Shown here: piece by piece, positions 1 through 59,348 of the stretch | Position numbering within the stretch: the stretch's first letter is position 1 | Layout: each line of letters begins with the position of its first letter | From: Aquificota bacterium | GTDB lineage: Bacteria > Aquificota > Aquificia > Aquificales > Aquificaceae | DNA length: 59,348 nucleotides | Assembly (NCBI GenBank): GCA_030549905.1 | Contig: JAUQQK010000012.1 | Span: 1 to 59,348 of the forward strand | Direction: 5' to 3' | Program-made: the position numbers and the translations under genes | Notes under the pieces: generated by a model | The model's database searches: none | Told to the model about the DNA's origin: nothing | Seen by the model: the letters and a program-made list of their open reading frames with translations, nothing else

Positions 1-1
1 C

Positions 2-30
2 GTTTAAATTCCACACGGTACATTAGCAAC
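2..30 (+). CRISPR. CRISPR-type direct repeat at the left edge, probably the last repeat of an array lying outside the window
   Basis: A 29-nt element begins GTTTAAATTCC and ends TACATTAGCAAC. Length, GTTT start and (A/C)AAC end are typical of repeats of type I-B and III systems in thermophiles. A second copy with two mismatches lies at 36219-36247. No further copy follows within the next several hundred bases, so if an array exists it lies to the left and this is its distal repeat. No cas gene is in the window. The identity rests on repeat-like form and on recurrence only. Confidence 0.6.
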
Positions 31-403
31 CCAACCTCACCACATAAAAAATAATAAGCAATGACAAGGATTTTGTCAAGGGGGTACCCCTCTCAAATGA
101 AGGTGCTTTGCCAAAAGTCCGAGGTTATGCAAACTTGAGTGTGATATTATCAAATTTAAATCCTTGTCTTTCAAGGCTTTGAAGCTTGTAGCATCAAGTC
201 ATCAATGCATCAAATCATCAAGATGCCTGTATGCTCAAGCATCAAGATGCTACAATAAAACCTATGAGCCAAAAGAAGAGGAAAGGACAAAGACCGCAAT
301 GACAGATAATCCCCTTGACTTTTAGCCCACTCAAAAGGAAGCCACACCTATTCAGTTGTCAAGATGACGAGGGGGCATAAAGCCCCCTCCTAAAAACCAT
401 CAG
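31..403. other. Non-coding stretch with degenerate ATCAA repeats and a GC hairpin
   Basis: No convincing gene is seen. At 191-252 the motif GCATCAA or TCATCAA recurs six to seven times in imperfect, partly tandem form. At 369-389 GAGGGGGC and GCCCCCTC form an 8-bp hairpin with a 5-nt loop, 15 nt beyond the stop of the phosphatase gene. No U-run follows it on either strand, so it is not a canonical terminator, though it may protect the mRNA 3' end. Confidence 0.5.
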
Positions 404-1144
404 TTATATCGTATCACCCTTTAGCCTTTTAATGGTTATAAAGGTTATGTTATCTTGTCCGCCTTTATTGAGGGCAAGCTCTGCAAGTTCAATGGGTGTA
501 AGTAAAAGTTCATGCTCTTCCAAAGGTTCCCACAGACCGTCCGAACAGATGAGGAAGCTCTCACAGTTATAAACGTCTTTCATATATATTTCAAACTCCC
601 TGAAAGAAGGGCTTCCTATGAGAGAGGAGCTTAGCATGTTTCTGAATGGGTGTCTTTTAGCCTGTTCTTGTGTTAAAAGTCCCATATCTACAAGTTCCTG
701 CACATGCGTGTGGTCTTTTGTTAGCTGTATGGCTTTCTCCTCTATGCAATATACCCTGCAATCTCCCACATTAAAGACCAAAGCCTTGTCTTCAAAAAGT
801 AGCACGCCTGCAAGGGCTGTGCCAAGACCTTCATAAAAGGGCTTTTCTCTGGCAAACTCCTCCAGCTTCTTCTGAGCTTCCTTAAGGGCTTTATAAAGCT
901 CTTCTTTGCTGATGGGTTCAAGCCCTGCAAGAGTTTTTAGCACCATCTTGCTTGCTATTTCTCCGCCTTCATGTCCTCCAAGACCGTCTGCCACCGCAAA
1001 GATAAAGTTATTACCCGTCAAAGTTATACATTCTGGCTCTTCCATAAACTCTTCACTTACCATAAGCTTGTGGATAAGCAGGGCATCTTCGTTTTTGTCC
1101 CTTATGCGTCCTCTGTGTGTAAAGTAGCACACCTTAACCTTCAT
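404..1144 (-). CDS. PP2C-family protein serine/threonine phosphatase
   Basis: This is a compact metal-dependent Ser/Thr phosphatase of the PPM/PP2C (Stp) family, about 246 aa and with no membrane segment, hence cytosolic. Family motifs appear in order: RDKNED near residue 17, ADGLGGHEGG near 53, GDCRVY in place of the usual GDSR, CSDGLW near 200, and GGQDNIT near 233. These supply the aspartates that bind the two metals. The ATG at 1144 is preferred to the adjacent TTG at 1147. It overlaps the 3' end of the sigma-54 activator gene by 11 nt, so the two are translationally coupled. The natural inference is that it dephosphorylates something in the same signalling module. No partner Ser/Thr kinase is in the window. 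Confidence 0.9.
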   Translation of the reverse strand: MKVKVCYFTHRGRIRDKNEDALLIHKLMVSEEFMEEPECITLTGNNFIFAVADGLGGHEGGEIASKMVLKTLAGLEPISKEELYKALKEAQKKLEEFAREKPFYEGLGTALAGVLLFEDKALVFNVGDCRVYCIEEKAIQLTKDHTHVQELVDMGLLTQEQAKRHPFRNMLSSSLIGSPSFREFEIYMKDVYNCESFLICSDGLWEPLEEHELLLTPIELAELALNKGGQDNITFITIKRLKGDTI

Positions 1145-2702
1145 CAATCCTAAGCTCTTTTAATTTCCTCCACAGGGTTGTGCGGTGCATGCCTAAAACC
1201 TTTGCGGCAAGGCTTTTGTTTCCTCCCACCTGCTCAAGGACCTTTTTTATCCTCTCCCTTTCCTCTTCCTTATCCTGTTTTGGTTCAGGGTCAAGTTGTA
1301 TGTCTTCGGGCTTTATCAGGCTTCCCTTACAGGTTATTACCGCATGCTCAATGAGGTTTTCAAGCTCCCTCACATTGCCGGGAAAATTGTAAGAAAGCAA
1401 GAGCTTCATGGCTTCGGAAGAAATGCCCTTTATCCTCCTTGAGTAGAGCCTTGAATACTTCTCAAGAAAGTAGCTGGCTAAGGCGGGTATGTCTTCCCTC
1501 CTCTCCCTGAGGGGTGGGAGGTGTAGCTTTACCACGCTCAGCCTGTAGTAGAGGTCTTCTCTGAAAAGCCCCTGTTTTATCAGTTCTTTGAGGTTCCTGT
1601 TGGTGGAGGCTATCAGCCTTATGTTTGCCCTTCTTGTTTTCGTGTCTCCGAGCCTTTCAAACTCCTTTTCCTGCACAAGGTGTAGTATCTTTGCCTGAAG
1701 ATGCAGGGGCATATCACCTATCTCATCAAGAAAGAGGGTTCCACCTTCGGCTAACTCTACCTTTCCGGGTTTGTCCTTTACCGCACCGGTGAAGGCTCCC
1801 TTTACGTAGCCAAATAACTCTGCCTCAAGCAGGGTCTCGGGTATGGCGGCGCAGTTTAACTTCACAAAAGGTCCGTTCCTTCTTGGAGAGGTGTAATGTA
1901 TGTATTTTGCCAGCAGGCTCTTGCCCGTGCCTGTTTCACCCTCTATAAGCACGTTTACATCATACTCGGAAACTGTCTGAGCCATGTCAAGCACCTTCTT
2001 GAAGGCAGGGCTTCTGCTCACTATGCTTTCTTCACCTTCTATACGGCACTCAGATATGGGAGGAACCACGTAAAGAGACACCACATAGCCAAAGCCAGAA
2101 GCCATGGGAGAGATAAGAAGCGAAGCCTTCTGCCTTCCGCAGGGAGTTTCCACGTATATGTCCGCACGCTCTCCCTCAGGAGGAAGGTCCTCCAAGGAAA
2201 GGTTTATAAGCTCTCTTATGTTTTTGCCCGTCAGCGTCTCTTCTTCGTCCCTGCAGAGCATTCTCTTTGCCACGCTGTTATGCTCTAACACAAAGCCTTC
2301 AAGGTCAAGTACCAATATGGCTTCCACTATGGAGTTCAAAACAGTTTCCTTATAAACCCTCTGACGTTCTGCCTCTATGATGCAATGGACTACATTGCTC
2401 ACATCTCTGAAAACCTCCACCACACCCACCAGCTCACCTTTTTCATACAGAGGCGACATGCTCCAGCAGGCACGTCTTGAGGAAATAAGCTCCACATCAT
2501 AAACCTGAACTCCCTCCCCTTCTTCCTCCACGTAGCCAAAGGGACAGCTATTACATATGGAAAAAAGCCCCTTACAGCTCCTGCCCTCAAGCTCCTCTAA
2601 GTTAAGAAGCTTTTTGGCAGACCTGTTGGTGTATATTACCTTAAAGTCTTTGTCTATTACTATAACCCCGTCAAAGAAACTATCATAAAGGCTAAAGTCC
2701 AT
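1134..2702 (-). CDS. Sigma-54-dependent transcriptional activator with two PAS domains
   Basis: This is an enhancer-binding protein that remodels sigma-54 RNA polymerase using ATP. Two PAS-like sensor domains occupy about residues 1-110 and 115-225. The AAA+ domain follows, with Walker A GETGTGKS, the sigma-54-contacting GAFTGA loop, Walker B LFLDEIGD and an RxNIRLIAST segment. A Fis-type helix-turn-helix ends the protein (LAAKVLGMHRTTLWRKLKEL). There is no response-regulator receiver domain, so the signal is sensed by PAS. The first PAS holds a cysteine cluster (SCKGLFSICNSCPF), a possible redox or metal site. A TATAAT box ends 8 nt before the ATG. The gene lies downstream of the DUF2173 and SCP2-like genes, whose sigma-54 promoter is its likely target. 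Confidence 0.93.
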   Translation of the reverse strand: MDFSLYDSFFDGVIVIDKDFKVIYTNRSAKKLLNLEELEGRSCKGLFSICNSCPFGYVEEEGEGVQVYDVELISSRRACWSMSPLYEKGELVGVVEVFRDVSNVVHCIIEAERQRVYKETVLNSIVEAILVLDLEGFVLEHNSVAKRMLCRDEEETLTGKNIRELINLSLEDLPPEGERADIYVETPCGRQKASLLISPMASGFGYVVSLYVVPPISECRIEGEESIVSRSPAFKKVLDMAQTVSEYDVNVLIEGETGTGKSLLAKYIHYTSPRRNGPFVKLNCAAIPETLLEAELFGYVKGAFTGAVKDKPGKVELAEGGTLFLDEIGDMPLHLQAKILHLVQEKEFERLGDTKTRRANIRLIASTNRNLKELIKQGLFREDLYYRLSVVKLHLPPLRERREDIPALASYFLEKYSRLYSRRIKGISSEAMKLLLSYNFPGNVRELENLIEHAVITCKGSLIKPEDIQLDPEPKQDKEEERERIKKVLEQVGGNKSLAAKVLGMHRTTLWRKLKELRIDEG

Positions 2703-2710
2703 ATTCTTAA

Positions 2711-2716
2711 ATTATA
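2711..2716 (-). promoter_or_regulatory. -10 box TATAAT 8 nt before the sigma-54 activator start
   Basis: The minus strand reads TATAAT, then 8 nt, then the ATG at 2702. It overlaps the stop codon of the upstream gene. No Shine-Dalgarno sequence lies between box and start, which suggests a leaderless mRNA and a promoter of its own for the activator. Confidence 0.55.
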
Positions 2717-3098
2717 GGCTCCAGTCGGTAGGAACCTTTGACATGAGCCTCAGGCTTTCCTCAAAGGAGGACATGTACTTCATGGCGGTAATCATGGAGC
2801 CTTTGAATTTTAGCCTTTTGGTTAGCATTGCTGCACGGGGACCCATCTCACCGGTGGCAAGCTTTTTCCAGTTTTCAGGGTTTGCCCACAGTTCAAAGTC
2901 ATACTTGTGGCTGTTTGCCTTACCTGCAGACTTTGCCTCTCCCTTTTCCACTATTAGCTCCACCGCCTGGTCTTCCTTGCCTTCCATGTAGTACTTTATG
3001 GAGGCAGAAAAGTCTTTTAGCTCAGTCCTTAGCTTTTCGTTTTTGTTCCACTCCTCAATATAGGCTTTTATCCACTCTTCCGAAAGAAACTTATACAT
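2712..3098 (-). CDS. SCP2 sterol-carrier-like domain protein
   Basis: This is a 128-aa soluble protein that resembles the SCP-2 sterol-carrier fold: an N-terminal helix, a central charged strand region (DQAVELIVEKGEAK), a GKANSHKYDFELWANPENW segment, and a C-terminal part with a GSMITAMKYMSSFE-like helix. Bacterial SCP2 proteins bind hydrophobic ligands, but the ligand here cannot be inferred. It has a Shine-Dalgarno GGAGGTGCGGA before its ATG. It lies between the DUF2173 genes and the sigma-54 activator on the same strand and is probably expressed from the sigma-54 promoter at 3881-3897. Confidence 0.7.
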   Translation of the reverse strand: MYKFLSEEWIKAYIEEWNKNEKLRTELKDFSASIKYYMEGKEDQAVELIVEKGEAKSAGKANSHKYDFELWANPENWKKLATGEMGPRAAMLTKRLKFKGSMITAMKYMSSFEESLRLMSKVPTDWSL

Positions 3099-3152
3099 TC
3101 CGCACCTCCAAAAAAATGAAAAAGGGGGAAGGCAGAAGCTTCCCCATTCGGT

Positions 3153-3488
3153 TTATTTACCCGCTTCCTCTCTCAGAGCCTTAAAGACCTCGTTGAAGGA
3201 TACTTCATCGTTATTCACGAACACACCCACATTACCCATTACGCATACAGAATACTTGGGACCCGTCAAAGCCCAGCCATGAAGAGGCGTCCATTCCTGT
3301 CCAGAAAAGGCTGTATATCCGTCGCACTGCATCTTAGCCATCATGTTGTTGGCGGCACACATTTCAGCTGCCATCGCCGCATGCTCTTCAGATATGTTGC
3401 CCCTGTAGGCAATGAGCTTGCCATCGTCAGAAAACTCTCCTGCTGCCCAAACTCCTTTGATTTGCATAAGCCTGTCAAGGTTCGCCAT
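3153..3488 (-). CDS. DUF2173 family protein, paralogue 2
   Basis: This 111-aa protein is a paralogue of its upstream neighbour (3501-3842). Both share a GEFxDDGxLxAYxGNI segment, an AAEMCAAN motif with a cysteine near residue 45, MQxxGxxAxxGQ, and a C-terminal CxMGNVGVFV stretch. The DUF2173 family is small, of unknown biochemical role, and roadblock-like in size and pattern; I recall it from sulfur- and hydrogen-oxidising bacteria. A GGAGGTATAGCC ribosome-binding site precedes the ATG. The two conserved cysteines (in MCAAN and in CVMGN) are the obvious candidates for function. The gene is probably co-transcribed from the sigma-54 promoter upstream of its paralogue. Confidence 0.8.
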   Translation of the reverse strand: MANLDRLMQIKGVWAAGEFSDDGKLIAYRGNISEEHAAMAAEMCAANNMMAKMQCDGYTAFSGQEWTPLHGWALTGPKYSVCVMGNVGVFVNNDEVSFNEVFKALREEAGK

Positions 3489-3500
3489 GGCTATACCTCC

Positions 3501-3842
3501 TTAGATGTATTTTGAAAGGATTTCAAAGGTTTTGTCAAAGTCCGCCTTATCAAGCTCTACAAAAACACCCACATTACCCATTATGCAGGCGGCGTATTTT
3601 CCGCCGGCTACCGCAAAGCCATAGACAGGATAAAAACCTCCCTGTCCTGTGTAGGCACTCCAGCCCTTTGCCTGCATGTTGCCCATGAGCTTGTTAGCGG
3701 CGCACATCATGGCGGCTATTTCTGCAGACTTCTCGTCAATGTTGCCATAGTAGGCAAGAAGCCTGCCATCGTCTGCAAACTCACCGGCCGCAACGGCGCC
3801 GGGTATGGACATAAGCTCCTTTAACTTGCTGAGCGTTGCCAT
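3501..3842 (-). CDS. DUF2173 family protein, paralogue 1
   Basis: This is the first gene of the minus-strand sigma-54 unit and encodes 113 aa. It begins with a helix ending in LMSIPGAVAAGEFADDG and shares the MMCAAN and CIMGNVGVFVELD motifs with paralogue 2. Pairwise similarity spans the full length, so the two arose by tandem duplication long ago. A strong ribosome-binding site (AAAGGAGGTGCAGAC) precedes the ATG, and a sigma-54 -24/-12 element ends about 39 nt upstream of the start. Its function is unknown. A roadblock-like, possibly dimeric small sensor or scaffold is one reading, made on size and pattern only. Confidence 0.82.
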   Translation of the reverse strand: MATLSKLKELMSIPGAVAAGEFADDGRLLAYYGNIDEKSAEIAAMMCAANKLMGNMQAKGWSAYTGQGGFYPVYGFAVAGGKYAACIMGNVGVFVELDKADFDKTFEILSKYI

Positions 3843-3880
3843 GTCTGCACCTCCTTTAAAGGTTTTTCATCTGAGTATTA

Positions 3881-3897
3881 CGCAATTTTCATGCCAC
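3881..3897 (-). promoter_or_regulatory. Sigma-54 (-24/-12) promoter for the DUF2173 unit
   Basis: The minus strand reads GTGGCATGAAAATTGCG, close to the consensus TGGCAC-N5-TTGCW. The GG and GC dinucleotides have the invariant 10 nt between them. Predicted transcription would start near 3870, leaving a leader of about 28 nt that contains the strong ribosome-binding site of the first DUF2173 gene. An activator gene lies in the same unit. Confidence 0.75.
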
Positions 3898-3967
3898 GCA
3901 CGCCCCTTTTACAAGGCATTGATTTTAAAAGCTTTTCTGGATTTGTGGGCTACGGGCATGTGTTTTA

Positions 3968-3988
3968 TGTTGCAACAATGTTGCAACA
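3968..3988. promoter_or_regulatory. Tandem palindromic upstream activator site, two copies of TGTTGCAACA
   Basis: The perfect 10-bp palindrome TGTTGCAACA occurs at 3968-3977 and again at 3979-3988, with one base between. The 11-bp centre-to-centre distance puts both on one DNA face. It lies about 100 bp upstream of the predicted sigma-54 transcription start, the usual place for an enhancer bound by a Fis-type activator. It also lies 48-69 bp upstream of def on the other strand, so an effect on def is possible. Confidence 0.65.
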
Positions 3989-3999
3989 GTTCTTAACCC

Positions 4000-4027
4000 T
4001 TGAAAGAAGAAAAACAGAGCATAAACT
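4000..4027 (+). promoter_or_regulatory. Putative sigma-70-type promoter of def
   Basis: TTGAAA at 4000-4005 and TAAACT at 4022-4027 are 16 nt apart. The -10 box ends 9 nt before the def ATG, and no Shine-Dalgarno sequence lies between, so the transcript would be nearly leaderless. Confidence 0.5.
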
Positions 4028-4036
4028 ATTACTCTT

Positions 4037-4546
4037 ATGGTTAGGCAGATACTGAGGTTTCCACACCCGCTTTTGAAGACGCCCACTAAGAGGGTGGATG
4101 TGATAGACAGGGAGATAAGGGAGCTTGTGAAGGATATGTTTGAAACCATGTATCATGCGGAAGGAGTGGGGCTTGCGGCAAACCAGATAGGTGAGAGCCT
4201 CAGGATAATGGTGATAGATACATCGCCCAAAAAGGAAGCCCCGCCCCTTAAGCTTGTCCTCATAAACCCGGAGGTCATACAAACGGAAGGAAGCATAAGG
4301 TATAGGGAAGGCTGTCTGTCCTTCCCCGGTCTTACAGTGGAGGTGGAAAGGTTTAGCAAGGTTGTGGTAAAAGCCCTTGACCTTGAAGGTGAAGAAAAAG
4401 AGTATGAGCTGGAGGGCTTTCCTGCCATAGTGTTCCAGCACGAGATGGACCACCTTGATGGTATAACCTTCATAGACAGGGTCAATGGACTAAAGAAAAG
4501 GCTCGCCCTTGACAAGTATGCCAAACTGCAGAAACAGAAGGCATGA
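4037..4546 (+). CDS. def: Peptide deformylase
   Basis: This metalloenzyme removes the formyl group from N-terminal formyl-methionine of nascent proteins. All three family motifs are present in a protein of normal length (169 aa): GVGLAANQIG near residue 44, EGCLSFPG near 96 whose cysteine binds the metal, and QHEMDHLDG near 140, which carries the HExxH-like metal ligands and catalytic glutamate. The ATG at 4037 gives the usual N-terminus (MVRQILRFPHPLLKTP). The stop overlaps the next gene start in ATGA form. Confidence 0.96.
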   Translation: MVRQILRFPHPLLKTPTKRVDVIDREIRELVKDMFETMYHAEGVGLAANQIGESLRIMVIDTSPKKEAPPLKLVLINPEVIQTEGSIRYREGCLSFPGLTVEVERFSKVVVKALDLEGEEKEYELEGFPAIVFQHEMDHLDGITFIDRVNGLKKRLALDKYAKLQKQKA

Positions 4547-4809
4547 AGGTGGAGCTCGTAGAGTTCTACCCCTTTGAAGTGTCAAACAGAAAGCCAAGGC
4601 TGTTAGCCTATGCGGATGTAAAGATTGACGGAAGGATTTTAATAAGGGGAATAAGGCTCTATGAGAGCAAGCATGGGGGCTATTTTATATCCATGCCCGA
4701 ATACAACCCGGAAACCGGCAGGGCTTTGGTGGAAATAGAGGACAAAGAACTCTTTGAGAAGATAAGAAGGGTGGTGGTGGATTACTACAAAGACCACATA
4801 AAGTCCTGA
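4543..4809 (+). CDS. SpoVG-like protein
   Basis: This 88-aa protein matches the small SpoVG family in length and pattern: an N-terminal beta strand (VELVEFYPFE), a central DVKIDGRILIRGIRLYES stretch, the hallmark GYFISMPEY near residue 46, and a C-terminal helix (LFEKIRRVVVDYY). SpoVG proteins bind nucleic acid and in several bacteria act as post-transcriptional or DNA-binding regulators. Here it is coupled to def by a 4-nt overlap. Its actual role cannot be read from the sequence. Confidence 0.75.
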   Translation: MKVELVEFYPFEVSNRKPRLLAYADVKIDGRILIRGIRLYESKHGGYFISMPEYNPETGRALVEIEDKELFEKIRRVVVDYYKDHIKS

Positions 4810-4857
4810 GGAGCCACAAGAAAAGCAACCTGCTGAGCCTCAATTACTCACAGGAAC

Positions 4858-4885
4858 TGTTAATATAATTGCCATTATATTAACA
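4858..4885. other. dif-like 28-bp palindrome, candidate Xer recombination site
   Basis: A perfect inverted repeat of two 12-nt arms (TGTTAATATAAT and ATTATATTAACA) surrounds TGCC. Read as Xer sites are, it is 11-6-11: left arm TGTTAATATAA, centre TTGCCA, right arm TTATATTAACA. The inner AATATAA and TTATATTAA parts resemble the dif half-site pattern (CATAA and TTATGTTAA). It sits 90 bp before an HTH/coiled-coil gene and about 730 bp before a tyrosine recombinase gene. An operator bound by the HTH protein is the alternative. Confidence 0.55.
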
Positions 4886-4974
4886 TACACTAAAGCCTCC
4901 TGACACTCTACTATCAGTTGCCATCTGACATCAATAATATATAATCAATATCAAATAACTGTAAGGAGGTAGTC

Positions 4975-5607
4975 ATGAATGATATCAGCTTTGATGTCAA
5001 GATAAAGGCGTCCGAGTATGCAAGCCTGACTGGTCTGTCTCTCAACACGGTAAAAAACCGCATAAAGGCTGGTGTGCTCAAAGGTAGCAAGGAAGAGGAT
5101 GGTGTGTGGTATGTGTATTTAACACAGGAGGAACTGGAACACCTAAGGAGCTTAAGGGAAAGAGAGGAAGAAGGAACTAAAAACCTGCAGGCAAACTTAG
5201 AGGGCATGAAATCCACCTTAGAAGGCAGTTTAATAGCCACTTACATGTCCGCCCTCATGATGAAGGAACAGCAAAAAGAACAACTCCTCCATGAGCTTTC
5301 AAGCCTTTATACACTTCTGGCTATAAGGGAAAAGGAGATGGAATTCCTGTTAAAGGAGTTAGAACTTTTGAGGGGCAAATGTGAGGCAGTAGAGCAAGAA
5401 AACAAGGAGCTAAAAGATAAGCTAAGAGAAAAAGAAGAGGAACTCGCCCAGTTTAAAGAAAAGCTAAAGGAAAAGGACTATATCATATCTCAAAAGGACT
5501 TAGAGCTACAGAGGGTGGTGCTTGATAAGGACAGGGAAATACTCAGCAGAGATATGGAGCTTTCCGTATTGAAGATGGAGCTGGAGAAGAGGAAAAGAAA
5601 GGAATAA
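4975..5607 (+). CDS. HTH and coiled-coil protein next to a recombinase gene
   Basis: I do not recognise this 210-aa protein as a named family. Residues about 10-60 resemble an excisionase/MerR-like winged helix (IKASEYASLTGLSLNTVKNRIKAG, then VWYVYLTQEEL). From residue 60 to the end it is a nearly unbroken charged coiled coil (heptads rich in E, K, L). It has a strong ribosome-binding site (AAGGAGGTAGTC). The 28-bp palindrome lies just upstream. The recombinase gene begins 10 nt after its stop. A DNA-binding, multimerising accessory factor for the recombinase, or an autoregulator binding the palindrome, are both reasonable; there is no direct proof for either. Confidence 0.7.
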   Translation: MNDISFDVKIKASEYASLTGLSLNTVKNRIKAGVLKGSKEEDGVWYVYLTQEELEHLRSLREREEEGTKNLQANLEGMKSTLEGSLIATYMSALMMKEQQKEQLLHELSSLYTLLAIREKEMEFLLKELELLRGKCEAVEQENKELKDKLREKEEELAQFKEKLKEKDYIISQKDLELQRVVLDKDREILSRDMELSVLKMELEKRKRKE

Positions 5608-5610
5608 AAT
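5605..5610 (+). promoter_or_regulatory. -10 box TAAAAT before the recombinase gene
   Basis: TAAAAT overlaps the stop codon of the upstream gene and ends 7 nt before the recombinase ATG. There is no ribosome-binding site between, so leaderless expression from this box is possible alongside read-through. Confidence 0.4.
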
Positions 5611-5617
5611 ATAAAAC

Positions 5618-6478
5618 ATGGATAGGCTTATAGAACTGTGGCTCAGGAGCCTATCAAGAAGCAAGAGCCAGAGAACGCTCATAACCTATAAAAACTGCCT
5701 TCAATCCTTTGAAAAGTTCTTAGGTGAGGGGAATAAACTTTTGGAAATAGACCCAAAAGTAATCTATTCCTATGCGGACAACTCAGAGCTTTCCGTTTCT
5801 TCGCTTTTTACACACCTTTCCGCCATAAAACGTTTTTATAGGTTTGCTTTTAGAAGGGGTATGCTGAGCAAAGAAGCCTATTCAGAGATAGAGTCGGTAA
5901 TTGAAGACTTAAGAGAGGAGCTTTCCTCTGCGGGACTGAGTAAAAAGCCGAAGGCACTCACGCAAGAAGAGCTTAAAAAAATATTTGACCATGTGAGAAA
6001 CACCAGATATGAGCGAGTATATAGCCTATTCCTTTACAGCGGTATAAGGCTTTCTGAGTATGCCCAGCTCAGGTCTGAGTTTTTTCAGAAGGATAAAAGC
6101 GGTATATACTGGCTCAGGCTTCCTGCGGAGATAACTAAAAGGAGGAAGGAAAGGATAGTTCCTGTAATAGGTCCTACAAAGGAAGAAACCTATGAAATAT
6201 CCCATAAGCTTGACCACTGGCTAAAAGACTATGAGAGCATGAGAATAAACACGGGCTCCCTTCAGGTATACACCAACAGACTGTCTCAGAAACTAAACAT
6301 TCCCTTCTCCGTGCATAGTTTCAGGCATACATACATAACCAATCTGGTAAATTCGGGCTTCCCTGCGGAGGTGGTTAAAGAGTTTGCGGGACATTCCAAT
6401 GTAAAAACCACCATAGACATATACTACCGTTTTAATCAGGAAAGGGCTAAAAGGCTGGTGGAAGACTTCCTGTTATGA
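5618..6478 (+). CDS. Tyrosine recombinase, Xer-like
   Basis: This 286-aa protein is a tyrosine site-specific recombinase with a SAM-like core-binding domain (residues about 1-100) and a catalytic domain. The full active set is visible: Arg144 in SGIRLSEYAQL, a lysine in the KRRKERIVPV beta hairpin, HSFR (His233, Arg236), His259 in FAGHS, and the nucleophile Tyr269 or Tyr270 in TIDIYYRF. Length fits XerC/D, XerH or archaeal XerA rather than phage integrases with extra arm-binding domains. Only one such gene is in the window, and it sits in a housekeeping context (its stop overlaps the trmD start). It is therefore a good candidate for the chromosome-dimer resolvase acting at the dif-like site at 4858-4885. 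Confidence 0.85.
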   Translation: MDRLIELWLRSLSRSKSQRTLITYKNCLQSFEKFLGEGNKLLEIDPKVIYSYADNSELSVSSLFTHLSAIKRFYRFAFRRGMLSKEAYSEIESVIEDLREELSSAGLSKKPKALTQEELKKIFDHVRNTRYERVYSLFLYSGIRLSEYAQLRSEFFQKDKSGIYWLRLPAEITKRRKERIVPVIGPTKEETYEISHKLDHWLKDYESMRINTGSLQVYTNRLSQKLNIPFSVHSFRHTYITNLVNSGFPAEVVKEFAGHSNVKTTIDIYYRFNQERAKRLVEDFLL

Positions 6479-7239
6479 AATTCTTTGTCCTGAGCCTTTT
6501 CCCGCAGGTTATAGAAGGCTACGCCCAGTATGGTATAGTAAAACAGGCTATAAAAAGGGGTCTTCTTGAGCTTCACACGGTAGATATAAGGAAGTTTGCC
6601 CGTAAGGGTGAAGTAGATGACACAGCCTACGGCGGACATCCGGGCATGGTTCTAAAGCCTGAACCCGTATTCTTAGCATACGAAGAGCTTGTAAAGGAAC
6701 ATGGAAAGCCATACACGATAATTCCTCAGCCATGGGGGAAAACTTTGAAACAGGAGGACCTTGACAGGCTTTCTCAGAAGGAAAGTATTGCAGTCATATG
6801 CGGAAGATATGAAGGGCTTGACGAGAGGGTGAGCCTTCTGGCGGATGAAGAATTATCTTTGGGAGACTTCGTGCTGGCGGGGGGTGAGCTTTTTGCCCTT
6901 GTCCTTTTAGAGGGTATTGCAAGGCTTTTGCCGGGGGTTCTCAGCGAGCCAGAAAGCATAAAAAAAGACTCTTTTAGAAGGTGGCTGGGTGCTCCTGTCT
7001 ATACAAGACCCGCAGACTTCAGAGGTATGAAGGTGCCCGAGCCTCTGCTTTCTGGCAACCACAAATTGATAGAGCTTTGGGAGCTATGGCATTCTATAGA
7101 AAGGACATTAAAGTATAGACCAGACCTTGTGCCAGAAGACCTCACACCCTTAGAAGAAGATATGCTTGGAGCTATAAAGGAAGGCAAGAGTTTTGAAAAC
7201 TGGATTGCTGAAAGAGGAAGGAGGCTGTATAAATTTTAA
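6475..7239 (+). CDS. trmD: tRNA (guanine-N1)-methyltransferase
   Basis: TrmD methylates G37 at N1 in tRNAs that read CNN codons, using S-adenosylmethionine bound in a trefoil-knot (SPOUT) fold. The 254-aa product has the family signatures: FVLSLFPQVIEGY at the start, the GGHPGMVLKPEP loop near residue 57, CGRYEGLDERV near 110, and SLGDFVLAGGE near 130, which forms the knot. It overlaps the recombinase stop by 4 nt. Confidence 0.96.
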   Translation: MKFFVLSLFPQVIEGYAQYGIVKQAIKRGLLELHTVDIRKFARKGEVDDTAYGGHPGMVLKPEPVFLAYEELVKEHGKPYTIIPQPWGKTLKQEDLDRLSQKESIAVICGRYEGLDERVSLLADEELSLGDFVLAGGELFALVLLEGIARLLPGVLSEPESIKKDSFRRWLGAPVYTRPADFRGMKVPEPLLSGNHKLIELWELWHSIERTLKYRPDLVPEDLTPLEEDMLGAIKEGKSFENWIAERGRRLYKF

Positions 7240-7256
7240 GAAAGGAGGAGGCTACC

Positions 7257-8174
7257 ATGAGGTATTTAAAGCTTTTACTTATCTTTGTCCTTCTTAGCTT
7301 TGCCATGGCACCGGAGATGAAGCTTAAAAGGGTTGCAAAGGATATATACATGGTCAGGGGTGTGGATGCCCTGCCATCGGTAGAAAACAGGGGCTTTATG
7401 TCCAATGCCTTTGCGGTGCTTACAAAGGAAGGCTGGGTAGTGATAGATGCCCTTTCTACGCCTGAGCTTTCTAAGGAGTTTGTGGATAACCTCTATAGGG
7501 TTAAAAAGGCACCCATAAAATACGCCATAATCACCCACTACCACCCGGACCACTACTATGGAGCAAAAACCTATAAGGATTTGGGAGCCACCATAATAGC
7601 TCACGAGAAACTTTTAGAGTTTTACAGGTCTGGAGATGCTCAGCAAACTCTACAGGCACAGAAGGAAAGGTTTAAGGGTCTTTTTGACAAGGTAGTCCTT
7701 GTTCCTCCAGACAGGACGGTAAAAGACAGGCTTACTCTAAAGGTAGGTGGAAAAACCTTTGAGCTAATATCCATGACCCCAGCCCATACCAACAGCGACC
7801 TTGTGGTATATATGCCTGAAGAGAAGGTACTCTTTGCAGGAGACCTTCTCTATATGAACCGCATACCCTTTATGGGAGACAGAAACGCCAGCTCAAAGGG
7901 CTGGGTGGAAGCCTTAAGGAAAATAAGGGATATGGATATAAAGGTGGTTCTTGCAGGTCATAATGAGCCTATGGGTAAGGAATCCATTGATTTCACTCTT
8001 GGATATATTAACTTCCTGAGGGACAATATCAAAAGGCTGAAAGAAGAGGGGAAAAGCCTTGATGAAATAAAGGAACTTCTTAAAAACAACCCATATGCTA
8101 AATATGTGATGTATGATGTTTTTCACAACGCTAATGTTTTTAAGATATATACGGAATTGGATATGGAGGAATAG
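7257..8174 (+). CDS. Exported metallo-beta-lactamase-fold hydrolase
   Basis: The protein (305 aa) has an N-terminal hydrophobic signal segment (YLKLLLIFVLLSFAMA) and an MBL domain with zinc ligands THYHPDHYYG near residue 95, AHTNSD near 178, FAGDLLYMNR near 200 and AGHNEP near 240. The pattern is like periplasmic MBL proteins related to the SoxH and quinoprotein-relay type, but the substrate cannot be read from the sequence. A C-terminal helical segment of about 50 residues follows the MBL core. A strong ribosome-binding site (AAAGGAGGAGGCTACC) precedes the ATG. The rimO start follows directly on its stop. Confidence 0.8.
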   Translation: MRYLKLLLIFVLLSFAMAPEMKLKRVAKDIYMVRGVDALPSVENRGFMSNAFAVLTKEGWVVIDALSTPELSKEFVDNLYRVKKAPIKYAIITHYHPDHYYGAKTYKDLGATIIAHEKLLEFYRSGDAQQTLQAQKERFKGLFDKVVLVPPDRTVKDRLTLKVGGKTFELISMTPAHTNSDLVVYMPEEKVLFAGDLLYMNRIPFMGDRNASSKGWVEALRKIRDMDIKVVLAGHNEPMGKESIDFTLGYINFLRDNIKRLKEEGKSLDEIKELLKNNPYAKYVMYDVFHNANVFKIYTELDMEE

Positions 8175-9443
8175 ATGAAGGTAGGTGTTATAAGCCTTGG
8201 ATGTGCTAAGAATCTGGTGGATACAGAGGTACTTCTTGGAAAGCTGAAAGCAAGTGGCGTTAAGTTAGTTAGCAACCCCAAAAAAGCGGACCTGATAATA
8301 ATAAACACTTGCGGTTTTATAGAGCCTGCAAAAAGAGAAGCTATAGAGACCATACTTGAGTTTGCGGACAAAAAGAAAGTAATAGTGATGGGCTGTCTTG
8401 TACAGAGGTATAAGGAGGAGCTTCAGAAGGAAATTCCTGAGGTTATGGCATACTTTGGAACGGAGAGCTGGGATAAAGTGGTCAGTTTTTTAGGCTTAAA
8501 GCCCGCTGAGGGCAGGAGGCTTCTGACAACGCCAAAGTCCTATGCTTACCTTAAGATATCAGAAGGTTGCAACCGCCTTTGCTCCTTCTGTGCCATACCC
8601 CTGATAAGAGGAAAGCATCGCTCAAAGCCTATTAAAGAGCTTCTGGAAGAAGCCAGATATCTTGCGGAGGAAGGAGTCAAAGAGCTGTGTATAGTTTCCC
8701 AAGATACTGCCTATTATGGTAGAGACCTTTATGGAAGGGGATATCTTATAAAGCTTCTTAAGGAGCTGGAAAGGATAGAGGGTATTAGATGGGTCAGGCT
8801 TCTTTATCTGTATCCTACGGAGCTGGAGGAAGAGCTTATAGACTACATAGCCTCCTCTGAAAAGGTGCTTCCTTATTTTGACATGCCTCTGCAGCATATA
8901 TCCAACAGGGTTCTCAAAAGCATGAGAAGAGGTCATGATGAGGCTTGTGCAAGGGCTTTGATAGAGAAGATAAGGAAAAAAATACCTCATGCGGTCCTGA
9001 GGACCACATTTATAGTGGGCTATCCAGAAGAAACAGAAGAGGATTTTGAAAGACTGAAGAACTTTATAGAAGAGGAACATTTTCACTGGGTTGGCGTTTT
9101 TACCTACTCGCCTGAAGAAGGCACGCATGCCTACACGCTTGGAGACCCAGTTCCTCAAGAAGAAAAGGAAAGACGTAAAGATGAACTACTTGCTATTCAA
9201 GAAGCGATAACAATAAAGAAAAATGAGCAGTTTATCGGAAAGGAGCTGGAGCTGGTGGTAGATGGCTTTGATGAGGAGTTTGGTTTTGTACCTGTGGGAA
9301 GGATATACGCTCAGGCACCAGAAGTAGATGGAATGACCTACATAGAATCACAGAGAGAACTAAAAGCCGGTGAATTTATAAAGGTCAAAATAACTCAGGT
9401 GGGTGGCTACGACCTTGGGGCAGTGGAAGAGATAAAAGATTGA
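8175..9443 (+). CDS. rimO: Ribosomal protein S12 methylthiotransferase RimO
   Basis: RimO is a radical-SAM enzyme that adds a methylthio group to an aspartate of ribosomal protein S12. The 422-aa protein has an N-terminal UPF0004 domain (GCAKNLVDTE, NTCGFIEPAK, MGCLVQRY, with three cysteines for the auxiliary cluster), a radical-SAM domain with CNRLCSFCAIP near residue 135, a LRTTFIVGYPEETEEDF segment, and a C-terminal TRAM domain. The NLVDTE motif and overall length fit RimO better than MiaB. Confidence 0.94.
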   Translation: MKVGVISLGCAKNLVDTEVLLGKLKASGVKLVSNPKKADLIIINTCGFIEPAKREAIETILEFADKKKVIVMGCLVQRYKEELQKEIPEVMAYFGTESWDKVVSFLGLKPAEGRRLLTTPKSYAYLKISEGCNRLCSFCAIPLIRGKHRSKPIKELLEEARYLAEEGVKELCIVSQDTAYYGRDLYGRGYLIKLLKELERIEGIRWVRLLYLYPTELEEELIDYIASSEKVLPYFDMPLQHISNRVLKSMRRGHDEACARALIEKIRKKIPHAVLRTTFIVGYPEETEEDFERLKNFIEEEHFHWVGVFTYSPEEGTHAYTLGDPVPQEEKERRKDELLAIQEAITIKKNEQFIGKELELVVDGFDEEFGFVPVGRIYAQAPEVDGMTYIESQRELKAGEFIKVKITQVGGYDLGAVEEIKD

Positions 9444-9459
9444 TACAGCTCATAAACTT

Positions 9460-9488
9460 TTGCAAGCCTTAAACTCTTGGCTTAAAAT
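9460..9488 (+). promoter_or_regulatory. Promoter of the nuo region, TTGCAA-N17-TAAAAT
   Basis: TTGCAA at 9460-9465 and TAAAAT at 9483-9488 have the optimal 17-nt spacing. The -10 box ends 11 nt before the nuoI ATG, so any leader is only a few bases. It is the only promoter-like element in the short gap between rimO and the first nuo gene. Confidence 0.6.
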
Positions 9489-9499
9489 AATAGCCCACC

Positions 9500-10105
9500 A
9501 TGGGTATAAAGAAGGTAAACAGGAAGGCTTTTCTTAGCTTGCTGGAAACGGTTTTCTTTGTAGATTTTATAAAGGGACTTTCCGTGACTCTTACAAACCT
9601 CTTTAGAAAGCCAATAACCACCAACTACCCCGTAGAAAAACTCACACCACCTAAACGCTACAGGGGTGCTCACGGACACTTTGTATGGGATGGCACAGAA
9701 CCTGACTCCCTGAGGGCTATAGAGAAGTTTATGAGCTATGAGAAGGGCAAAAGCAGGTGTGTTGCCTGTTATATGTGTCAGACCGCATGTCCTATGCCCA
9801 CTCTTTTCCGTATAGAAGCCGTTCAGATGCCCGACGGCTCAAAAAAGGTGGTGCGTTTTGATATGAACCTTCTTAACTGCCTTTTCTGCGGTCTATGTGT
9901 GGATGCCTGTCCAGTAGGCTGTTTGACCATGACAGACCTTTATGAGCTGGCAGGTTATTCAAGAAGAGAAGCTGTTTTAAGGATGGACAGGCTTGAGGAA
10001 AATGCCATAGACTGGAAGAAAAGACGCGGTAATGAACCAGACCGTATATGGAGTGATGACGAGCATAGAGAAAGGCTCTGGGGGAAAATTCAATGGAGTG
10101 GTTGA
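9500..10105 (+). CDS. nuoI: NADH-quinone oxidoreductase subunit I, copy 1
   Basis: NuoI carries the two 4Fe-4S clusters (N6a, N6b) that pass electrons in the peripheral arm of Complex I. Both CxxCxxCxxxCP motifs are intact in this 201-aa protein: CVACYMCQTACP near residue 86 and CLFCGLCVDACP near 130. The N-terminus (FIKGLSVTLTNLFRKPITTNYP) is the usual amphipathic anchor. It heads the first set of membrane-arm genes (I-J-K-L-M-N) and overlaps nuoJ by 13 nt. Copy 2 lies at 19418-20041. Confidence 0.94.
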   Translation: MGIKKVNRKAFLSLLETVFFVDFIKGLSVTLTNLFRKPITTNYPVEKLTPPKRYRGAHGHFVWDGTEPDSLRAIEKFMSYEKGKSRCVACYMCQTACPMPTLFRIEAVQMPDGSKKVVRFDMNLLNCLFCGLCVDACPVGCLTMTDLYELAGYSRREAVLRMDRLEENAIDWKKRRGNEPDRIWSDDEHRERLWGKIQWSG

Positions 10106-10581
10106 TATTTGGCTTTCTCTCCTCATGGGCTATCTTGTCGGTGTTCGGAGTTCTCTTTCTAAAAAACCCGGTGCATGCCATATTGTCCTTTGTTAGCCTG
10201 ATACTTGCGGTAGCGGGCATGTTTTTACACCTTGGAGCTGAACTTCTGGCAGGTCTTCAGCTGGTCATATATGCGGTTGCCATAGTGGTCTTCTATGTGC
10301 TTGTTATCACCACCGTGCCATGGGAAAAGGTAAAGAGGTTTGAGGGTTTTTACAAGAAGGAGCTTATCTTTGGTTTTCCTGTTTTGCTTTTAGCCTTTGT
10401 CCTCTTTGCCTATGCGGTCCTCAAGGGCAACTTTGCCCGTGTGGGCATGGCGGTAGAAAACAACCCGAAGGCGGTGGGTAAGGCAATTTTTACCACATAC
10501 CTCTTTCCTCTTGAGGTGGCTTCTGTTATACTACTTACAGCCATGCTTGGAGCCATCTTACTTGGGAGGAAAGAGGAGTGA
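10093..10581 (+). CDS. nuoJ: NADH-quinone oxidoreductase subunit J, copy 1
   Basis: NuoJ is a five-helix membrane subunit of the proton-pumping arm. The 162-aa product shows five hydrophobic segments, the FLKNPVHAILSF signature near residue 23, and the QLVIYAVAIVVFYVLVITTVPW stretch of helix 3, the flexible helix with a pi-bulge in Complex I. It overlaps nuoI and the GTG start of nuoK. Confidence 0.92.
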   Translation: MEWLIFGFLSSWAILSVFGVLFLKNPVHAILSFVSLILAVAGMFLHLGAELLAGLQLVIYAVAIVVFYVLVITTVPWEKVKRFEGFYKKELIFGFPVLLLAFVLFAYAVLKGNFARVGMAVENNPKAVGKAIFTTYLFPLEVASVILLTAMLGAILLGRKEE

Positions 10582-10880
10582 GCATAGAGAAGGCTTATAT
10601 CCTTATAAGTATTTTTTTATTCCTTTCCGGTCTCCTCGGTGTTATCATAAGGAAGAACCTGATAATGCTGCTTTTAAGCACAGAGCTTATGCTAAACGGT
10701 GTGAATTTGGCTTTAGCGAGCGTTGACCGATTGGTGGGTGGCATTGAGGGGCAGGTCTTTGCCCTCTTCATACTGGCTGTAGCAGCCTCTGAGGTGGCTG
10801 TAGGTCTTGGTCTGGTTATAGCCCTCTTCAGGCTGAAAGGTTATGAAGGTTCTTCTGAGATAACACACCTGAGGGACTGA
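10578..10880 (+). CDS. nuoK: NADH-quinone oxidoreductase subunit K, copy 1
   Basis: NuoK is a three-helix, MrpC-like membrane subunit. The 100-aa protein has the conserved LLSTELMLNGVNLAL segment with the glutamate of helix 2 used in proton transfer, and a second conserved glutamate in AASEVAVGLGLVIALFRL. It starts with GTG overlapping the nuoJ stop. Confidence 0.93.
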   Translation: MSIEKAYILISIFLFLSGLLGVIIRKNLIMLLLSTELMLNGVNLALASVDRLVGGIEGQVFALFILAVAASEVAVGLGLVIALFRLKGYEGSSEITHLRD

Positions 10881-10881
10881 C

Positions 10882-12795
10882 ATGGAAGGTCTTTTAGTTC
10901 TTTTCTCACCACTTATAGCCTTTTTGCTGATAGCCTTCTTTGGCTCAAGAATGGGTGATATGGCTTCTGCTATTCTCTGCGTGCTGGGCGGTGCTTTTTC
11001 CTTTATCTTCTCTCTCTTTGCTACCTTCAAAGCCCTTCAACAGCCCTTTTCTATAAAGCTCTATGACTTTTTGCCCCTTGACTCTTATACTTTGTCTCTC
11101 GGTCTTTATTTTGACCACCTCTCTTCTATCACCGCCTCAGTGGTGACCTTCGTGGCTACTCTCATCTTTATCTACTCTATCGGCTATATGTCTAACCTCT
11201 TCGGTCAATGGACTTTTAAGTTCTATGCTTACCTGTCTTTGTTCCTCTTTGCTATGCTCCTTATCGTGCTTTCTGATAACCTCCTTGGTATCTTCTTTGG
11301 CTGGGAGGGTGTGGGTCTTGCTTCTTACTTGCTTATCGGATACTTCCATACTCAAAAGAAGGCTGCTAATGCCTCCTTAGAGGCTTTTGTCCTCAACAGA
11401 ATTGGAGACTGGTTTTTCCTCTTTGGTATTGTTGCTTCTTTTTATCTTTTTAACTCTTTGAGTATTCTTGATATCTTTTCTAAGCTTTCACAGGTGGATA
11501 AGACTCTTCTTGGTCTTGCCTGTCTCCTGCTCTTTGGTGGTGCGGTTGGAAAGTCTGGTCAGCTTCCGCTTCATACGTGGCTTCCTAATGCGATGGCTGG
11601 TCCTACTCCTGTTTCAGCCCTTCTGCACGCAGCTACTATGGTGGCTGCTGGTGTTTATATGGTGGCAAGGCTCTATCCTATGTTTGAGTCCGCTCCTGAA
11701 AGTCTAAAGGTGGTGGCTTTGGTGGGTGGTCTTACTGCTCTGTTTGCTGCACTTGCTGCTACTTCTCACACGGATATTAAAAAGATTATTGCCTTCTCTA
11801 CTATGAGCCAGCTGGGTCTTATGTTTCTGGCTCTGGGTCTTGGTGATAGGGTGTCTGCTATGTTTCATCTGACCACTCACGCCTTTTTTAAGGCATTGCT
11901 TTTTCTTTCTGCTGGTTCTGTCATTCATGCCTTTCACCACCATGTGCATGATATTTACGAGACGGGTGGTCTAAAGAGGTATATGCCTGCTACTTATGGA
12001 AGCTTTCTGGTGGGAGCTTTGGCACTGGCTGGTATTTTTCCGCTTTCTGGCTTCTGGAGTAAGGATATGATACTTTCTACTGCCTATGGGGTGAGCTTCT
12101 TCTGGGGTGTGTGGGTGTCTGTGGTTAGCTTTTTGACTGCTTATTATAGCTTCAGGGAGGGTTTTGTTATGTTTCATGGAAGGGAGCATTTTAGAGAATA
12201 TTTTGAGGAAGAACCGCATGAGAGCCCTTCTGTGATGGTGGTGCCTATGATGGTGCTGGGTATAATGGCTGTTTTTGCGGGCTTTTTTGAGGGCTGGTAT
12301 GCGGGTTTGCTGGGAGAGCATAAGGAGCTTCACCTTAATATAGCTCTTCTTTCAGTGGTGGTGGGTCTTTCAGGCATTCTTCTGGCTTACCTTGTGTTTG
12401 TAAGGGGTCTTATAGACCCGCAGAAAGCCTATGAGGCTTTAAAGCCTCTTCATACCACCTTCAAAGAACAGTTCTTCACCGAAAGGCTTTACCATAAAGT
12501 TTTAGCAGGGGGGTATATGAACCTTTCAAAGGCTCTGTTTCTTGCCGGAGACAGGGTGCTTATAGACGGCTTTATAAACCTCCTTAACTTCCTCTACTTC
12601 AAGGTGGTCAAATTCCTCTGGATGAAGTTAGACATCATGCTTGTGGACCTTTTTGTAAACGGCGTGGCAAGGGTCTCCTACTGGACGGGCAAGCAGGTAA
12701 GGAACATACAGACGGGGCTTTTAAACAACTATGTGAGCCTTCTTCTGTTGGGCGTGGTACTTATACTTGGTGTAATACTCTACAGCATGAGGTGA
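10882..12795 (+). CDS. nuoL: NADH-quinone oxidoreductase subunit L, copy 1
   Basis: NuoL is the distal antiporter-like proton pump of Complex I. The 637-aa product has the family motifs DNLLGIFFGWEGVGLASYLLI, KSGQLPLHTWLPNAMAGPTPVSALLHAATMV and SHTDIKKIIAFSTMSQLG, with the pump glutamate and lysines present. Residues about 6-546 are identical to those of copy 2 at 20862-22688, and the DNA over that part is almost identical too. The C-terminal part (lateral helix and last helices, from about 12520) is unrelated in detail to copy 2. That pattern points to recent gene conversion. Confidence 0.95.
   Translation: MEGLLVLFSPLIAFLLIAFFGSRMGDMASAILCVLGGAFSFIFSLFATFKALQQPFSIKLYDFLPLDSYTLSLGLYFDHLSSITASVVTFVATLIFIYSIGYMSNLFGQWTFKFYAYLSLFLFAMLLIVLSDNLLGIFFGWEGVGLASYLLIGYFHTQKKAANASLEAFVLNRIGDWFFLFGIVASFYLFNSLSILDIFSKLSQVDKTLLGLACLLLFGGAVGKSGQLPLHTWLPNAMAGPTPVSALLHAATMVAAGVYMVARLYPMFESAPESLKVVALVGGLTALFAALAATSHTDIKKIIAFSTMSQLGLMFLALGLGDRVSAMFHLTTHAFFKALLFLSAGSVIHAFHHHVHDIYETGGLKRYMPATYGSFLVGALALAGIFPLSGFWSKDMILSTAYGVSFFWGVWVSVVSFLTAYYSFREGFVMFHGREHFREYFEEEPHESPSVMVVPMMVLGIMAVFAGFFEGWYAGLLGEHKELHLNIALLSVVVGLSGILLAYLVFVRGLIDPQKAYEALKPLHTTFKEQFFTERLYHKVLAGGYMNLSKALFLAGDRVLIDGFINLLNFLYFKVVKFLWMKLDIMLVDLFVNGVARVSYWTGKQVRNIQTGLLNNYVSLLLLGVVLILGVILYSMR
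10903..12519 (+). repeat. Long near-identical repeat, copy A, inside nuoL copy 1
   Basis: This tract of about 1.6 kb recurs at 20880-22496 with an offset of 9977 bases. I saw only a handful of differences, all silent (for example near 10930, 10990, 12420 and 12450). Identity ends abruptly after the shared TATATG at 12514-12519. Neighbouring paralogous genes J, K, M and N are clearly diverged, so the tract was homogenised on its own. Confidence 0.9.
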
Positions 12796-12799
12796 GGTA

Positions 12800-14296
12800 A
12801 TGGTGGGCTTTCCTCTCGCATCGGTGAGCATGATACTGCCTCTTGTGGGCTCCTTTCTCGTGCTGGTTTTAAGGGAGGAGCTTGCCAGATGGATAGCCCT
12901 GGCTTTTAGCGGTTTTGTCTTTGCCCTTTCTATCCTATCTCTTTTCTACTTTGACTTTTCTCAGAGCCACAAGGTGCAGTTTGAAGAAGTTTATCCTCTG
13001 CTTCCCGAGTTTAACCTGAACCTTCACCTTGGCTTTGATGGTCTTTCTTATCTTATGTATATACTGACTGCACTCATCTCCCTTACTGCCATCCTCTGGT
13101 CCATAAGGGACCATCAGGTGAGCCACCGGCTAAAGGAGTATTACGTATGGTTTTTGCTTACCGAGTCCTTCCTTGTAGGTGTCTTCGCAAGCCTTGACCT
13201 TATGGTTTTCTATGTATTCTACGAGCTTACCCTCGTACCCATGTTCTTCGCGATAGGCATATGGGGTTATAAGCTCCGCATGTATTCCGCCTACAAGTTC
13301 TTCATATACATCTTTGTCTCCTCCCTCTTCCTTCTCTTAGGTATTGTGAGCCTTGCAGTCCAGCACTACAAACAGTTTGGAAAATACTCTTTTTATTACT
13401 TTGACCTTATAAACAACCAGTATAGCCTTGGCTTTGAAGTATTCCTTTTCTTCCTTTTCTTCATAGCCTTTGCGGTAAAAACGCCCATCGTACCCTTCCA
13501 CACATGGCTTCCAGACGCCCACGGAGAGGCTCCCACGGCAGGTTCTGTGGTGCTTGCCGCCATTCTTTTAAAGATGGGTACCTACGCACTTCTTAGGTTC
13601 AACATAGGACTGTTCCCAGAAGCAAGCCTTTTCCTCATGCCCCTTATGGTACTATGGGGTATTTTTAGCATTGTCTTTGCCTCCTGGTTTACCATAAGCC
13701 AGAGCAATGTAAAGAGGTTTGTGGCATACTCTTCTGTCAGTCATATGGGCTTTGTTGTGGCTGGTATGTTCCTGCTTAACGCAGAGGGTCTGAAGGCAAG
13801 TATTACCGAGATGTTTGCCCATGGTCTTACCTCCTCCGCCCTCTTTATGATGGCAGGCTTTATATACAACAGGCTTCACAGCTTCAACATGCAGGCTCTA
13901 AGAGGTTCTATAAAGTTCATGCCCGTCTTTGCCCTCCTTGTAGCAATAACGGGCTATTCTTCCATGGGTCTTCCGGGTGGCTCTTCCTTCTGGGGTAAGT
14001 TCTTAACCATACTGGGTGCAAGAGAATACACCCTTCAGCTCTCCCTTCTTGTTCTGGCGGGAGCCTTCTTCAGCGTGCTTTACATGCTATACCTTTTGAA
14101 GGTCCTCTACCTTGATACGAGAGAAGAAGCAAGGCTCATACACTTTACCGATATAAGGGGCTTTAAGCTCCTTGCCTTTCTATCGGTAGTTCTTCCCATG
14201 TTTCTTGTTGGACTTCTGCCCTTTCTCTTCTTTGCCTTTTACGAGGGCTACATACAAAGCCTGCTAAAACATCTTGTGCTGAGAGGTGGAGGATAA
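12800..14296 (+). CDS. nuoM: NADH-quinone oxidoreductase subunit M, copy 1
   Basis: NuoM is the middle antiporter-like subunit of the membrane arm. In the 498-aa protein the conserved VFYVFYELTLVPMFFAIGIWG holds the essential glutamate of helix 5, VKTPIVPFHTWLPDAHGEAP and GSVVLAAILLKMGTYALLR mark helices 7 and 8, and SNVKRFVAYSSVSHMGF carries a channel lysine. About 14 hydrophobic segments are visible. It follows nuoL after 4 nt. Confidence 0.95.
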   Translation: MVGFPLASVSMILPLVGSFLVLVLREELARWIALAFSGFVFALSILSLFYFDFSQSHKVQFEEVYPLLPEFNLNLHLGFDGLSYLMYILTALISLTAILWSIRDHQVSHRLKEYYVWFLLTESFLVGVFASLDLMVFYVFYELTLVPMFFAIGIWGYKLRMYSAYKFFIYIFVSSLFLLLGIVSLAVQHYKQFGKYSFYYFDLINNQYSLGFEVFLFFLFFIAFAVKTPIVPFHTWLPDAHGEAPTAGSVVLAAILLKMGTYALLRFNIGLFPEASLFLMPLMVLWGIFSIVFASWFTISQSNVKRFVAYSSVSHMGFVVAGMFLLNAEGLKASITEMFAHGLTSSALFMMAGFIYNRLHSFNMQALRGSIKFMPVFALLVAITGYSSMGLPGGSSFWGKFLTILGAREYTLQLSLLVLAGAFFSVLYMLYLLKVLYLDTREEARLIHFTDIRGFKLLAFLSVVLPMFLVGLLPFLFFAFYEGYIQSLLKHLVLRGGG

Positions 14297-14297
14297 G

Positions 14298-15746
14298 ATG
14301 CAGGAGCTTGTCAGCATACAGCTACCAGACCTGAGGCTTGTCCTTCCGGAGCTTACGGTTCTCATAACAGGCTTTATGCTTTTCAGCCTTGAGCTTCTTT
14401 TTAAAAGGCTAAGCCATGCGATAGCCATAAGTGTTAGCCTTGTGGGATACCTTATAGCTCTTCTCTTTATAACCTTTATGCCTGCTAAGGGTGAGACCTT
14501 TTTCGGACTTTACCACCGGGATGGCTTCTCAAGTCTTCTACAGTTCTTCATGCTTCTTCTTACAATGGTGCTCCTTGGCTTTCACCTTATCTACTACAGA
14601 AAAAAGAGGTCTCTCTATGGCGAGTTTTACTACCTTCTGAGCTTTGCCCTACTGGGTGGTATGTTTCTGGTCTCTTCCTATAACCTTATAGTTCTCTATG
14701 TAGCCCTTGAGGCGGTCTCCATATCCTTCTACATACTTACTGCCCTTCTGAGGTCAGATTTTAGCTCAAAGGAAGGAGCCTTTAAATACCTGATGCTGGG
14801 CGGTCTTTCCATAGCTTTAGCTTCTTACGGAGCTGGCTTTATGTACCTGTACTCGGGCTCTCTGGACCTCAGGTACATACTTACTCATGTGGGAGAAAAC
14901 CAGTATTTTCTTGTGCTGGGTCTTGTGCTGTTTCTTATAGGTTTTGCCATAAAAATAGGAGCTGTTCCCTTCCACTTCTGGCTTCCTGACGCCTATCAGG
15001 GTGCGCCCACGCCTATAACCGCCTACATGGCTTCTGTAGGGAAGCTTGCCTTCTTTGCACCCCTTGTTAGGCTCATGCCCTACGTGCAGGAGCATTTTGC
15101 CTATGCATGGGTTGCCACCGTTAGCATCATATCCGCCATAACCATGCTCTATGGAAACTTGGTAGCTCTGGTGCAAAAGGATGTAAAGAGGCTTTTAGCC
15201 TACTCTTCCATAGCCCACTCGGGATACATTATGGCAGGTATAGCGGTGGCACAGCTTATTGGACTCAAGGCTGTCATATACTTCCTGATAGCCTATGCCC
15301 TTATGGGCTTTGGTAGCTTTATGGTGCTTGCCCTGCTTGAAAGGTCAGAGGGCTGGGAAAACAGGCTTGAACAGTTTTCAGGGCTCAGGTTTTCCGCACC
15401 ATGGCTTGCGGTTTCCTTCATGCTCATGCTCCTTGCACTGCTGGGTGTTCCTCCCACCGTTGGCTTTGTGGGTAAAGCCTTAGTCTTTATGTCCCTTTCC
15501 TCCGGAAGCCTCTGGTGGCTTGCCTTTGTGATGATAGTGGCTACCGGCATTTCAACGGGATACTACCTGAGGATTACCGCCCTCATGTTTATGAGGAACC
15601 CTTCCACTAACCTGCAGCTTGCGCTGACAGGGTGGGAAAAGGCTCTTATAGCCCTTCTGACCGTAAGCCTTGTCCTTCTTGGTGCTGTGCCTATAATATT
15701 ATGGGGCTTTATAAGTCCCTCCGCGGAAAACCTTTTTGTGAGGTAA
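14298..15746 (+). CDS. nuoN: NADH-quinone oxidoreductase subunit N, copy 1
   Basis: NuoN is the proximal antiporter-like subunit next to the quinone-site end of the membrane arm. The product (about 482 aa) has LIVLYVALEAVSISFYILTALLR, KIGAVPFHFWLPDAYQGAPTPI and DVKRLLAYSSIAHSGYIMAG. The ATG at 14298 is chosen because it follows a strong ribosome-binding site (GGTGGAGGATAAG) and lies just after the nuoM stop; the GTG at 14286 is the alternative. It ends the first J-K-L-M-N set. Confidence 0.94.
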   Translation: MQELVSIQLPDLRLVLPELTVLITGFMLFSLELLFKRLSHAIAISVSLVGYLIALLFITFMPAKGETFFGLYHRDGFSSLLQFFMLLLTMVLLGFHLIYYRKKRSLYGEFYYLLSFALLGGMFLVSSYNLIVLYVALEAVSISFYILTALLRSDFSSKEGAFKYLMLGGLSIALASYGAGFMYLYSGSLDLRYILTHVGENQYFLVLGLVLFLIGFAIKIGAVPFHFWLPDAYQGAPTPITAYMASVGKLAFFAPLVRLMPYVQEHFAYAWVATVSIISAITMLYGNLVALVQKDVKRLLAYSSIAHSGYIMAGIAVAQLIGLKAVIYFLIAYALMGFGSFMVLALLERSEGWENRLEQFSGLRFSAPWLAVSFMLMLLALLGVPPTVGFVGKALVFMSLSSGSLWWLAFVMIVATGISTGYYLRITALMFMRNPSTNLQLALTGWEKALIALLTVSLVLLGAVPIILWGFISPSAENLFVR

Positions 15747-15750
15747 GAAT

Positions 15751-16122
15751 ATGGAGTATATGGCTCTGCTTATATTCTTTGGTGTGCTTATGGCAGTTGC
15801 CCTCCTCTTTGTCTTTATTAACAACCTCCTGGGTCCAAAAACGCCGGAAGCCATGGAAGACTATCCTTATGAATGTGGTGTGCCTCTTTATGACAGAAGC
15901 GCCCAGGCCACCTTCCATCAGGGCTACTACCTTCTCGGTCTTCTGCTACTTCTTTTTGACATAGAAGCTGCCTTCCTTTTCCCCTGGACCGTGGTCTACA
16001 GATACCTTGGGGTTTTTGGCTTTATTGAGATGTTTCTGTTTATATTCATACTTACCTACGGGCTTCTGTATGCCTGGAGAAAGGGTGCCTTGGACTGGCA
16101 GTTTGAAGAAGAATATTTTTAA
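15751..16122 (+). CDS. nuoA: NADH-quinone oxidoreductase subunit A
   Basis: NuoA is a three-helix membrane subunit that frames the quinone chamber entry. The 123-aa protein shows the signature YPYECGVPLYDRSAQATFHQGYYLLGLLLLLFDIEAAFLFPW in two parts, including the ECG cysteine and the D-E pair of the second helix. It starts the second nuo set 4 nt after nuoN copy 1. No nuoB follows it, which is unusual because nuoB normally sits between A and C. Confidence 0.93.
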   Translation: MEYMALLIFFGVLMAVALLFVFINNLLGPKTPEAMEDYPYECGVPLYDRSAQATFHQGYYLLGLLLLLFDIEAAFLFPWTVVYRYLGVFGFIEMFLFIFILTYGLLYAWRKGALDWQFEEEYF

Positions 16123-16133
16123 GGAGATGGAGC

Positions 16134-17852
16134 ATGCCCTGGGCAAAGGCTGAAGAGTTTGTAGAGTTAAAGAATAGATTTGAAGGTCTTGAGGTGGAGG
16201 AAAAACCCACCCTGACAGCCCTGCACGTAGATAAGGGCAGGCTAATAGAACTTCTAAAGGCTTTAAAGGAGGAATTTGGTTATAAGCTCTTCATAGACCA
16301 CTCGGTGATAGACTTCCCTGACAAAGACCCACGTTTTCAGGCTTTCTATATCCTGTATAACGTAGATGAAAGGAAAAGGGTAGTGGTAAAGACTTGGACA
16401 AGGGGAGAGCTTCCAAGCATAGAAAAGCTCTGGTTTGCTGGAAAATGGGCGGAGCGTGAATGCTACGATATGTTTGGCATACGCTATGAGGGACACGAGA
16501 ACCTCGTAAGAGCCTTCATGTGGGAAACTTACCAATACTATCCTCTTAGGAAGGACTTTCCTCTTGAAGGCTATGCCACAGAATATTTGCCTTCTTTGAA
16601 TGAAGTCCTCTGGGGTGATAATCTTCAGGGGCTTATGAACTATGACCGCATGCATACACCAGTACCTACTCTTGAAGACCTTGAAATAACAGAAAAAAGA
16701 AGACTCCAGAAAAAAGCTCAGATAGTACTAAACTGGGGACCTCTGCATCCGGGTACGCACGGTACCATGTGGTTCCTCTTTGACTTGGAAGGCGAAAGGG
16801 TTGTCCAGTGTGATGTGATACTGGGTCAGCTCCATAGGGGAGTGGAAAAGCTGGCGGAAAATGAAATGTATAATCAGTTTCTTGTATACACAGACCGTAT
16901 GGACTATCTTTCAGCCCTCTGTTCCAATCAAGCATGGGTGGTAGCTATAGAAAGGCTCTTAGACATTACAGACTTGGTACCTGAAAAGGCAAAGTATATA
17001 AGGACTATGCTTTCTGAGCTTCAAAGAATAAATTCTCACCTTTTGTGGCTTGGCACCTATGCCTTAGACCTTGGAGCCTTAACCATATTCCTTTATGCCT
17101 TCAAAGAAAGAGAAAAGCTTATGGACATAATAGAGGGCATAACGGGTGCAAGACTCACCATCTCCTTCCCACGCATAGGCGGTGTGCGTATGGACTTACC
17201 AGAGGGAGCTCTTGAAGTAATAAAGGCTTTCATAAAGAGGTTTCCTAAAGAACTCAAAGAGTGGGAAACCATTTTGAGTAGGAACCGCATATGGTTAAGA
17301 AGAAACGTGGATGTGGGAATAATCACAAAGGAAGACGTGTATTATTATGGACTTACCGGTCCTGTAGCAAGAGGTTCGGGCGTGCCATACGATATAAGGA
17401 AGTTTGAACCTTATGATGCTTACGAATGGGTGGAGTTTGACATTCCTGTGGGAGAGAAAGGTGATGTCTATGATAGGTATCTGGTAAGGCTTGAAGAAAT
17501 GAGACAAAGCATAAGGATAATAGAACAGTGCGTGAAAGCTTTAGAAAAGATGCCTAAAGATGCTCCCTTCTTTGCGGAATCTCCAGACCCTAAAAAATTA
17601 AAACTTCCTCTTGACGGTATAGGTCTAAAGGTGCCAGAAGGAGAGATATATTCCTCTGGAGAAAACCCTAGAGGAGAGCTAGGCTTCTATGTGTATTCTA
17701 CAGGAGGCGTAAAGCCCTACAGAGTAAAGATAAGACCCGGTTCCATGTATAACTTGTGCGTGTATCCAAAACTTATGAAAGACAGGGTTATAGCGGACGC
17801 GGTAGCAATACTGGCAAGCCTTGACCCAGTGGTGGGAGAGATAGACCGATGA
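16134..17852 (+). CDS. nuoCD: NADH-quinone oxidoreductase subunits C and D, fused
   Basis: This 572-aa protein joins NuoC (about residues 1-170; WFAGKWAERECYDMFGIRYEGH and YPLRKDFPLEGY) to NuoD (about 190-572). NuoD forms the quinone-binding pocket; its LNWGPLHPGTHGTMWF hairpin with the quinone-contacting histidine, GQLHRGVEKLAE, SELQRINSHLLWLGTYALDLGA and the GDVYDRYLVRLEEMRQS motifs are intact. C-D fusion is also known in E. coli and Aquificales. The stop overlaps the start of a Uma2-family gene by 4 nt. Confidence 0.95.
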   Translation: MPWAKAEEFVELKNRFEGLEVEEKPTLTALHVDKGRLIELLKALKEEFGYKLFIDHSVIDFPDKDPRFQAFYILYNVDERKRVVVKTWTRGELPSIEKLWFAGKWAERECYDMFGIRYEGHENLVRAFMWETYQYYPLRKDFPLEGYATEYLPSLNEVLWGDNLQGLMNYDRMHTPVPTLEDLEITEKRRLQKKAQIVLNWGPLHPGTHGTMWFLFDLEGERVVQCDVILGQLHRGVEKLAENEMYNQFLVYTDRMDYLSALCSNQAWVVAIERLLDITDLVPEKAKYIRTMLSELQRINSHLLWLGTYALDLGALTIFLYAFKEREKLMDIIEGITGARLTISFPRIGGVRMDLPEGALEVIKAFIKRFPKELKEWETILSRNRIWLRRNVDVGIITKEDVYYYGLTGPVARGSGVPYDIRKFEPYDAYEWVEFDIPVGEKGDVYDRYLVRLEEMRQSIRIIEQCVKALEKMPKDAPFFAESPDPKKLKLPLDGIGLKVPEGEIYSSGENPRGELGFYVYSTGGVKPYRVKIRPGSMYNLCVYPKLMKDRVIADAVAILASLDPVVGEIDR

Positions 17853-18361
17853 AGCTCAAGTACCTGCCCAAATACAGCTACGAGGATTATGCAAGATGGC
17901 AGGGAGACTGGGAGCTTATAGAAGGCATACCCTATGCTATGGCTTTGTCTAAATTCCTCCATCAGAAGACCCTCTCAAACCTCTTGTATGTATTAAGAAG
18001 GCTTATGGAAGAGAGAGGTTGTGATTGTTTTGTAGTGGCGGAGCTTGACTGGATAGTGGATAAACACACGGTAGTTAGACCAGACCTTGTGCTTCTGTAT
18101 GAAGAGCCTCAGGACTATATCACCTCCGTACCCCCTTTTGTGATAGAAATAGTTTCTGAATACTCCAAAAGGACAGATGAAGAGGTGAAGTATGAGCTAT
18201 ATGAGGAGAAGGGTGTGAAATACTACCTGCTTGTGTATCCAGAAGAGAAAAAGGTAAAAGCCTATAAAAATGAAGGTACGGGTTTTGTAGAGCTTGAAAG
18301 CCTTGAGTTTGAACTAAAGGACTGTAAAATAAAGCTTGATTTAGAAAAAGTCTGGAGGTAG
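17849..18361 (+). CDS. Uma2-family (PD-(D/E)XK-like) protein inside the nuo operon
   Basis: This 170-aa protein belongs to the Uma2/DUF820 group, which has a restriction-endonuclease-like fold. The fold signature is seen as VVRPDLVLLYE (Asp), then PFVIEIVSEYSKRTDEEVKYELYEEKGVKYYLLV in pieces, with the E-x-(V/S) and the later lysine-tyrosine region. The family is common in cyanobacteria and thermophiles and has no settled function. It is translationally coupled to nuoCD (ATGA overlap) and is followed by nuoH after 2 nt, so it is fully embedded in the Complex I transcription unit. It has no relation to Complex I that I know of. Confidence 0.82.
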   Translation: MKLKYLPKYSYEDYARWQGDWELIEGIPYAMALSKFLHQKTLSNLLYVLRRLMEERGCDCFVVAELDWIVDKHTVVRPDLVLLYEEPQDYITSVPPFVIEIVSEYSKRTDEEVKYELYEEKGVKYYLLVYPEEKKVKAYKNEGTGFVELESLEFELKDCKIKLDLEKVWR

Positions 18362-18363
18362 GT

Positions 18364-19413
18364 ATGGATAGTGTGCTGGCATGGCTGATAATAACCGTTA
18401 TAAAGATACTGGTGATTCTTGGTATAGTACTTGGTATAGGTGCATACCTTACCTTGGTGGAAAGAAAAGTTGCCGCTCACATTCAGAGAAGACCAGGTCC
18501 TATGGTGGTAGGCTGGCATGGATTACTGCAACCTCTTGCAGATGGACTAAAGCTACTTACAAAAGAAGACCTTTTCCCAAGATATGGAAACCGTTTTTTA
18601 TATAACCTTGCTCTTGTGCTGGCTTTAGTGCCTGCTACTTTAGTCTTTGCGGTAGTGCCTTTTGGTCCAGAATTTGAAACCTTTGGTATAAAGGTCAAGC
18701 CTATACTGACAGATGTAAATGTGGGTCTTCTCTTAGTTTTTGCCTTTGGTTCTATGGCAGTGTTCGCTATAGCTTTGGCTGGTTGGGCTTCCAACTCCAA
18801 GTATGCTCTTATAGGTTCTATGAGAAAGGCTGGTATTGTAGTTTCTTATGAGGTGGTAATAACCTTTGCGGTGATGGGTCCTATTATCCTTGCGGGCACG
18901 CTTTCCACTTATGAAATAGTACAAAAACAAATAGAACAAAAACTCTGGTATATATGGCTTCAACCAATAGCTTTTGTAGTTTATATGTTTGCTGTATTGG
19001 CAGAGATGGGTAGAGTTCCCTTCGATATACAGGAAGCAGAAGCAGAGCTTGTTACAGGTTTTACGGTAGAATACGGCGGTATGAAGTTCGGTCTCTTTCC
19101 TCTGGTAGAGTGGTATGTGGAAGGTTTGTCTCTTTCCGCCATAGCGGTAGTTCTCTTCTTGGGTGGCTGGTCTCCCATAAACATACCCTTTTTGGGCTTT
19201 ATAGACCCGCTCTTTTTCTTGGGACCTCTTTCTCCTTTTGTATGGTTTGCCCTGAAGGTGACCTTGCTCTTCCTGTTTATCCTATGGCTTCACTGGACTC
19301 TCCCAAGATACAGGATAGACCAGATTACCTCTACCGCATGGAAGGTGATGCTTCCGCTTACCTTTGTAAACCTAGTACTTACAGCGGTGATAGCACCGCT
19401 TATATGGAGGTAA
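18364..19413 (+). CDS. nuoH: NADH-quinone oxidoreductase subunit H
   Basis: NuoH is the eight-helix membrane subunit that docks the peripheral arm and lines the quinone channel. The 349-aa protein has LTLVERKVAAHIQRRPGPM near residue 30, HGLLQPLADGLKLLTKED near 56, AEMGRVPFDIQEAEAELVTGF near 220 with the conserved glutamates, and a final LPRYRIDQITSTAWKVMLPL. It is the only nuoH here, although I-N are present twice. Confidence 0.95.
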   Translation: MDSVLAWLIITVIKILVILGIVLGIGAYLTLVERKVAAHIQRRPGPMVVGWHGLLQPLADGLKLLTKEDLFPRYGNRFLYNLALVLALVPATLVFAVVPFGPEFETFGIKVKPILTDVNVGLLLVFAFGSMAVFAIALAGWASNSKYALIGSMRKAGIVVSYEVVITFAVMGPIILAGTLSTYEIVQKQIEQKLWYIWLQPIAFVVYMFAVLAEMGRVPFDIQEAEAELVTGFTVEYGGMKFGLFPLVEWYVEGLSLSAIAVVLFLGGWSPINIPFLGFIDPLFFLGPLSPFVWFALKVTLLFLFILWLHWTLPRYRIDQITSTAWKVMLPLTFVNLVLTAVIAPLIWR

Positions 19414-19417
19414 GGCT

Positions 19418-20041
19418 ATGGTAAAAAAGGTTTTTGAAAAACCTTTGAGCTGGCTTGAAAGGATTCTTTTTCTTGATTTTATAAGAGGGCTTTCCATAAC
19501 TATAAGGCATGCCTTCAGAAGGACTATCACCACTCACTACCCCTATGAAAAGCTAACACCCCCTAAACGTTTCCGTGGCTTTTTTGGTCATAAAGTGGTA
19601 AATGGAAAAGAGCCACAGCCTGCCTTTGATGAGTGGGTAGAGAGGTTCAAGATAAAGGTAGAGCCAGGCAGGAGCAGGTGCGTAGTCTGTATGCTATGCA
19701 AAAGGGCATGTCCTGTTCCTCAGCTTTTTGAAATAGAAGGTGAGAAATTGCCAGATGGTAGAAGAAGGGTCTCCGTTTTTAATATGAATATGATGTTATG
19801 TACCTTCTGTGGCTTTTGTGTAGATGCCTGTCCGGTAGATTGTCTCTTCCAAAGTGATATACATGAAACCGCCAGCTATACGAGAAAAGATGCAGTTTTG
19901 AACTTAGAGCTTCTTGAAAGAATAGGCAGAGACTGGCAGGCAAGAAGAGAAGATGAGCCTGATAGAATATGGATAGATGATGCACAGAGACAGAAACTGT
20001 GGTATGAAAACGACCTTAAATTGCCGGAGGTGAGAAGGTGA
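19418..20041 (+). CDS. nuoI: NADH-quinone oxidoreductase subunit I, copy 2
   Basis: This 207-aa ferredoxin-like subunit has both 4Fe-4S motifs, CVVCMLCKRACPVPQ and CTFCGFCVDACPVDC. The N-terminal anchor (FIRGLSITIRHAFRRTITTHYP) parallels that of copy 1, but the proteins are well diverged. It follows nuoH after 4 nt and overlaps nuoJ copy 2 by 4 nt. Confidence 0.94.
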   Translation: MVKKVFEKPLSWLERILFLDFIRGLSITIRHAFRRTITTHYPYEKLTPPKRFRGFFGHKVVNGKEPQPAFDEWVERFKIKVEPGRSRCVVCMLCKRACPVPQLFEIEGEKLPDGRRRVSVFNMNMMLCTFCGFCVDACPVDCLFQSDIHETASYTRKDAVLNLELLERIGRDWQARREDEPDRIWIDDAQRQKLWYENDLKLPEVRR

Positions 20042-20571
20042 TACAGTGGCTTGTATTTTTTCTCTTTTCAGGTATTGCGGTCCTTTCAGCGCTGGGTGTG
20101 GTTTTCCTTCCTAATCCTATATATGTTATACTCGCTTTGCTTTCCGTACTTGTATCTGTGGCTGGTTTATTCTTCATAGCAGGTGCAGAACTGGTAGGAG
20201 CTATTCAACTTCTCATATACGCTGTAGCGGTTACGGTTTTTTATGTCTTTGTGCTTACTGCTGTGCCTTGGGAAAAGGCGATTAAAAAGGACCCCTTTTA
20301 TAGGGTTGAAGGGCTTATATCCTTCCCTCTTGTGCTTGCCCTTTATGTAGAGATGGTGCTTGTGTTTTTAATCGGTGTAAGCGTGTCTCCAAAAGGGCAG
20401 TTCAGGGAGCTTATAACAAAGTTTGGCAACACGGAAGTAGTGGGTGCTATACTGTTTAGCAAATATTTTTTAGCCTTTGAGCTGGTATCCTTAGTTCTTC
20501 TAATAGGTATGATTGGTGCGGTGATAATAGGAAGAAAGGAGGCTCAGACTTATGAAGACCATTCCTCTTGA
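20038..20571 (+). CDS. nuoJ: NADH-quinone oxidoreductase subunit J, copy 2
   Basis: This 177-aa protein has five predicted membrane helices, FLPNPIYVILALLSV near residue 23 and the helix-3 stretch QLLIYAVAVTVFYVFVLTAVPW. It starts with GTG overlapping the nuoI stop, and its 3' end overlaps nuoK copy 2 by 20 nt. It is clearly diverged from copy 1. Confidence 0.92.
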   Translation: MIQWLVFFLFSGIAVLSALGVVFLPNPIYVILALLSVLVSVAGLFFIAGAELVGAIQLLIYAVAVTVFYVFVLTAVPWEKAIKKDPFYRVEGLISFPLVLALYVEMVLVFLIGVSVSPKGQFRELITKFGNTEVVGAILFSKYFLAFELVSLVLLIGMIGAVIIGRKEAQTYEDHSS

Positions 20572-20860
20572 GGCTTACCTGATAGTGAGCATAGTGCTTT
20601 TTGGTCTCGGTGTATTTGGTATGATAGTAAGGAGGAACTTGGTGACAGTGCTCATGAGCATGGAGCTTGCTCTGAATGCGGTAAATGTTTTATTCGTGGG
20701 TGCTGATTCCCACCTGAGCCTTGTGGATGGTCAAATCTTTGCTCTCTTCATCATAGCCCTAGCTGCTGCAGAGGCAGCGGTTGGTCTCGGTATAATAATA
20801 GCCATATTCAGGCTAAGGAAGGTAGATTCTACAGATGAAATAACGGACATGAGGGGATAA
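20552..20860 (+). CDS. nuoK: NADH-quinone oxidoreductase subunit K, copy 2
   Basis: This is a 102-aa three-helix subunit with the channel glutamate in LMSMELALNAVNVLF and a second in AAAEAAVGLGIIIAIFRL. An AAAGGAGG ribosome-binding site within the nuoJ gene fixes the ATG at 20552. It overlaps nuoJ and is followed by nuoL after 1 nt. Confidence 0.93.
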   Translation: MKTIPLEAYLIVSIVLFGLGVFGMIVRRNLVTVLMSMELALNAVNVLFVGADSHLSLVDGQIFALFIIALAAAEAAVGLGIIIAIFRLRKVDSTDEITDMRG

Positions 20861-20861
20861 G

Positions 20862-22688
20862 ATGGAAGTGTTAGTTCTTCTCTCACCACTTATAGCCTTT
20901 TTGCTTATAGCCTTCTTTGGCTCAAGAATGGGTGATATGGCTTCTGCTATTCTCTGCGTGCTGGGCGGCGCTTTTTCCTTTATCTTCTCTCTCTTTGCTA
21001 CCTTCAAAGCCCTTCAACAGCCCTTTTCTATAAAGCTCTATGACTTTTTGCCCCTTGACTCTTATACTTTGTCTCTCGGTCTTTATTTTGACCACCTCTC
21101 TTCTATCACCGCCTCAGTGGTGACCTTCGTGGCTACTCTCATCTTTATCTACTCTATCGGCTATATGTCTAACCTCTTCGGTCAATGGACTTTTAAGTTC
21201 TATGCTTACCTGTCTTTGTTCCTCTTTGCTATGCTCCTTATCGTGCTTTCTGATAACCTCCTTGGTATCTTCTTTGGCTGGGAGGGTGTGGGTCTTGCTT
21301 CTTACTTGCTTATCGGATACTTCCATACTCAAAAGAAGGCTGCTAATGCCTCCTTAGAGGCTTTTGTCCTCAACAGAATTGGAGACTGGTTTTTCCTCTT
21401 TGGTATTGTTGCTTCTTTTTATCTTTTTAACTCTTTGAGTATTCTTGATATCTTTTCTAAGCTTTCACAGGTGGATAAGACTCTTCTTGGTCTTGCCTGT
21501 CTCCTGCTCTTTGGTGGTGCGGTTGGAAAGTCTGGTCAGCTTCCGCTTCATACGTGGCTTCCTAATGCGATGGCTGGTCCTACTCCTGTTTCAGCCCTTC
21601 TGCACGCAGCTACTATGGTGGCTGCTGGTGTTTATATGGTGGCAAGGCTCTATCCTATGTTTGAGTCCGCTCCTGAAAGTCTAAAGGTGGTGGCTTTGGT
21701 GGGTGGTCTTACTGCTCTGTTTGCTGCACTTGCTGCTACTTCTCACACGGATATTAAAAAGATTATTGCCTTCTCTACTATGAGCCAGCTGGGTCTTATG
21801 TTTCTGGCTCTGGGTCTTGGTGATAGGGTGTCTGCTATGTTTCATCTGACCACTCACGCCTTTTTTAAGGCATTGCTTTTTCTTTCTGCTGGTTCTGTCA
21901 TTCATGCCTTTCACCACCATGTGCATGATATTTACGAGACGGGTGGTCTAAAGAGGTATATGCCTGCTACTTATGGAAGCTTTCTGGTGGGAGCTTTGGC
22001 ACTGGCTGGTATTTTTCCGCTTTCTGGCTTCTGGAGTAAGGATATGATACTTTCTACTGCCTATGGGGTGAGCTTCTTCTGGGGTGTGTGGGTGTCTGTG
22101 GTTAGCTTTTTGACTGCTTATTATAGCTTCAGGGAGGGTTTTGTTATGTTTCATGGAAGGGAGCATTTTAGAGAATATTTTGAGGAAGAACCGCATGAGA
22201 GCCCTTCTGTGATGGTGGTGCCTATGATGGTGCTGGGTATAATGGCTGTTTTTGCGGGCTTTTTTGAGGGCTGGTATGCGGGTTTGCTGGGAGAGCATAA
22301 GGAGCTTCACCTTAATATAGCTCTTCTTTCAGTGGTGGTGGGTCTTTCAGGCATTCTTCTGGCTTACCTTGTGTTTGTAAGGGGTCTTATAGACCCTCAG
22401 AAAGCCTATGAGGCTTTAAAACCCCTTCATACCACCTTCAAAGAACAGTTCTTCACCGAAAGGCTTTACCATAAAGTTTTAGCAGGGGGGTATATGTTTT
22501 ATTCCAAGCTCCTGTATTCTGTAGCTGAAAGACAGCTAATAGATGGTGTGGTCAACGGCACCTACAGCCTTGCAAGAGCCGCCGGCGGAATTTTCAAAAC
22601 ACTGCAGGCTGGAAAGCTAAACCTGTATGCCCTTTTCCTTTCCTTTGGCTTCTTTGTTTTACTTCTTATAAGCCTATTCTGGAGGTGA
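20862..22688 (+). CDS. nuoL: NADH-quinone oxidoreductase subunit L, copy 2
   Basis: This 608-aa proton-pumping subunit is identical to copy 1 from about residue 5 to residue 545, then diverges sharply and ends 29 residues shorter. The divergent tail covers the end of the lateral helix and the final membrane helix, the part that contacts NuoM and NuoN. Each copy therefore keeps a tail suited to its own set while the pump body was homogenised. See the repeat entry at 20880-22496. Confidence 0.95.
   Translation: MEVLVLLSPLIAFLLIAFFGSRMGDMASAILCVLGGAFSFIFSLFATFKALQQPFSIKLYDFLPLDSYTLSLGLYFDHLSSITASVVTFVATLIFIYSIGYMSNLFGQWTFKFYAYLSLFLFAMLLIVLSDNLLGIFFGWEGVGLASYLLIGYFHTQKKAANASLEAFVLNRIGDWFFLFGIVASFYLFNSLSILDIFSKLSQVDKTLLGLACLLLFGGAVGKSGQLPLHTWLPNAMAGPTPVSALLHAATMVAAGVYMVARLYPMFESAPESLKVVALVGGLTALFAALAATSHTDIKKIIAFSTMSQLGLMFLALGLGDRVSAMFHLTTHAFFKALLFLSAGSVIHAFHHHVHDIYETGGLKRYMPATYGSFLVGALALAGIFPLSGFWSKDMILSTAYGVSFFWGVWVSVVSFLTAYYSFREGFVMFHGREHFREYFEEEPHESPSVMVVPMMVLGIMAVFAGFFEGWYAGLLGEHKELHLNIALLSVVVGLSGILLAYLVFVRGLIDPQKAYEALKPLHTTFKEQFFTERLYHKVLAGGYMFYSKLLYSVAERQLIDGVVNGTYSLARAAGGIFKTLQAGKLNLYALFLSFGFFVLLLISLFWR
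20880..22496 (+). repeat. Long near-identical repeat, copy B, inside nuoL copy 2
   Basis: This is the partner of 10903-12519, at an offset of 9977 bases. The body uses many codons ending in T (TCT, GCT, ACT, CTT), while the flanking nuoK and nuoL-tail regions use more C- and G-ending codons. The style changes close to the ends of the identical part. That is a reading by eye, not a computed statistic. Confidence 0.88.
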
Positions 22689-22691
22689 AAG

Positions 22692-24167
22692 ATGGAAGGA
22701 CTTTTGAGCCTTGCCATATTCCTGCCCTTAGCGGGTGCAGTGGCAGTTGCCATAATAAGGCAGGAGAAGTTTTCCAAGCTACTCTCCTTAGCCATATCGG
22801 TGGTGGTATTCCTTATCACCCTTTACCTCTTCTTGAACTTTGACTGGAACAGGTCGGGCTTTCAGTTTGTCTCCAAGTATGACTGGGTTCCTTCTCTTGG
22901 CATTTCCTACCATGTAGGTCTTGATGGCATGGCTGTGTCTTTGCTTCTGATGACAGCCTTGATTTTTGTGGTGGCTTTTCTCTGGTCTCTTAAGGTGGAG
23001 GATAGGCCAAACCTATACTTTGCCCTCTTCTTAGCCCTTGAGACGGCATGCCTTGGTGTTTTCTCAGCCCTTGACTTCTTCCTCTTCTATCTCTTCTGGG
23101 AGGGTATGCTCATACCCATGTATTTCATCATAGGTCTTTGGGGGCATGATAGAAAGGTTTATGCCGCTAACAAGTTCTTTGTCTATACCTTCTTTGGAAG
23201 CATCTTCCTGCTTTTAGGTATTGCCAGCCTTGTGGTCTATGCTTATTTAATGACAGGGAAGCTGTCCTTTGACTATGCCTTCCACCTTGGCTTTTCTTAC
23301 CCCATGCTCTTCCAGCTTGTGGTATTCCTGCTCTTTGGTCTTGGCTTTGCGGTAAAGGTGCCCATGTGGCCCGTGCATACATGGCTTCCAGATGCCCACG
23401 TGGAGGCTCCAACAGCTGGCTCGGTGGTGCTTGCGGCTGTCCTTCTCAAGATGGGAACCTTTGGCTTTGTCCGTTATTCTCTTCCTCTATTTCCTGAGGC
23501 AAGTAAATACTACATACCCCTCATCTTCTTCCTGAGCCTTGTGGCCATAATATACACCGCCATGATGGCTATAGCTCAGACGCACATAAAGAGGCTCATA
23601 GCCTATTCTTCCATCAGCCACATGGGAGTGGTGACCCTCGGCACCTTTGCCTTTGACCTCAACGCTCTGAACGGTGCCATATACATGATGGTAGCCCACG
23701 GACTTTCTTCTGCAGCTCTGTTTATGTCCGCAGGGTTTATTTACGACCGTATCCATTCTTACCACATGGACGACCTTGGAGGGCTTGCCCGCTACGTGCC
23801 AAAGCTGGCGGTCATGTTTATGCTCTCAGGTCTTGCGGGCATAGGCTTTCCGGGTCTTGCGGGCTTTGTGGCAGAATTTCTGGTATTCCTCGGCACTTAC
23901 AAAAACTTCCCCCTATGGGCTTTCATAGCAGGCTCTGGAGTGGTGCTGTCCGCCGCTTACTTCCTTTACATGTATAAGAGGGTCATGTTTGAGGAGGAAA
24001 CCCTTTCTGAATACAGGCTTGAGAAGTGGAGACATCTGAAGGACTTAGAGCTTCACCACATGCTATCCTTTATCCTCATCATAGTTAGTGCCTTCCTGCT
24101 CGGTCTTTATCCGTATCCCTTTGTGAAGATAATGGAACAGACCTCTAAATACGTGCTGGGAGGATAA
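22692..24167 (+). CDS. nuoM: NADH-quinone oxidoreductase subunit M, copy 2
   Basis: This 491-aa antiporter-like subunit shows LFYLFWEGMLIPMYFIIGLWG with the key glutamate, VKVPMWPVHTWLPDAHVEAP, GSVVLAAVLLKMGTFGFVR and THIKRLIAYSSISHMGV. It is diverged from copy 1, in contrast to the nuoL pair. It follows nuoL after 3 nt. Confidence 0.95.
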   Translation: MEGLLSLAIFLPLAGAVAVAIIRQEKFSKLLSLAISVVVFLITLYLFLNFDWNRSGFQFVSKYDWVPSLGISYHVGLDGMAVSLLLMTALIFVVAFLWSLKVEDRPNLYFALFLALETACLGVFSALDFFLFYLFWEGMLIPMYFIIGLWGHDRKVYAANKFFVYTFFGSIFLLLGIASLVVYAYLMTGKLSFDYAFHLGFSYPMLFQLVVFLLFGLGFAVKVPMWPVHTWLPDAHVEAPTAGSVVLAAVLLKMGTFGFVRYSLPLFPEASKYYIPLIFFLSLVAIIYTAMMAIAQTHIKRLIAYSSISHMGVVTLGTFAFDLNALNGAIYMMVAHGLSSAALFMSAGFIYDRIHSYHMDDLGGLARYVPKLAVMFMLSGLAGIGFPGLAGFVAEFLVFLGTYKNFPLWAFIAGSGVVLSAAYFLYMYKRVMFEEETLSEYRLEKWRHLKDLELHHMLSFILIIVSAFLLGLYPYPFVKIMEQTSKYVLGG

Positions 24168-24169
24168 AG

Positions 24170-25554
24170 GTGGTAAACTGGAACGCTTTACTTCCGGAGC
24201 TGGTGCTTTCCTTGGGGGCTTTAACGCTTTTTATTCTGGAGCTTTTCTCCAGCAGAAGGCATTTTCGCCTCCTTGTTTTGCTTTCCGCCTTCGTGCCACT
24301 GCTGGCTTTTCTTTCCCTGCTCTTTGTAGAATACCCCGCAAGGACCTTCTTTAACACCTTTGAAGTAAATGGGCTTAGCCTTCTGGCAAAAGCCCTCCTT
24401 TACCTGCTTACAAGCCTCGTGCTCTTTTCTCTTTATGACTACTACGAAGCCAAAGGCTCACCCTACACGGAGCTATCCTATCTGTCCCTGCTTTCTACTC
24501 TGGGTCTTTCCATTCTTTTATCTTCCACAAACCTCATAAGCCTCTTTCTGGCTTTAGAGCTTTCTTCCATAGGCATGTATGTGCTGGTATCTGTGCTGAA
24601 AGAGGATTATCCTTCAAAGGAGGCAGGTTTTAAGTATCTTATTATAGGTTCTGCAGGCACGGGCATGTTTGCCCTTGGCTCAGCCTTCTACTATGCTTCA
24701 GTGGGAAGCTTTTATCTGAAAGAATACAGGGATGAGAATACCCTTTTTAGCCTTGCCCTCTTTCTGATACTGTCCGCCTTAGCTCTAAAGGTTTCTGCGG
24801 TACCCTACCACTTCTGGACGCCCGATGCCTATGAGGGAGCTCCCACACCCATCACAGGATACTTAGCCACCGCTCCAAAGCTTGCCCTCTACTTTTTGCT
24901 TGTAAATCTCATAAACTACTTTAGCCATGCCAAACAGTGGTTTATCCTTGTTTCCGTCCTTTCAATTCTCTCTATGTTCTATGCCAACTTTACCGCATAC
25001 GCCCAGAGGTCTGTAAAGAGGCTACTGGCATATTCCTCCATAGCCCATGCAGGCTACTTCTTGCTGGGTCTGACGGTTGCAAAGCCCGAGCTTCAGAAGG
25101 CTCTGCTCTTTTATGTGTCTGTGTATAGCCTTGCCACACTCGGCAGTTTTGTGGTACTTTCCGCCTTAGAAAAAAGAGAAGGCTTTACACATCACATACT
25201 GGACTACAGAGGTCTTTTTAAAGAACATCCCGTCCTTTCTGTTAGCCTTGCTCTCTTCTTCTTTGCCCTGATAGGCATTCCACCCATGGCTCTCTTTGTT
25301 GGAAAGCTAACCCTCTTCATGGGTCTTGTAAATGCCACGCTTTTGCCCTTAGCCCTCGCCTTTGCTGTGGCAAGTCTTATATCCGCAGGCTACTATCTGA
25401 GGGTGCTGGTGGCAGTTTTTCTTGAAGAGGGTGAGAGGAAGTATACTCCTGCAAAGGTCTCAGGCGGTGAAGCCTTTACAGTGCTTCTGTGTAGCCTTCT
25501 TGTCCTCCTTCTTGGACTTTTCCCGAACCTGCTCTATGACCTTATAAAATTCTG

Positions 25555-25555
<1 letters not shown>
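24170..25555 (+). CDS. nuoN: NADH-quinone oxidoreductase subunit N, copy 2
   Basis: This is a 461-aa antiporter-like subunit with [44 protein letters not shown] and SVKRLLAYSSIAHAGYFLLG. It begins with GTG at 24170, supported by GGGAGGATAAAG immediately upstream. It closes the second nuo set. The stop overlaps the start of the following hydrolase gene by one base. Confidence 0.94.
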
Positions 25556-28213
<2,658 letters not shown>

Positions 28214-28214
28214 T

Positions 28215-28220
28215 TATAAT
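28215..28220 (+). promoter_or_regulatory. -10 box TATAAT before the tRNA-Leu gene
   Basis: TATAAT ends 10 nt before the first base of the tRNA, which would leave a 5' leader of a few bases. No good -35 hexamer is seen. Confidence 0.5.
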
Positions 28221-28230
28221 TATTAACTTA

Positions 28231-28317
28231 GCGGGTGTGGCGGAACTGGCAGACGCGCTGGACTCAGGATCCAGTGGGCTTATGCCCGTGAGGGTTCAAC
28301 TCCCTCCACCCGCACCA
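28231..28317 (+). tRNA. tRNA-Leu (CAG)
   Basis: The 87-nt gene folds as a class II tRNA. GCGGGTG pairs with CACCCGC in the acceptor stem. The anticodon stem-loop holds CAG for leucine CUG codons. There is a long variable arm (GGGCTTATGCCC), and the T arm is GAGGG-TTCAACT-CCCTC. The discriminator A and the CCA end are encoded. A phosphoesterase gene starts 7 nt downstream. Confidence 0.97.
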
Positions 28318-28324
28318 TAAAGCC

Positions 28325-29128
28325 ATGAAGTTTCTAATAGTGGGAGACATAATAGGAAAGCCCGGAAGGAAGGTTTTAAAATACTTTCTTGCCGGATACA
28401 AAGACTTTGTGGATGCGGTGCTTGTAAACGTAGAAAACTCTGCAGGAGGCTTTGGTATAACTAAAAAAGTCTATGAAGAACTGACCTCTATGGGTGTGGA
28501 TGTGATGACTTCAGGAAACCACATATGGGATAAAAAAGAGGTCTATCAGTTTATAGACCAGGTGGAAAACCTTCTTAGACCAGCCAATTACCCGCCGGGC
28601 GTTCCCGGAAGAGGCTATGGAATATACGAGAAAAAGGGTATGAGGTTTGCGGTAATAAACCTTATGGGCAGGTCCTTGCTGGATTCAAACCTTGAAAACC
28701 CCTTTTTGTTTTTTGACAGGCTGTATGAGGAGCTTAGCAAGGAGACTCCCATCTTGCTTGTGGATTTTCATGCGGAGACCACTTCAGAAAAGTGGGCTTT
28801 TGGCATATATGCGGACGGAAGAGCCAGCGTGGTTTACGGCACGCATACGCACGTGCCTACTGCGGACCATATCATCCTCAAAAGGGGAACCGCCTATGTG
28901 TCCGATGTGGGCATGAGCGGTTGCTGGTATTCCGCCATAGGTATGAAGCCCGAGCAGGCTATAGAGAGGTTCACAAAGGGCATTCCTCAAAAGTATGAAG
29001 TAGAAGAAAAGGAGGATTTGGTCTTTAACGCGGTAATGGTGGAAGTAGAAGAAAAAACCGGAAAAGCTGTCAGCATACAGAGAATTCAGCACTACATTAC
29101 CAGAGAAGAGCTTAAGGATATAAATTAA
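28325..29128 (+). CDS. YmdB-like metallophosphoesterase (TIGR00282 family)
   Basis: The 267-aa protein has the dinuclear metal motifs of the family: GDIIGKPGRK near residue 7, NVENSAGGFGIT near 38, TSGNHIWDKKE near 65, LVDFHAETTSEK near 145 and GTHTHVPTAD near 175. Members such as B. subtilis YmdB and Deinococcus DR1281 hydrolyse cyclic nucleotides (2',3'-cAMP) in vitro. It begins only 7 nt after the tRNA and has no strong ribosome-binding site of its own. Confidence 0.9.
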   Translation: MKFLIVGDIIGKPGRKVLKYFLAGYKDFVDAVLVNVENSAGGFGITKKVYEELTSMGVDVMTSGNHIWDKKEVYQFIDQVENLLRPANYPPGVPGRGYGIYEKKGMRFAVINLMGRSLLDSNLENPFLFFDRLYEELSKETPILLVDFHAETTSEKWAFGIYADGRASVVYGTHTHVPTADHIILKRGTAYVSDVGMSGCWYSAIGMKPEQAIERFTKGIPQKYEVEEKEDLVFNAVMVEVEEKTGKAVSIQRIQHYITREELKDIN

Positions 29129-29133
29129 ATAGC

Positions 29134-30009
29134 ATGCAAGAAGCTCAGAAAAAGCCAAAAATAAGCCTCATAGTAGAAAGCTTTACACAGCTTGAAAAAG
29201 CCTATGCGGACCTTAAAAAGAACCTGTCTGTATCTAAGGAAGAATTCATAAACAATAAGCTCCTTCAGGACAAGGTGAGGGTGGACTTTAACCTCGCCTT
29301 TGAAAGCTCCATGAGGGTATGCAGGCACCTGTCCGCCGTTTATAACATAAAGACCACCTCAAGGGACTGCCTTCAAAAGATTGCCCAGCTTACAGGTCTT
29401 GAAAAGTCGGAGGCTTTTGAGGAGCTTGCTCAGTTTTACATAAAACACAGGGACCTGAAAGAGGCTCTGCCTCCTGAAGAGCTTTACGACTTTTTGCAGA
29501 AGGTTCTACCACTTTTTAAGGAGTATGCAAGGGCTGTGGTGGAGTTTGTCAGGAGAGAAACCAGCAACCCTCTTCTAATAGACTTTGACCTTCTTAATGA
29601 AAAGGCAAAGCATATAAAGGAGTCGGTGAAAAAGATAGACTTTGTTCTATCTCATGGCTTGGAGGAGTTTTCAAAAACACCCATGTATTACGACAGGGTT
29701 AAGTATTTTTATCAGGTAGCCTACGACAGTCTTTTTGATATATGCAGGCATCTTGCCCCGAAGTTCGGTGTGAAGAAGTTTGGAGATGACTGCCTTTCAA
29801 AGCTGGTGGAGGTGGGGGTTATTCCTCAAGATTATTATATGGACATCTTTAAGCTTACAAACCTGAAAAACAGGCTCATAAGCACATGGGAGGTAAGCCC
29901 TCAGGAGCTCTATGAGAAGCTCTATGAGATAAAAGACAAGATAGAGCCCATAATGAAGGAAATAGCTAAAAGCCTCCAGAGGCTTTTAAAAGATAAGGTT
30001 CAGGGATAG
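29134..30009 (+). CDS. Protein with two tandem HepT-like (DUF86) domains
   Basis: This 291-aa all-helical protein appears to hold two HepT-like units, about residues 1-140 and 145-285. Corresponding segments are DFNLAFESSMRVCRHLSAVYNI and YQVAYDSLFDICRHLAPKFGV, each followed by a DCL(Q/S)K-type helix and an end helix before the next unit. HepT is the RNase-like toxin of the HepT-MNT pair, whose active site is R-x4-H-x-Y. Here those places read KHRDLKEA and LKNRLISTW, so the catalytic histidine and tyrosine seem lost. No nucleotidyltransferase partner is adjacent. It may be a repurposed scaffold. It converges on mqnE with a 10-nt overlap. Confidence 0.65.
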   Translation: MQEAQKKPKISLIVESFTQLEKAYADLKKNLSVSKEEFINNKLLQDKVRVDFNLAFESSMRVCRHLSAVYNIKTTSRDCLQKIAQLTGLEKSEAFEELAQFYIKHRDLKEALPPEELYDFLQKVLPLFKEYARAVVEFVRRETSNPLLIDFDLLNEKAKHIKESVKKIDFVLSHGLEEFSKTPMYYDRVKYFYQVAYDSLFDICRHLAPKFGVKKFGDDCLSKLVEVGVIPQDYYMDIFKLTNLKNRLISTWEVSPQELYEKLYEIKDKIEPIMKEIAKSLQRLLKDKVQG

Positions 30010-31109
30010 ATAGCTACAGGGTTGTAAAAGGTATCTCTCTCCACCGCTATCTTGCCCGCTTCTCTTATAAGCTTTATGAGTTTCTCCTTTGAATGACCCA
30101 CGGCGGACTTGGTGCCTGCGGAATGCACTATCTTTTCCTCCTGAATGGTGCCATCAAGGTCGTCCGCCCCAAAGTTCAGAGCCACCTGAGCCAACCGCTC
30201 GCCAAGAGTTATCCAGTAAGCCTTTATGTGGTCAAAGTTATCTAAAAAGAGCCTTGCTATGGCTATGGTTTTAAGGTCGTCCACAGAAGAAGTCCTTTTT
30301 CCTCCAAGCCTTGTGCCTTCGGGCCAGTAGGCTAAGGGAATAAAGACCTGAAAGCCACCCGTCTCGTCCTGAAGGTCTCTGAGCCTCTGCATATGCTCAA
30401 CCCTTTCTTCATAGGTCTCTATGTGTCCATAAAGCATGGTAGCGTTGGAGGGAATGCCGAGCCTGTGGGCGGTTCTGTGTACCTCAAGGTATTCTTCTGC
30501 ATTGGCTTTGTAGGGAGCTATTATGTGCCTGACCCTCTCGGAGAATATCTCCGCACCACCGCCCGGTATGGCATCCAGACCTGCAGACTTTAACTCAAGA
30601 AGGATATCTTCGTAGCTTCTTTTTGATATCTTGCTCATATGGTGTATCTCTATAGCTGTCCAGGCCTTTACCACCATGTCCGGAAAGTGCCTTTTTATCT
30701 CCCTCACAAGGTTTATGTAGTCTTCCACCCTCCAGTGGGGCGGAATACCTCCCACAATATGCACCTCCCTTCCTCCCTGCCGGTAGGTCTCTTCCACCTT
30801 CTTCAAAACCTCCTGAAGGCTCATCTCGTAGGCTCTTGGGTCAGACTTGAGAACACCGAAACTGCAAAAATTGCACTGATAAACGCATATGTTGGTAGGG
30901 TTTATCTGCCTGTTTACTATAAAGTAGGCAAACATGCCGTTCTTTTTGCGGTTGACCCACTCAGCAAGAGAACCCACAAGGGTAAGGTCCGCCTTGTAAA
31001 AGAGCTCAACAGCTTCCTGAAAGCTGAGCCTTTTGCCCTCAAGGACCTTTTCGGATATGCTTCTTAGCTCTCTGTCCTTAATCCGGTCAATTAAGCTTTC
31101 CACCTGCAT
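30000..31109 (-). CDS. mqnE: Aminofutalosine synthase
   Basis: MqnE is a radical-SAM enzyme that joins 3-[(1-carboxyvinyl)oxy]benzoate to S-adenosylmethionine to form aminofutalosine, the second step of the futalosine route to menaquinone-type quinones. In this 369-aa protein the radical-SAM motif is CVYQCNFCSF near residue 75; REVHIVGGIPPHW, IPGGGAEIFSERVRHII, HRLGIPSNATMLYGHIE and DDLDGTIQEEKIVHSAG are typical of MqnE rather than MqnC. A TATAAT box ends 11 nt before the ATG. It implies that this organism makes its quinone by the futalosine route. Confidence 0.9.
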   Translation of the reverse strand: MQVESLIDRIKDRELRSISEKVLEGKRLSFQEAVELFYKADLTLVGSLAEWVNRKKNGMFAYFIVNRQINPTNICVYQCNFCSFGVLKSDPRAYEMSLQEVLKKVEETYRQGGREVHIVGGIPPHWRVEDYINLVREIKRHFPDMVVKAWTAIEIHHMSKISKRSYEDILLELKSAGLDAIPGGGAEIFSERVRHIIAPYKANAEEYLEVHRTAHRLGIPSNATMLYGHIETYEERVEHMQRLRDLQDETGGFQVFIPLAYWPEGTRLGGKRTSSVDDLKTIAIARLFLDNFDHIKAYWITLGERLAQVALNFGADDLDGTIQEEKIVHSAGTKSAVGHSKEKLIKLIREAGKIAVERDTFYNPVAIYP

Positions 31110-31120
31110 GGCTTTTATTG

Positions 31121-31126
31121 ATTATA
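31121..31126 (-). promoter_or_regulatory. -10 box TATAAT 11 nt before mqnE
   Basis: The minus strand reads TATAAT, 11 bases without a ribosome-binding site, then the mqnE ATG. It lies in the gap after the small GGDEF-like gene on the same strand. Confidence 0.5.
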
Positions 31127-31152
31127 AGCCTTTTTTCTTTTCTGTAAAGCCC

Positions 31153-31566
31153 TTACAATGCTGGTATGCTTCGTCCCATAGACCTGGCGTATAACTTCAG
31201 AGACTCTAAAAGCCCTTCGCAACTGTTCCCATCTTCTGGATAGGAAACTATTATGTAATAGCCCTCTTCGCTTAAAAAGTCCTTCATGCCCTCAAACAGA
31301 TGAATGGCACCTTCCTTATCAGTACCGGGCAGGATAGCTAATAGATGATTGTCCGCTATTGCAACCACATCTGATTCCCTCATGGACTTTAAAATACTGT
31401 CCACATGCTCCCTCTTAAGGTAGGGACTGTAAAAAACAACGAAGGAGAAGTTATCAATAGCAGGTATATGCTCAATAAGGTTCAGCTCCCTTTTTATTCT
31501 CCTGAGCTCGCCTATCTCATGTCTCAATATGGCAAGTAAGGAGTTCATGTCTACGAGCTGAGCCAT
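31153..31566 (-). CDS. Small stand-alone protein with a degenerate GGDEF-like domain
   Basis: The 137-aa protein aligns by eye with the second half of GGDEF domains: MRESDVVAIADNHLLAILPGTDKEGA corresponds to the usual R-x-x-D-x-x-A-R-x-GGDEF-x-x-LLPxTD region, but the GGDEF position reads ADNHL. A FSFVVFYSPYLK strand would correspond to the first beta strand. Without the metal- and GTP-binding residues it cannot make c-di-GMP; it could bind a nucleotide or a protein. TATAAT ends 7 nt before the ATG. It lies between polX and mqnE. Confidence 0.6.
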   Translation of the reverse strand: MAQLVDMNSLLAILRHEIGELRRIKRELNLIEHIPAIDNFSFVVFYSPYLKREHVDSILKSMRESDVVAIADNHLLAILPGTDKEGAIHLFEGMKDFLSEEGYYIIVSYPEDGNSCEGLLESLKLYARSMGRSIPAL

Positions 31567-31573
31567 AGTTTAT

Positions 31574-31579
31574 ATTATA
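31574..31579 (-). promoter_or_regulatory. -10 box TATAAT 7 nt before the small GGDEF-like gene
   Basis: The minus strand reads TATAAT, seven bases, then ATG, with no ribosome-binding site. It is another member of the leaderless pattern. Confidence 0.5.
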
Positions 31580-31592
31580 AACCCTGTAAGCT

Positions 31593-33344
31593 TTAAACAA
31601 CCCTACCGCTTAACATAAGCTCCCTCTTGCGCCTGACAAAGGCTTTTATACTCTCAAGGTCTTTTGTGTTTAGAACAAGCTCTGGCACAGCCCATCCCCT
31701 TCTTGCAAGCCCCACGCCTAACTCCATATAAGAAAGATGCTTAACCGCATGGGCATCGGTAACTATGGCAATAAAGACACCCCTTTCCATACATTTCCTG
31801 ACAAGCTCGGGAGAGAGGTCAGCCCTGTGTATGTTAAGCTCAAGGGCTGTGCCCGTTTCCTTTGCCAGCTCAAAAACCCTTTCCATGTCCAATGGATAAC
31901 TTTCCCTTGTGCCATAAGCCTTTCCCGTTGGGTGTCCTATCAGATTTACATAAGGGCTTTCTATAGCCTTGAGTATCCTGTAGGTGTTATCCTGATTAAA
32001 CCTTGTGTGTATGGAAGCCACCACAAAATCAAACTCTTCAAGAAGCTCATCTGGAAGGTCCAGAGAGCCATCGGGCAGTATGTCCACCTCACAACCTTTG
32101 AGTATGTAAAAACCCCTCGGGTTGTAGTATTCGTTCAACCTTTCTATCAGTTTGAACTGCTCTCTGTAGCGGGCAGGGTCAAGCCCGTTGGCAACCCTTG
32201 CGGATTGAGAATGGTCTCCCACCACCATATACTGATAGCCAAGCTCATAGCACGCCTGTGCCATCTCTTCAAGGGTGTTTATTCCATCACTCCAGTTGGT
32301 ATGCATATGAAAATCGCCCTTTATGTCTTTGAGTTCCACAAGCTTTGGAAGTCTTCCTTCAAGAGCAAGCTCTACCTCTCCCGTATTCTCCCTTATCTCC
32401 GGTGGAACCCACTGCATGCCTATAAGCTCATAAACCTCTTCTTCTGTCCTGCCACCCAGCCACTCTTCCGTGTCCGCCACAAAAAGACCATATTCACTGA
32501 GCTTTAACCCCTTCGCCTTTGCTATATCCCTTACCCTTACATTATGCTCCTTTGAGCCTGTAAAATACTGCAGGGCGGAGCCCCACTGGTGAGGCTCTAC
32601 CGTTCTAAAATCCACCTGTCTTCCGTTTTCAAGAACTATGCTGGACTTTGTCTCGCCATGAAGCAACACCTCTTTTACGGAAGGGTAGGCTACAAAGTGC
32701 TGATGAAGTCTTTTCCAGTTTTCCTTCCTTGCGGAGACAAGCAGGTCAATATCACCAACTGTTTCCTTCCTGCGCCTAAGGCTACCCGCAAGCTCAATCT
32801 TCTCATAAAGCTCCTTAACCCCCTCAAAGTATTTCAAAAGCCCCCTTCCAATATCATAGGCTTCTAAAAGGCTCATCCTCTCCCTGCTCTTCTGCCACAG
32901 CTCCAGACCCCTCAGTATATTCTGAAGCTTCTTCTCCCCCATGCCGGGCAGGAAAGCAAGCTTTCCACTTTTTACAGCCTGAATAAACTCCTCTTTAGTT
33001 TTTATCTTGAGCCTTTCATATGCAAGCTTGAGGGTTTTGGGACCTATGCCGGGCACCTCCATAAGCTCAAGTAAGTCCTCTGGCACCTGCTTTTTAAGCT
33101 CTTCATACTTGGATATCTTACCTGTTTGAAGATACTCTATTATCTTCTCCACGCTGGATTCCCCTAAACCAGGTATTCTGTATATTTTTCCCTTCCTTAC
33201 AAGCTCCTCCACATTCTCGTTGAGCTCGGAAAGCACATTGGCTACCCTTCTGTAGGTGTTTATGCGGTAAGGGTTGTCTCCTAAAAATTCCAGAATGTCC
33301 GCCATCCTTTCAAATATCCGCGCAATCTCCTTATTTTTTTCCAT
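31593..33344 (-). CDS. polX: DNA polymerase/3'-5' exonuclease PolX
   Basis: Bacterial family X polymerases fill short gaps in base excision repair. The 583-aa protein has the expected order: an 8-kDa-like HhH region (residues 1-100, with [16 protein letters not shown]), the palm with [20 protein letters not shown] carrying the DxD metal site near 200, a fingers/thumb part ending near 315, and a C-terminal PHP domain with [31 protein letters not shown] and TDAHAV, which gives the exonuclease activity. It diverges from the metal permease gene across 16 bp. Confidence 0.95.
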
Positions 33345-33360
33345 AGTTTAAAATTTAAGC
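33345..33360. promoter_or_regulatory. 16-bp bidirectional promoter region between polX and the metal permease gene
   Basis: The whole gap is AGTTTAAAATTTAAGC, a near-palindrome. On plus, TAAAAT ends 6 nt before the permease ATG. On minus, TAAATT ends 7 nt before the polX ATG. The two -10 boxes overlap, so the two start sites compete and both mRNAs would be leaderless, with the -35 regions inside the opposite coding sequence. Confidence 0.5.
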
Positions 33361-34179
33361 ATGGATTTCCTGTCCTACAGCCTTTTCTGGAAGGGCTTAC
33401 TTTCTGCGGTTCTGATAGCCATATCCACCGCAATAATAGGCGTCTTTCTGATGGTCAAAAGGCTTGCCATGCTGGGTGCGGGTCTTTCACATGCCGCCTT
33501 CGGCGGCGTTGCCATAGCCATAGTTTTAGGAATAGAGCCCCTCACCTTTACACTTATATACACCATCTTAGTCTCCTTTCTTCTACAGTTCATAGTGGAT
33601 AAACGACGCCTGCCTGCGGATACGGTGGTAGCCCTTCTCTTTTCCTTGGGAGTGGCTGTTGCGGTAATCCTGCTGAGCATGACCGACAATCTTGGAACAG
33701 GGCTTTTTTCCTACCTTTTTGGCAGTATGCTTACCGCCACGGAGGTGGAGCTTCTGCTGTCCCTTTCTGTCTGCATAGCCACCCTACTTTTTGTGCTTAT
33801 TAACTACAGAAGCCTCCTATTGCTTTCCTTTAATGAAGAGATTGCCAGGCTAAGGGGAGTAAGGATCGGGCTTTTAAACTATGCTCTTGTAGCCATAGCC
33901 TCCGCCAATATAGTGCTTTCTATAAAGGCAGTTGGTCTCATTCTCTCCGCAAGCCTTCTTTCCATTCCACCCATGACTGCCTTTATGCTCGCCCAGTCCT
34001 TTCTTCAAAGCCTTATTTTATCCATCAGCTTTTCTTTAACTTCCATAGCCCTCGGTATTCTGATGTCCTTTCTCTTTGACCTTCCTCCGGGTGCTTCAGC
34101 GGTAAGCGTAATGGCTGTTTTCTTTGCCCTTGTAGGTCTTTTCAAGCTTACAGGAAAAAGGTTTTCAAAAGCCTCTTAG
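33361..34179 (+). CDS. Metal ABC transporter permease (ZnuB/MntB-like)
   Basis: This 272-aa inner-membrane protein belongs to the ABC-3 permease family of zinc/manganese importers. About eight or nine hydrophobic segments are visible. The family features LGAGLSHAAFGGVAIAIVLG near residue 38 and AVGLILSASLLSIPPMTAFMLA near 185 are present. The ATPase and substrate-binding genes that normally accompany it are not in the window. Its 3' end overlaps rnhC by 32 nt tail to tail. Confidence 0.88.
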   Translation: MDFLSYSLFWKGLLSAVLIAISTAIIGVFLMVKRLAMLGAGLSHAAFGGVAIAIVLGIEPLTFTLIYTILVSFLLQFIVDKRRLPADTVVALLFSLGVAVAVILLSMTDNLGTGLFSYLFGSMLTATEVELLLSLSVCIATLLFVLINYRSLLLLSFNEEIARLRGVRIGLLNYALVAIASANIVLSIKAVGLILSASLLSIPPMTAFMLAQSFLQSLILSISFSLTSIALGILMSFLFDLPPGASAVSVMAVFFALVGLFKLTGKRFSKAS

Positions 34180-34924
34180 CCTCTTCCGGGTCTTTCCTGT
34201 AAAGCCTTCTTGCAAGCTCCATAACCTCCCTTGAAGACCCCTTTGGCAAGTTTCTATCTCTTAGCCACTCTAAAAACAAAGCCCTTGCACATACGCTTGC
34301 ACTTGCCACCATAGGGTCCTTTTCTCCCTCAGGTTCAAAGATAACATTTCTTGGAAAAGGGCTTCTTTTTGCATAGGCATCTATTCTAAACTCCGCCTCT
34401 GGATGCTCCTTTAAAAGTCTTCCAAGAAGCTCACCGTATAGAAGATGGAGTATTCTGTTGAGGTTGCCATGCCTTTCATAAAGCTCGTTTAGCTCAGAAG
34501 GCTCCACCAGTATGTGCCTGAAGTCAAGAAATTCCTTAAGTTGGCTGAATTTTTTAACAACCTCCTCATCTGACATCCTCTTACAGTCTCTTATGTTTAA
34601 AGCCAGCACCTTTTTATAATGCTCGGGCTTTGCCACTGCACAGCAAAGCACAAGAGGACCAAACACATCCCCCTTGCCCGATTCATCGCAGCCCACCACC
34701 ACCTCTTTTACAGGCTGTATAAGCTCCAAGAGCCTGTCCTTTGTTTCCTCTGCTCCTTTCCCCTGCAGTAGCAGAGTACCGGAAGGATATAAAACCACTT
34801 TTACCCCTTCCTTCCTTAAGGCCCAGAGGGCATCTTTAGCCTGCACTTCTTCAAAGCCCTCTTCCAGCAATAGCTTCTTTATTCTTTCCTGCTCCTTTGA
34901 AGGGAGCTTTAAAGTTGCGTTCAT
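34148..34924 (-). CDS. rnhC: Ribonuclease HIII
   Basis: RNase HIII cleaves the RNA strand of RNA-DNA hybrids. The 258-aa protein has an N-terminal TBP-like substrate-binding domain (about residues 1-80) and a catalytic domain beginning VVGCDESGKGDVFGPLV, which supplies the DESGKG acidic residues typical of HIII. NIRDCKRMSDEEV, LLGRLLKEHPEAEFRIDAYAKRSPFP and a C-terminal aspartate/glutamate region follow. Aquifex also uses a type HIII enzyme. Confidence 0.93.
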   Translation of the reverse strand: MNATLKLPSKEQERIKKLLLEEGFEEVQAKDALWALRKEGVKVVLYPSGTLLLQGKGAEETKDRLLELIQPVKEVVVGCDESGKGDVFGPLVLCCAVAKPEHYKKVLALNIRDCKRMSDEEVVKKFSQLKEFLDFRHILVEPSELNELYERHGNLNRILHLLYGELLGRLLKEHPEAEFRIDAYAKRSPFPRNVIFEPEGEKDPMVASASVCARALFLEWLRDRNLPKGSSREVMELARRLYRKDPEEAKRLLKTFFL

Positions 34925-35099
34925 GATGGGTATTCTTGCCTTTTTCTCTCAAAAAAGTTGTAAATACTCAGATTTCCACTAACAGTTCATTATTTTAACA
35001 TAAGTTGCTTCCCATAAAAAGCAAAATAGAAGCGCTAAGAAGAATAGTTTCAATAGTAGATTAAAAAAGGTCCCAAGAGGGAGCTATCCTGTCTATGGA

Positions 35100-35537
35100 G
35101 TGCCACAAAGTGTTCAGCAAAAAACAAATGAAGCTACAAACTGGCATCAGGGCAACCGTATTCAGCTTCCAAGCTGGTCTCAAGAATTCCAGTTTAAATA
35201 TCATAATGTAAAAAATTTGCCATCACCTGTTAGTAAGGAAGACAGGCAGGAACTGGATGAGATTAGGAAGTCTCTTAGAAATGATACTCAGTTTTGGAGA
35301 CTGATTAAGTTAGGATTTAGCGATGCAGTGTCAGGGGTAAAGAGTATTTGGTATACGGCAGAAGCAAGAGTTGAAGACGCAAAGCGTTTGGTGCAAGGAA
35401 CCGTTGAGAATGTAAAAGAGGGGGCAAAGAAGTTTGAGCAGTTTCATGAAAGACTTGTCCAAACAAATAATGAAAACGCTGAGAGAATGGGGATAAAGAA
35501 CCCGCTCAAAGATAAAGGAAATTCCTCAAAGAAATAG
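35100..35537 (+). CDS. Hypothetical protein, start uncertain
   Basis: I do not recognise this 145-aa product. From the GTG at 35100 it is polar and Gln/Asn-rich at first, then helical (KEDRQELDEIRKSLRND, AEARVEDAKRLVQGTVENVKEGAKKFEQF), ending in a basic tail. No good ribosome-binding site is near. The frame stays open back to 35004 and reads plausibly (SRLKKVPRGSYPVYGVPQ), but has no ATG, GTG or TTG there, so the gene could be a 5'-truncated remnant. It lies in an AT-rich block with an orphan membrane protein gene and an insertion sequence, which fits acquired DNA. Confidence 0.45.
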   Translation: MPQSVQQKTNEATNWHQGNRIQLPSWSQEFQFKYHNVKNLPSPVSKEDRQELDEIRKSLRNDTQFWRLIKLGFSDAVSGVKSIWYTAEARVEDAKRLVQGTVENVKEGAKKFEQFHERLVQTNNENAERMGIKNPLKDKGNSSKK

Positions 35538-35538
35538 C

Positions 35539-35949
35539 TTACTTCTTCTTACTTGCTTTTTCAAGCAATTCTATATACTTTTGGTTTGCTATAGCTATTT
35601 TACGGATTATTTTAAAGACAGAATGTGCTACAAACCCTATAATGGGAAAGTAAATCAACAGAAATATAATGGATGCAAAAATATTACCGCTTTTCCACAG
35701 GCTTTCAAGCCCTGCTATACCGAAGAATACGAGTATGGTTATAAACACACCTGCTACAGCTTTCCCAACAAAAAGCCCTATTTTATTTGCTACTTTACTT
35801 ACTTCCGCACTTGCACCCAGGAACTCTCTTAGCTCCTTAGACTTTAAAATCTCTTTGAGGACATCTTCCTCTTCTTGCTTCCTTTCCTCTTTCTTTTCTT
35901 CCTGTTCTTCCATCTTCTTTTTGTTATCGTCCTCCATGATTATCTTCAT
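35539..35949 (-). CDS. Hypothetical membrane protein with a charged N-terminal coiled coil
   Basis: The family is not recognised. The 136-aa protein starts with a Lys/Glu-rich coiled coil (residues about 5-40), has an amphipathic part (SAEVSKVANKIGLFVGKA), two membrane helices (VFITILVFFGIAGLESLW in part, and IIFLLIYFPIIGFVAHSVF) and a short basic C-terminus. It ends one base from the convergent gene at 35100-35537. A GGAGGGATAAGAG sequence upstream serves the ATG at 35949. Confidence 0.55.
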   Translation of the reverse strand: MKIIMEDDNKKKMEEQEEKKEERKQEEEDVLKEILKSKELREFLGASAEVSKVANKIGLFVGKAVAGVFITILVFFGIAGLESLWKSGNIFASIIFLLIYFPIIGFVAHSVFKIIRKIAIANQKYIELLEKASKKK

Positions 35950-36026
35950 CTCTTATCCCTCCTCAAAAACTGGTTTTTCTATCTCTTCAAGAAAATTAGT
36001 AATTATACCACATTTTAAGAGTTTTG

Positions 36027-36218
36027 TCAAGAGGTGTTTATATTTTTCTTTGGAATTCCGAAGAAAAGTTTGGAGGAGTTCTTAAAGTAATCTGTGGAAT
36101 ACATCAAGATAGCCCCCACAAAGTCTTCTGCTTTTTTGTTTATCACCCTTATAAAACCTGTAACACACCTGAGAACCATCTCTTTTCTTTCCGCAAGCTC
36201 TATGGCTATGTCTTTGTG
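36027..36218 (-). pseudogene. 3' fragment of a gene, cut off at a CRISPR-type repeat
   Basis: The minus strand holds an open frame of 63 codons ending at a TGA at 36027-36029. The translation looks like real protein (DIAIELAERKEMVLRCV, then AEDFVGAILMYSTDYFKNS) but has no start near its beginning, and the frame is closed by a TGA inside the repeat at 36219-36247. It therefore looks like the C-terminal end of a helical protein whose upstream part was lost where the repeat now stands. The family is not recognised. Confidence 0.5.
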
Positions 36219-36247
36219 GTTTCAACTCCACACGGTACATTAGCAAC
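36219..36247 (+). CRISPR. Solitary CRISPR-type repeat
   Basis: The 29-nt element differs from the one at 2-30 at only two positions (GTTTCAACTCC against GTTTAAATTCC at the start). No second repeat at spacer distance is seen on either side. Twenty bases after it the insertion sequence begins. It is best read as a relic of an array or as a repeat placed by recombination. Confidence 0.6.
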
Positions 36248-36265
36248 AAGTTGTACTATTAGTTT

Positions 36266-37027
36266 TCACGTCGAGTGAGAAATATGTTCATTGAAAGACC
36301 TCCATAGAGCATAGGCATACAAACAGGTAAGCAAGCATATCCAAGAAAATACACCCTCTACCTTCTGCCTTTGTGATTTGTCCTCTCTACTGCTACAAAC
36401 CTTTACAAGCTCACATCCCCTATACCCCCTATCACCTATAAGCTCAAACCTCTCAAGCAAACTCCTAAGCAATGAACTCTTTGAATATCTCAACCTCAAA
36501 GACCTTACCTCATGATAACTTCCTGGGTGAAACAAAAGGTCATAAACAACTCCATAATAAAGCTCTTTGAACTTGACCCTTTGTTTGTAATGCTGGCTAT
36601 AGAGATTTCTGTTTCTTACACCCCAAAATTGTTTGTCTGACATTCGCTTTATCTTGTGCGTTCTTGCTCTGTTGACATTAGCTACTGGCAAAATTGTCCC
36701 ATCAACTACAAGCCTTATCTTCTTTCCAGCAGTTAATTTCAAAAGCATAAGCAGATACACCCGATAGAGCATATACTCTCTCAAAAGTCTATAAACTCTT
36801 CTCACTTTTGACTTTCTGAAGATGTGATAGGACATTATTTTGTTGCTGATAAGAAGTCTGGCAAGTTTCAAGACGGGTGTTCCTGTAAGGAAGGAGAGAA
36901 TAAAAAGGGATGCTATTTGCTCATCAGATAGCTTAGGCTTTCTGCCTACTTTTGGGCTATGGTCTATAGCTTTTGAGAAAGTTTGTATGGTTTGCAGTAT
37001 TCTGTGATATACTTCAAGTAGTAGCAT
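36266..37027 (-). CDS. DDE transposase of an insertion sequence, IS982/IS5-like
   Basis: The 253-aa product has the layout of DDE transposases: an N-terminal helical region with KLSDEQIASLFILSFLTGTP, the first Asp in LVVDGTILPVANVNRAR, the second in LIGDRGYRGCELVK, and the Glu in QKVEGVFSWICLLT. Between the second and third motifs the protein is short, and the C-terminus runs into the left terminal repeat, so activity is uncertain. A ribosome-binding site (AGGAGGTATCAAA) precedes the ATG. Family choice between IS982 and IS5 types is by general look only. Confidence 0.8.
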   Translation of the reverse strand: MLLLEVYHRILQTIQTFSKAIDHSPKVGRKPKLSDEQIASLFILSFLTGTPVLKLARLLISNKIMSYHIFRKSKVRRVYRLLREYMLYRVYLLMLLKLTAGKKIRLVVDGTILPVANVNRARTHKIKRMSDKQFWGVRNRNLYSQHYKQRVKFKELYYGVVYDLLFHPGSYHEVRSLRLRYSKSSLLRSLLERFELIGDRGYRGCELVKVCSSREDKSQRQKVEGVFSWICLLTCLYAYALWRSFNEHISHST

Positions 37028-37133
37028 TTTGATACCTCCTAAGTGGGGTATTGGGTAGGGTAGTATAGGGCTACCCTACCCGCTTCTTATTTTAGCAAGG
37101 AGTGTCTATTAAAAGGAATTTCTCACCCGACGT
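36268..37133. mobile_element. Insertion sequence with 16-bp terminal inverted repeats
   Basis: The left end ACGTCGAGTGAGAAAT (36268-36283) matches the reverse complement of the right end (37118-37133) with one mismatch. The element of about 866 bp holds a single transposase gene. No clear target-site duplication flanks it. The right end stops 9 bp before the -10 box of lipA. Confidence 0.75.
37053..37081. repeat. Perfect 11-bp hairpin inside the insertion sequence
   Basis: GGGTAGGGTAG at 37053-37063 pairs with CTACCCTACCC at 37071-37081 around a 7-nt loop. It lies between the right terminal repeat and the transposase start. Read on plus it is followed by CGCTTCTTATTTTA, a weak T-rich tail. 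On the transposase strand it lies upstream of the ribosome-binding site and could block read-through from outside promoters, as hairpins do in other insertion sequences. Confidence 0.65.
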
Positions 37134-37142
37134 CTTAACAAT

Positions 37143-37148
37143 TATAAT
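37143..37148 (+). promoter_or_regulatory. -10 box TATAAT 9 nt before lipA
   Basis: TATAAT, nine bases, then the lipA ATG, with no ribosome-binding site. At the optimal 17-nt spacing the -35 position (37120-37125, TTCTCA) falls inside the right end of the insertion sequence. Confidence 0.55.
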
Positions 37149-37157
37149 TTATTTGCC

Positions 37158-37979
37158 ATGAAGCCTCTTCTTAACCTTTCTCAGACGCATAAGGTAAAAA
37201 GGCTTTTGAGAAACCTTTCCTTAAACACCGTGTGTGAAGAATCAAGATGTCCAAACATAGCGGAGTGCTTTGGCTGTGGCACTGCCACCTTTATGGTCTT
37301 AGGAGATATCTGCACAAGAGCCTGTAGTTTTTGCAACTTAGAAAGGGGCAGGGGAAAACCTGTAAGTGAGGAAGAAGTCTACAGACTGCTTAAGGCGGTC
37401 AAAGAATTAAAGCTAAAATATGTGGTGATAACATCACCTACCAGAGATGACCTGCCAGATGGTGGAGCAGGTCATTTTGCAAGGTGTATAAAGGTGCTGA
37501 AGGAGCATATAGCTGATATAAAGGTGGAAGTTCTTGTACCTGACTTTAAAGGCTCGGAAGAAGCCCTCAAGGTAGTACTTGATGCCAAGCCGGATGTGCT
37601 GGCTCATAATGTGGAAACGGTGCCAAGGCTCTATCCTCAAGTAAGAGGCGGTGCAAAGTATGAGAGAAGTTTAGGGCTTTTAAAGAGGGCAAAAGAGCTC
37701 GCTCCAGATATAACTACCAAATCCGCACTAATCCTTGGCTTTGGAGAAGGCTGGGCGGAAATTATACAGGTAATGAAGGACCTGAGAAGCGTAGGCTGTG
37801 ATATTCTTACCATAGGTCAGTATTACCAGCCCTCTTTGAGGCATCATCCTGTGGTCAAATATTACAGCTTAGGGGAGTTTAAGGAGCTTGAAAAGATAGC
37901 ATATTCGCTTGGCTTTAAGAGGGTGGCGAGCGGACCAAATGTGCGAAGCTCTTACAAAGCTTTTGAGCTTACCCTTTGA
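37158..37979 (+). CDS. lipA: Lipoyl synthase
   Basis: LipA inserts two sulfurs into protein-bound octanoyl chains. The 273-aa protein has both iron-sulfur sites: the auxiliary CEESRCPNIAEC motif near residue 29 and the radical-SAM CTRACSFC near 55. ITSPTRDDLPDGGAGHF, ETVPRLYPQVRGGAKYERSL in part, and the C-terminal RSSY motif (in GPNVRSSYKAF, with Asn in place of the usual Phe) complete it. It is on the short side for the family. Its place next to the sox cluster fits organisms that use lipoate-binding proteins in sulfur oxidation, but it could equally serve general lipoylation. Confidence 0.94.
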   Translation: MKPLLNLSQTHKVKRLLRNLSLNTVCEESRCPNIAECFGCGTATFMVLGDICTRACSFCNLERGRGKPVSEEEVYRLLKAVKELKLKYVVITSPTRDDLPDGGAGHFARCIKVLKEHIADIKVEVLVPDFKGSEEALKVVLDAKPDVLAHNVETVPRLYPQVRGGAKYERSLGLLKRAKELAPDITTKSALILGFGEGWAEIIQVMKDLRSVGCDILTIGQYYQPSLRHHPVVKYYSLGEFKELEKIAYSLGFKRVASGPNVRSSYKAFELTL

Positions 37980-37982
37980 ACC

Positions 37983-38870
37983 CTACTCGCCCTTTGCCTC
38001 CTTTAGAGCCTGCTTTATATCTTGGTCCGCTTTTATGAATATTTCTGCATTTTCCTTGCTTAGGTGTTTGCCATAGGTCTTGAGAAGGAAAGGAATATTT
38101 ACATAACCTACAACCACCTTACCGTCCTTTTCGTACATATATACCCTGCAGGGAGCAAGGGTGCCAAACTGAGGCACGTCCTTTAGTATAGCTTCTCCGT
38201 AGCTGAGATTGCAGGCGAGGAATATGGAAAATTTAGGGCTTTCCCTTTTCACATCCAGCATGTCCAAGATGTTCATATTAACCCCATCAAGGGAGGTCTT
38301 AAATATGGTCTTAAAAGTATCAAAGTCCTGACCCTCTATTACCTCTTCATAGACAAGCTCTTCTTTGAAGGCAGGCATTCCTTTCATTTTCCGCATCTTA
38401 GGGGTTTTTGAGCTCAGGCTTACAAGGGCATGCCTTAACTTTCTGTAAGTTTCCTCCACTGTTCTTCTTTCCTCAGATGTGAGCCTGTTTGAATATTTAG
38501 CCATAAAGAGCCTGTGATTTATTACCGTTGCCTTTACTTTACCGTCTTTGTCTTCATAAACAGCTACACTGCAGGGCATTATATTACTTAGAGCTGGAGC
38601 CTTTATGAGTATGTCCCCAAGTTTTTCCGTCTGACAGCCAAAGACCACATAGTAGTTTCTGAAGTCCTTATTTCCACGTGCCCTTATGGCATCGGATATG
38701 GTTAAGGTTCTTATAACCTTAATGCCCTGACCTTCCATGCCCTTCCTGACACCTTCCACCGCCTGCTTGAAGTCCTTCTCTTTTAGCTCGTAGGTGATAT
38801 ACATAAGCTGTATGGGGTCAAGGGCAAAGGTGAAAAGGGGAAGGAGGAGAAGGAAAAGAAGCTTTTTCAT
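37983..38870 (-). CDS. Exported protein with two DUF302 domains, end of the sox unit
   Basis: The 295-aa protein starts with a signal peptide (KKLLFLLLLPLFTFA). Two DUF302-type halves follow: one around PALSNIMPCSVAVYEDKDGKVKA near residue 100 and one around FGTLAPCRVYMYEKDGKVVVGYV near 245, each with a conserved PC motif. DUF302 proteins are often found with sulfur metabolism genes and have no settled activity. It starts 3 nt after the soxB stop, so it belongs to the sox transcription unit. It ends 3 nt from convergent lipA. Confidence 0.85.
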   Translation of the reverse strand: MKKLLFLLLLPLFTFALDPIQLMYITYELKEKDFKQAVEGVRKGMEGQGIKVIRTLTISDAIRARGNKDFRNYYVVFGCQTEKLGDILIKAPALSNIMPCSVAVYEDKDGKVKATVINHRLFMAKYSNRLTSEERRTVEETYRKLRHALVSLSSKTPKMRKMKGMPAFKEELVYEEVIEGQDFDTFKTIFKTSLDGVNMNILDMLDVKRESPKFSIFLACNLSYGEAILKDVPQFGTLAPCRVYMYEKDGKVVVGYVNIPFLLKTYGKHLSKENAEIFIKADQDIKQALKEAKGE

Positions 38871-38873
38871 GAA

Positions 38874-40622
38874 TCACCTCCAGTAGCAGTCTATATTGTA
38901 AGGATGGTCAAGGACTTTTACGTTGAGGGCTTTCTTCACATCTATGTGTATTTCCTTCTTCTTCCTGATGTAATCTACCACTATCTCCCTTATGTTCTTC
39001 TTTTCAGGCTCTACGCCCATAGGAGGCGGACCGCCATATACAGCCACCACATACTCCTTCTCAGGCTCAAGGGGCTTGCCCTTTATTCTCACATTCCTTA
39101 TCCTCTCACCCTGCTTGGCGTTTATCTTTAGTTCATACTCCACGCCGTAAATCCTTGACATATCTCCGCCCTGTTGATATAGGGGGTTAGGATTAAACAC
39201 GTTATCCGCCACATCCTCCCATAGAGCGAGCAGGTCTTTACCTTTACGTTTCATTATATACACCTCTGGGTATGTGAGACCAAGCACATCATAGACATCT
39301 TCCACCTTTATCTTCTGACCGGGCAATAAGGTTGTGCCCCATCTAAAGCCAGGCGACGTGCCTACATCTAAGGACATGACTGCATCCACACCATGATAGT
39401 AGTCCTCAAGGGCTTCGCCTATGAGCCTGTCCCAGGTGCTAAAGACCGTGTCCCTCTTATAAAGTAGTGTATGGGTTGTGCCTATAACCTCGTTGAATTC
39501 TTTTTCATAGGGTTTATACCACTTTTCTACGAGCTTCTTAGCCCCTTTGTCCTCTGGCACTACCTCAGAGAGCACTGGTATTAGCTTAAATCTATAGCTC
39601 TGAAGCTTTCCGTTCCTGACCTCTAAGTCCATCCTTCCTACAAACTTCCCATGAGAGCCGGGAGAGACGATAAGGGTATCTCCTACCCTTACAGGCGTTG
39701 GTGTCACATCGTGCGTGTGCCCTGATATGACTATGTCTATACCCTTTACCTGTTTCATCAGAGCTATGTCTAAGGGAAGTCCATCGTGAGAAAGGAGTAT
39801 TACAAGGTCTACCTTATGCTTTTCTCTGAGTTCTTTTACATACTTTTGAAGTTCTTCCGGGCGGACGCCAAAGGACCAGCCCTCTGTGAATTTTCTCGGG
39901 TTTGCAATAGGGGTAAAGGGGAAAGAGCTTCCTATTATGCCTACCTTTACTCCATTTTTCTCTATAACATCGTAGGGCGGAAATACAAGCTCTCCGAAGG
40001 GCTCTTCTGTTATGTTGTAGGAGATAAACTTAGCCTTTAGCTTATTTTTGACTATGTCTAAAAACTTTTCCTTTCCAACTGTCACATCCCAGTGAGCAAC
40101 TATATACTCGTAGCCCACATAGTTAAGCCAGTCCACTATTGCCATGCCATCTGTCTTTACCGCTATGCCCGAGGTAACCCATGTGTCTCCACCGTCAAGC
40201 ACTATGCATTTATCCTTTCCTCTTTCCTCTATGATGGCTCTTATTATGGTGGCCATTTGAGGAGCACCACCGGTTTTTCCATACAGTTTAGCAAGTTTTA
40301 TAAAGCTCACACAAGAGCCTGTATAGGCTTCTACAGAACCCGGCTTTATATTGTAATACTTCAGAAAGTCCATGCCTGTTAGATAACCCGGTGTTCCCCT
40401 TAAAGGCTCTGGTGCGAGCAAATTCATAGGCTCCGCAAAATACAGGGGTTTTAGGTGTCCGTGAATATCTGAAGTGAACACGAGGGTAAGGTTCCCATGG
40501 GGTTTAAACTCCATGAGCTTTTCAAAGCTAAGGGGCTTTCTGGCGAAGGCGTAGGGAGCAAGGGTTAGTGCGGACAAACCAAGAGCGGAAACACCAATAA
40601 AATCTCTTCTGCTTAAACTCAT
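38874..40622 (-). CDS. soxB: Thiosulfohydrolase SoxB
   Basis: SoxB is a periplasmic di-manganese enzyme that hydrolyses the terminal sulfonate from SoxY-bound thiosulfate, releasing sulfate. The ATG at 40622 is chosen: it follows GGAGGTATAAG and gives a Tat signal (SLSRRDFIGVSALGLSALTL). The 5'-nucleotidase-type metallophosphoesterase core shows VFTSDIHGHLKP, LDGGDTWVTSG, HWDVTVGKE, LSHDGLPLD and ISGHTHDVTPTP; the C-terminal 5'-nucleotidase domain follows. Length (about 582 aa) is typical. The Tat signal fits export of a folded metalloprotein. Confidence 0.95.
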   Translation of the reverse strand: MSLSRRDFIGVSALGLSALTLAPYAFARKPLSFEKLMEFKPHGNLTLVFTSDIHGHLKPLYFAEPMNLLAPEPLRGTPGYLTGMDFLKYYNIKPGSVEAYTGSCVSFIKLAKLYGKTGGAPQMATIIRAIIEERGKDKCIVLDGGDTWVTSGIAVKTDGMAIVDWLNYVGYEYIVAHWDVTVGKEKFLDIVKNKLKAKFISYNITEEPFGELVFPPYDVIEKNGVKVGIIGSSFPFTPIANPRKFTEGWSFGVRPEELQKYVKELREKHKVDLVILLSHDGLPLDIALMKQVKGIDIVISGHTHDVTPTPVRVGDTLIVSPGSHGKFVGRMDLEVRNGKLQSYRFKLIPVLSEVVPEDKGAKKLVEKWYKPYEKEFNEVIGTTHTLLYKRDTVFSTWDRLIGEALEDYYHGVDAVMSLDVGTSPGFRWGTTLLPGQKIKVEDVYDVLGLTYPEVYIMKRKGKDLLALWEDVADNVFNPNPLYQQGGDMSRIYGVEYELKINAKQGERIRNVRIKGKPLEPEKEYVVAVYGGPPPMGVEPEKKNIREIVVDYIRKKKEIHIDVKKALNVKVLDHPYNIDCYWR

Positions 40623-40668
40623 CTTATACCTCCGAAAAAAATTATAAGGGGGCAAAGCCCCCTAAGAT

Positions 40669-41343
40669 TTACTTATTTACTGGAGACTCTGGATGTAACA
40701 GGTAAGTCACCACGTTCATCACGTCGTTGGTGGAAAGGTTTCCATGGTAGCCAAACCTTGGCATAGAGGAGCAGGGGAATGCGGACCAGGAATTATAAAC
40801 TATGTTATAGACAGCCTTTAGCTTTTCCACCGCTTCTGGGCTGTTCATGTTTTCCTTGCTTATCCCCCACTTTTTACCATAGCCGTATAAGTTAGGACCC
40901 ATGGTGCCACCAGGCTTGCCCTTTTCTATGAGGTGGCATGCATAACAGTTTCCACCCTTTGCGGTGGGGCTGTCTGAGAACCCATAGCTGGCGTACCTTC
41001 CTCCACTTGGGGAATCAACTATTTTCTGCCCCTCCTTCCAGTCGCCCCAGTATATACCCCACTGAGGATATGCTATACTCTGCTGGCTCAACTGAATTAC
41101 CCTTTGTAGTTCTTTTGCAGGCATTTCCTCCCTGCTCTTATACTTTGAGCATATCTTCTGAGCTTCATCCTGGTTTAACTTCCATGCAAACCTTGGGTCG
41201 CTGGAAAGCCCCGTCTTTAGTACCTGCATTACCTCTTCTGGCTTTACAGCTTCTTCCCTTTTGGGCTGTGCCTTCTTCTGCTGGGCATAAACACCCCCTA
41301 CCACCATACCGGCTATTGTAAGACCTACAACTATTTTCCTCAT
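40669..41343 (-). CDS. soxX: Sulfur-oxidising cytochrome c subunit SoxX
   Basis: SoxX is the small cytochrome of the SoxAX complex, which links thiosulfate to the SoxY cysteine. The 224-aa protein has a signal peptide (KIVVGLTIAGMVVGGVYAQ), one heme site CYACH near residue 135, and a likely axial methionine in SSMPRFGYHG near 198. It is longer than minimal SoxX because of a helical insert before the heme domain. A GGGAGGTAATTGGC ribosome-binding site precedes the ATG, 5 nt after soxA. Confidence 0.9.
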   Translation of the reverse strand: MRKIVVGLTIAGMVVGGVYAQQKKAQPKREEAVKPEEVMQVLKTGLSSDPRFAWKLNQDEAQKICSKYKSREEMPAKELQRVIQLSQQSIAYPQWGIYWGDWKEGQKIVDSPSGGRYASYGFSDSPTAKGGNCYACHLIEKGKPGGTMGPNLYGYGKKWGISKENMNSPEAVEKLKAVYNIVYNSWSAFPCSSMPRFGYHGNLSTNDVMNVVTYLLHPESPVNK

Positions 41344-41348
41344 GCCAA

Positions 41349-42188
41349 TTACCTCCCTATGCCTGGTGCTTTTATTTCAGTGCCGTTGGCAGACCCATAG
41401 AGGTAGGCAGAAAGAGCTACACCAAGGTCAGAGTGAGGTATAAACTCGGGCCATCTCATCTGGCGTATGCACTCCGCATACCTGTAATGCATGCTCATGG
41501 GTAAGCCCCATCTGACGAGGTATTTGGGGAATATAACAACCGCACTTCCTACCTCCCCCGGTCTATCCACGCTCCAAAGCCTTGTGGCTCTTATTCTGAC
41601 TTCTTGCTTGCCTGCATGACAGGTGGCACAGTTAAAGTCCCAGGGTCCAAGCCTCGTCTGGAAAGCTTGCTTTCCTATCTCATACATCTTTTTCACACGA
41701 GGGTCCTTGAGGTTTACATTTACCTTGTATCCATTTGATTCCATCGTCAGATACATGATTATGGCATCATACTCGCTCATACAGTTTCCACTTTTACCCC
41801 AGCACTGCTTTACAAACTTTTGCACCTCTTCAGGTTTCATGCCCGCATGCTTCTGAAGACACCAGCCCACACGGGTTTCCAGGTCCATCACCTTGCCCGC
41901 GTCCTGGAAATACCTTGGAAGCTGAGCCATGGCACCTTTAAAGTTGCCCGGTCCAAGCCCAAGGTCGCATTTGTCAAGGTTATACTTCTTGATAGCCTCC
42001 TTACCCACCTCATACCATACCTCGCCAGGGTTTACACCCTCCGCCAGCATTCTGTTAAACTCCTGCACAAGCCTGATTTCTTCCTCAGGAGAAAGTTCCT
42101 GGTCTTGCTGGGCAAAGGCTTTTGTTGATAGAAGACCTCCCGCCACCGCACCTGCTGTGAATAAGGCTAAAAGAAGTCTCTTCTTCAT
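41349..42188 (-). CDS. soxA: Sulfur-oxidising cytochrome c subunit SoxA, monoheme type
   Basis: SoxA carries the active-site heme with a cysteine ligand that forms the S-S bond between thiosulfate and SoxY. This 279-aa protein has a signal peptide, a single heme motif CATCH near residue 197, and the catalytic cysteine in YRYAECIRQMRWP near 243. The first-domain heme of diheme SoxA is missing; instead cysteines in KCDLGLG, GWCLQKH, QCWGKSGNC could form disulfides. This is the monoheme variant known from several sulfur oxidisers. Confidence 0.92.
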   Translation of the reverse strand: MKKRLLLALFTAGAVAGGLLSTKAFAQQDQELSPEEEIRLVQEFNRMLAEGVNPGEVWYEVGKEAIKKYNLDKCDLGLGPGNFKGAMAQLPRYFQDAGKVMDLETRVGWCLQKHAGMKPEEVQKFVKQCWGKSGNCMSEYDAIIMYLTMESNGYKVNVNLKDPRVKKMYEIGKQAFQTRLGPWDFNCATCHAGKQEVRIRATRLWSVDRPGEVGSAVVIFPKYLVRWGLPMSMHYRYAECIRQMRWPEFIPHSDLGVALSAYLYGSANGTEIKAPGIGR

Positions 42189-42200
42189 ATTTACACCTCC

Positions 42201-42527
42201 CTATGAAACCTTTATTTCTGCGGTCTTTTCCCACTTTCCACCCTTGTTATCCTCATAGGCAATCTTGACCACCCCGCTCTCCTCCACCTTCATAGCTATG
42301 GCGATAAAGGGATTTGCGCTCACTCCAGCACCCATGTTTATGGTGCTAACCAGTTTGTCATTAAAAAGAAGGTCAAGCTTCGTAAGGTGATAGGCTGGCA
42401 CTGTCTGACCTGTTTGCGGGTCTTTCCTTGCAGGGTTCATGGGATGGGTTATGACCATCTGAACCCTTATAATTTCCCCCTTCTTTGCTTCTTTTGGCAC
42501 ACGAAGTATGCCCGTTCCTACTGCCAT
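42201..42527 (-). CDS. soxZ: Thiosulfate carrier subunit SoxZ
   Basis: SoxZ is the partner of SoxY in the carrier that holds sulfur intermediates. The 108-aa protein lacks a signal peptide, as usual, and is exported as a complex with SoxY. It is an immunoglobulin-like beta sandwich with VQMVITHPMNPARKD near residue 22, VSANPFIAIAMKVEESG near 75 and a final GKWEKTAEIKV strand. An AAAGGAGGTGTAAT ribosome-binding site precedes the ATG. Confidence 0.93.
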   Translation of the reverse strand: MAVGTGILRVPKEAKKGEIIRVQMVITHPMNPARKDPQTGQTVPAYHLTKLDLLFNDKLVSTINMGAGVSANPFIAIAMKVEESGVVKIAYEDNKGGKWEKTAEIKVS

Positions 42528-42568
42528 ATTACACCTCCTTTATTGGATTTTTCAGAATAAACTGTTGA

Positions 42569-43012
42569 TTATCCACAACCCCCTGCGGTGACTTTGACCT
42601 CCTTTGTAGCCATAACAAAAGAGCCGTCCTTTAGCTTGAGGATAGCCCTCACGTTGGAGGTTTCACCCATCTTTATCCTTGTGGAGAAAAAGACCCTTCC
42701 GTTCATGGGTGTGAGCTTAACATCCGTTATCCAAGGGGAGGGGTTTTTGTCTACGAAAATCCAGAGCTGTTCCACCTTGTCTATGGGTATGTCAGATTCT
42801 ACGGTTATCGGTACGTTGGCACCGGATTCAGCTATGGTGGGTGCGGTAAGTTTGACCTCAGGGCTTTCCTTTACCTGAGAGAGGGCTACGCCAAGCCTTT
42901 TTTGCACCTCTTCTTCCAACTTTGAAGCACCAAAGGCTGGCTTAAGTGCTGGCAGGGCTGTTAGCCCAACCATTGCTACTGCGGACAATGTTAGAAACCT
43001 TCTCCTATCCAT
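42569..43012 (-). CDS. soxY: Thiosulfate carrier subunit SoxY
   Basis: SoxY carries sulfur intermediates on the cysteine of its flexible C-terminal tail. The 147-aa protein starts with a Tat signal (MDRRRFLTLSAVAMVGLTAL) and ends VTAGGCG, the characteristic GGCG(G) swinging arm. The core is a beta sandwich (APTIAESGANVPITVESD). A TAGGAGGTGCGAAA ribosome-binding site precedes the ATG. Confidence 0.95.
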   Translation of the reverse strand: MDRRRFLTLSAVAMVGLTALPALKPAFGASKLEEEVQKRLGVALSQVKESPEVKLTAPTIAESGANVPITVESDIPIDKVEQLWIFVDKNPSPWITDVKLTPMNGRVFFSTRIKMGETSNVRAILKLKDGSFVMATKEVKVTAGGCG

Positions 43013-43023
43013 TTTCGCACCTC

Positions 43024-43431
43024 CTAACAGGTTTTTAAACTTTGTTTTTTACATATACCTTTTATAAAGCCTACCACATCGTCCCCCGACCTGCTTCCGA
43101 AAAGCACGCCCAGTCGCTGGTCCTTCACAGGGTCATAGACCACCATGGTAGGCACCCCAGGCACACCCAGCCTTCTCGCCCACTGAGAGCCTTCTTCAGA
43201 GGATATGTCAAGGCTCACCACCACGAATTTTTCAAGGGTGTTCTGGACCTCCTCTTTACTCAGGGTGAACTCTTCAAAATGCCTGCAGTAGGAACAATAC
43301 TTGCTATAAAAGTATATAACAAGGGGCTTTTTCTGCTCTTTGGCTTTCTCCATGCCCTCCTTCAGGCTACCAAACCAGCCACCAAAACTTACCGCGCACA
43401 GCACAAGCAAGCCAAGAAGAATACTTCTCAT
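43024..43431 (-). CDS. Periplasmic thioredoxin-like protein (SoxW type)
   Basis: The protein has an N-terminal signal or anchor (RSILLGLLVLCAVSF), then a thioredoxin fold with active site SKYCSYCRHFEE (CxxC) and the cis-proline region VPGVPTMVVYD. A protein of this type (SoxW or SoxS) keeps the SoxY cysteine reduced. It is the first gene of the sox unit. Both ATG at 43431 (135 aa) and GTG at 43461 (145 aa) are possible; the ATG puts the signal peptide at the true N-terminus. No ribosome-binding site is obvious. Confidence 0.8.
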   Translation of the reverse strand: MRSILLGLLVLCAVSFGGWFGSLKEGMEKAKEQKKPLVIYFYSKYCSYCRHFEEFTLSKEEVQNTLEKFVVVSLDISSEEGSQWARRLGVPGVPTMVVYDPVKDQRLGVLFGSRSGDDVVGFIKGICKKQSLKTC

Positions 43432-43489
43432 GCGTAGCTTTAAATATACCTTGTGAGCCACAACTCTGCTATAGAATTTTCTTATAGCA

Positions 43490-43510
43490 TATATAAGCCA
43501 AACTTATATA
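43490..43510. promoter_or_regulatory. Inverted repeat in the sox-lepA intergenic region
   Basis: TATATAAG at 43490-43497 and CTTATATA at 43503-43510 form a perfect 8-bp inverted repeat around CCAAA. It lies 59 nt upstream of the ATG at 43431 of the first sox gene and 70 nt upstream of lepA. Position and symmetry fit an operator for a dimeric regulator of sox; AT-rich promoter sequence is the plain alternative. Confidence 0.4.
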
Positions 43511-43565
43511 GGCAATTTAATATATCCTTATTTAGTAATCCCCTTTAATAATACACCTTTGTGCA

Positions 43566-43571
43566 TAAAAT
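43566..43571 (+). promoter_or_regulatory. -10 box TAAAAT 8 nt before lepA
   Basis: TAAAAT ends 8 nt before the lepA ATG at 43580, with no ribosome-binding site between. This supports the ATG at 43580 over the ATG-less upstream extension. Confidence 0.5.
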
Positions 43572-43579
43572 ATAAACCT

Positions 43580-45379
43580 ATGAGCCTTGAGAAAGTTAGA
43601 AACTTTTCCATAATAGCCCATGTGGACCATGGCAAGTCCACCCTTGCGGACAGGCTTTTAGAATTCACCGGTGCGGTTTCAAGAAGGGAGTTAAAGGAGC
43701 AGATGCTTGACACCCTTGAAATAGAAAGGGAGAGGGGAATAACCATAAAACTTCAGGCTGTGAGGATGTTTTACAAGGCTAAGGACGAACAGACCTACAC
43801 CCTTCACCTGATAGACACGCCCGGGCATGTGGATTTTTCTTATGAGGTTTCAAGAGCCTTAGCTGCTTGCGAAGGTGCTTTGCTTTTAGTGGATGCCACG
43901 CAGGGCATAGAGGCTCAGACGGTGGCAAACTTCTGGAAGGCTGTGGAGCAAGACCTGGTGATAATACCCGTCATAAACAAAATAGACCTGCCCGCCGCAG
44001 ACCCAGAAAGAGTAAAAAGACAGATAGAGGACATACTTGGCTTGCCTTCCGATGATGTGATACTTGCCTCCGCTAAGGAAGGCATAGGCATAGAAGATAT
44101 ACTGGAAGCCATAGTAAGGAGAATACCGCCACCCAAGGGAGACCCGGGCAAGCCCCTTAAGGCTCTCATATTTGACTCCTACTACGATGCTTACCGGGGT
44201 GCGGTTGCCTTTGTAAGGGTCTTTGACGGTGAGGTAAAGCCTGGCACAAAGATAAGGCTCTTTTCTACAGGCAAAGAGTTTGAAGTGACAGAAGTGGGAG
44301 CTCAGACGCCCAAGATGACGAGGTTTGAAAGGCTGTCCGCTGGTGATGTGGGATACATTGCCGCTTCCATAAAGGATGTGAGGGACATAAGGGTGGGTGA
44401 TACGATAACGGACGCAAGAAACCCGGCTCCTGAGCCTGTGCCGGGCTTTAGGCCTGCCAAGCCCATGGTCTATGCGGGCATATACCCCTCTGAGGGATAT
44501 ACCTATGAGGAGCTAAGGGATGCGTTAGAAAAATACGCCATAAACGACGCAGCCATACAGTTTGAACCAGAAACATCTCCAGCCCTCGGTCTCGGCTTCA
44601 GGGTGGGCTTTCTGGGTCTTCTGCATATGGAAATAGTGCAGGAAAGACTTGAGAGAGAGTACGGCGTTAGCATCATAACAACCGCTCCAAGCGTGGTTTA
44701 CAGGGTCAGGCTAAAGAACGGTGAAATAAAAGAGATAAGAAACCCCACAGAGCTTCCAGAAAACTGGGGTTTTATTGAAGCCATAGAAGAGCCCTTTGTG
44801 CTTTTAACCATCATAACGCCCAAGGACTATGTGGGAAACATAATGAGCCTGTGTCAGGAAAAAAGGGGTATTCAGAAGAAATTTGTCTATCTTGACCCAA
44901 ACACAGTCCTCCTTGAGTATGAAATGCCCCTGAGCGAGGTAATCATGGACTTTCACGACAAGGTGAAGGGTCTTTCTAAGGGCTATGCTTCTTACGACTA
45001 CGAGTTTATAGGCTTTAGGGAGGAAGACCTTGTAAAGCTAAATGTTTTCATAAACAATGAGCCTGTAGATGCCTTGTCTTTCATCGTCCACAGGGATAAA
45101 GCCTACAGAAGGGCAAGACAGCTGGTGGAAAAGCTGAAAGATGTTATACCCAGACAGCTCTTTGAGGTAAAGGTGCAGGCGGGTATTGGCTCAAAGATAA
45201 TAGCTTCAGAGAGGATTCCGCCCCTCAGGGCTAATGTAACCGCCAAGTGTTATGGTGGAGACATTACAAGGAAGAAAAAGCTCTTGGAAAAGCAGAAGGA
45301 AGGCAAAAAGAGGCTCAAGCAGTTTGGAAAGGTGGAGCTTCCTCAGGAGGCTTTCCTTACAGTCCTCAAGGTTGATTGA
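43580..45379 (+). CDS. lepA: Elongation factor 4 (LepA)
   Basis: LepA is a ribosomal translocase-like GTPase. The 599-aa protein starts [20 protein letters not shown] at 43580, the typical N-terminus with the P-loop; an in-frame start 21 nt earlier is less likely. The G motifs [20 protein letters not shown] and ASAKEGIGI follow, then EF-G-like domains and the LepA-specific C-terminal domain ([26 protein letters not shown] in two pieces, then [17 protein letters not shown]). It meets panE tail to tail with a 14-nt overlap. Confidence 0.96.
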
Positions 45380-46289
45380 GAAGCTCCTTAGCCTTTATGA
45401 GCCTTACTATGAACTCGTTGGTGGGAAGGTTTATGCCCTTCTGGCTTGCCAGCTCAAGCAAGGCTCCATTTAAAGCATCTATCTCCGTCCTTCCCCTTTT
45501 TAAATCCTCTAACATGGAGGGGTAATGCTCTGATGTGGGAGGTATGAGCCTTTCATAAAAGTGTTTTCTGTATTCTTCCACATGACTCCAGAAGGTGGGT
45601 ATGCCATGAGCTTTTATGACCTCAAAGGCTTCCTCAAGGATTCTGTCCATCAACTCCCTTGTATGTGGGTTTCTTGCCAGCTGTCCGTATGTGGCTTCAA
45701 GCAAAGCTCCTAAGGGGTTTAAAGCACAGTTATAAAGAATCTTATCCCAGAGATATTTATATACTTCTCTCTCGTGCCTTGTGGGAATGCCCGCCGTGGA
45801 AAAGGTTTTTGAAAGTTCTGTAAGAAAATCCTCACGAACCTTCCCTTCTGGGTCGCCTATGACCACATCATCACCGCATACGGTTATCTTTACATGCCCC
45901 CAGTTTAAAAGCCTTGCCCCAAAGATTACCCTTGACAGGATAACCCTTCCCTCACCAAAGACCTTCACAGCCCTCTCATAGTTTCCGTAGCCATTTTGAG
46001 CTATCATAAGCAGGGCTTTTGAACCCATCAGGGGCTTTATGCCTTCAAGAGCCTGCTCCGTGTCGTGGCTTTTAACAGTCAGTATTATCAGCTCTGGCTC
46101 AAAATCCAGCCTGTTTATATCATCAAGGGTTTTAACCTTCACCTCAAACTCACCCCATATGCCTTCCACCCTTATTCTTTCTAAGGTTCTCCCCTTCTTT
46201 AAAAGCCCTACCGCCTCATGTCCAGCCCTTGTCAAAAAGGCAAGGTATGTGCTACCCAAGGCACCCACACCCACCACCAGAAACTTCAT
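45366..46289 (-). CDS. panE: 2-dehydropantoate 2-reductase
   Basis: This NADPH-dependent enzyme makes pantoate for coenzyme A. The 307-aa protein has a Rossmann [18 protein letters not shown] motif at the N-terminus, [12 protein letters not shown] near residue 73, MIAQNGYGN near 95, and the C-terminal [16 protein letters not shown] segment with the catalytic lysine. [19 protein letters not shown] is the conserved substrate and cofactor contact. It overlaps the upstream NYN-domain gene in ATGA form. Confidence 0.9.
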
Positions 46290-46783
46290 TCCCTTTCCTC
46301 CAGCCTCACAAGAGGAAGTAGGTCCTTGAGGTCAATGTATCGGTCGCAGGCATTTACCAGCTCCACTGCGGTGGCTTCCCTCGCAGACAGGCATATGACC
46401 TCCTTGCCAAAGTGTCTTAGAGTCCATGCCAGCCTTTCAAAATCACCATCTCCCGTGCAAAGCACGGCTGTATGATAGTTATCCTTTGTTAGCAGGGCGT
46501 CTATGGTTATATCCACATCAAGGTCTCCTTTGTAAGAGCCGTCCTTTAGCTGTTTTATGGGCTTTTTTATGACTGTTATACCGCTAAAGGCTAAGAGCTT
46601 TATGAAGTTTTCCTGCTTTTCATCCCCTTCCCTGTAGGCAAGGTAAAAGAAGGTATTATATATGTCAAACTCAATCCTGAAGTAATTTACCAGCTTTACA
46701 AGGTCTATCCTTGTGTGAAGGATATCCTTCTGTATAAAATAGAAGTTCGCCCCATCTATAAAAATACCAGCCCTGCGCTTCAT
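46286..46783 (-). CDS. NYN-domain (LabA/DUF88-like) protein
   Basis: The NYN domain is a PIN-like nuclease fold. The product (about 165 aa from the ATG at 46783) shows GIFIDGANFYF near its start, DLDVDITIDALL near residue 85 and CTGDGDFERLAWTL near 105, which provide the acidic metal-binding residues. Proteins of this type are thought to act on RNA; no substrate can be assigned. ATG at 46783 is chosen because it overlaps the upstream stop in ATGA form; the GTG at 46798 is the alternative. Confidence 0.85.
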   Translation of the reverse strand: MKRRAGIFIDGANFYFIQKDILHTRIDLVKLVNYFRIEFDIYNTFFYLAYREGDEKQENFIKLLAFSGITVIKKPIKQLKDGSYKGDLDVDITIDALLTKDNYHTAVLCTGDGDFERLAWTLRHFGKEVICLSAREATAVELVNACDRYIDLKDLLPLVRLEERE

Positions 46784-46971
46784 TCTTGAAGATACCACAC
46801 CCGTACACCCACAGAGACATGAGAGTTCCTCTCCCAGAGGGTCTCAACGCTCACTATCTTGGGATTGTTTAACCTTATCCATTGGTTCACCTGCTCCTCA
46901 AGGAGCTGCTCCAGACTTTCGTCTCTGAAGGGTGCCATTTTTCTGTGAAAGTCCTTATACTGGAGCTTCAT
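46780..46971 (-). CDS. Small conserved-looking protein between grpE and the NYN gene
   Basis: This 63-aa product is not recognised. It starts MKLQYKDFHRKMAPF and has an alpha helix (ESLEQLLEEQVNQWIRLN) followed by a beta hairpin (KIVSVETLWERNSHVSVGVRVWYLQ). Its start overlaps the grpE stop (TGATG) and its stop overlaps the next start (ATGA). Such tight coupling on both sides is the main evidence that it is real. Confidence 0.65.
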   Translation of the reverse strand: MKLQYKDFHRKMAPFRDESLEQLLEEQVNQWIRLNNPKIVSVETLWERNSHVSVGVRVWYLQE

Positions 46972-47507
46972 CAGGTAATCTCCTCTTCTCTGTAAGAGAC
47001 CACTACCCTTGCAGGTCTCAAAACCCTTTCGTGTATAAAATAGCCCTTCCTTTCAACCCTCAACACCCTGTTTGGTTCAAGCTCTTCCGAATACTCTCTG
47101 TCTATGGCTTCCGCCAGATAAGGGTCAAACTCCTTGCCTTCAAGCTCCATAGGTCTTATGCCATGCTTTTCAAGGATTCTAAGAAGCTCTTTGTATATAA
47201 GCTCTATGCCCCTTTTTAGCCCTTCCTCTTGAGAGCCTTCGTAGCTCAAAGCCCTTTCAAAGTTATCCACCACCTCTAAAAGGTCTAAGGCTAATTTTTC
47301 GTGTCCGTATTTCAGGGCTTCTTCTAAGTCCCTTCTGTAGCGTTCTTTGAAGTATTCAAGCTCCCTCTGTAGCTCCACATACCTTTGATTTACAAGCCTT
47401 GCAGTGCTTTCAAGCCTTGAGACCTTTTCTTCAAGCTCCTTTATCCTTTCCTCTTTTGGGTCTTTTTGCTCTACACCTTCCTGAGCCTGAAGCTCCTTTT
47501 CTTCCAT
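46971..47507 (-). CDS. grpE: Nucleotide exchange factor GrpE
   Basis: GrpE releases ADP from the chaperone DnaK. The 178-aa protein has an acidic N-terminal coiled coil (EKVSRLESTARLVNQRYVELQRELE in part), the conserved ALDLLEVVDNFERAL segment near residue 85 and a C-terminal beta domain ending RVLRPARVVVS. dnaK and dnaJ are not nearby. TATAAT ends 9 nt before the ATG and overlaps the stop of the aminotransferase gene. Confidence 0.94.
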   Translation of the reverse strand: MEEKELQAQEGVEQKDPKEERIKELEEKVSRLESTARLVNQRYVELQRELEYFKERYRRDLEEALKYGHEKLALDLLEVVDNFERALSYEGSQEEGLKRGIELIYKELLRILEKHGIRPMELEGKEFDPYLAEAIDREYSEELEPNRVLRVERKGYFIHERVLRPARVVVSYREEEIT

Positions 47508-47516
47508 AGTATTTAA

Positions 47517-47522
47517 ATTATA
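47517..47522 (-). promoter_or_regulatory. -10 box TATAAT 9 nt before grpE
   Basis: The minus strand reads TATAAT, nine bases, then the grpE ATG, with no ribosome-binding site. It would give grpE its own promoter within the run of minus-strand genes. Confidence 0.5.
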
Positions 47523-48696
47523 ACAGGCTTACAAGGGCTTCTTTTAGCCTTCTTATGCCTTCCCGTATGGTCTCTTCCGAGACGCAGTAAGAAAGCCTCA
47601 TGTAGCCCTCAGCGCCGAAGGCGGAGCCCGGCACGCAGGCTACCCTTCCCTTTTCAATAAGGTAATCAGCCAGCTTGAGGTCTGAGCCAAGCTTTTGAGA
47701 ATAGTGGCTGAGGTTAGGAAAGATGTAAAAGGCTCCCTTAGGCTTTATCAGGCTCACCTGTGGAATTTCTCTGAGAAGCTCATAGGCTAAGTTTCTTCTT
47801 CTTTCAAAGGCTTCCTTCATATTCTTTACAAACTCCTTTGACTGAGGGTTTTTCAAAGCTTCTAAAGCTCCATACTGGGCAAAGGTGGTGGCGTTGGAGA
47901 TGCTCTGACTGTTGAGGTCTGCCAGCACTTTGGCGTATCTTTCCGGGCATGCCACATAACCCACCCTCCAGCCTGTCATGGAAAAGGTCTTTGAAAAGGC
48001 ATTTACGGTAAAGGTTATCTCCCTTACCTCCTTTGACAGGCTTGCAGGGCTTACAAATTTCTCTCCATCATACAAAAAAGCCTCGTAGCACTCGTCGGAA
48101 ACTATGAGGATATTCCTTTCAACGCAAAGCTCCGCAATCTTTGTCAGCTCTTCCTCCGGAACTACCGCACCGGTCGGGTTTGAAGGTGAGTTGAGTATGA
48201 GCATCTTTGTTTTTGGAGTTATGTATTCTCTTAACAGCTCAGCTCTCAAAACAAAGCCTTCTTCCTCTTTTAACGGCACCTCCACCACCCTTGCACCGCA
48301 GAGGAGTATCTGCTCAGGATAGCTCACCCAGTAGGGTGAGGGCAGAAGCACCTCATCGCCTTCCTCAAGGAAGGCAAGCATTATAAGAAATAGTGCCATT
48401 TTGGCACCGGCGGAGACCACAATCTCCGAAGGCTTATACTCAACCTTGTTCTCTCTCAACAGCTTCTCCGCAAGGGCCTGTCTTAGCTCGGGAATGCCTG
48501 CGGAAGGGGCATACTTGGTTCGTCCATCCTTTAGAGCCTTTTCGCAGGCGGACTTTATAAAGTCTGGCGTGTCAAAGTCTGGCTCACCGGCACCAAAGCC
48601 GATTATATCCACACCCTGAGCCTTCAGCTGGCTTACCTTGGCGGTAAGAGCCAGGGTTGGTGCAGGCTTTATGTGCGAAACCCTTTTTGCAAGCAT
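47518..48696 (-). CDS. PLP-dependent aminotransferase, aspartate/prephenate type
   Basis: The 392-aa protein is a class I fold-type aminotransferase. It has GAGEPDFDTPDFIK near residue 35, YAPSAGIPELRQALA, LNSPSNPTGAV near 170, VSDECYEAFLYDG near 200 and the PLP-binding lysine in VNAFSKTFSMTGWRVGY near 232. The pattern fits subgroup I-gamma aspartate aminotransferases, many of which also act on prephenate in thermophiles. TATAAT ends 6 nt before the ATG. Confidence 0.9.
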   Translation of the reverse strand: MLAKRVSHIKPAPTLALTAKVSQLKAQGVDIIGFGAGEPDFDTPDFIKSACEKALKDGRTKYAPSAGIPELRQALAEKLLRENKVEYKPSEIVVSAGAKMALFLIMLAFLEEGDEVLLPSPYWVSYPEQILLCGARVVEVPLKEEEGFVLRAELLREYITPKTKMLILNSPSNPTGAVVPEEELTKIAELCVERNILIVSDECYEAFLYDGEKFVSPASLSKEVREITFTVNAFSKTFSMTGWRVGYVACPERYAKVLADLNSQSISNATTFAQYGALEALKNPQSKEFVKNMKEAFERRRNLAYELLREIPQVSLIKPKGAFYIFPNLSHYSQKLGSDLKLADYLIEKGRVACVPGSAFGAEGYMRLSYCVSEETIREGIRRLKEALVSLL

Positions 48697-48702
48697 GTAA
48701 GT

Positions 48703-48708
48703 ATTATA
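48703..48708 (-). promoter_or_regulatory. -10 box TATAAT 6 nt before the aminotransferase gene
   Basis: The minus strand reads TATAAT, six bases, then ATG. It overlaps the likely true stop of the upstream metalloprotease-like gene. No ribosome-binding site lies between. Confidence 0.5.
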
Positions 48709-49083
48709 CCCTTATTTCAAAGGTGCTTCCTTCCCTTTGCGCAAGCTCCCTTCTTGCCTTTAGCTCCTTCATGGTGGCTATGGCTGCCACTCTGTAAGGG
48801 CGGCTGCGCGCACCACCTGCATCTTCTTGATGGTTTCCTCCGGGGTTTTCTCTTCGGAGGTATCTATGGGAACTTCACCACCCGTTATATATAGCCTTCC
48901 ATCTGGGCCTACCGTATAGCTGTAATGCACCTGACCCGCATAGGAACCTCCTACAGCTTTGTGAGCCATCTCATGGGCTTTGACCTTCTGCTCTATAATC
49001 CTTAAATGCTGGATGACTAAGTTTATGTGGCTGTCCTCAATTCTCAAGAACAGCACCCCCTGTTTTCTTATTTTATACATCAC
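48704..49083 (-). pseudogene. SprA-related putative metalloprotease gene with a frameshift
   Basis: The first frame (49083 to 48778) gives 101 aa with the family core AHEMAHKAVGGSYAGQVHYSY, a TVGPDGRLYITGGEVPIDTSEE stretch, then ETIKKMQVVRAAAL, and stops early at TEWQP. The next frame continues RVAAIATMKELKARRELAQ and ends at 48704-48706. That is just what the family carries after the RxAAL helix (VAAxAxxM). One base is missing near 48795-48800, or the frame shifts there. HEMAH suggests a zinc site. It is either a mutated gene, a sequencing error or a programmed shift. Confidence 0.65.
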
Positions 49084-49159
49084 ATCTTCTTAGTCAATCC
49101 CCTTAAGAGACGGGTTTAGCTTTATACTATATTCAACACAAAAGGCGGAGGTCAAAGCC

Positions 49160-50332
49160 ATGAGAGTGCTTCTGCTACTTTTGCTAACTCTTAGCCTGAG
49201 CTTTGCTCAGGAGGTCATAAAAATAGGCGCAGCCCTGTCTTTGACGGGCAGGTTTGCAAAAGAAGGACAACTTCTAAAACAAGGCTATGATATGTGGCTG
49301 GAAAGGGTAAATGCACAGGGCGGTATAAAAATAGGCAATAAAAGGTACAAAGTAGAGCTTGTCTACTATGATGACCAGAGCGACCCCACCACCACCGCAA
49401 GGCTTGTGGAGAGGCTCATCACTCAGGACAACATAAAGCTTATACTTGGACCCTACGGCAGTCCTCAGGTCTTTTCTGCTGCTCCAGTGGTGGAAAAATA
49501 CGGAGCGGTGATGGTACAGGCGGGCGGTGCATCCAATGATATATATCAGAAGGGCTACAGAAGGATATTTGGTCTTTATACGGTGGCTACCGAGTATGGA
49601 AGGACTTTGGTAGAATATGCCAGAAGGCTTGACCCGAGCCTTAAGAGAATAGCCGTCGTGTACGCAAAGGATATCTTTTCTGAGGATTCCGCAGAAGGTG
49701 CAAAAGAGGCGGCAAAGAAGGCAGGTATGGAGCTGGTGCTTTATGAGAACTATCCAAAGGGTACTCAGGACCTCTCAGGTATAATGCAAAAACTTAGACT
49801 TGCAAAGCCAGACCTTGTAATAGGCTGCGGGCATTTTGCGGACTCTGTGCTGATGGTAAAGCAAATGAAAGAGTCTGGCATAAACCCCAAGTTTTTAGCC
49901 TTCACCATAGGTCCTGCCCTTCCATCTTTTGTAGATTCTTTGAAGGCGGATGCGGAAGGTATTTTTGGTGTGGTCCAGTGGAGCCCTGCCTTAAACTTTA
50001 AAGACCCGCTCTTTGGAAGCACAAAGGCTTTTGTGGAGGAATATGTGAAAAGGTATGGGGCTGACCCTGAGTATCACGTGGCTGGCGGTGTGGCCGCTGG
50101 CATAGTGTTGCAAGCTACCATAGAAAGGGCAAAAAGCACAGACCCAGATAAGGTGATAGAAGAGCTGAGAAAACTCAGGCTTGAAACCCTTTACGGCCTT
50201 GTAGGTTTTGACAGCGCGGGCAGGATAAATACAAAACCCATGGTGGTAATTCAAATTCAGAAGGGTAAAAGGATAACCCTCTTTCCTGTAGAAGAGGCAA
50301 AGCCCGTATATCCTAAGCCCGCATGGAAGTAA
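49160..50332 (+). CDS. livJ: Branched-chain amino acid-type ABC transporter, substrate-binding protein
   Basis: This periplasmic binding protein (390 aa) has a signal peptide (RVLLLLLLTLSLSFAQ), then the family start IKIGAALSLTGRFAKEGQ, DDQSDPTTTARLVERLI near residue 75, LGPYGSPQVFSAAPVVEKYG and a second lobe ending in FDSAGRINTKPMVVIQIQ. The Leu/Ile/Val group also includes amide, urea and aromatic-acid binders, so the ligand is open. It has a clear leader, with TATACT near 49121 and ribosome-binding site GGCGGAGGTC. Confidence 0.88.
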   Translation: MRVLLLLLLTLSLSFAQEVIKIGAALSLTGRFAKEGQLLKQGYDMWLERVNAQGGIKIGNKRYKVELVYYDDQSDPTTTARLVERLITQDNIKLILGPYGSPQVFSAAPVVEKYGAVMVQAGGASNDIYQKGYRRIFGLYTVATEYGRTLVEYARRLDPSLKRIAVVYAKDIFSEDSAEGAKEAAKKAGMELVLYENYPKGTQDLSGIMQKLRLAKPDLVIGCGHFADSVLMVKQMKESGINPKFLAFTIGPALPSFVDSLKADAEGIFGVVQWSPALNFKDPLFGSTKAFVEEYVKRYGADPEYHVAGGVAAGIVLQATIERAKSTDPDKVIEELRKLRLETLYGLVGFDSAGRINTKPMVVIQIQKGKRITLFPVEEAKPVYPKPAWK

Positions 50333-51195
50333 TCCTTCAGCTCCTTATTAATGCCTTCCTGCTTGGTGGCTTTTATGCCCTTCTGGCTTCTGGCTTTTCT
50401 CTAATATGGGGTGTGCTGGGTCTTATAAACCTTGCTTATGGCTCCTTCGTGCTTCTTGGAGCCTACAGTGCATACTTTCTTCATCAAAAGGGTTTTAACT
50501 TTTGGCTTGTGCTTTTTATAAACCTTTTTCTGGGCTTTTTTCTGGGGCTTTTTCTAAACAGGCTTTTGTTTTTGAGGCTTCTCAGATTTGAAGCCCTCAG
50601 CGTGCTTCTTCTTACCTTTGGTCTTGATGTGCTTATCTCAAACCTGATAAACCTGTTCTTTAAAGGAGATGTTAGGAGCGTAAGCCTTGAAGGGCTTGGT
50701 GGTAGCTTCTTCTTGGGTGAGTATATCCTTCCTAAAGGCAGACTTCTTGTCTTTGTCCTTTCTGTCTTCTTTATCCTCCTGCTCTACCTTTTCCTCAAGC
50801 ATACGAAGGAGGGTAGGGCTATAAGGGCTGTTTCCATGGACAGGGTGGGAGCTCAGCTGTGCGGTATAGACCTCGGAAGGACTTATGACCTCAGCAGTGC
50901 ATTGGCTCATAGCCTTGCCATGTTTTCTGGAGCCTTTTATGGTCTTCTTCAGGGCTTTACACCCTTTGACTCGGGCTTTATAACCCTAAAGGTCTTCTTT
51001 GTCTGTATAGCTGGTGGGCTTGGAAGGGTTGAGGCTCTTCTGCTTGGAGGCTTTGCTTTGGCGGTTCTTGAGCAGTTTTCAGGCTTTTATGTGGGTGAGG
51101 GCTACAAAAGCGCCTTTGCCCTTCTTGTGCTTTTCCTCCTCCTTGCCTTCAGACCATACGGAATTTTTGGTGTGAGGCTTCATGAAAGGGCTTAG
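50323..51195 (+). CDS. livH: ABC transporter permease, LivH type
   Basis: This inner-membrane permease (290 aa) has about eight membrane helices. ALLASGFSLIWGVLGLINLAYGSFVLLGAY near the start (in the family's usual form) and AHSLAMFSGAFYGLLQGFTPF, KVFFVCIAGGLGRVEALLLGGFALAVLEQF near the end are LivH motifs. It overlaps livJ by 10 nt and livM by 14 nt. Confidence 0.88.
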   Translation: MEVILQLLINAFLLGGFYALLASGFSLIWGVLGLINLAYGSFVLLGAYSAYFLHQKGFNFWLVLFINLFLGFFLGLFLNRLLFLRLLRFEALSVLLLTFGLDVLISNLINLFFKGDVRSVSLEGLGGSFFLGEYILPKGRLLVFVLSVFFILLLYLFLKHTKEGRAIRAVSMDRVGAQLCGIDLGRTYDLSSALAHSLAMFSGAFYGLLQGFTPFDSGFITLKVFFVCIAGGLGRVEALLLGGFALAVLEQFSGFYVGEGYKSAFALLVLFLLLAFRPYGIFGVRLHERA

Positions 51196-52051
51196 TCTCT
51201 TTCTTATAGTGCTGGCTTTAGCTCCTCTCTTCCTTGATGCCTACTGGTTGAGGGTTATAAGTTCTGCTCTTTTTCTTTCTTTGCTTGCCTATGCCTTCAA
51301 CCTTGTTTTTCACTACACAAACTACGCACCCTTTGGAGGTGTTGCCTTCTTTGGGCTTGGAGCCTACACTTTTGCCCTAAGTGTAGAGAAAGGTCTCGGA
51401 TACGTGCCTGCTTTCAGCTCCTCTATTTTAATTCCTCTAATCTTCGCCCTTTTTGTTTCTCCAGTTCTTATGAGGCTAAAGGGGCACTACTTTGCCATAG
51501 GCACCCTTGCCCTTCAGGTGATGCTCATGGAACTAACAGAAAGCCTTGAATTCACAGGAGGCACAAAGGGCATAGTCCTTCCTCTTGGCATTCCTTCTTT
51601 ACTTTCCTATTACCTGTTTTTTAGCCTGCTTGTCCTTTGCGTGCTTTGCGTGTTTTCTGTGGAAAGGTCAAGACTAAGGCTCATATACTATATGCTCAGA
51701 AGTGATGAGCTGGGGGCAAGGAGCGTGGGCGTGAATGTAGTTCTATACAGGGTTCTTAGCCTTGTGGTCTCTTCTGTTTTTCTTGGTCTTACGGGCAGTG
51801 CCTTTGCCCTATGGCAGGGCTACATAGATGCTCATACGGTTTATAGCCCCCTTCTTTCAGTAAAGGCTTTCCTTGTTTTAGTGCTTTCTTCACACTTTCC
51901 CCTTTCTGGACCTCTTTTTACTTCCTTCCTGCTTGAGCTTATCTTTGAGGCTCTGTGGAGCAAAAGCCCTGAGCTTCATGGTCTCTTCATGGGTCTGGCT
52001 CTTGTCCTGCTCATCCTTGTTTTCCCGAGGGGTTTAAGATGGAAGTCCTGA
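51182..52051 (+). CDS. livM: ABC transporter permease, LivM type
   Basis: This second permease (289 aa) shows LAYAFNLVFHYTNYAPFGGVAFFGLGAYTFAL near residue 35, LRLKGHYFAIGTLALQ-like MRLKGHYFAIGTLALQVML, RSDELGARSVGVNVVLYRV with the EAA-like coupling loop near 175, and a final GLFMGLALVLLILVFPRGL. About nine helices are seen. It overlaps livH and livG. Confidence 0.88.
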   Translation: MKGLSLFLIVLALAPLFLDAYWLRVISSALFLSLLAYAFNLVFHYTNYAPFGGVAFFGLGAYTFALSVEKGLGYVPAFSSSILIPLIFALFVSPVLMRLKGHYFAIGTLALQVMLMELTESLEFTGGTKGIVLPLGIPSLLSYYLFFSLLVLCVLCVFSVERSRLRLIYYMLRSDELGARSVGVNVVLYRVLSLVVSSVFLGLTGSAFALWQGYIDAHTVYSPLLSVKAFLVLVLSSHFPLSGPLFTSFLLELIFEALWSKSPELHGLFMGLALVLLILVFPRGLRWKS

Positions 52052-52734
52052 GGGTGGAAGGGCTTGAAAAGAGCTTTGGCAAAAACAGGGTTCTGCAGGG
52101 GGTCTCTTTTAGTTTAAAGGCGGGCGACCTGCTTGGTATTATAGGACCAAACGGCTCTGGCAAAACCACCCTCATAGACCTCATAAGCGGATACGCAAAG
52201 CCAGACGGGGGAAGGATCTTCCTTGAAGGCAAAGACATCACACGCCTTCCAGCCCACAGGATAGCCTTATCGGGCATTGGAAGGACCTTTCAAATTCCAA
52301 GACCCTTTGCGGACCTCACGGTGGAAGAACACCTTTTTAGGCTGGAAAAGGAAGATAGAAATAAACTTTTAAAAAGGGTAGGACTTGAGCATCTAAGAGA
52401 CAGAAAAGGCACACAGCTTTCTTTGGGGCAGAGGAAAAGGCTTGAGCTGGCAAGGGCTTTAAGTTTAAAGCCAAAGGTGCTTTTGCTGGATGAGGTCTTT
52501 GCGGGGCTAAACCCAGCCTCCACGCAGGAGTTTATAGGGCTTATAAGGTCTCTTAAGGAAGAGGGCATCGGGATAGTCTTGGTGGAGCATGTTTTGAAGG
52601 CTCTTTTTGCCCTTGCGGACAGGGTTCTGGTGGTTGCGGAAGGCAGGGTCATTTACGAGGGCAGTACTGAAGGCGTGCATGAAAGCCCAGAGGTAAGGAG
52701 GGCATACCTTGGAGAGAGAGCTTTTGAGAGTTGA
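52039..52734 (+). CDS. livG: ABC transporter ATPase, LivG type
   Basis: This 231-aa ATPase powers the Liv-type permease. Walker A is GPNGSGKTT near residue 37, the LivG-specific IGRTFQIPRPFADLTVEEH follows, the signature is LSLGQRKRLELARAL (LSxGQ), and Walker B is VLLLDEVFAGLNP. The LSLGQ form in place of LSGGQ and the Val after LLLDE are mild variations. It overlaps livF by 26 nt. Confidence 0.88.
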   Translation: MEVLRVEGLEKSFGKNRVLQGVSFSLKAGDLLGIIGPNGSGKTTLIDLISGYAKPDGGRIFLEGKDITRLPAHRIALSGIGRTFQIPRPFADLTVEEHLFRLEKEDRNKLLKRVGLEHLRDRKGTQLSLGQRKRLELARALSLKPKVLLLDEVFAGLNPASTQEFIGLIRSLKEEGIGIVLVEHVLKALFALADRVLVVAEGRVIYEGSTEGVHESPEVRRAYLGERAFES

Positions 52735-53419
52735 AGACCTTAGCGTCTATTACGGAGAAGTGCGTGCCTTGGAGGGCATAAGCCTGAGGGTCTTTGAAAA
52801 TTCTGCGATGGTGGTTTTTGGCTCAAACGGCTCGGGAAAAAGCTCTCTCTTAAAAGCCATAATGGGTCTTGTGCCTTATCAGGGGAAGGTTTTCTTTAAA
52901 GGAAAAAACATAGACAGTCTTGAAACCCACAAAAGGGTTGCCCTTGGCATAAGCCTTGCCACAGACCTTAAAAACCTCTTTCCCTACATGAGCGTGGAGG
53001 AAAACCTCCTGCTTGGTGCTTACAGGAGGGGAGGAAGGGAAAGGTTTGAAAAAGTATATGAATACTTTCCTGAGCTTTTTGAGGTAAGGAAAAGAAGGGT
53101 GGGTGAGCTTTCTGGAGGTTATCAGAGGATGGTCTCCATAGGAAGGGCTCTCATGTCCTCTCCTGAGCTTCTGATGATAGATGAGCTTTCTCTGGGTCTT
53201 GCTCCAAAGGTGGTGGAAAGGCTTGCGCAGGTGCTTCTTGAGATAAGAAAAAAGGAAGAGGTCTCTCTTCTTTTGGTGGAACAGGAGATATACGACGTGT
53301 CCTCTGTAGTATGCTCTCATGGTTATGTGCTTGACCTTGGAAGGCTCGTGGCTCAGGGGAAGGTAAAGGAGCTTTTGGAGAAGGACGTGGTAAGAAGGGT
53401 TTATCTGGGAATAGCTTAA
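52709..53419 (+). CDS. livF: ABC transporter ATPase, LivF type
   Basis: This 236-aa ATPase is the second nucleotide-binding subunit. It has LSVYYGEVRALEGISLRV, Walker A GSNGSGKSSLL, LATDLKNLFPYMSVEENLLLGAY, signature LSGGYQRMVSIGRAL and Walker B LLMIDELSLGLAP. The TTG at 52709 gives a start inside livG; an internal GTG or ATG further on would lose the first strand, so the TTG is accepted. It ends tail to tail with surE with a 4-nt overlap. Confidence 0.87.
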   Translation: MERELLRVEDLSVYYGEVRALEGISLRVFENSAMVVFGSNGSGKSSLLKAIMGLVPYQGKVFFKGKNIDSLETHKRVALGISLATDLKNLFPYMSVEENLLLGAYRRGGRERFEKVYEYFPELFEVRKRRVGELSGGYQRMVSIGRALMSSPELLMIDELSLGLAPKVVERLAQVLLEIRKKEEVSLLLVEQEIYDVSSVVCSHGYVLDLGRLVAQGKVKELLEKDVVRRVYLGIA

Positions 53420-54162
53420 AGCCTTTCTCTGAACCACTCTAAAGCCCTGTAGTTGGTGAGATCAAGCTGCAGGGGTGTGATGGAAACATAGCCATGATAG
53501 ACTGCCCAGTAGTCGGTACCTTCCTCCAAGTGCCAGCCAAACTCTTCCGCGGTTATCCAGTAGAGGGGTCTTCCGGAGGGGTCAGAGAGCTTTAAAACCT
53601 TTTCTCTGTATGCCCTCCTGCCCTGACGGGTTAGCATAAAGCCCTTTATCTGGTCTCTTGGAAGGTTTGGAATATTCACGTTCAGGTAAGTGTCCTCTGG
53701 CATGCCCGTATCTAAGACCTTAAGCACCACCTCCTTTGCGGTCTTTGCCAGCTCTCTAAAGTCTATGTCCTCTCTTCCGAAGGCGGAGAAGGCTACGGAG
53801 GGTATGCCCAGAATTCTTCCCTCCATGGTACCCGATACGGTGCCCGAATAAGTTATGTCCTCTCCGAGGTTTGGTCCCTCGTTTATACCGGAGCAGACAA
53901 GGTCAGGCTTTTTCCCATCAAGGAACAGATAGTATCCAAAATGCACGCAGTCCGCAGGAGTTCCGCCTATCACCGTCCAGAAGTCTTCATCTATCCTTCT
54001 TATCCTCAAGGGCTGGCTGAAGGTCAGGGAGTGTCCCACACCGCTCAGGTTTCTGTCGGGTGCTACCGTGATAACCCTTCCAAGGCTTTTGAGCTCTTCC
54101 CTCAGAGCCTTTATACCCTCAGAAAAATATCCGTCGTCGTTGGTTAGCAAAAAGACGGGCAT
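53416..54162 (-). CDS. surE: 5'-nucleotidase SurE
   Basis: SurE is a metal-dependent nucleoside monophosphate phosphatase linked with stationary-phase survival. The 248-aa protein has LLTNDDGYFSEGIKAL with the DD metal ligands, APDRNLSGVGHSLTF near residue 35, GTPADCVHFGYY near 69, SGINEGPNLGEDITYSGTVSGTMEG in two parts near 90-112, and a C-terminal DYWAVYHGYVSITPL. It diverges from dnaC over 18 bp. Confidence 0.95.
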   Translation of the reverse strand: MPVFLLTNDDGYFSEGIKALREELKSLGRVITVAPDRNLSGVGHSLTFSQPLRIRRIDEDFWTVIGGTPADCVHFGYYLFLDGKKPDLVCSGINEGPNLGEDITYSGTVSGTMEGRILGIPSVAFSAFGREDIDFRELAKTAKEVVLKVLDTGMPEDTYLNVNIPNLPRDQIKGFMLTRQGRRAYREKVLKLSDPSGRPLYWITAEEFGWHLEEGTDYWAVYHGYVSITPLQLDLTNYRALEWFRERL

Positions 54163-54180
54163 TAGCTATATTTTATCTTC
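54163..54180. promoter_or_regulatory. 18-bp bidirectional promoter region between surE and dnaC
   Basis: The gap TAGCTATATTTTATCTTC is the whole space between the two start codons. On plus, TATATT ends 8 nt before the dnaC ATG. On minus, TAAAAT ends 7 nt before the surE ATG. The boxes overlap, so the two promoters share DNA and exclude leaders on both sides. Confidence 0.5.
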
Positions 54181-54828
54181 ATGGCATGTGCCAGGTGCGG
54201 TGGAAGTGGTTTCATTGACAGGAGCGGTGTCCTTGAGCTGTGCGACTGCAGGTATGAGGTAAATCTTACACGCTATCTTAACATACCCCCACGCTTTGAG
54301 CCTGCAAGCTTTGAAAACTATGTGCCCGTCTCACCCTCTCAGAAGAAGGCTTTAGAGGTATGCAAACTTTATGCCCTCACCTTTGACCCGAAGGAGGGCA
54401 GGGGGCTCACGCTTATAGGACCACCACAGATGGGAAAGACCCATTTGGCGGTAGCCCTGTTAAAGGCTGTCTATAAGGAAAAAAAGATAAGGGGGCTCTT
54501 TTTTGATACAAAGGACCTCTTCTACAGGCTTCAAGGCTACGCAGGCACGGAAAGATACGAAAAGCTAATGAGGGCTGTTCTTCACGTGCCGCTCCTCGTG
54601 CTTGATGACCTGGGCAGTGAGAGGCTCTCCGACTGGAGGATAGAAACCCTATCCCACATTATTAGCCACAGGTATAACTATCTTAAAAGCACCATAATAA
54701 CCACCAACTACCCCCTTATGAGGCAATCTTCTGAAGAGATAGCAAGAGCTTTAGAGGAAAGGCTCTCTCCAGCCATAGTGGGCAAGATAACCCAGGCAAA
54801 CGAAACTGTTTATCTGATGGAGGTTTGA
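54181..54828 (+). CDS. dnaC: DnaC-type replicative helicase loader (AAA+ ATPase)
   Basis: The 215-aa protein is an AAA+ ATPase of the DnaC/DnaI group, which loads DnaB helicase. It begins with a short zinc-ribbon-like part (CARCGGSG, then CDCRYE), followed by Walker A GPPQMGKTHLAVALL near residue 80, Walker B VLDDLGSERLSDW near 140 and sensor 1 IITTNYP near 180. The box VII arginine may be in ALEERL. Aquifex has a similar short DnaC. IstB transposition helpers are related, but no partner transposase gene is adjacent. Confidence 0.82.
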   Translation: MACARCGGSGFIDRSGVLELCDCRYEVNLTRYLNIPPRFEPASFENYVPVSPSQKKALEVCKLYALTFDPKEGRGLTLIGPPQMGKTHLAVALLKAVYKEKKIRGLFFDTKDLFYRLQGYAGTERYEKLMRAVLHVPLLVLDDLGSERLSDWRIETLSHIISHRYNYLKSTIITTNYPLMRQSSEEIARALEERLSPAIVGKITQANETVYLMEV

Positions 54829-54831
54829 CCC

Positions 54832-55485
54832 TTATAAGAAAAGAGCCAGTATGAGGGCTGGCAGGAGGTTGAGGGTCTTCAAACCCTCTAAAAGTCCGAG
54901 GAGTTTAAGACCTGTAAGAAGCATAAGCCCTCCACCTATAAAGAGCGTGTTTGCCATGGCTTGCTCTTTAAGAAACTCACCGAAGAAGTAAGCCAGAAGG
55001 GTTATAGAACCCTGAAAGAAAAGTACATAAAGGGCGGAAAGGAAAAGACCCCTGCCAAGGGTGCTGCTGAGCACTATGGAAGAAAAGCCGTCCATAAAGG
55101 CTTTTGAAAGTATCAGAGAGCTGTCTCCTTTTGTGCCTTCAAGAATACAGCCCATAAGGGTCATGGGACCTACAGTAAATAGCAGTGAAGCTGACACAAA
55201 GCCCTTAGCCATGCCTCCAGAAGAGCCAGAAAGGACTTCTAACCTCTCCTCAAGCCTTAATATATGCCCCAAGGCAGAGCCTAAGATTAGCAGGAAAAAG
55301 ACCTTCAGAAGCTCAGGCTTATTTTCAGAGATGAGCCTTATGCCCAGAAGAAGTGTAAAGAGGGCTATGCCCTTCATTATGGAGCCTTTTAACACCTCTG
55401 GAAGCCTGTTAGAGAGCATGTAGCCCACAGTAGAGCCTGCCACTATGAGAAGGCTGTTGACAAGGGTTCCAAAGCCAGGGAACAT
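54832..55485 (-). CDS. DUF554 family membrane protein
   Basis: This 217-aa protein has about seven membrane helices and the DUF554 features: GTLVNSLLIVAGSTVGYML at the start, a KGIALFTLLLGIRL helix, FVSASLLFTVGPMTLMGCILEG near residue 100, KAFMDGFSSIVLSSTLG near 128, and FIGGGLMLLTGLKLLGL near the end. The family is a putative transporter with no settled substrate. Its start overlaps the stop of the glycosyltransferase-like gene by one base; 3 nt separate it from dnaC tail to tail. Confidence 0.85.
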   Translation of the reverse strand: MFPGFGTLVNSLLIVAGSTVGYMLSNRLPEVLKGSIMKGIALFTLLLGIRLISENKPELLKVFFLLILGSALGHILRLEERLEVLSGSSGGMAKGFVSASLLFTVGPMTLMGCILEGTKGDSSLILSKAFMDGFSSIVLSSTLGRGLFLSALYVLFFQGSITLLAYFFGEFLKEQAMANTLFIGGGLMLLTGLKLLGLLEGLKTLNLLPALILALFL

Positions 55486-56693
55486 CAGCCTTCGCTGTTT
55501 TGCTGACTCTGAGCCTGTGCAAGTATGTTGTTAAAGGTATTAAGCAGAAACTCTCCCCTGTCCTCCGGCGTGTATCTTTCCAGAACCTTCTGCCTTGCCC
55601 TTTCTCCTATTTCCTTTGCCTGCTGGAGGTTTTCAAGGTAATAGACCACCTTCTCCTCAATGTCCGCCCTGTCAAGGGGCAGGTATGTAATGACCTCCTC
55701 CGGTATGAAAAAGCCCGGCAGGGTAGCCCTGTAGTCTATTAGAGGGGCACTGCCCATGTAAGCAACCTCTAAAGGCAGAAAGCCCACGCCCGTTGGCACC
55801 GCATGAGGATAACTGAGTATGGTCATGTAAGAACGTCCCACCAGCTCAAGTACCTCCCTCCAGTTTTCTACCTTTACATGCTCATGCCCTTCTTTTAGCT
55901 CTCCTTCGAAGGCACCCACTATTTTGAGGTTTATACCCTCAAGGAAGCTGAGAAGATACCACCTTTTCCTTGCGGTGGCATAGAGGCTAATATCGTTTAG
56001 AAACCTAAGATAGTCCTGCGGGTTTTCTGAGCGCCACCTGATGAATTCTTCCTGAAACTGCGGGTTAAACATGGAAAGCAGGTATTCACTAACATAAAGT
56101 ATGTGGGCTTCAGGGTTTCTGAAGAGGAACTCGCCCACTTCAAAGAAGAAAGGAATAAAGTCTTCCCTTGTATTCTGTGAGACTTGGCTTGCCAGTATGG
56201 CAGGGTCAATCACCGGACCAAAGAAAAGCACCTCTATATCCTTTTCCTCAGAGGGCTGGACCATCTGGCTCGGGTCCACGAAGGGTGTTATGTAAAAACT
56301 ACCCTTTTCAAGCCCAAGAAACCTGAGGCTGTCTGCATATTTGAGGTCTGTAAAGACCGCAAGGAAGTTGTTTGTATTCCTGAGGTCAAGAAGGGGTGGG
56401 TAATAGAAGAGAGGCTCGTCGGTAAAAAGGCTCACATGCACAAAGCCGTAGGCGTCGCAAAGGGCTACCTTCTGCCCGTCTTCCCTCTGACCGAATATGA
56501 CACCGCTCGCGTTTATGTCAAGCACAAAGAGGGGGGCAAAGTCTAAAAGCTTCTGCACCACTTCCTGAAGCTCCCCTTCTGTAAGGTCAAACTCCTCTAC
56601 CTGAGCCCCCTTTTGTCTCAGCACCTCAAGAATACCAAGCACATGCCTGTGAATTCCAAGCTCCTTTCCCTGTTTTAAAAAGGCTATTCTCAT
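55485..56693 (-). CDS. Glycosyltransferase-like protein (CgeB/GT-B type)
   Basis: The 402-aa protein looks like a GT-B fold with a CgeB-type arrangement. The N-terminal half has MRIAFLKQGKELGIHRHVLGIL and a VSLFTDEPLFYYPP strand-loop. The C-terminal half holds the sequence GRSYMTILSYPHAVPTGVGFLPLEVAYMGSAPLIDYRATLPGFF in pieces, which matches the nucleotide-sugar binding region of CgeB-like proteins, and a final helix after KVLERYTPEDRGEFLL. The sugar donor and acceptor are unknown. In related clusters such proteins modify flagellin or lipopolysaccharide; none of those genes is here. Confidence 0.6.
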   Translation of the reverse strand: MRIAFLKQGKELGIHRHVLGILEVLRQKGAQVEEFDLTEGELQEVVQKLLDFAPLFVLDINASGVIFGQREDGQKVALCDAYGFVHVSLFTDEPLFYYPPLLDLRNTNNFLAVFTDLKYADSLRFLGLEKGSFYITPFVDPSQMVQPSEEKDIEVLFFGPVIDPAILASQVSQNTREDFIPFFFEVGEFLFRNPEAHILYVSEYLLSMFNPQFQEEFIRWRSENPQDYLRFLNDISLYATARKRWYLLSFLEGINLKIVGAFEGELKEGHEHVKVENWREVLELVGRSYMTILSYPHAVPTGVGFLPLEVAYMGSAPLIDYRATLPGFFIPEEVITYLPLDRADIEEKVVYYLENLQQAKEIGERARQKVLERYTPEDRGEFLLNTFNNILAQAQSQQNSEG

Positions 56694-56743
56694 GGTTTAA
56701 AAATGATAGCATAAAGCAGGGCTTTTAGCCTATATTTAAAGCT

Positions 56744-57256
56744 ATGGAAAGGCTCTCCATATCACAGAAGGAGCTAAAGGAGTTGTATGAGAAAGACTTT
56801 GCTCTGTGGGCAGAGCTTAACGCACAGCTTTTGAGGGAAGGGCATTTTGAGCTTTTGGACGTGGAGAACCTTGCGGAGGAGATAGAGGATATGGCAAGGT
56901 CTGAGCTAAGGTCTTGCATAAGCTACCTTGTGGTAATAATGGTGCATATGTATAAGTGGGACCACTTCAGACATCTGACAAAAGGCGGTACCCAAAAGGG
57001 TGGCTTTAGCTGGGTCTATAGCGTGGAAAGGGCAAGGGAGGAAATACGCATGCTTTTTGAGGACTCGCCAAGCCTTAAGAGAAAGCTACCCGAGATGTTA
57101 GAAAAAGCCTGGAGGCTTGCCTCTGTTGATATCCTTGAGGAGGTGGCAAAGCTTGGAGTAAGGCTAAAGAGAAAAGACCTTCCTCAAAACTGCCCCTATA
57201 CCTACGAGGAGCTTATGGAAAGGGATTTGGAAAAGGAGCTGGAGGAGTTGTTATGA
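56744..57256 (+). CDS. DUF29 family protein, copy 1
   Basis: The 170-aa protein belongs to DUF29, a small helical family common in thermophiles and cyanobacteria and of unknown function. The core LYEKDFALWAELNAQLLREG, DVENLAEEIEDMARSELRS, VVIMVHMYKWDHFR and CPYTYEELMERDLEKEL is complete. From residue 9 to the end it is identical to copy 2. The first eight residues (MERLSISQ) differ, as they come from outside the duplicated unit. Its stop overlaps the copy 2 start. Confidence 0.85.
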   Translation: MERLSISQKELKELYEKDFALWAELNAQLLREGHFELLDVENLAEEIEDMARSELRSCISYLVVIMVHMYKWDHFRHLTKGGTQKGGFSWVYSVERAREEIRMLFEDSPSLKRKLPEMLEKAWRLASVDILEEVAKLGVRLKRKDLPQNCPYTYEELMERDLEKELEELL

Positions 57257-57763
57257 AAAAGGGACTTGTTTCTCCTAAGGAGCTAAAGGAGCTGTATGAG
57301 AAAGACTTTGCTCTGTGGGCAGAGCTTAACGCACAGCTTTTGAGGGAAGGGCATTTTGAGCTTTTGGACGTGGAGAACCTTGCGGAGGAGATAGAGGATA
57401 TGGCAAGGTCTGAGCTAAGGTCTTGCATAAGCTACCTTGTGGTAATAATGGTGCATATGTATAAGTGGGACCACTTCAGACATCTGACAAAAGGCGGTAC
57501 CCAAAAGGGTGGCTTTAGCTGGGTCTATAGCGTGGAAAGGGCAAGGGAGGAAATACGCATGCTTTTTGAGGACTCGCCAAGCCTTAAGAGAAAGCTACCC
57601 GAGATGTTAGAAAAAGCCTGGAGGCTTGCCTCTGTTGATATCCTTGAGGAGGTGGCAAAGCTTGGAGTAAGGCTAAAGAGAAAAGACCTTCCTCAAAACT
57701 GCCCCTATACCTACGAGGAGCTTATGGAAAGGGATTTGGAAAAGGAGCTGGAGGAGTTGTTAT
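56768..57763 (+). repeat. Tandem duplication of a DUF29 gene, 509-bp unit
   Basis: The first two genes start 509 bp apart and so do the second and third. By eye the DNA of copies 1 and 2 is identical from about 56786 to 57256 against 57295 to 57765, with two or three differences near the start. The first 96 bp of copy 3 also match copy 2 exactly, so the junction was copied too. The unit is not a multiple of three, but ATGA overlaps keep each gene in its own frame. Confidence 0.9.
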
Positions 57764-57765
57764 GA
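57253..57765 (+). CDS. DUF29 family protein, copy 2
   Basis: This 170-aa protein is identical to copy 1 apart from its first eight residues (MKKGLVSP). The start is an ATGA overlap with copy 1. Because it shares its 5' end with copy 3 and its body and 3' end with copy 1, it is the product of an unequal crossover between an ancestral pair. Confidence 0.85.
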   Translation: MKKGLVSPKELKELYEKDFALWAELNAQLLREGHFELLDVENLAEEIEDMARSELRSCISYLVVIMVHMYKWDHFRHLTKGGTQKGGFSWVYSVERAREEIRMLFEDSPSLKRKLPEMLEKAWRLASVDILEEVAKLGVRLKRKDLPQNCPYTYEELMERDLEKELEELL

Positions 57766-58259
57766 AAAAGGGACTTGTTTCTCCTAAGGAGCTAAAGGAG
57801 CTGTATGAGAAAGACTTTGCTCTGTGGGCAGAGCTTAACGCACAGCTTTTGAGGGAAAAAGCCTACGAGTTTGTGGATTGGGAAAACCTGCTTGAGGAGA
57901 TAGAAGACATGGGGAGGAGCAAACTTGATGCCTGCATAAGCTATCTGGCTGTTATAATGGAGCATTTATACAAGTATGAACATTTAAGGCATATGGTTTA
58001 TGGAGGGAGGGAAAGGGGTGGACGCGGGTGGATAAAGAGCATAGCCAATTCAAGACTTGCCATAAGGTCTATACTCCGCAGAAATCCGAGCCTGAAGGTC
58101 AAGCTACCCCTTGAGCTTGAAAGTGCATGGGAGGATGCAAAGGACGCCCTGAGAGTGTGGCTGGAGCTAAACGGGCGAAAAGCCGAAGACTTCCGCATAC
58201 CAGAAAAGTGTCCCTACACCTTTGAGCAGGTTATGGAATATGAGCCATGGAAGAAGTAG
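57762..58259 (+). CDS. DUF29 family protein, copy 3
   Basis: The 165-aa protein shares its first 32 residues exactly with copy 2 (MKKGLVSPKELKELYEKD and on to LLRE) and then diverges, keeping the family pattern (WENLLEEIEDMGRSKLDAC, VIMEHLYKYEHLRHMV, CPYTFEQVMEYEPW). It is the older member of the cluster. It ends 9 nt before the convergent GGDEF-EAL gene. Confidence 0.85.
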   Translation: MKKGLVSPKELKELYEKDFALWAELNAQLLREKAYEFVDWENLLEEIEDMGRSKLDACISYLAVIMEHLYKYEHLRHMVYGGRERGGRGWIKSIANSRLAIRSILRRNPSLKVKLPLELESAWEDAKDALRVWLELNGRKAEDFRIPEKCPYTFEQVMEYEPWKK

Positions 58260-58267
58260 GAATAGAG

Positions 58268-59348
58268 CTATGTATAAAGCCTTATGGCTTCTTCTACTGG
58301 CACGGGCTTTCCTAAGTAGAATCCCTGCAAATAGGTGCAGTTCATGGCTCTCAACATTTCTAACTGTTCTTTAGTTTCTACGCCCTCGGCGAGGGTTTTC
58401 ATACCCAGGTCTGTGGCAAGGTTTATTATATTCTTGACCACAGCCCTGACTCTTTCACTTTCTGTGAGCTGTCTTACAAAAGATATGTCAATCTTCAGTA
58501 TATCCACGGGCAGCTTAGAAAGGTATGTAAGAGAGGAATAGCCTGTGCCAAAGTCGTCAAGGGCAACAAGCACACCCTCGTACTCCTTTATTTTCTTTAA
58601 AACAGCCACCGCCCGCTCATAATCTTCCATGAAGATCCTCTCTGTGATTTCAAGGACAATAGGATAGTCCCTGCAATAAATACTGCAGTAGCTTTCAAAG
58701 CTTGCCAGAAAGCTCATGTCTTTAATGCTTTTGGCGGATATGTTTATAGAAATGGTTCTTTTTATTCTTTCATGAAGCTCTACCGCAGTCCTCAGAAGCC
58801 AGCCCTCAAAAGCCCTCAGATACGGGCCGTTTTCAAGATATTCTATAAACACGCCCGGAGAATAAACTTTACCGCTCTTGTCCACAATCCTAACAAGAGC
58901 TTCAAAGCCTGCAAGGCTCAGGTCTGAAGCCTTGAAGTAGGGCTGTAGGTAGAGGGTAAAAAGTCCTTCCTCTACAGCCTTAGACACAAGCTGTTTTGCA
59001 AAGAGAATGTCTCTGAGCTTTTCTTGAAAGGCAGAGCTGTAAAACCTTACCTCCCCCTCTCCAGCCCTCTTAGCCTCCATGAGGGCGGAAACAGCCCTCT
59101 CGTTCAGCGTATCCAGGTCTTCACCGTCCTGAGGGTATATGGCTATCCCAGCATTGAAGGAAAGGCTGATATCAGCGTTGCCCACCGTGAAGGGCTTTTC
59201 AAAGGGCTTTTTCAAAAGCTCCAGAAACTCTGATACATCCTCTTCTTCCTTGTATCTGTAAAGCACTGCAAACTCATCGCCCGCCACCCTTGCAACCATA
59301 CCCTTATTCCTGAAAGCCTCTCCCAGCCTTATGGCAAACTCCTTAAGC
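58268..59348 (-). CDS. GGDEF-EAL domain protein, 5' part outside the window
   Basis: The frame is open to the right edge, so the N-terminus is missing. The visible part begins in a GGDEF domain (LGEAFRNKGMVARVAGDEFAVLY; the motif reads AGDEF) and continues into an EAL phosphodiesterase domain. The EAL catalytic set looks complete: FEALVRIV, SINISAKSI (Asn), LEITERIF, VALDDFGTGYSS, DILKIDISFV (Lys) and LAEGVETKEQ. So c-di-GMP hydrolysis is likely, and AGDEF forms can still be active cyclases. A sensor domain may lie upstream, outside the window. Confidence 0.88.
   Translation of the reverse strand, partial: LKEFAIRLGEAFRNKGMVARVAGDEFAVLYRYKEEEDVSEFLELLKKPFEKPFTVGNADISLSFNAGIAIYPQDGEDLDTLNERAVSALMEAKRAGEGEVRFYSSAFQEKLRDILFAKQLVSKAVEEGLFTLYLQPYFKASDLSLAGFEALVRIVDKSGKVYSPGVFIEYLENGPYLRAFEGWLLRTAVELHERIKRTISINISAKSIKDMSFLASFESYCSIYCRDYPIVLEITERIFMEDYERAVAVLKKIKEYEGVLVALDDFGTGYSSLTYLSKLPVDILKIDISFVRQLTESERVRAVVKNIINLATDLGMKTLAEGVETKEQLEMLRAMNCTYLQGFYLGKPVPVEEAIRLYT

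Follow-up and report, generated by a model that had tools for sequence, protein, structure and literature searches.

The timing and placement of chromosome dimer resolution in cells without FtsK, the motor that ordinarily powers the final step of chromosome separation, is a question common to archaea and to bacteria that lack this motor, and the locus described here raises it for the heat-loving Aquificaceae. In Escherichia coli, FtsK activates and places the Xer reaction, and the cer and psi sites of plasmids use accessory proteins that bind next to the recombination core (PMC5357621). In the window, meaning the whole stretch of 59,348 nucleotides that was analysed, a 28-bp palindrome precedes a gene for a protein with a helix-turn-helix (HTH) and a coiled coil, which is followed by a gene for a Xer-type tyrosine recombinase (xer). 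A previous sequence-only reading of this DNA took the three for one module that resolves chromosome dimers with a single recombinase. Here, we ask how far the site, the recombinase and the partner gene belong together across the family, and what the partner might contribute.

The palindrome, a candidate dif-type recombination site assigned to neither strand, occupies positions 4858..4885 and reads TGTTAATATAATTGCCATTATATTAACA. As first described, its perfect 12-bp arms flank TGCC, which is equivalent to an 11-6-11 arrangement with TTGCCA at the centre (TGTTAATATAA TTGCCA TTATATTAACA). It is the sole perfect inverted repeat in the window with arms of at least 12 and a loop of 0-12, compared with a mean of 0.06 such repeats in 100 dinucleotide-type shuffles of the window. 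The sequence-only reading had named many genomic copies as an argument against a dif site; in the source genome (1.65 Mb in 28 contigs, 99.9% complete), the only match with up to three mismatches allowed is the palindrome itself. The distance to the ATG of the HTH gene at 4975, put at roughly 90 bp in that reading, measures 89 bp. Directly upstream of the site, at 4543-4806, lies a gene for a SpoVG-domain protein (PF04026, 9e-9), arranged with def as in an operon; elsewhere, SpoVG binds DNA and regulates septation. Farther upstream, on the minus strand at 3153-3842, two neighbouring paralogous ORFs of ~110 aa each (MANLDRLMQIKGV.. and MATLSKLKELMSI..) probably represent a tandem duplication.

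Comparison with related Aquificales, which the sequence-only reading had called for, places this palindrome in a family-wide class of sites. A scan of 112 genomes of the order, 64 of them from the family Aquificaceae, with the pattern GTTAAYATAATNNNNNTTATRTTAAC at up to three mismatches recovered a site with 0-2 mismatches in at least 47 of the 64 Aquificaceae genomes, including all 11 closed chromosomes. The reversed pattern, used as a control, has almost no matches within the family, and the Aquificaceae genomes without a site match are mostly drafts. Ten of the 11 closed genomes harbor a single site at 0-2 mismatches, and the other (G006) has a weaker second one with two mismatches. The family consensus is TGTTAAYATAA-TTGCYA-TTATRTTAACA (28 bp, 11-6-11). 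When 45 sites are aligned with their flanks, conservation reaches 1-2 bits at exactly these 28 positions, except in the centre, and stays at or below 0.55 bit outside them; because the alignment was selected by pattern, the inner conservation is partly a selection of hits, whereas the flanks were free to vary. The arm segment TTATRTTAA resembles the XerD half-site of E. coli dif. Conservation that ends at the borders of a family-wide 28-bp 11-6-11 site bears out the initial dif-type assignment, and the Aquificaceae site is strongly predicted to be a dif site.

The full symmetry stressed in the sequence-only reading holds for the window site but does not extend to many relatives. One arm carries a G (TTATGTTAA) in 27 of the 45 sites, and the other mostly an A (TTATATTAA), so perfect symmetry is a trait of some species rather than a rule. 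The only broken symmetry common to all sites is the 6-bp centre, which agrees with the role of symmetry-breaker originally given to it. Matching of the central region can set site orientation, as in loxP.

Several further observations concern the distribution of such sites. A second palindromic site (GTTATTATAAGTGTGCTTATGTCAAC and variants), common to genus g3 and differing from the dif pattern by three mismatches, was seen in G015:C128, G024:C53 and G031:C160. In G008, a 99% complete genome of the genus to which the window belongs, xer, the HTH/coiled-coil gene and the site are all missing, which may reflect a single gap in the assembly or the disappearance of the whole module. Among IMG/VR sequences, nine viral contigs (L275-L283) match the site pattern exactly; relatives of the three proteins were not found on these nine contigs. 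Several of them have identical flanks and may come from phages whose integration site is dif.

Strand skew is readable in two closed genomes, and there the switch taken as the terminus falls 5-6% of the chromosome away from the site. Plain GC skew was dropped as a locator since it is confounded by gene orientation, and we instead used third-codon skew corrected for gene strand (G+T versus C+A) with a permutation null. Two sharp switches, far above the permutation nulls, appear in G023 and G018; in G029 and G007, the third-codon skew does not rise above its null. For G023 (1,559,514 bp), the origin falls at ~1,183 kb, the terminus at ~442 kb and the site at 361 kb, a site-to-switch distance of 82 kb or 5.2% of the chromosome (random-placement chance ~0.10). 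For G018 (1,753,429 bp), the corresponding positions are ~1,674 kb, ~787 kb and 678 kb, a distance of 109 kb or 6.2% (chance ~0.12). These offsets of 80-110 kb exceed that of E. coli, and the skew is readable in these two genomes only. The gene dnaA was rejected as an origin marker, its distance from the site spreading from 0.4% to 45% of the chromosome. In G018, dnaA lies 7 kb from the site (C1:678-685 kb), near the skew-defined terminus and not the origin; likewise, five drafts of genus g6 (G033, G072, G075, G077, G078) have dnaA 5-7 kb from dif. For genomes where dnaA does not mark the origin, the site may offer a near-terminus marker.

The recombinase, a single Xer-type enzyme of 286 aa, is encoded at 5618..6478 on the plus strand. 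Its ORF begins 10 bp past the end of the 210-aa partner ORF, and trmD overlaps its end. It matches Phage_integrase at 7.5e-20, and the complete R-K-HxxR-H-Y set recognized earlier (R144-K174-H233xxR236-H259-Y270) is conserved among 22 relatives, with R144, K174, R236, H259 and Y270 invariant and H233 nearly so. Most Aquificaceae carry one full-length orthologue per genome, and f3, the order's other large family, yielded recombinases of 23-32% identity only. Scores against the XerA, XerC and XerD models are roughly equal and all below their cut-offs; the top score among Xer models belongs to XerA (NCBIfam NF040815, 92.9 bits, cut-off 220), and the XerS model gives 42 bits (cut-off 267). By sequence, the nearest solved structures belong to XerA from Pyrococcus (4a8e) and Thermoplasma (5hxy). 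XerH was compared by fold only (5jk0). Subfamily assignment from an AlphaFold model of the recombinase was abandoned, with XerA, Cre and XerH matching about equally.

The source genome encodes one other tyrosine recombinase, a 359-aa protein on C19 with SAM-like and arm-like domains. Because this is a phage-type integrase, the 28 contigs yield no XerC/XerD pair of the kind that, with a better dif elsewhere, had been named as evidence against the locus, and the claim of one recombinase stands. The C19 integrase gene (L002 967-2046, G000:C19) lies upstream of a [NiFe]-hydrogenase-like small-subunit gene. Given the site, the recombinase and their conservation, dif/Xer recombination at this site is very likely, and chromosome dimer resolution would be its predicted function.

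The FtsK gamma domain was detected in none of the 61 Aquificales searched, versus eight of 14 control genomes. Controls without it include Thermotoga, a cyanobacterium and archaea, so its absence is not unique to Aquificales. The FtsK motor family PF01580 gave partial matches of 25-90 positions and no full motor match. In the source genome, the partial match sits in a 611-aa PLD/HerA-like ATPase, an ORF read from sequence (L087, G000:C10, 607-2442), in which a phospholipase-D-like domain is apparently fused to a HerA-type ATPase. The absence of FtsK is what lends interest to the candidate accessory gene.

That gene (4975..5607, plus strand) adjoins the site and encodes a winged-HTH/coiled-coil protein of 210 aa, a candidate accessory factor or tether. 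In profile searches, HTH_17 gives 14.7 bits only (cut-off 27), neither the window protein (E up to 1) nor 20 family members match KfrA or RacA in Pfam, and Pfam and PDB searches with the family alignment return general coiled-coil matches only. In the AlphaFold2 model (mean pLDDT 91.5), residues 7-50 form a winged HTH, which is followed by one 159-residue helix (51 to 209). In Foldseek searches, the head finds as its top matches the DNA-binding domains of RacA, the chromosome-anchoring protein of Bacillus (5i44/5i41, probability 0.98-1.0, with a weak E of 0.025-0.05), followed by BldC and phage excisionases. A scan of 84,980 species returned 15 records and restricts the family to Aquificota, the lone Acidobacteria-labelled record, equal in length to contig C34 of G009, being read as a mislabelled MAG; the protein is absent from the 72,556 plasmids and 50,697 phages scanned.

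The HTH/coiled-coil gene adjoins the site in every genome where both can be placed, and its start lies 54-98 bp from the site in 25 genomes. In the window, the intervening promoter region (4886..4974, plus strand) features TGAYA/TRTCA half-sites at ~4901-4905, 4912-4916, 4926-4930 and 4949-4953. The 25 orthologous gaps contain 98 such half-sites against 19 expected and a maximum of 31 in 200 shuffles, an enrichment to be read with the common descent of the gap sequences in mind and with some TTGACA copies probably being -35 boxes. Some half-sites are spaced ~10 bp apart, and together they probably form a binding array for the HTH/coiled-coil protein.

The coiled-coil gene travels with the site and not with xer. 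The order of site, HTH/coiled-coil gene and xer, which the sequence-only reading proposed as a module, recurs in its own genus and in G015, G017, G022, G079 and G080; it breaks down in six closed genomes (G014, G016, G018, G023, G029, G030), where xer lies away from the site. In five of these six, the site retains an HTH or ribbon-helix-helix (RHH) coiled-coil partner, and four (G014, G023, G029, G030) keep the HTH/coiled-coil gene at the site with xer hundreds of kb off. Genes on the other side of the site vary by genus and include SpoVG-like and serA-like genes, the guaA and argB regions and others (names read from sequence). The three-part order is thus no universal module: the site keeps the coiled-coil gene where xer is distant, and in some genomes that gene is itself swapped for an RHH gene or missing.

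The swap concerns genera g6 and g9, in which an unrelated RHH/coiled-coil protein (RHH_1, 32-35 bits) with an almost invariant C-terminal KRRWFF is encoded beside the site. In 14 of the 15 genomes that match this protein strongly, the gene's start is some 90-130 bp away from the site. In the RHH genomes, TGTAATACA occurs ~10 bp from dif and a second time at the promoter; these repeats, which are separate from the 28 bp, are probably binding sites of the RHH protein. A partner is absent or damaged in a few cases: Aquifex aeolicus (G016) has the site and xer, with nothing of the coiled-coil kind encoded at the site; in G019 and G034, a frameshift or stop breaks the RHH/coiled-coil relative that adjoins the site. 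The partner thus cannot be essential in every genome. Extra pairs of a dif-like site (one to three mismatches) and an RHH/coiled-coil gene, with the site about 130-180 bp upstream, occur in G031 (C58:5588-6063 and C189:4210-4682) and G081 (C73:3965-4452). These pairs lie on other contigs, and the genomes may hold plasmids or integrated elements.

Placed among known systems, the recombination core is of a familiar kind. With E. coli XerCD/dif and FtsK it shares a 28-bp 11-6-11 site, present once per chromosome and near ter in the two genomes with readable skew, and an RK-HxxR-H-Y recombinase; it differs in having one recombinase rather than two, a nearly symmetric site, and an order in which neither the FtsK gamma domain nor a full motor match was found. 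Archaeal XerA/dif is an FtsK-independent system of a single recombinase and a 28-bp site, which can adjoin its gene or be distant from it and need not coincide with the terminus (PMC5357621). Single recombinase, 28-bp site and, as proposed here, independence of FtsK are common to the two, and the closest structures by sequence are those of XerA; the system here has a bacterial host, scores far below the XerA model cut-off and includes a dif-linked coiled-coil gene. XerS/difSL and XerH/difH also rely on a single recombinase, and the XerS gene adjoins its site, but difSL is 31 bp with an 11-bp centre, difH is asymmetric and both are FtsK-assisted, unlike the present 28-bp site with its 6-bp centre.

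For the partner, parallels are looser. In the cer and psi systems, accessory proteins (ArgR, PepA, ArcA) bound next to the Xer core govern the reaction with no need for FtsK (PMC5357621), which the putative arrangement here resembles; those sites are on plasmids, and the proteins are unrelated ones of the host whose genes do not adjoin the site. RacA and KfrA share the build of an N-terminal DNA-binding head and a long coiled coil, and KfrA is autoregulatory. To our knowledge, neither is dif-linked. The main survey of bacterial dif sites has no Aquificae entries in its Table 1 (PMC3025954), and among the papers searched none dealt with dif, Xer control or FtsK loss in Aquifex or Aquificales. 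The single-recombinase dif/Xer system is of a known kind, and a dif-linked coiled-coil partner in FtsK-less bacteria is, as far as checked, new.

We propose that the locus is an FtsK-independent, single-recombinase dimer resolution system in which a coiled-coil protein linked to the site acts as accessory factor or tether, a reading that we hold to be reasonably probable. One tyrosine recombinase would act as a homotetramer on two (nearly) symmetric 28-bp sites to convert chromosome dimers to monomers. There would be no FtsK to bring the sites together, to activate the recombinase and to restrict the reaction to the division septum, and the dif-linked coiled-coil protein may do part of this work. 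Its head would bind the half-sites within the 55-130 bp beside dif, and the protein would dimerise and extend through a rod of about 160 residues, thereby bringing two dif copies together or holding the site at mid-cell or the membrane; it would also regulate its own promoter. Different genera fill the same place with two unrelated builds, a winged HTH and an RHH with a KRRWFF-type tail. The linkage and the fold swap are read most economically if the rod-like DNA-binding protein assists in the pairing, activation or positioning of dif, and an accessory role at dif is accordingly the predicted one.

A plainer account grants that dif/Xer is real and holds that the coiled-coil gene is merely autoregulated and kept near dif with no part in recombination, its product being, for example, a terminus-dosage-sensitive nucleoid or segregation protein. 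Since the TGAYA/TRTCA half-sites, like the TGTAATACA sites, cover the gene's own promoter, plain autoregulation suffices to explain them, and it would fit with an Aquifex that manages without the gene and with the broken copies in G019 and G034. We nevertheless regard this account as rather unlikely: the site-gene pair persists though the neighbours on the other side change between genera, a second and unrelated DNA-binding coiled-coil protein stands in the same place in g6 and g9, and the RHH gene and a dif-like site recur jointly on further contigs of G031 and G081. The same fold swap bears on whether the palindrome could be an operator of the HTH protein unconnected with Xer. Although it precedes the gene in all HTH genomes, the same 28 bp adjoin an RHH gene in two genera and, in Aquifex aeolicus, no gene of either kind, which argues against an HTH operator, as two unrelated folds would not read one sequence. 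The arms moreover hold the Xer half-site TTATRTTAA at 11-6-11 spacing, the separately enriched TGAYA half-site makes a better operator, and xer is found across the family, contrary to the refuting case considered in the sequence-only reading, in which relatives lacking the recombinase would keep the palindrome purely as an operator. An operator is accordingly a highly improbable explanation of the palindrome.

Mobile elements suggest another origin, in which a plasmid-type stability cassette of a dif-like multimer-resolution site and a KfrA-like coiled-coil protein was taken over by the chromosome, where the copy may be a relic or may contribute to segregation more than to the resolving of dimers. 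Plasmid-borne KfrA proteins form rods and regulate their own expression (PMC7821693). In G064, a contig of 4.5 kb (C20, L130) encodes an RHH/coiled-coil protein ending in RKWWQFWKI and a large replication-type ORF, and its dif-like site (three mismatches) at position 2 recurs at 4369, so the contig is probably a circular plasmid. A relative ending in KRWWEFWRR is encoded on the A. aeolicus plasmid ece1 (L284 3804-4076, minus strand). The G064 contig and the ece1 relative suggest a plasmid link, but the 8 kb of ece1 examined have no dif-like site at up to six mismatches, and the HTH version is on none of the plasmids and phages scanned. The chromosomal site, for its part, is family-wide, single-copy and near ter in two genomes, and it persists without a partner in Aquifex. 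Overall, we judge a captured plasmid cassette improbable and return to the site-linked accessory or tether protein as our preferred reading.

In summary, the Aquificales present a case with no recognisable FtsK, a clear dif, one recombinase and, almost always, a DNA-binding rod protein beside dif. A rod protein that is kept beside dif despite a changed neighbourhood and a changed fold is a testable candidate for an FtsK substitute or helper, and the question of the dif partner reduces to a concrete two-protein test with thermostable proteins. More tentatively, it is possible that, without FtsK, a dif-bound coiled-coil protein of two folds took over the pairing, activation or septal positioning of dif. 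If true, such a takeover would constitute a new class of dimer-resolution control.
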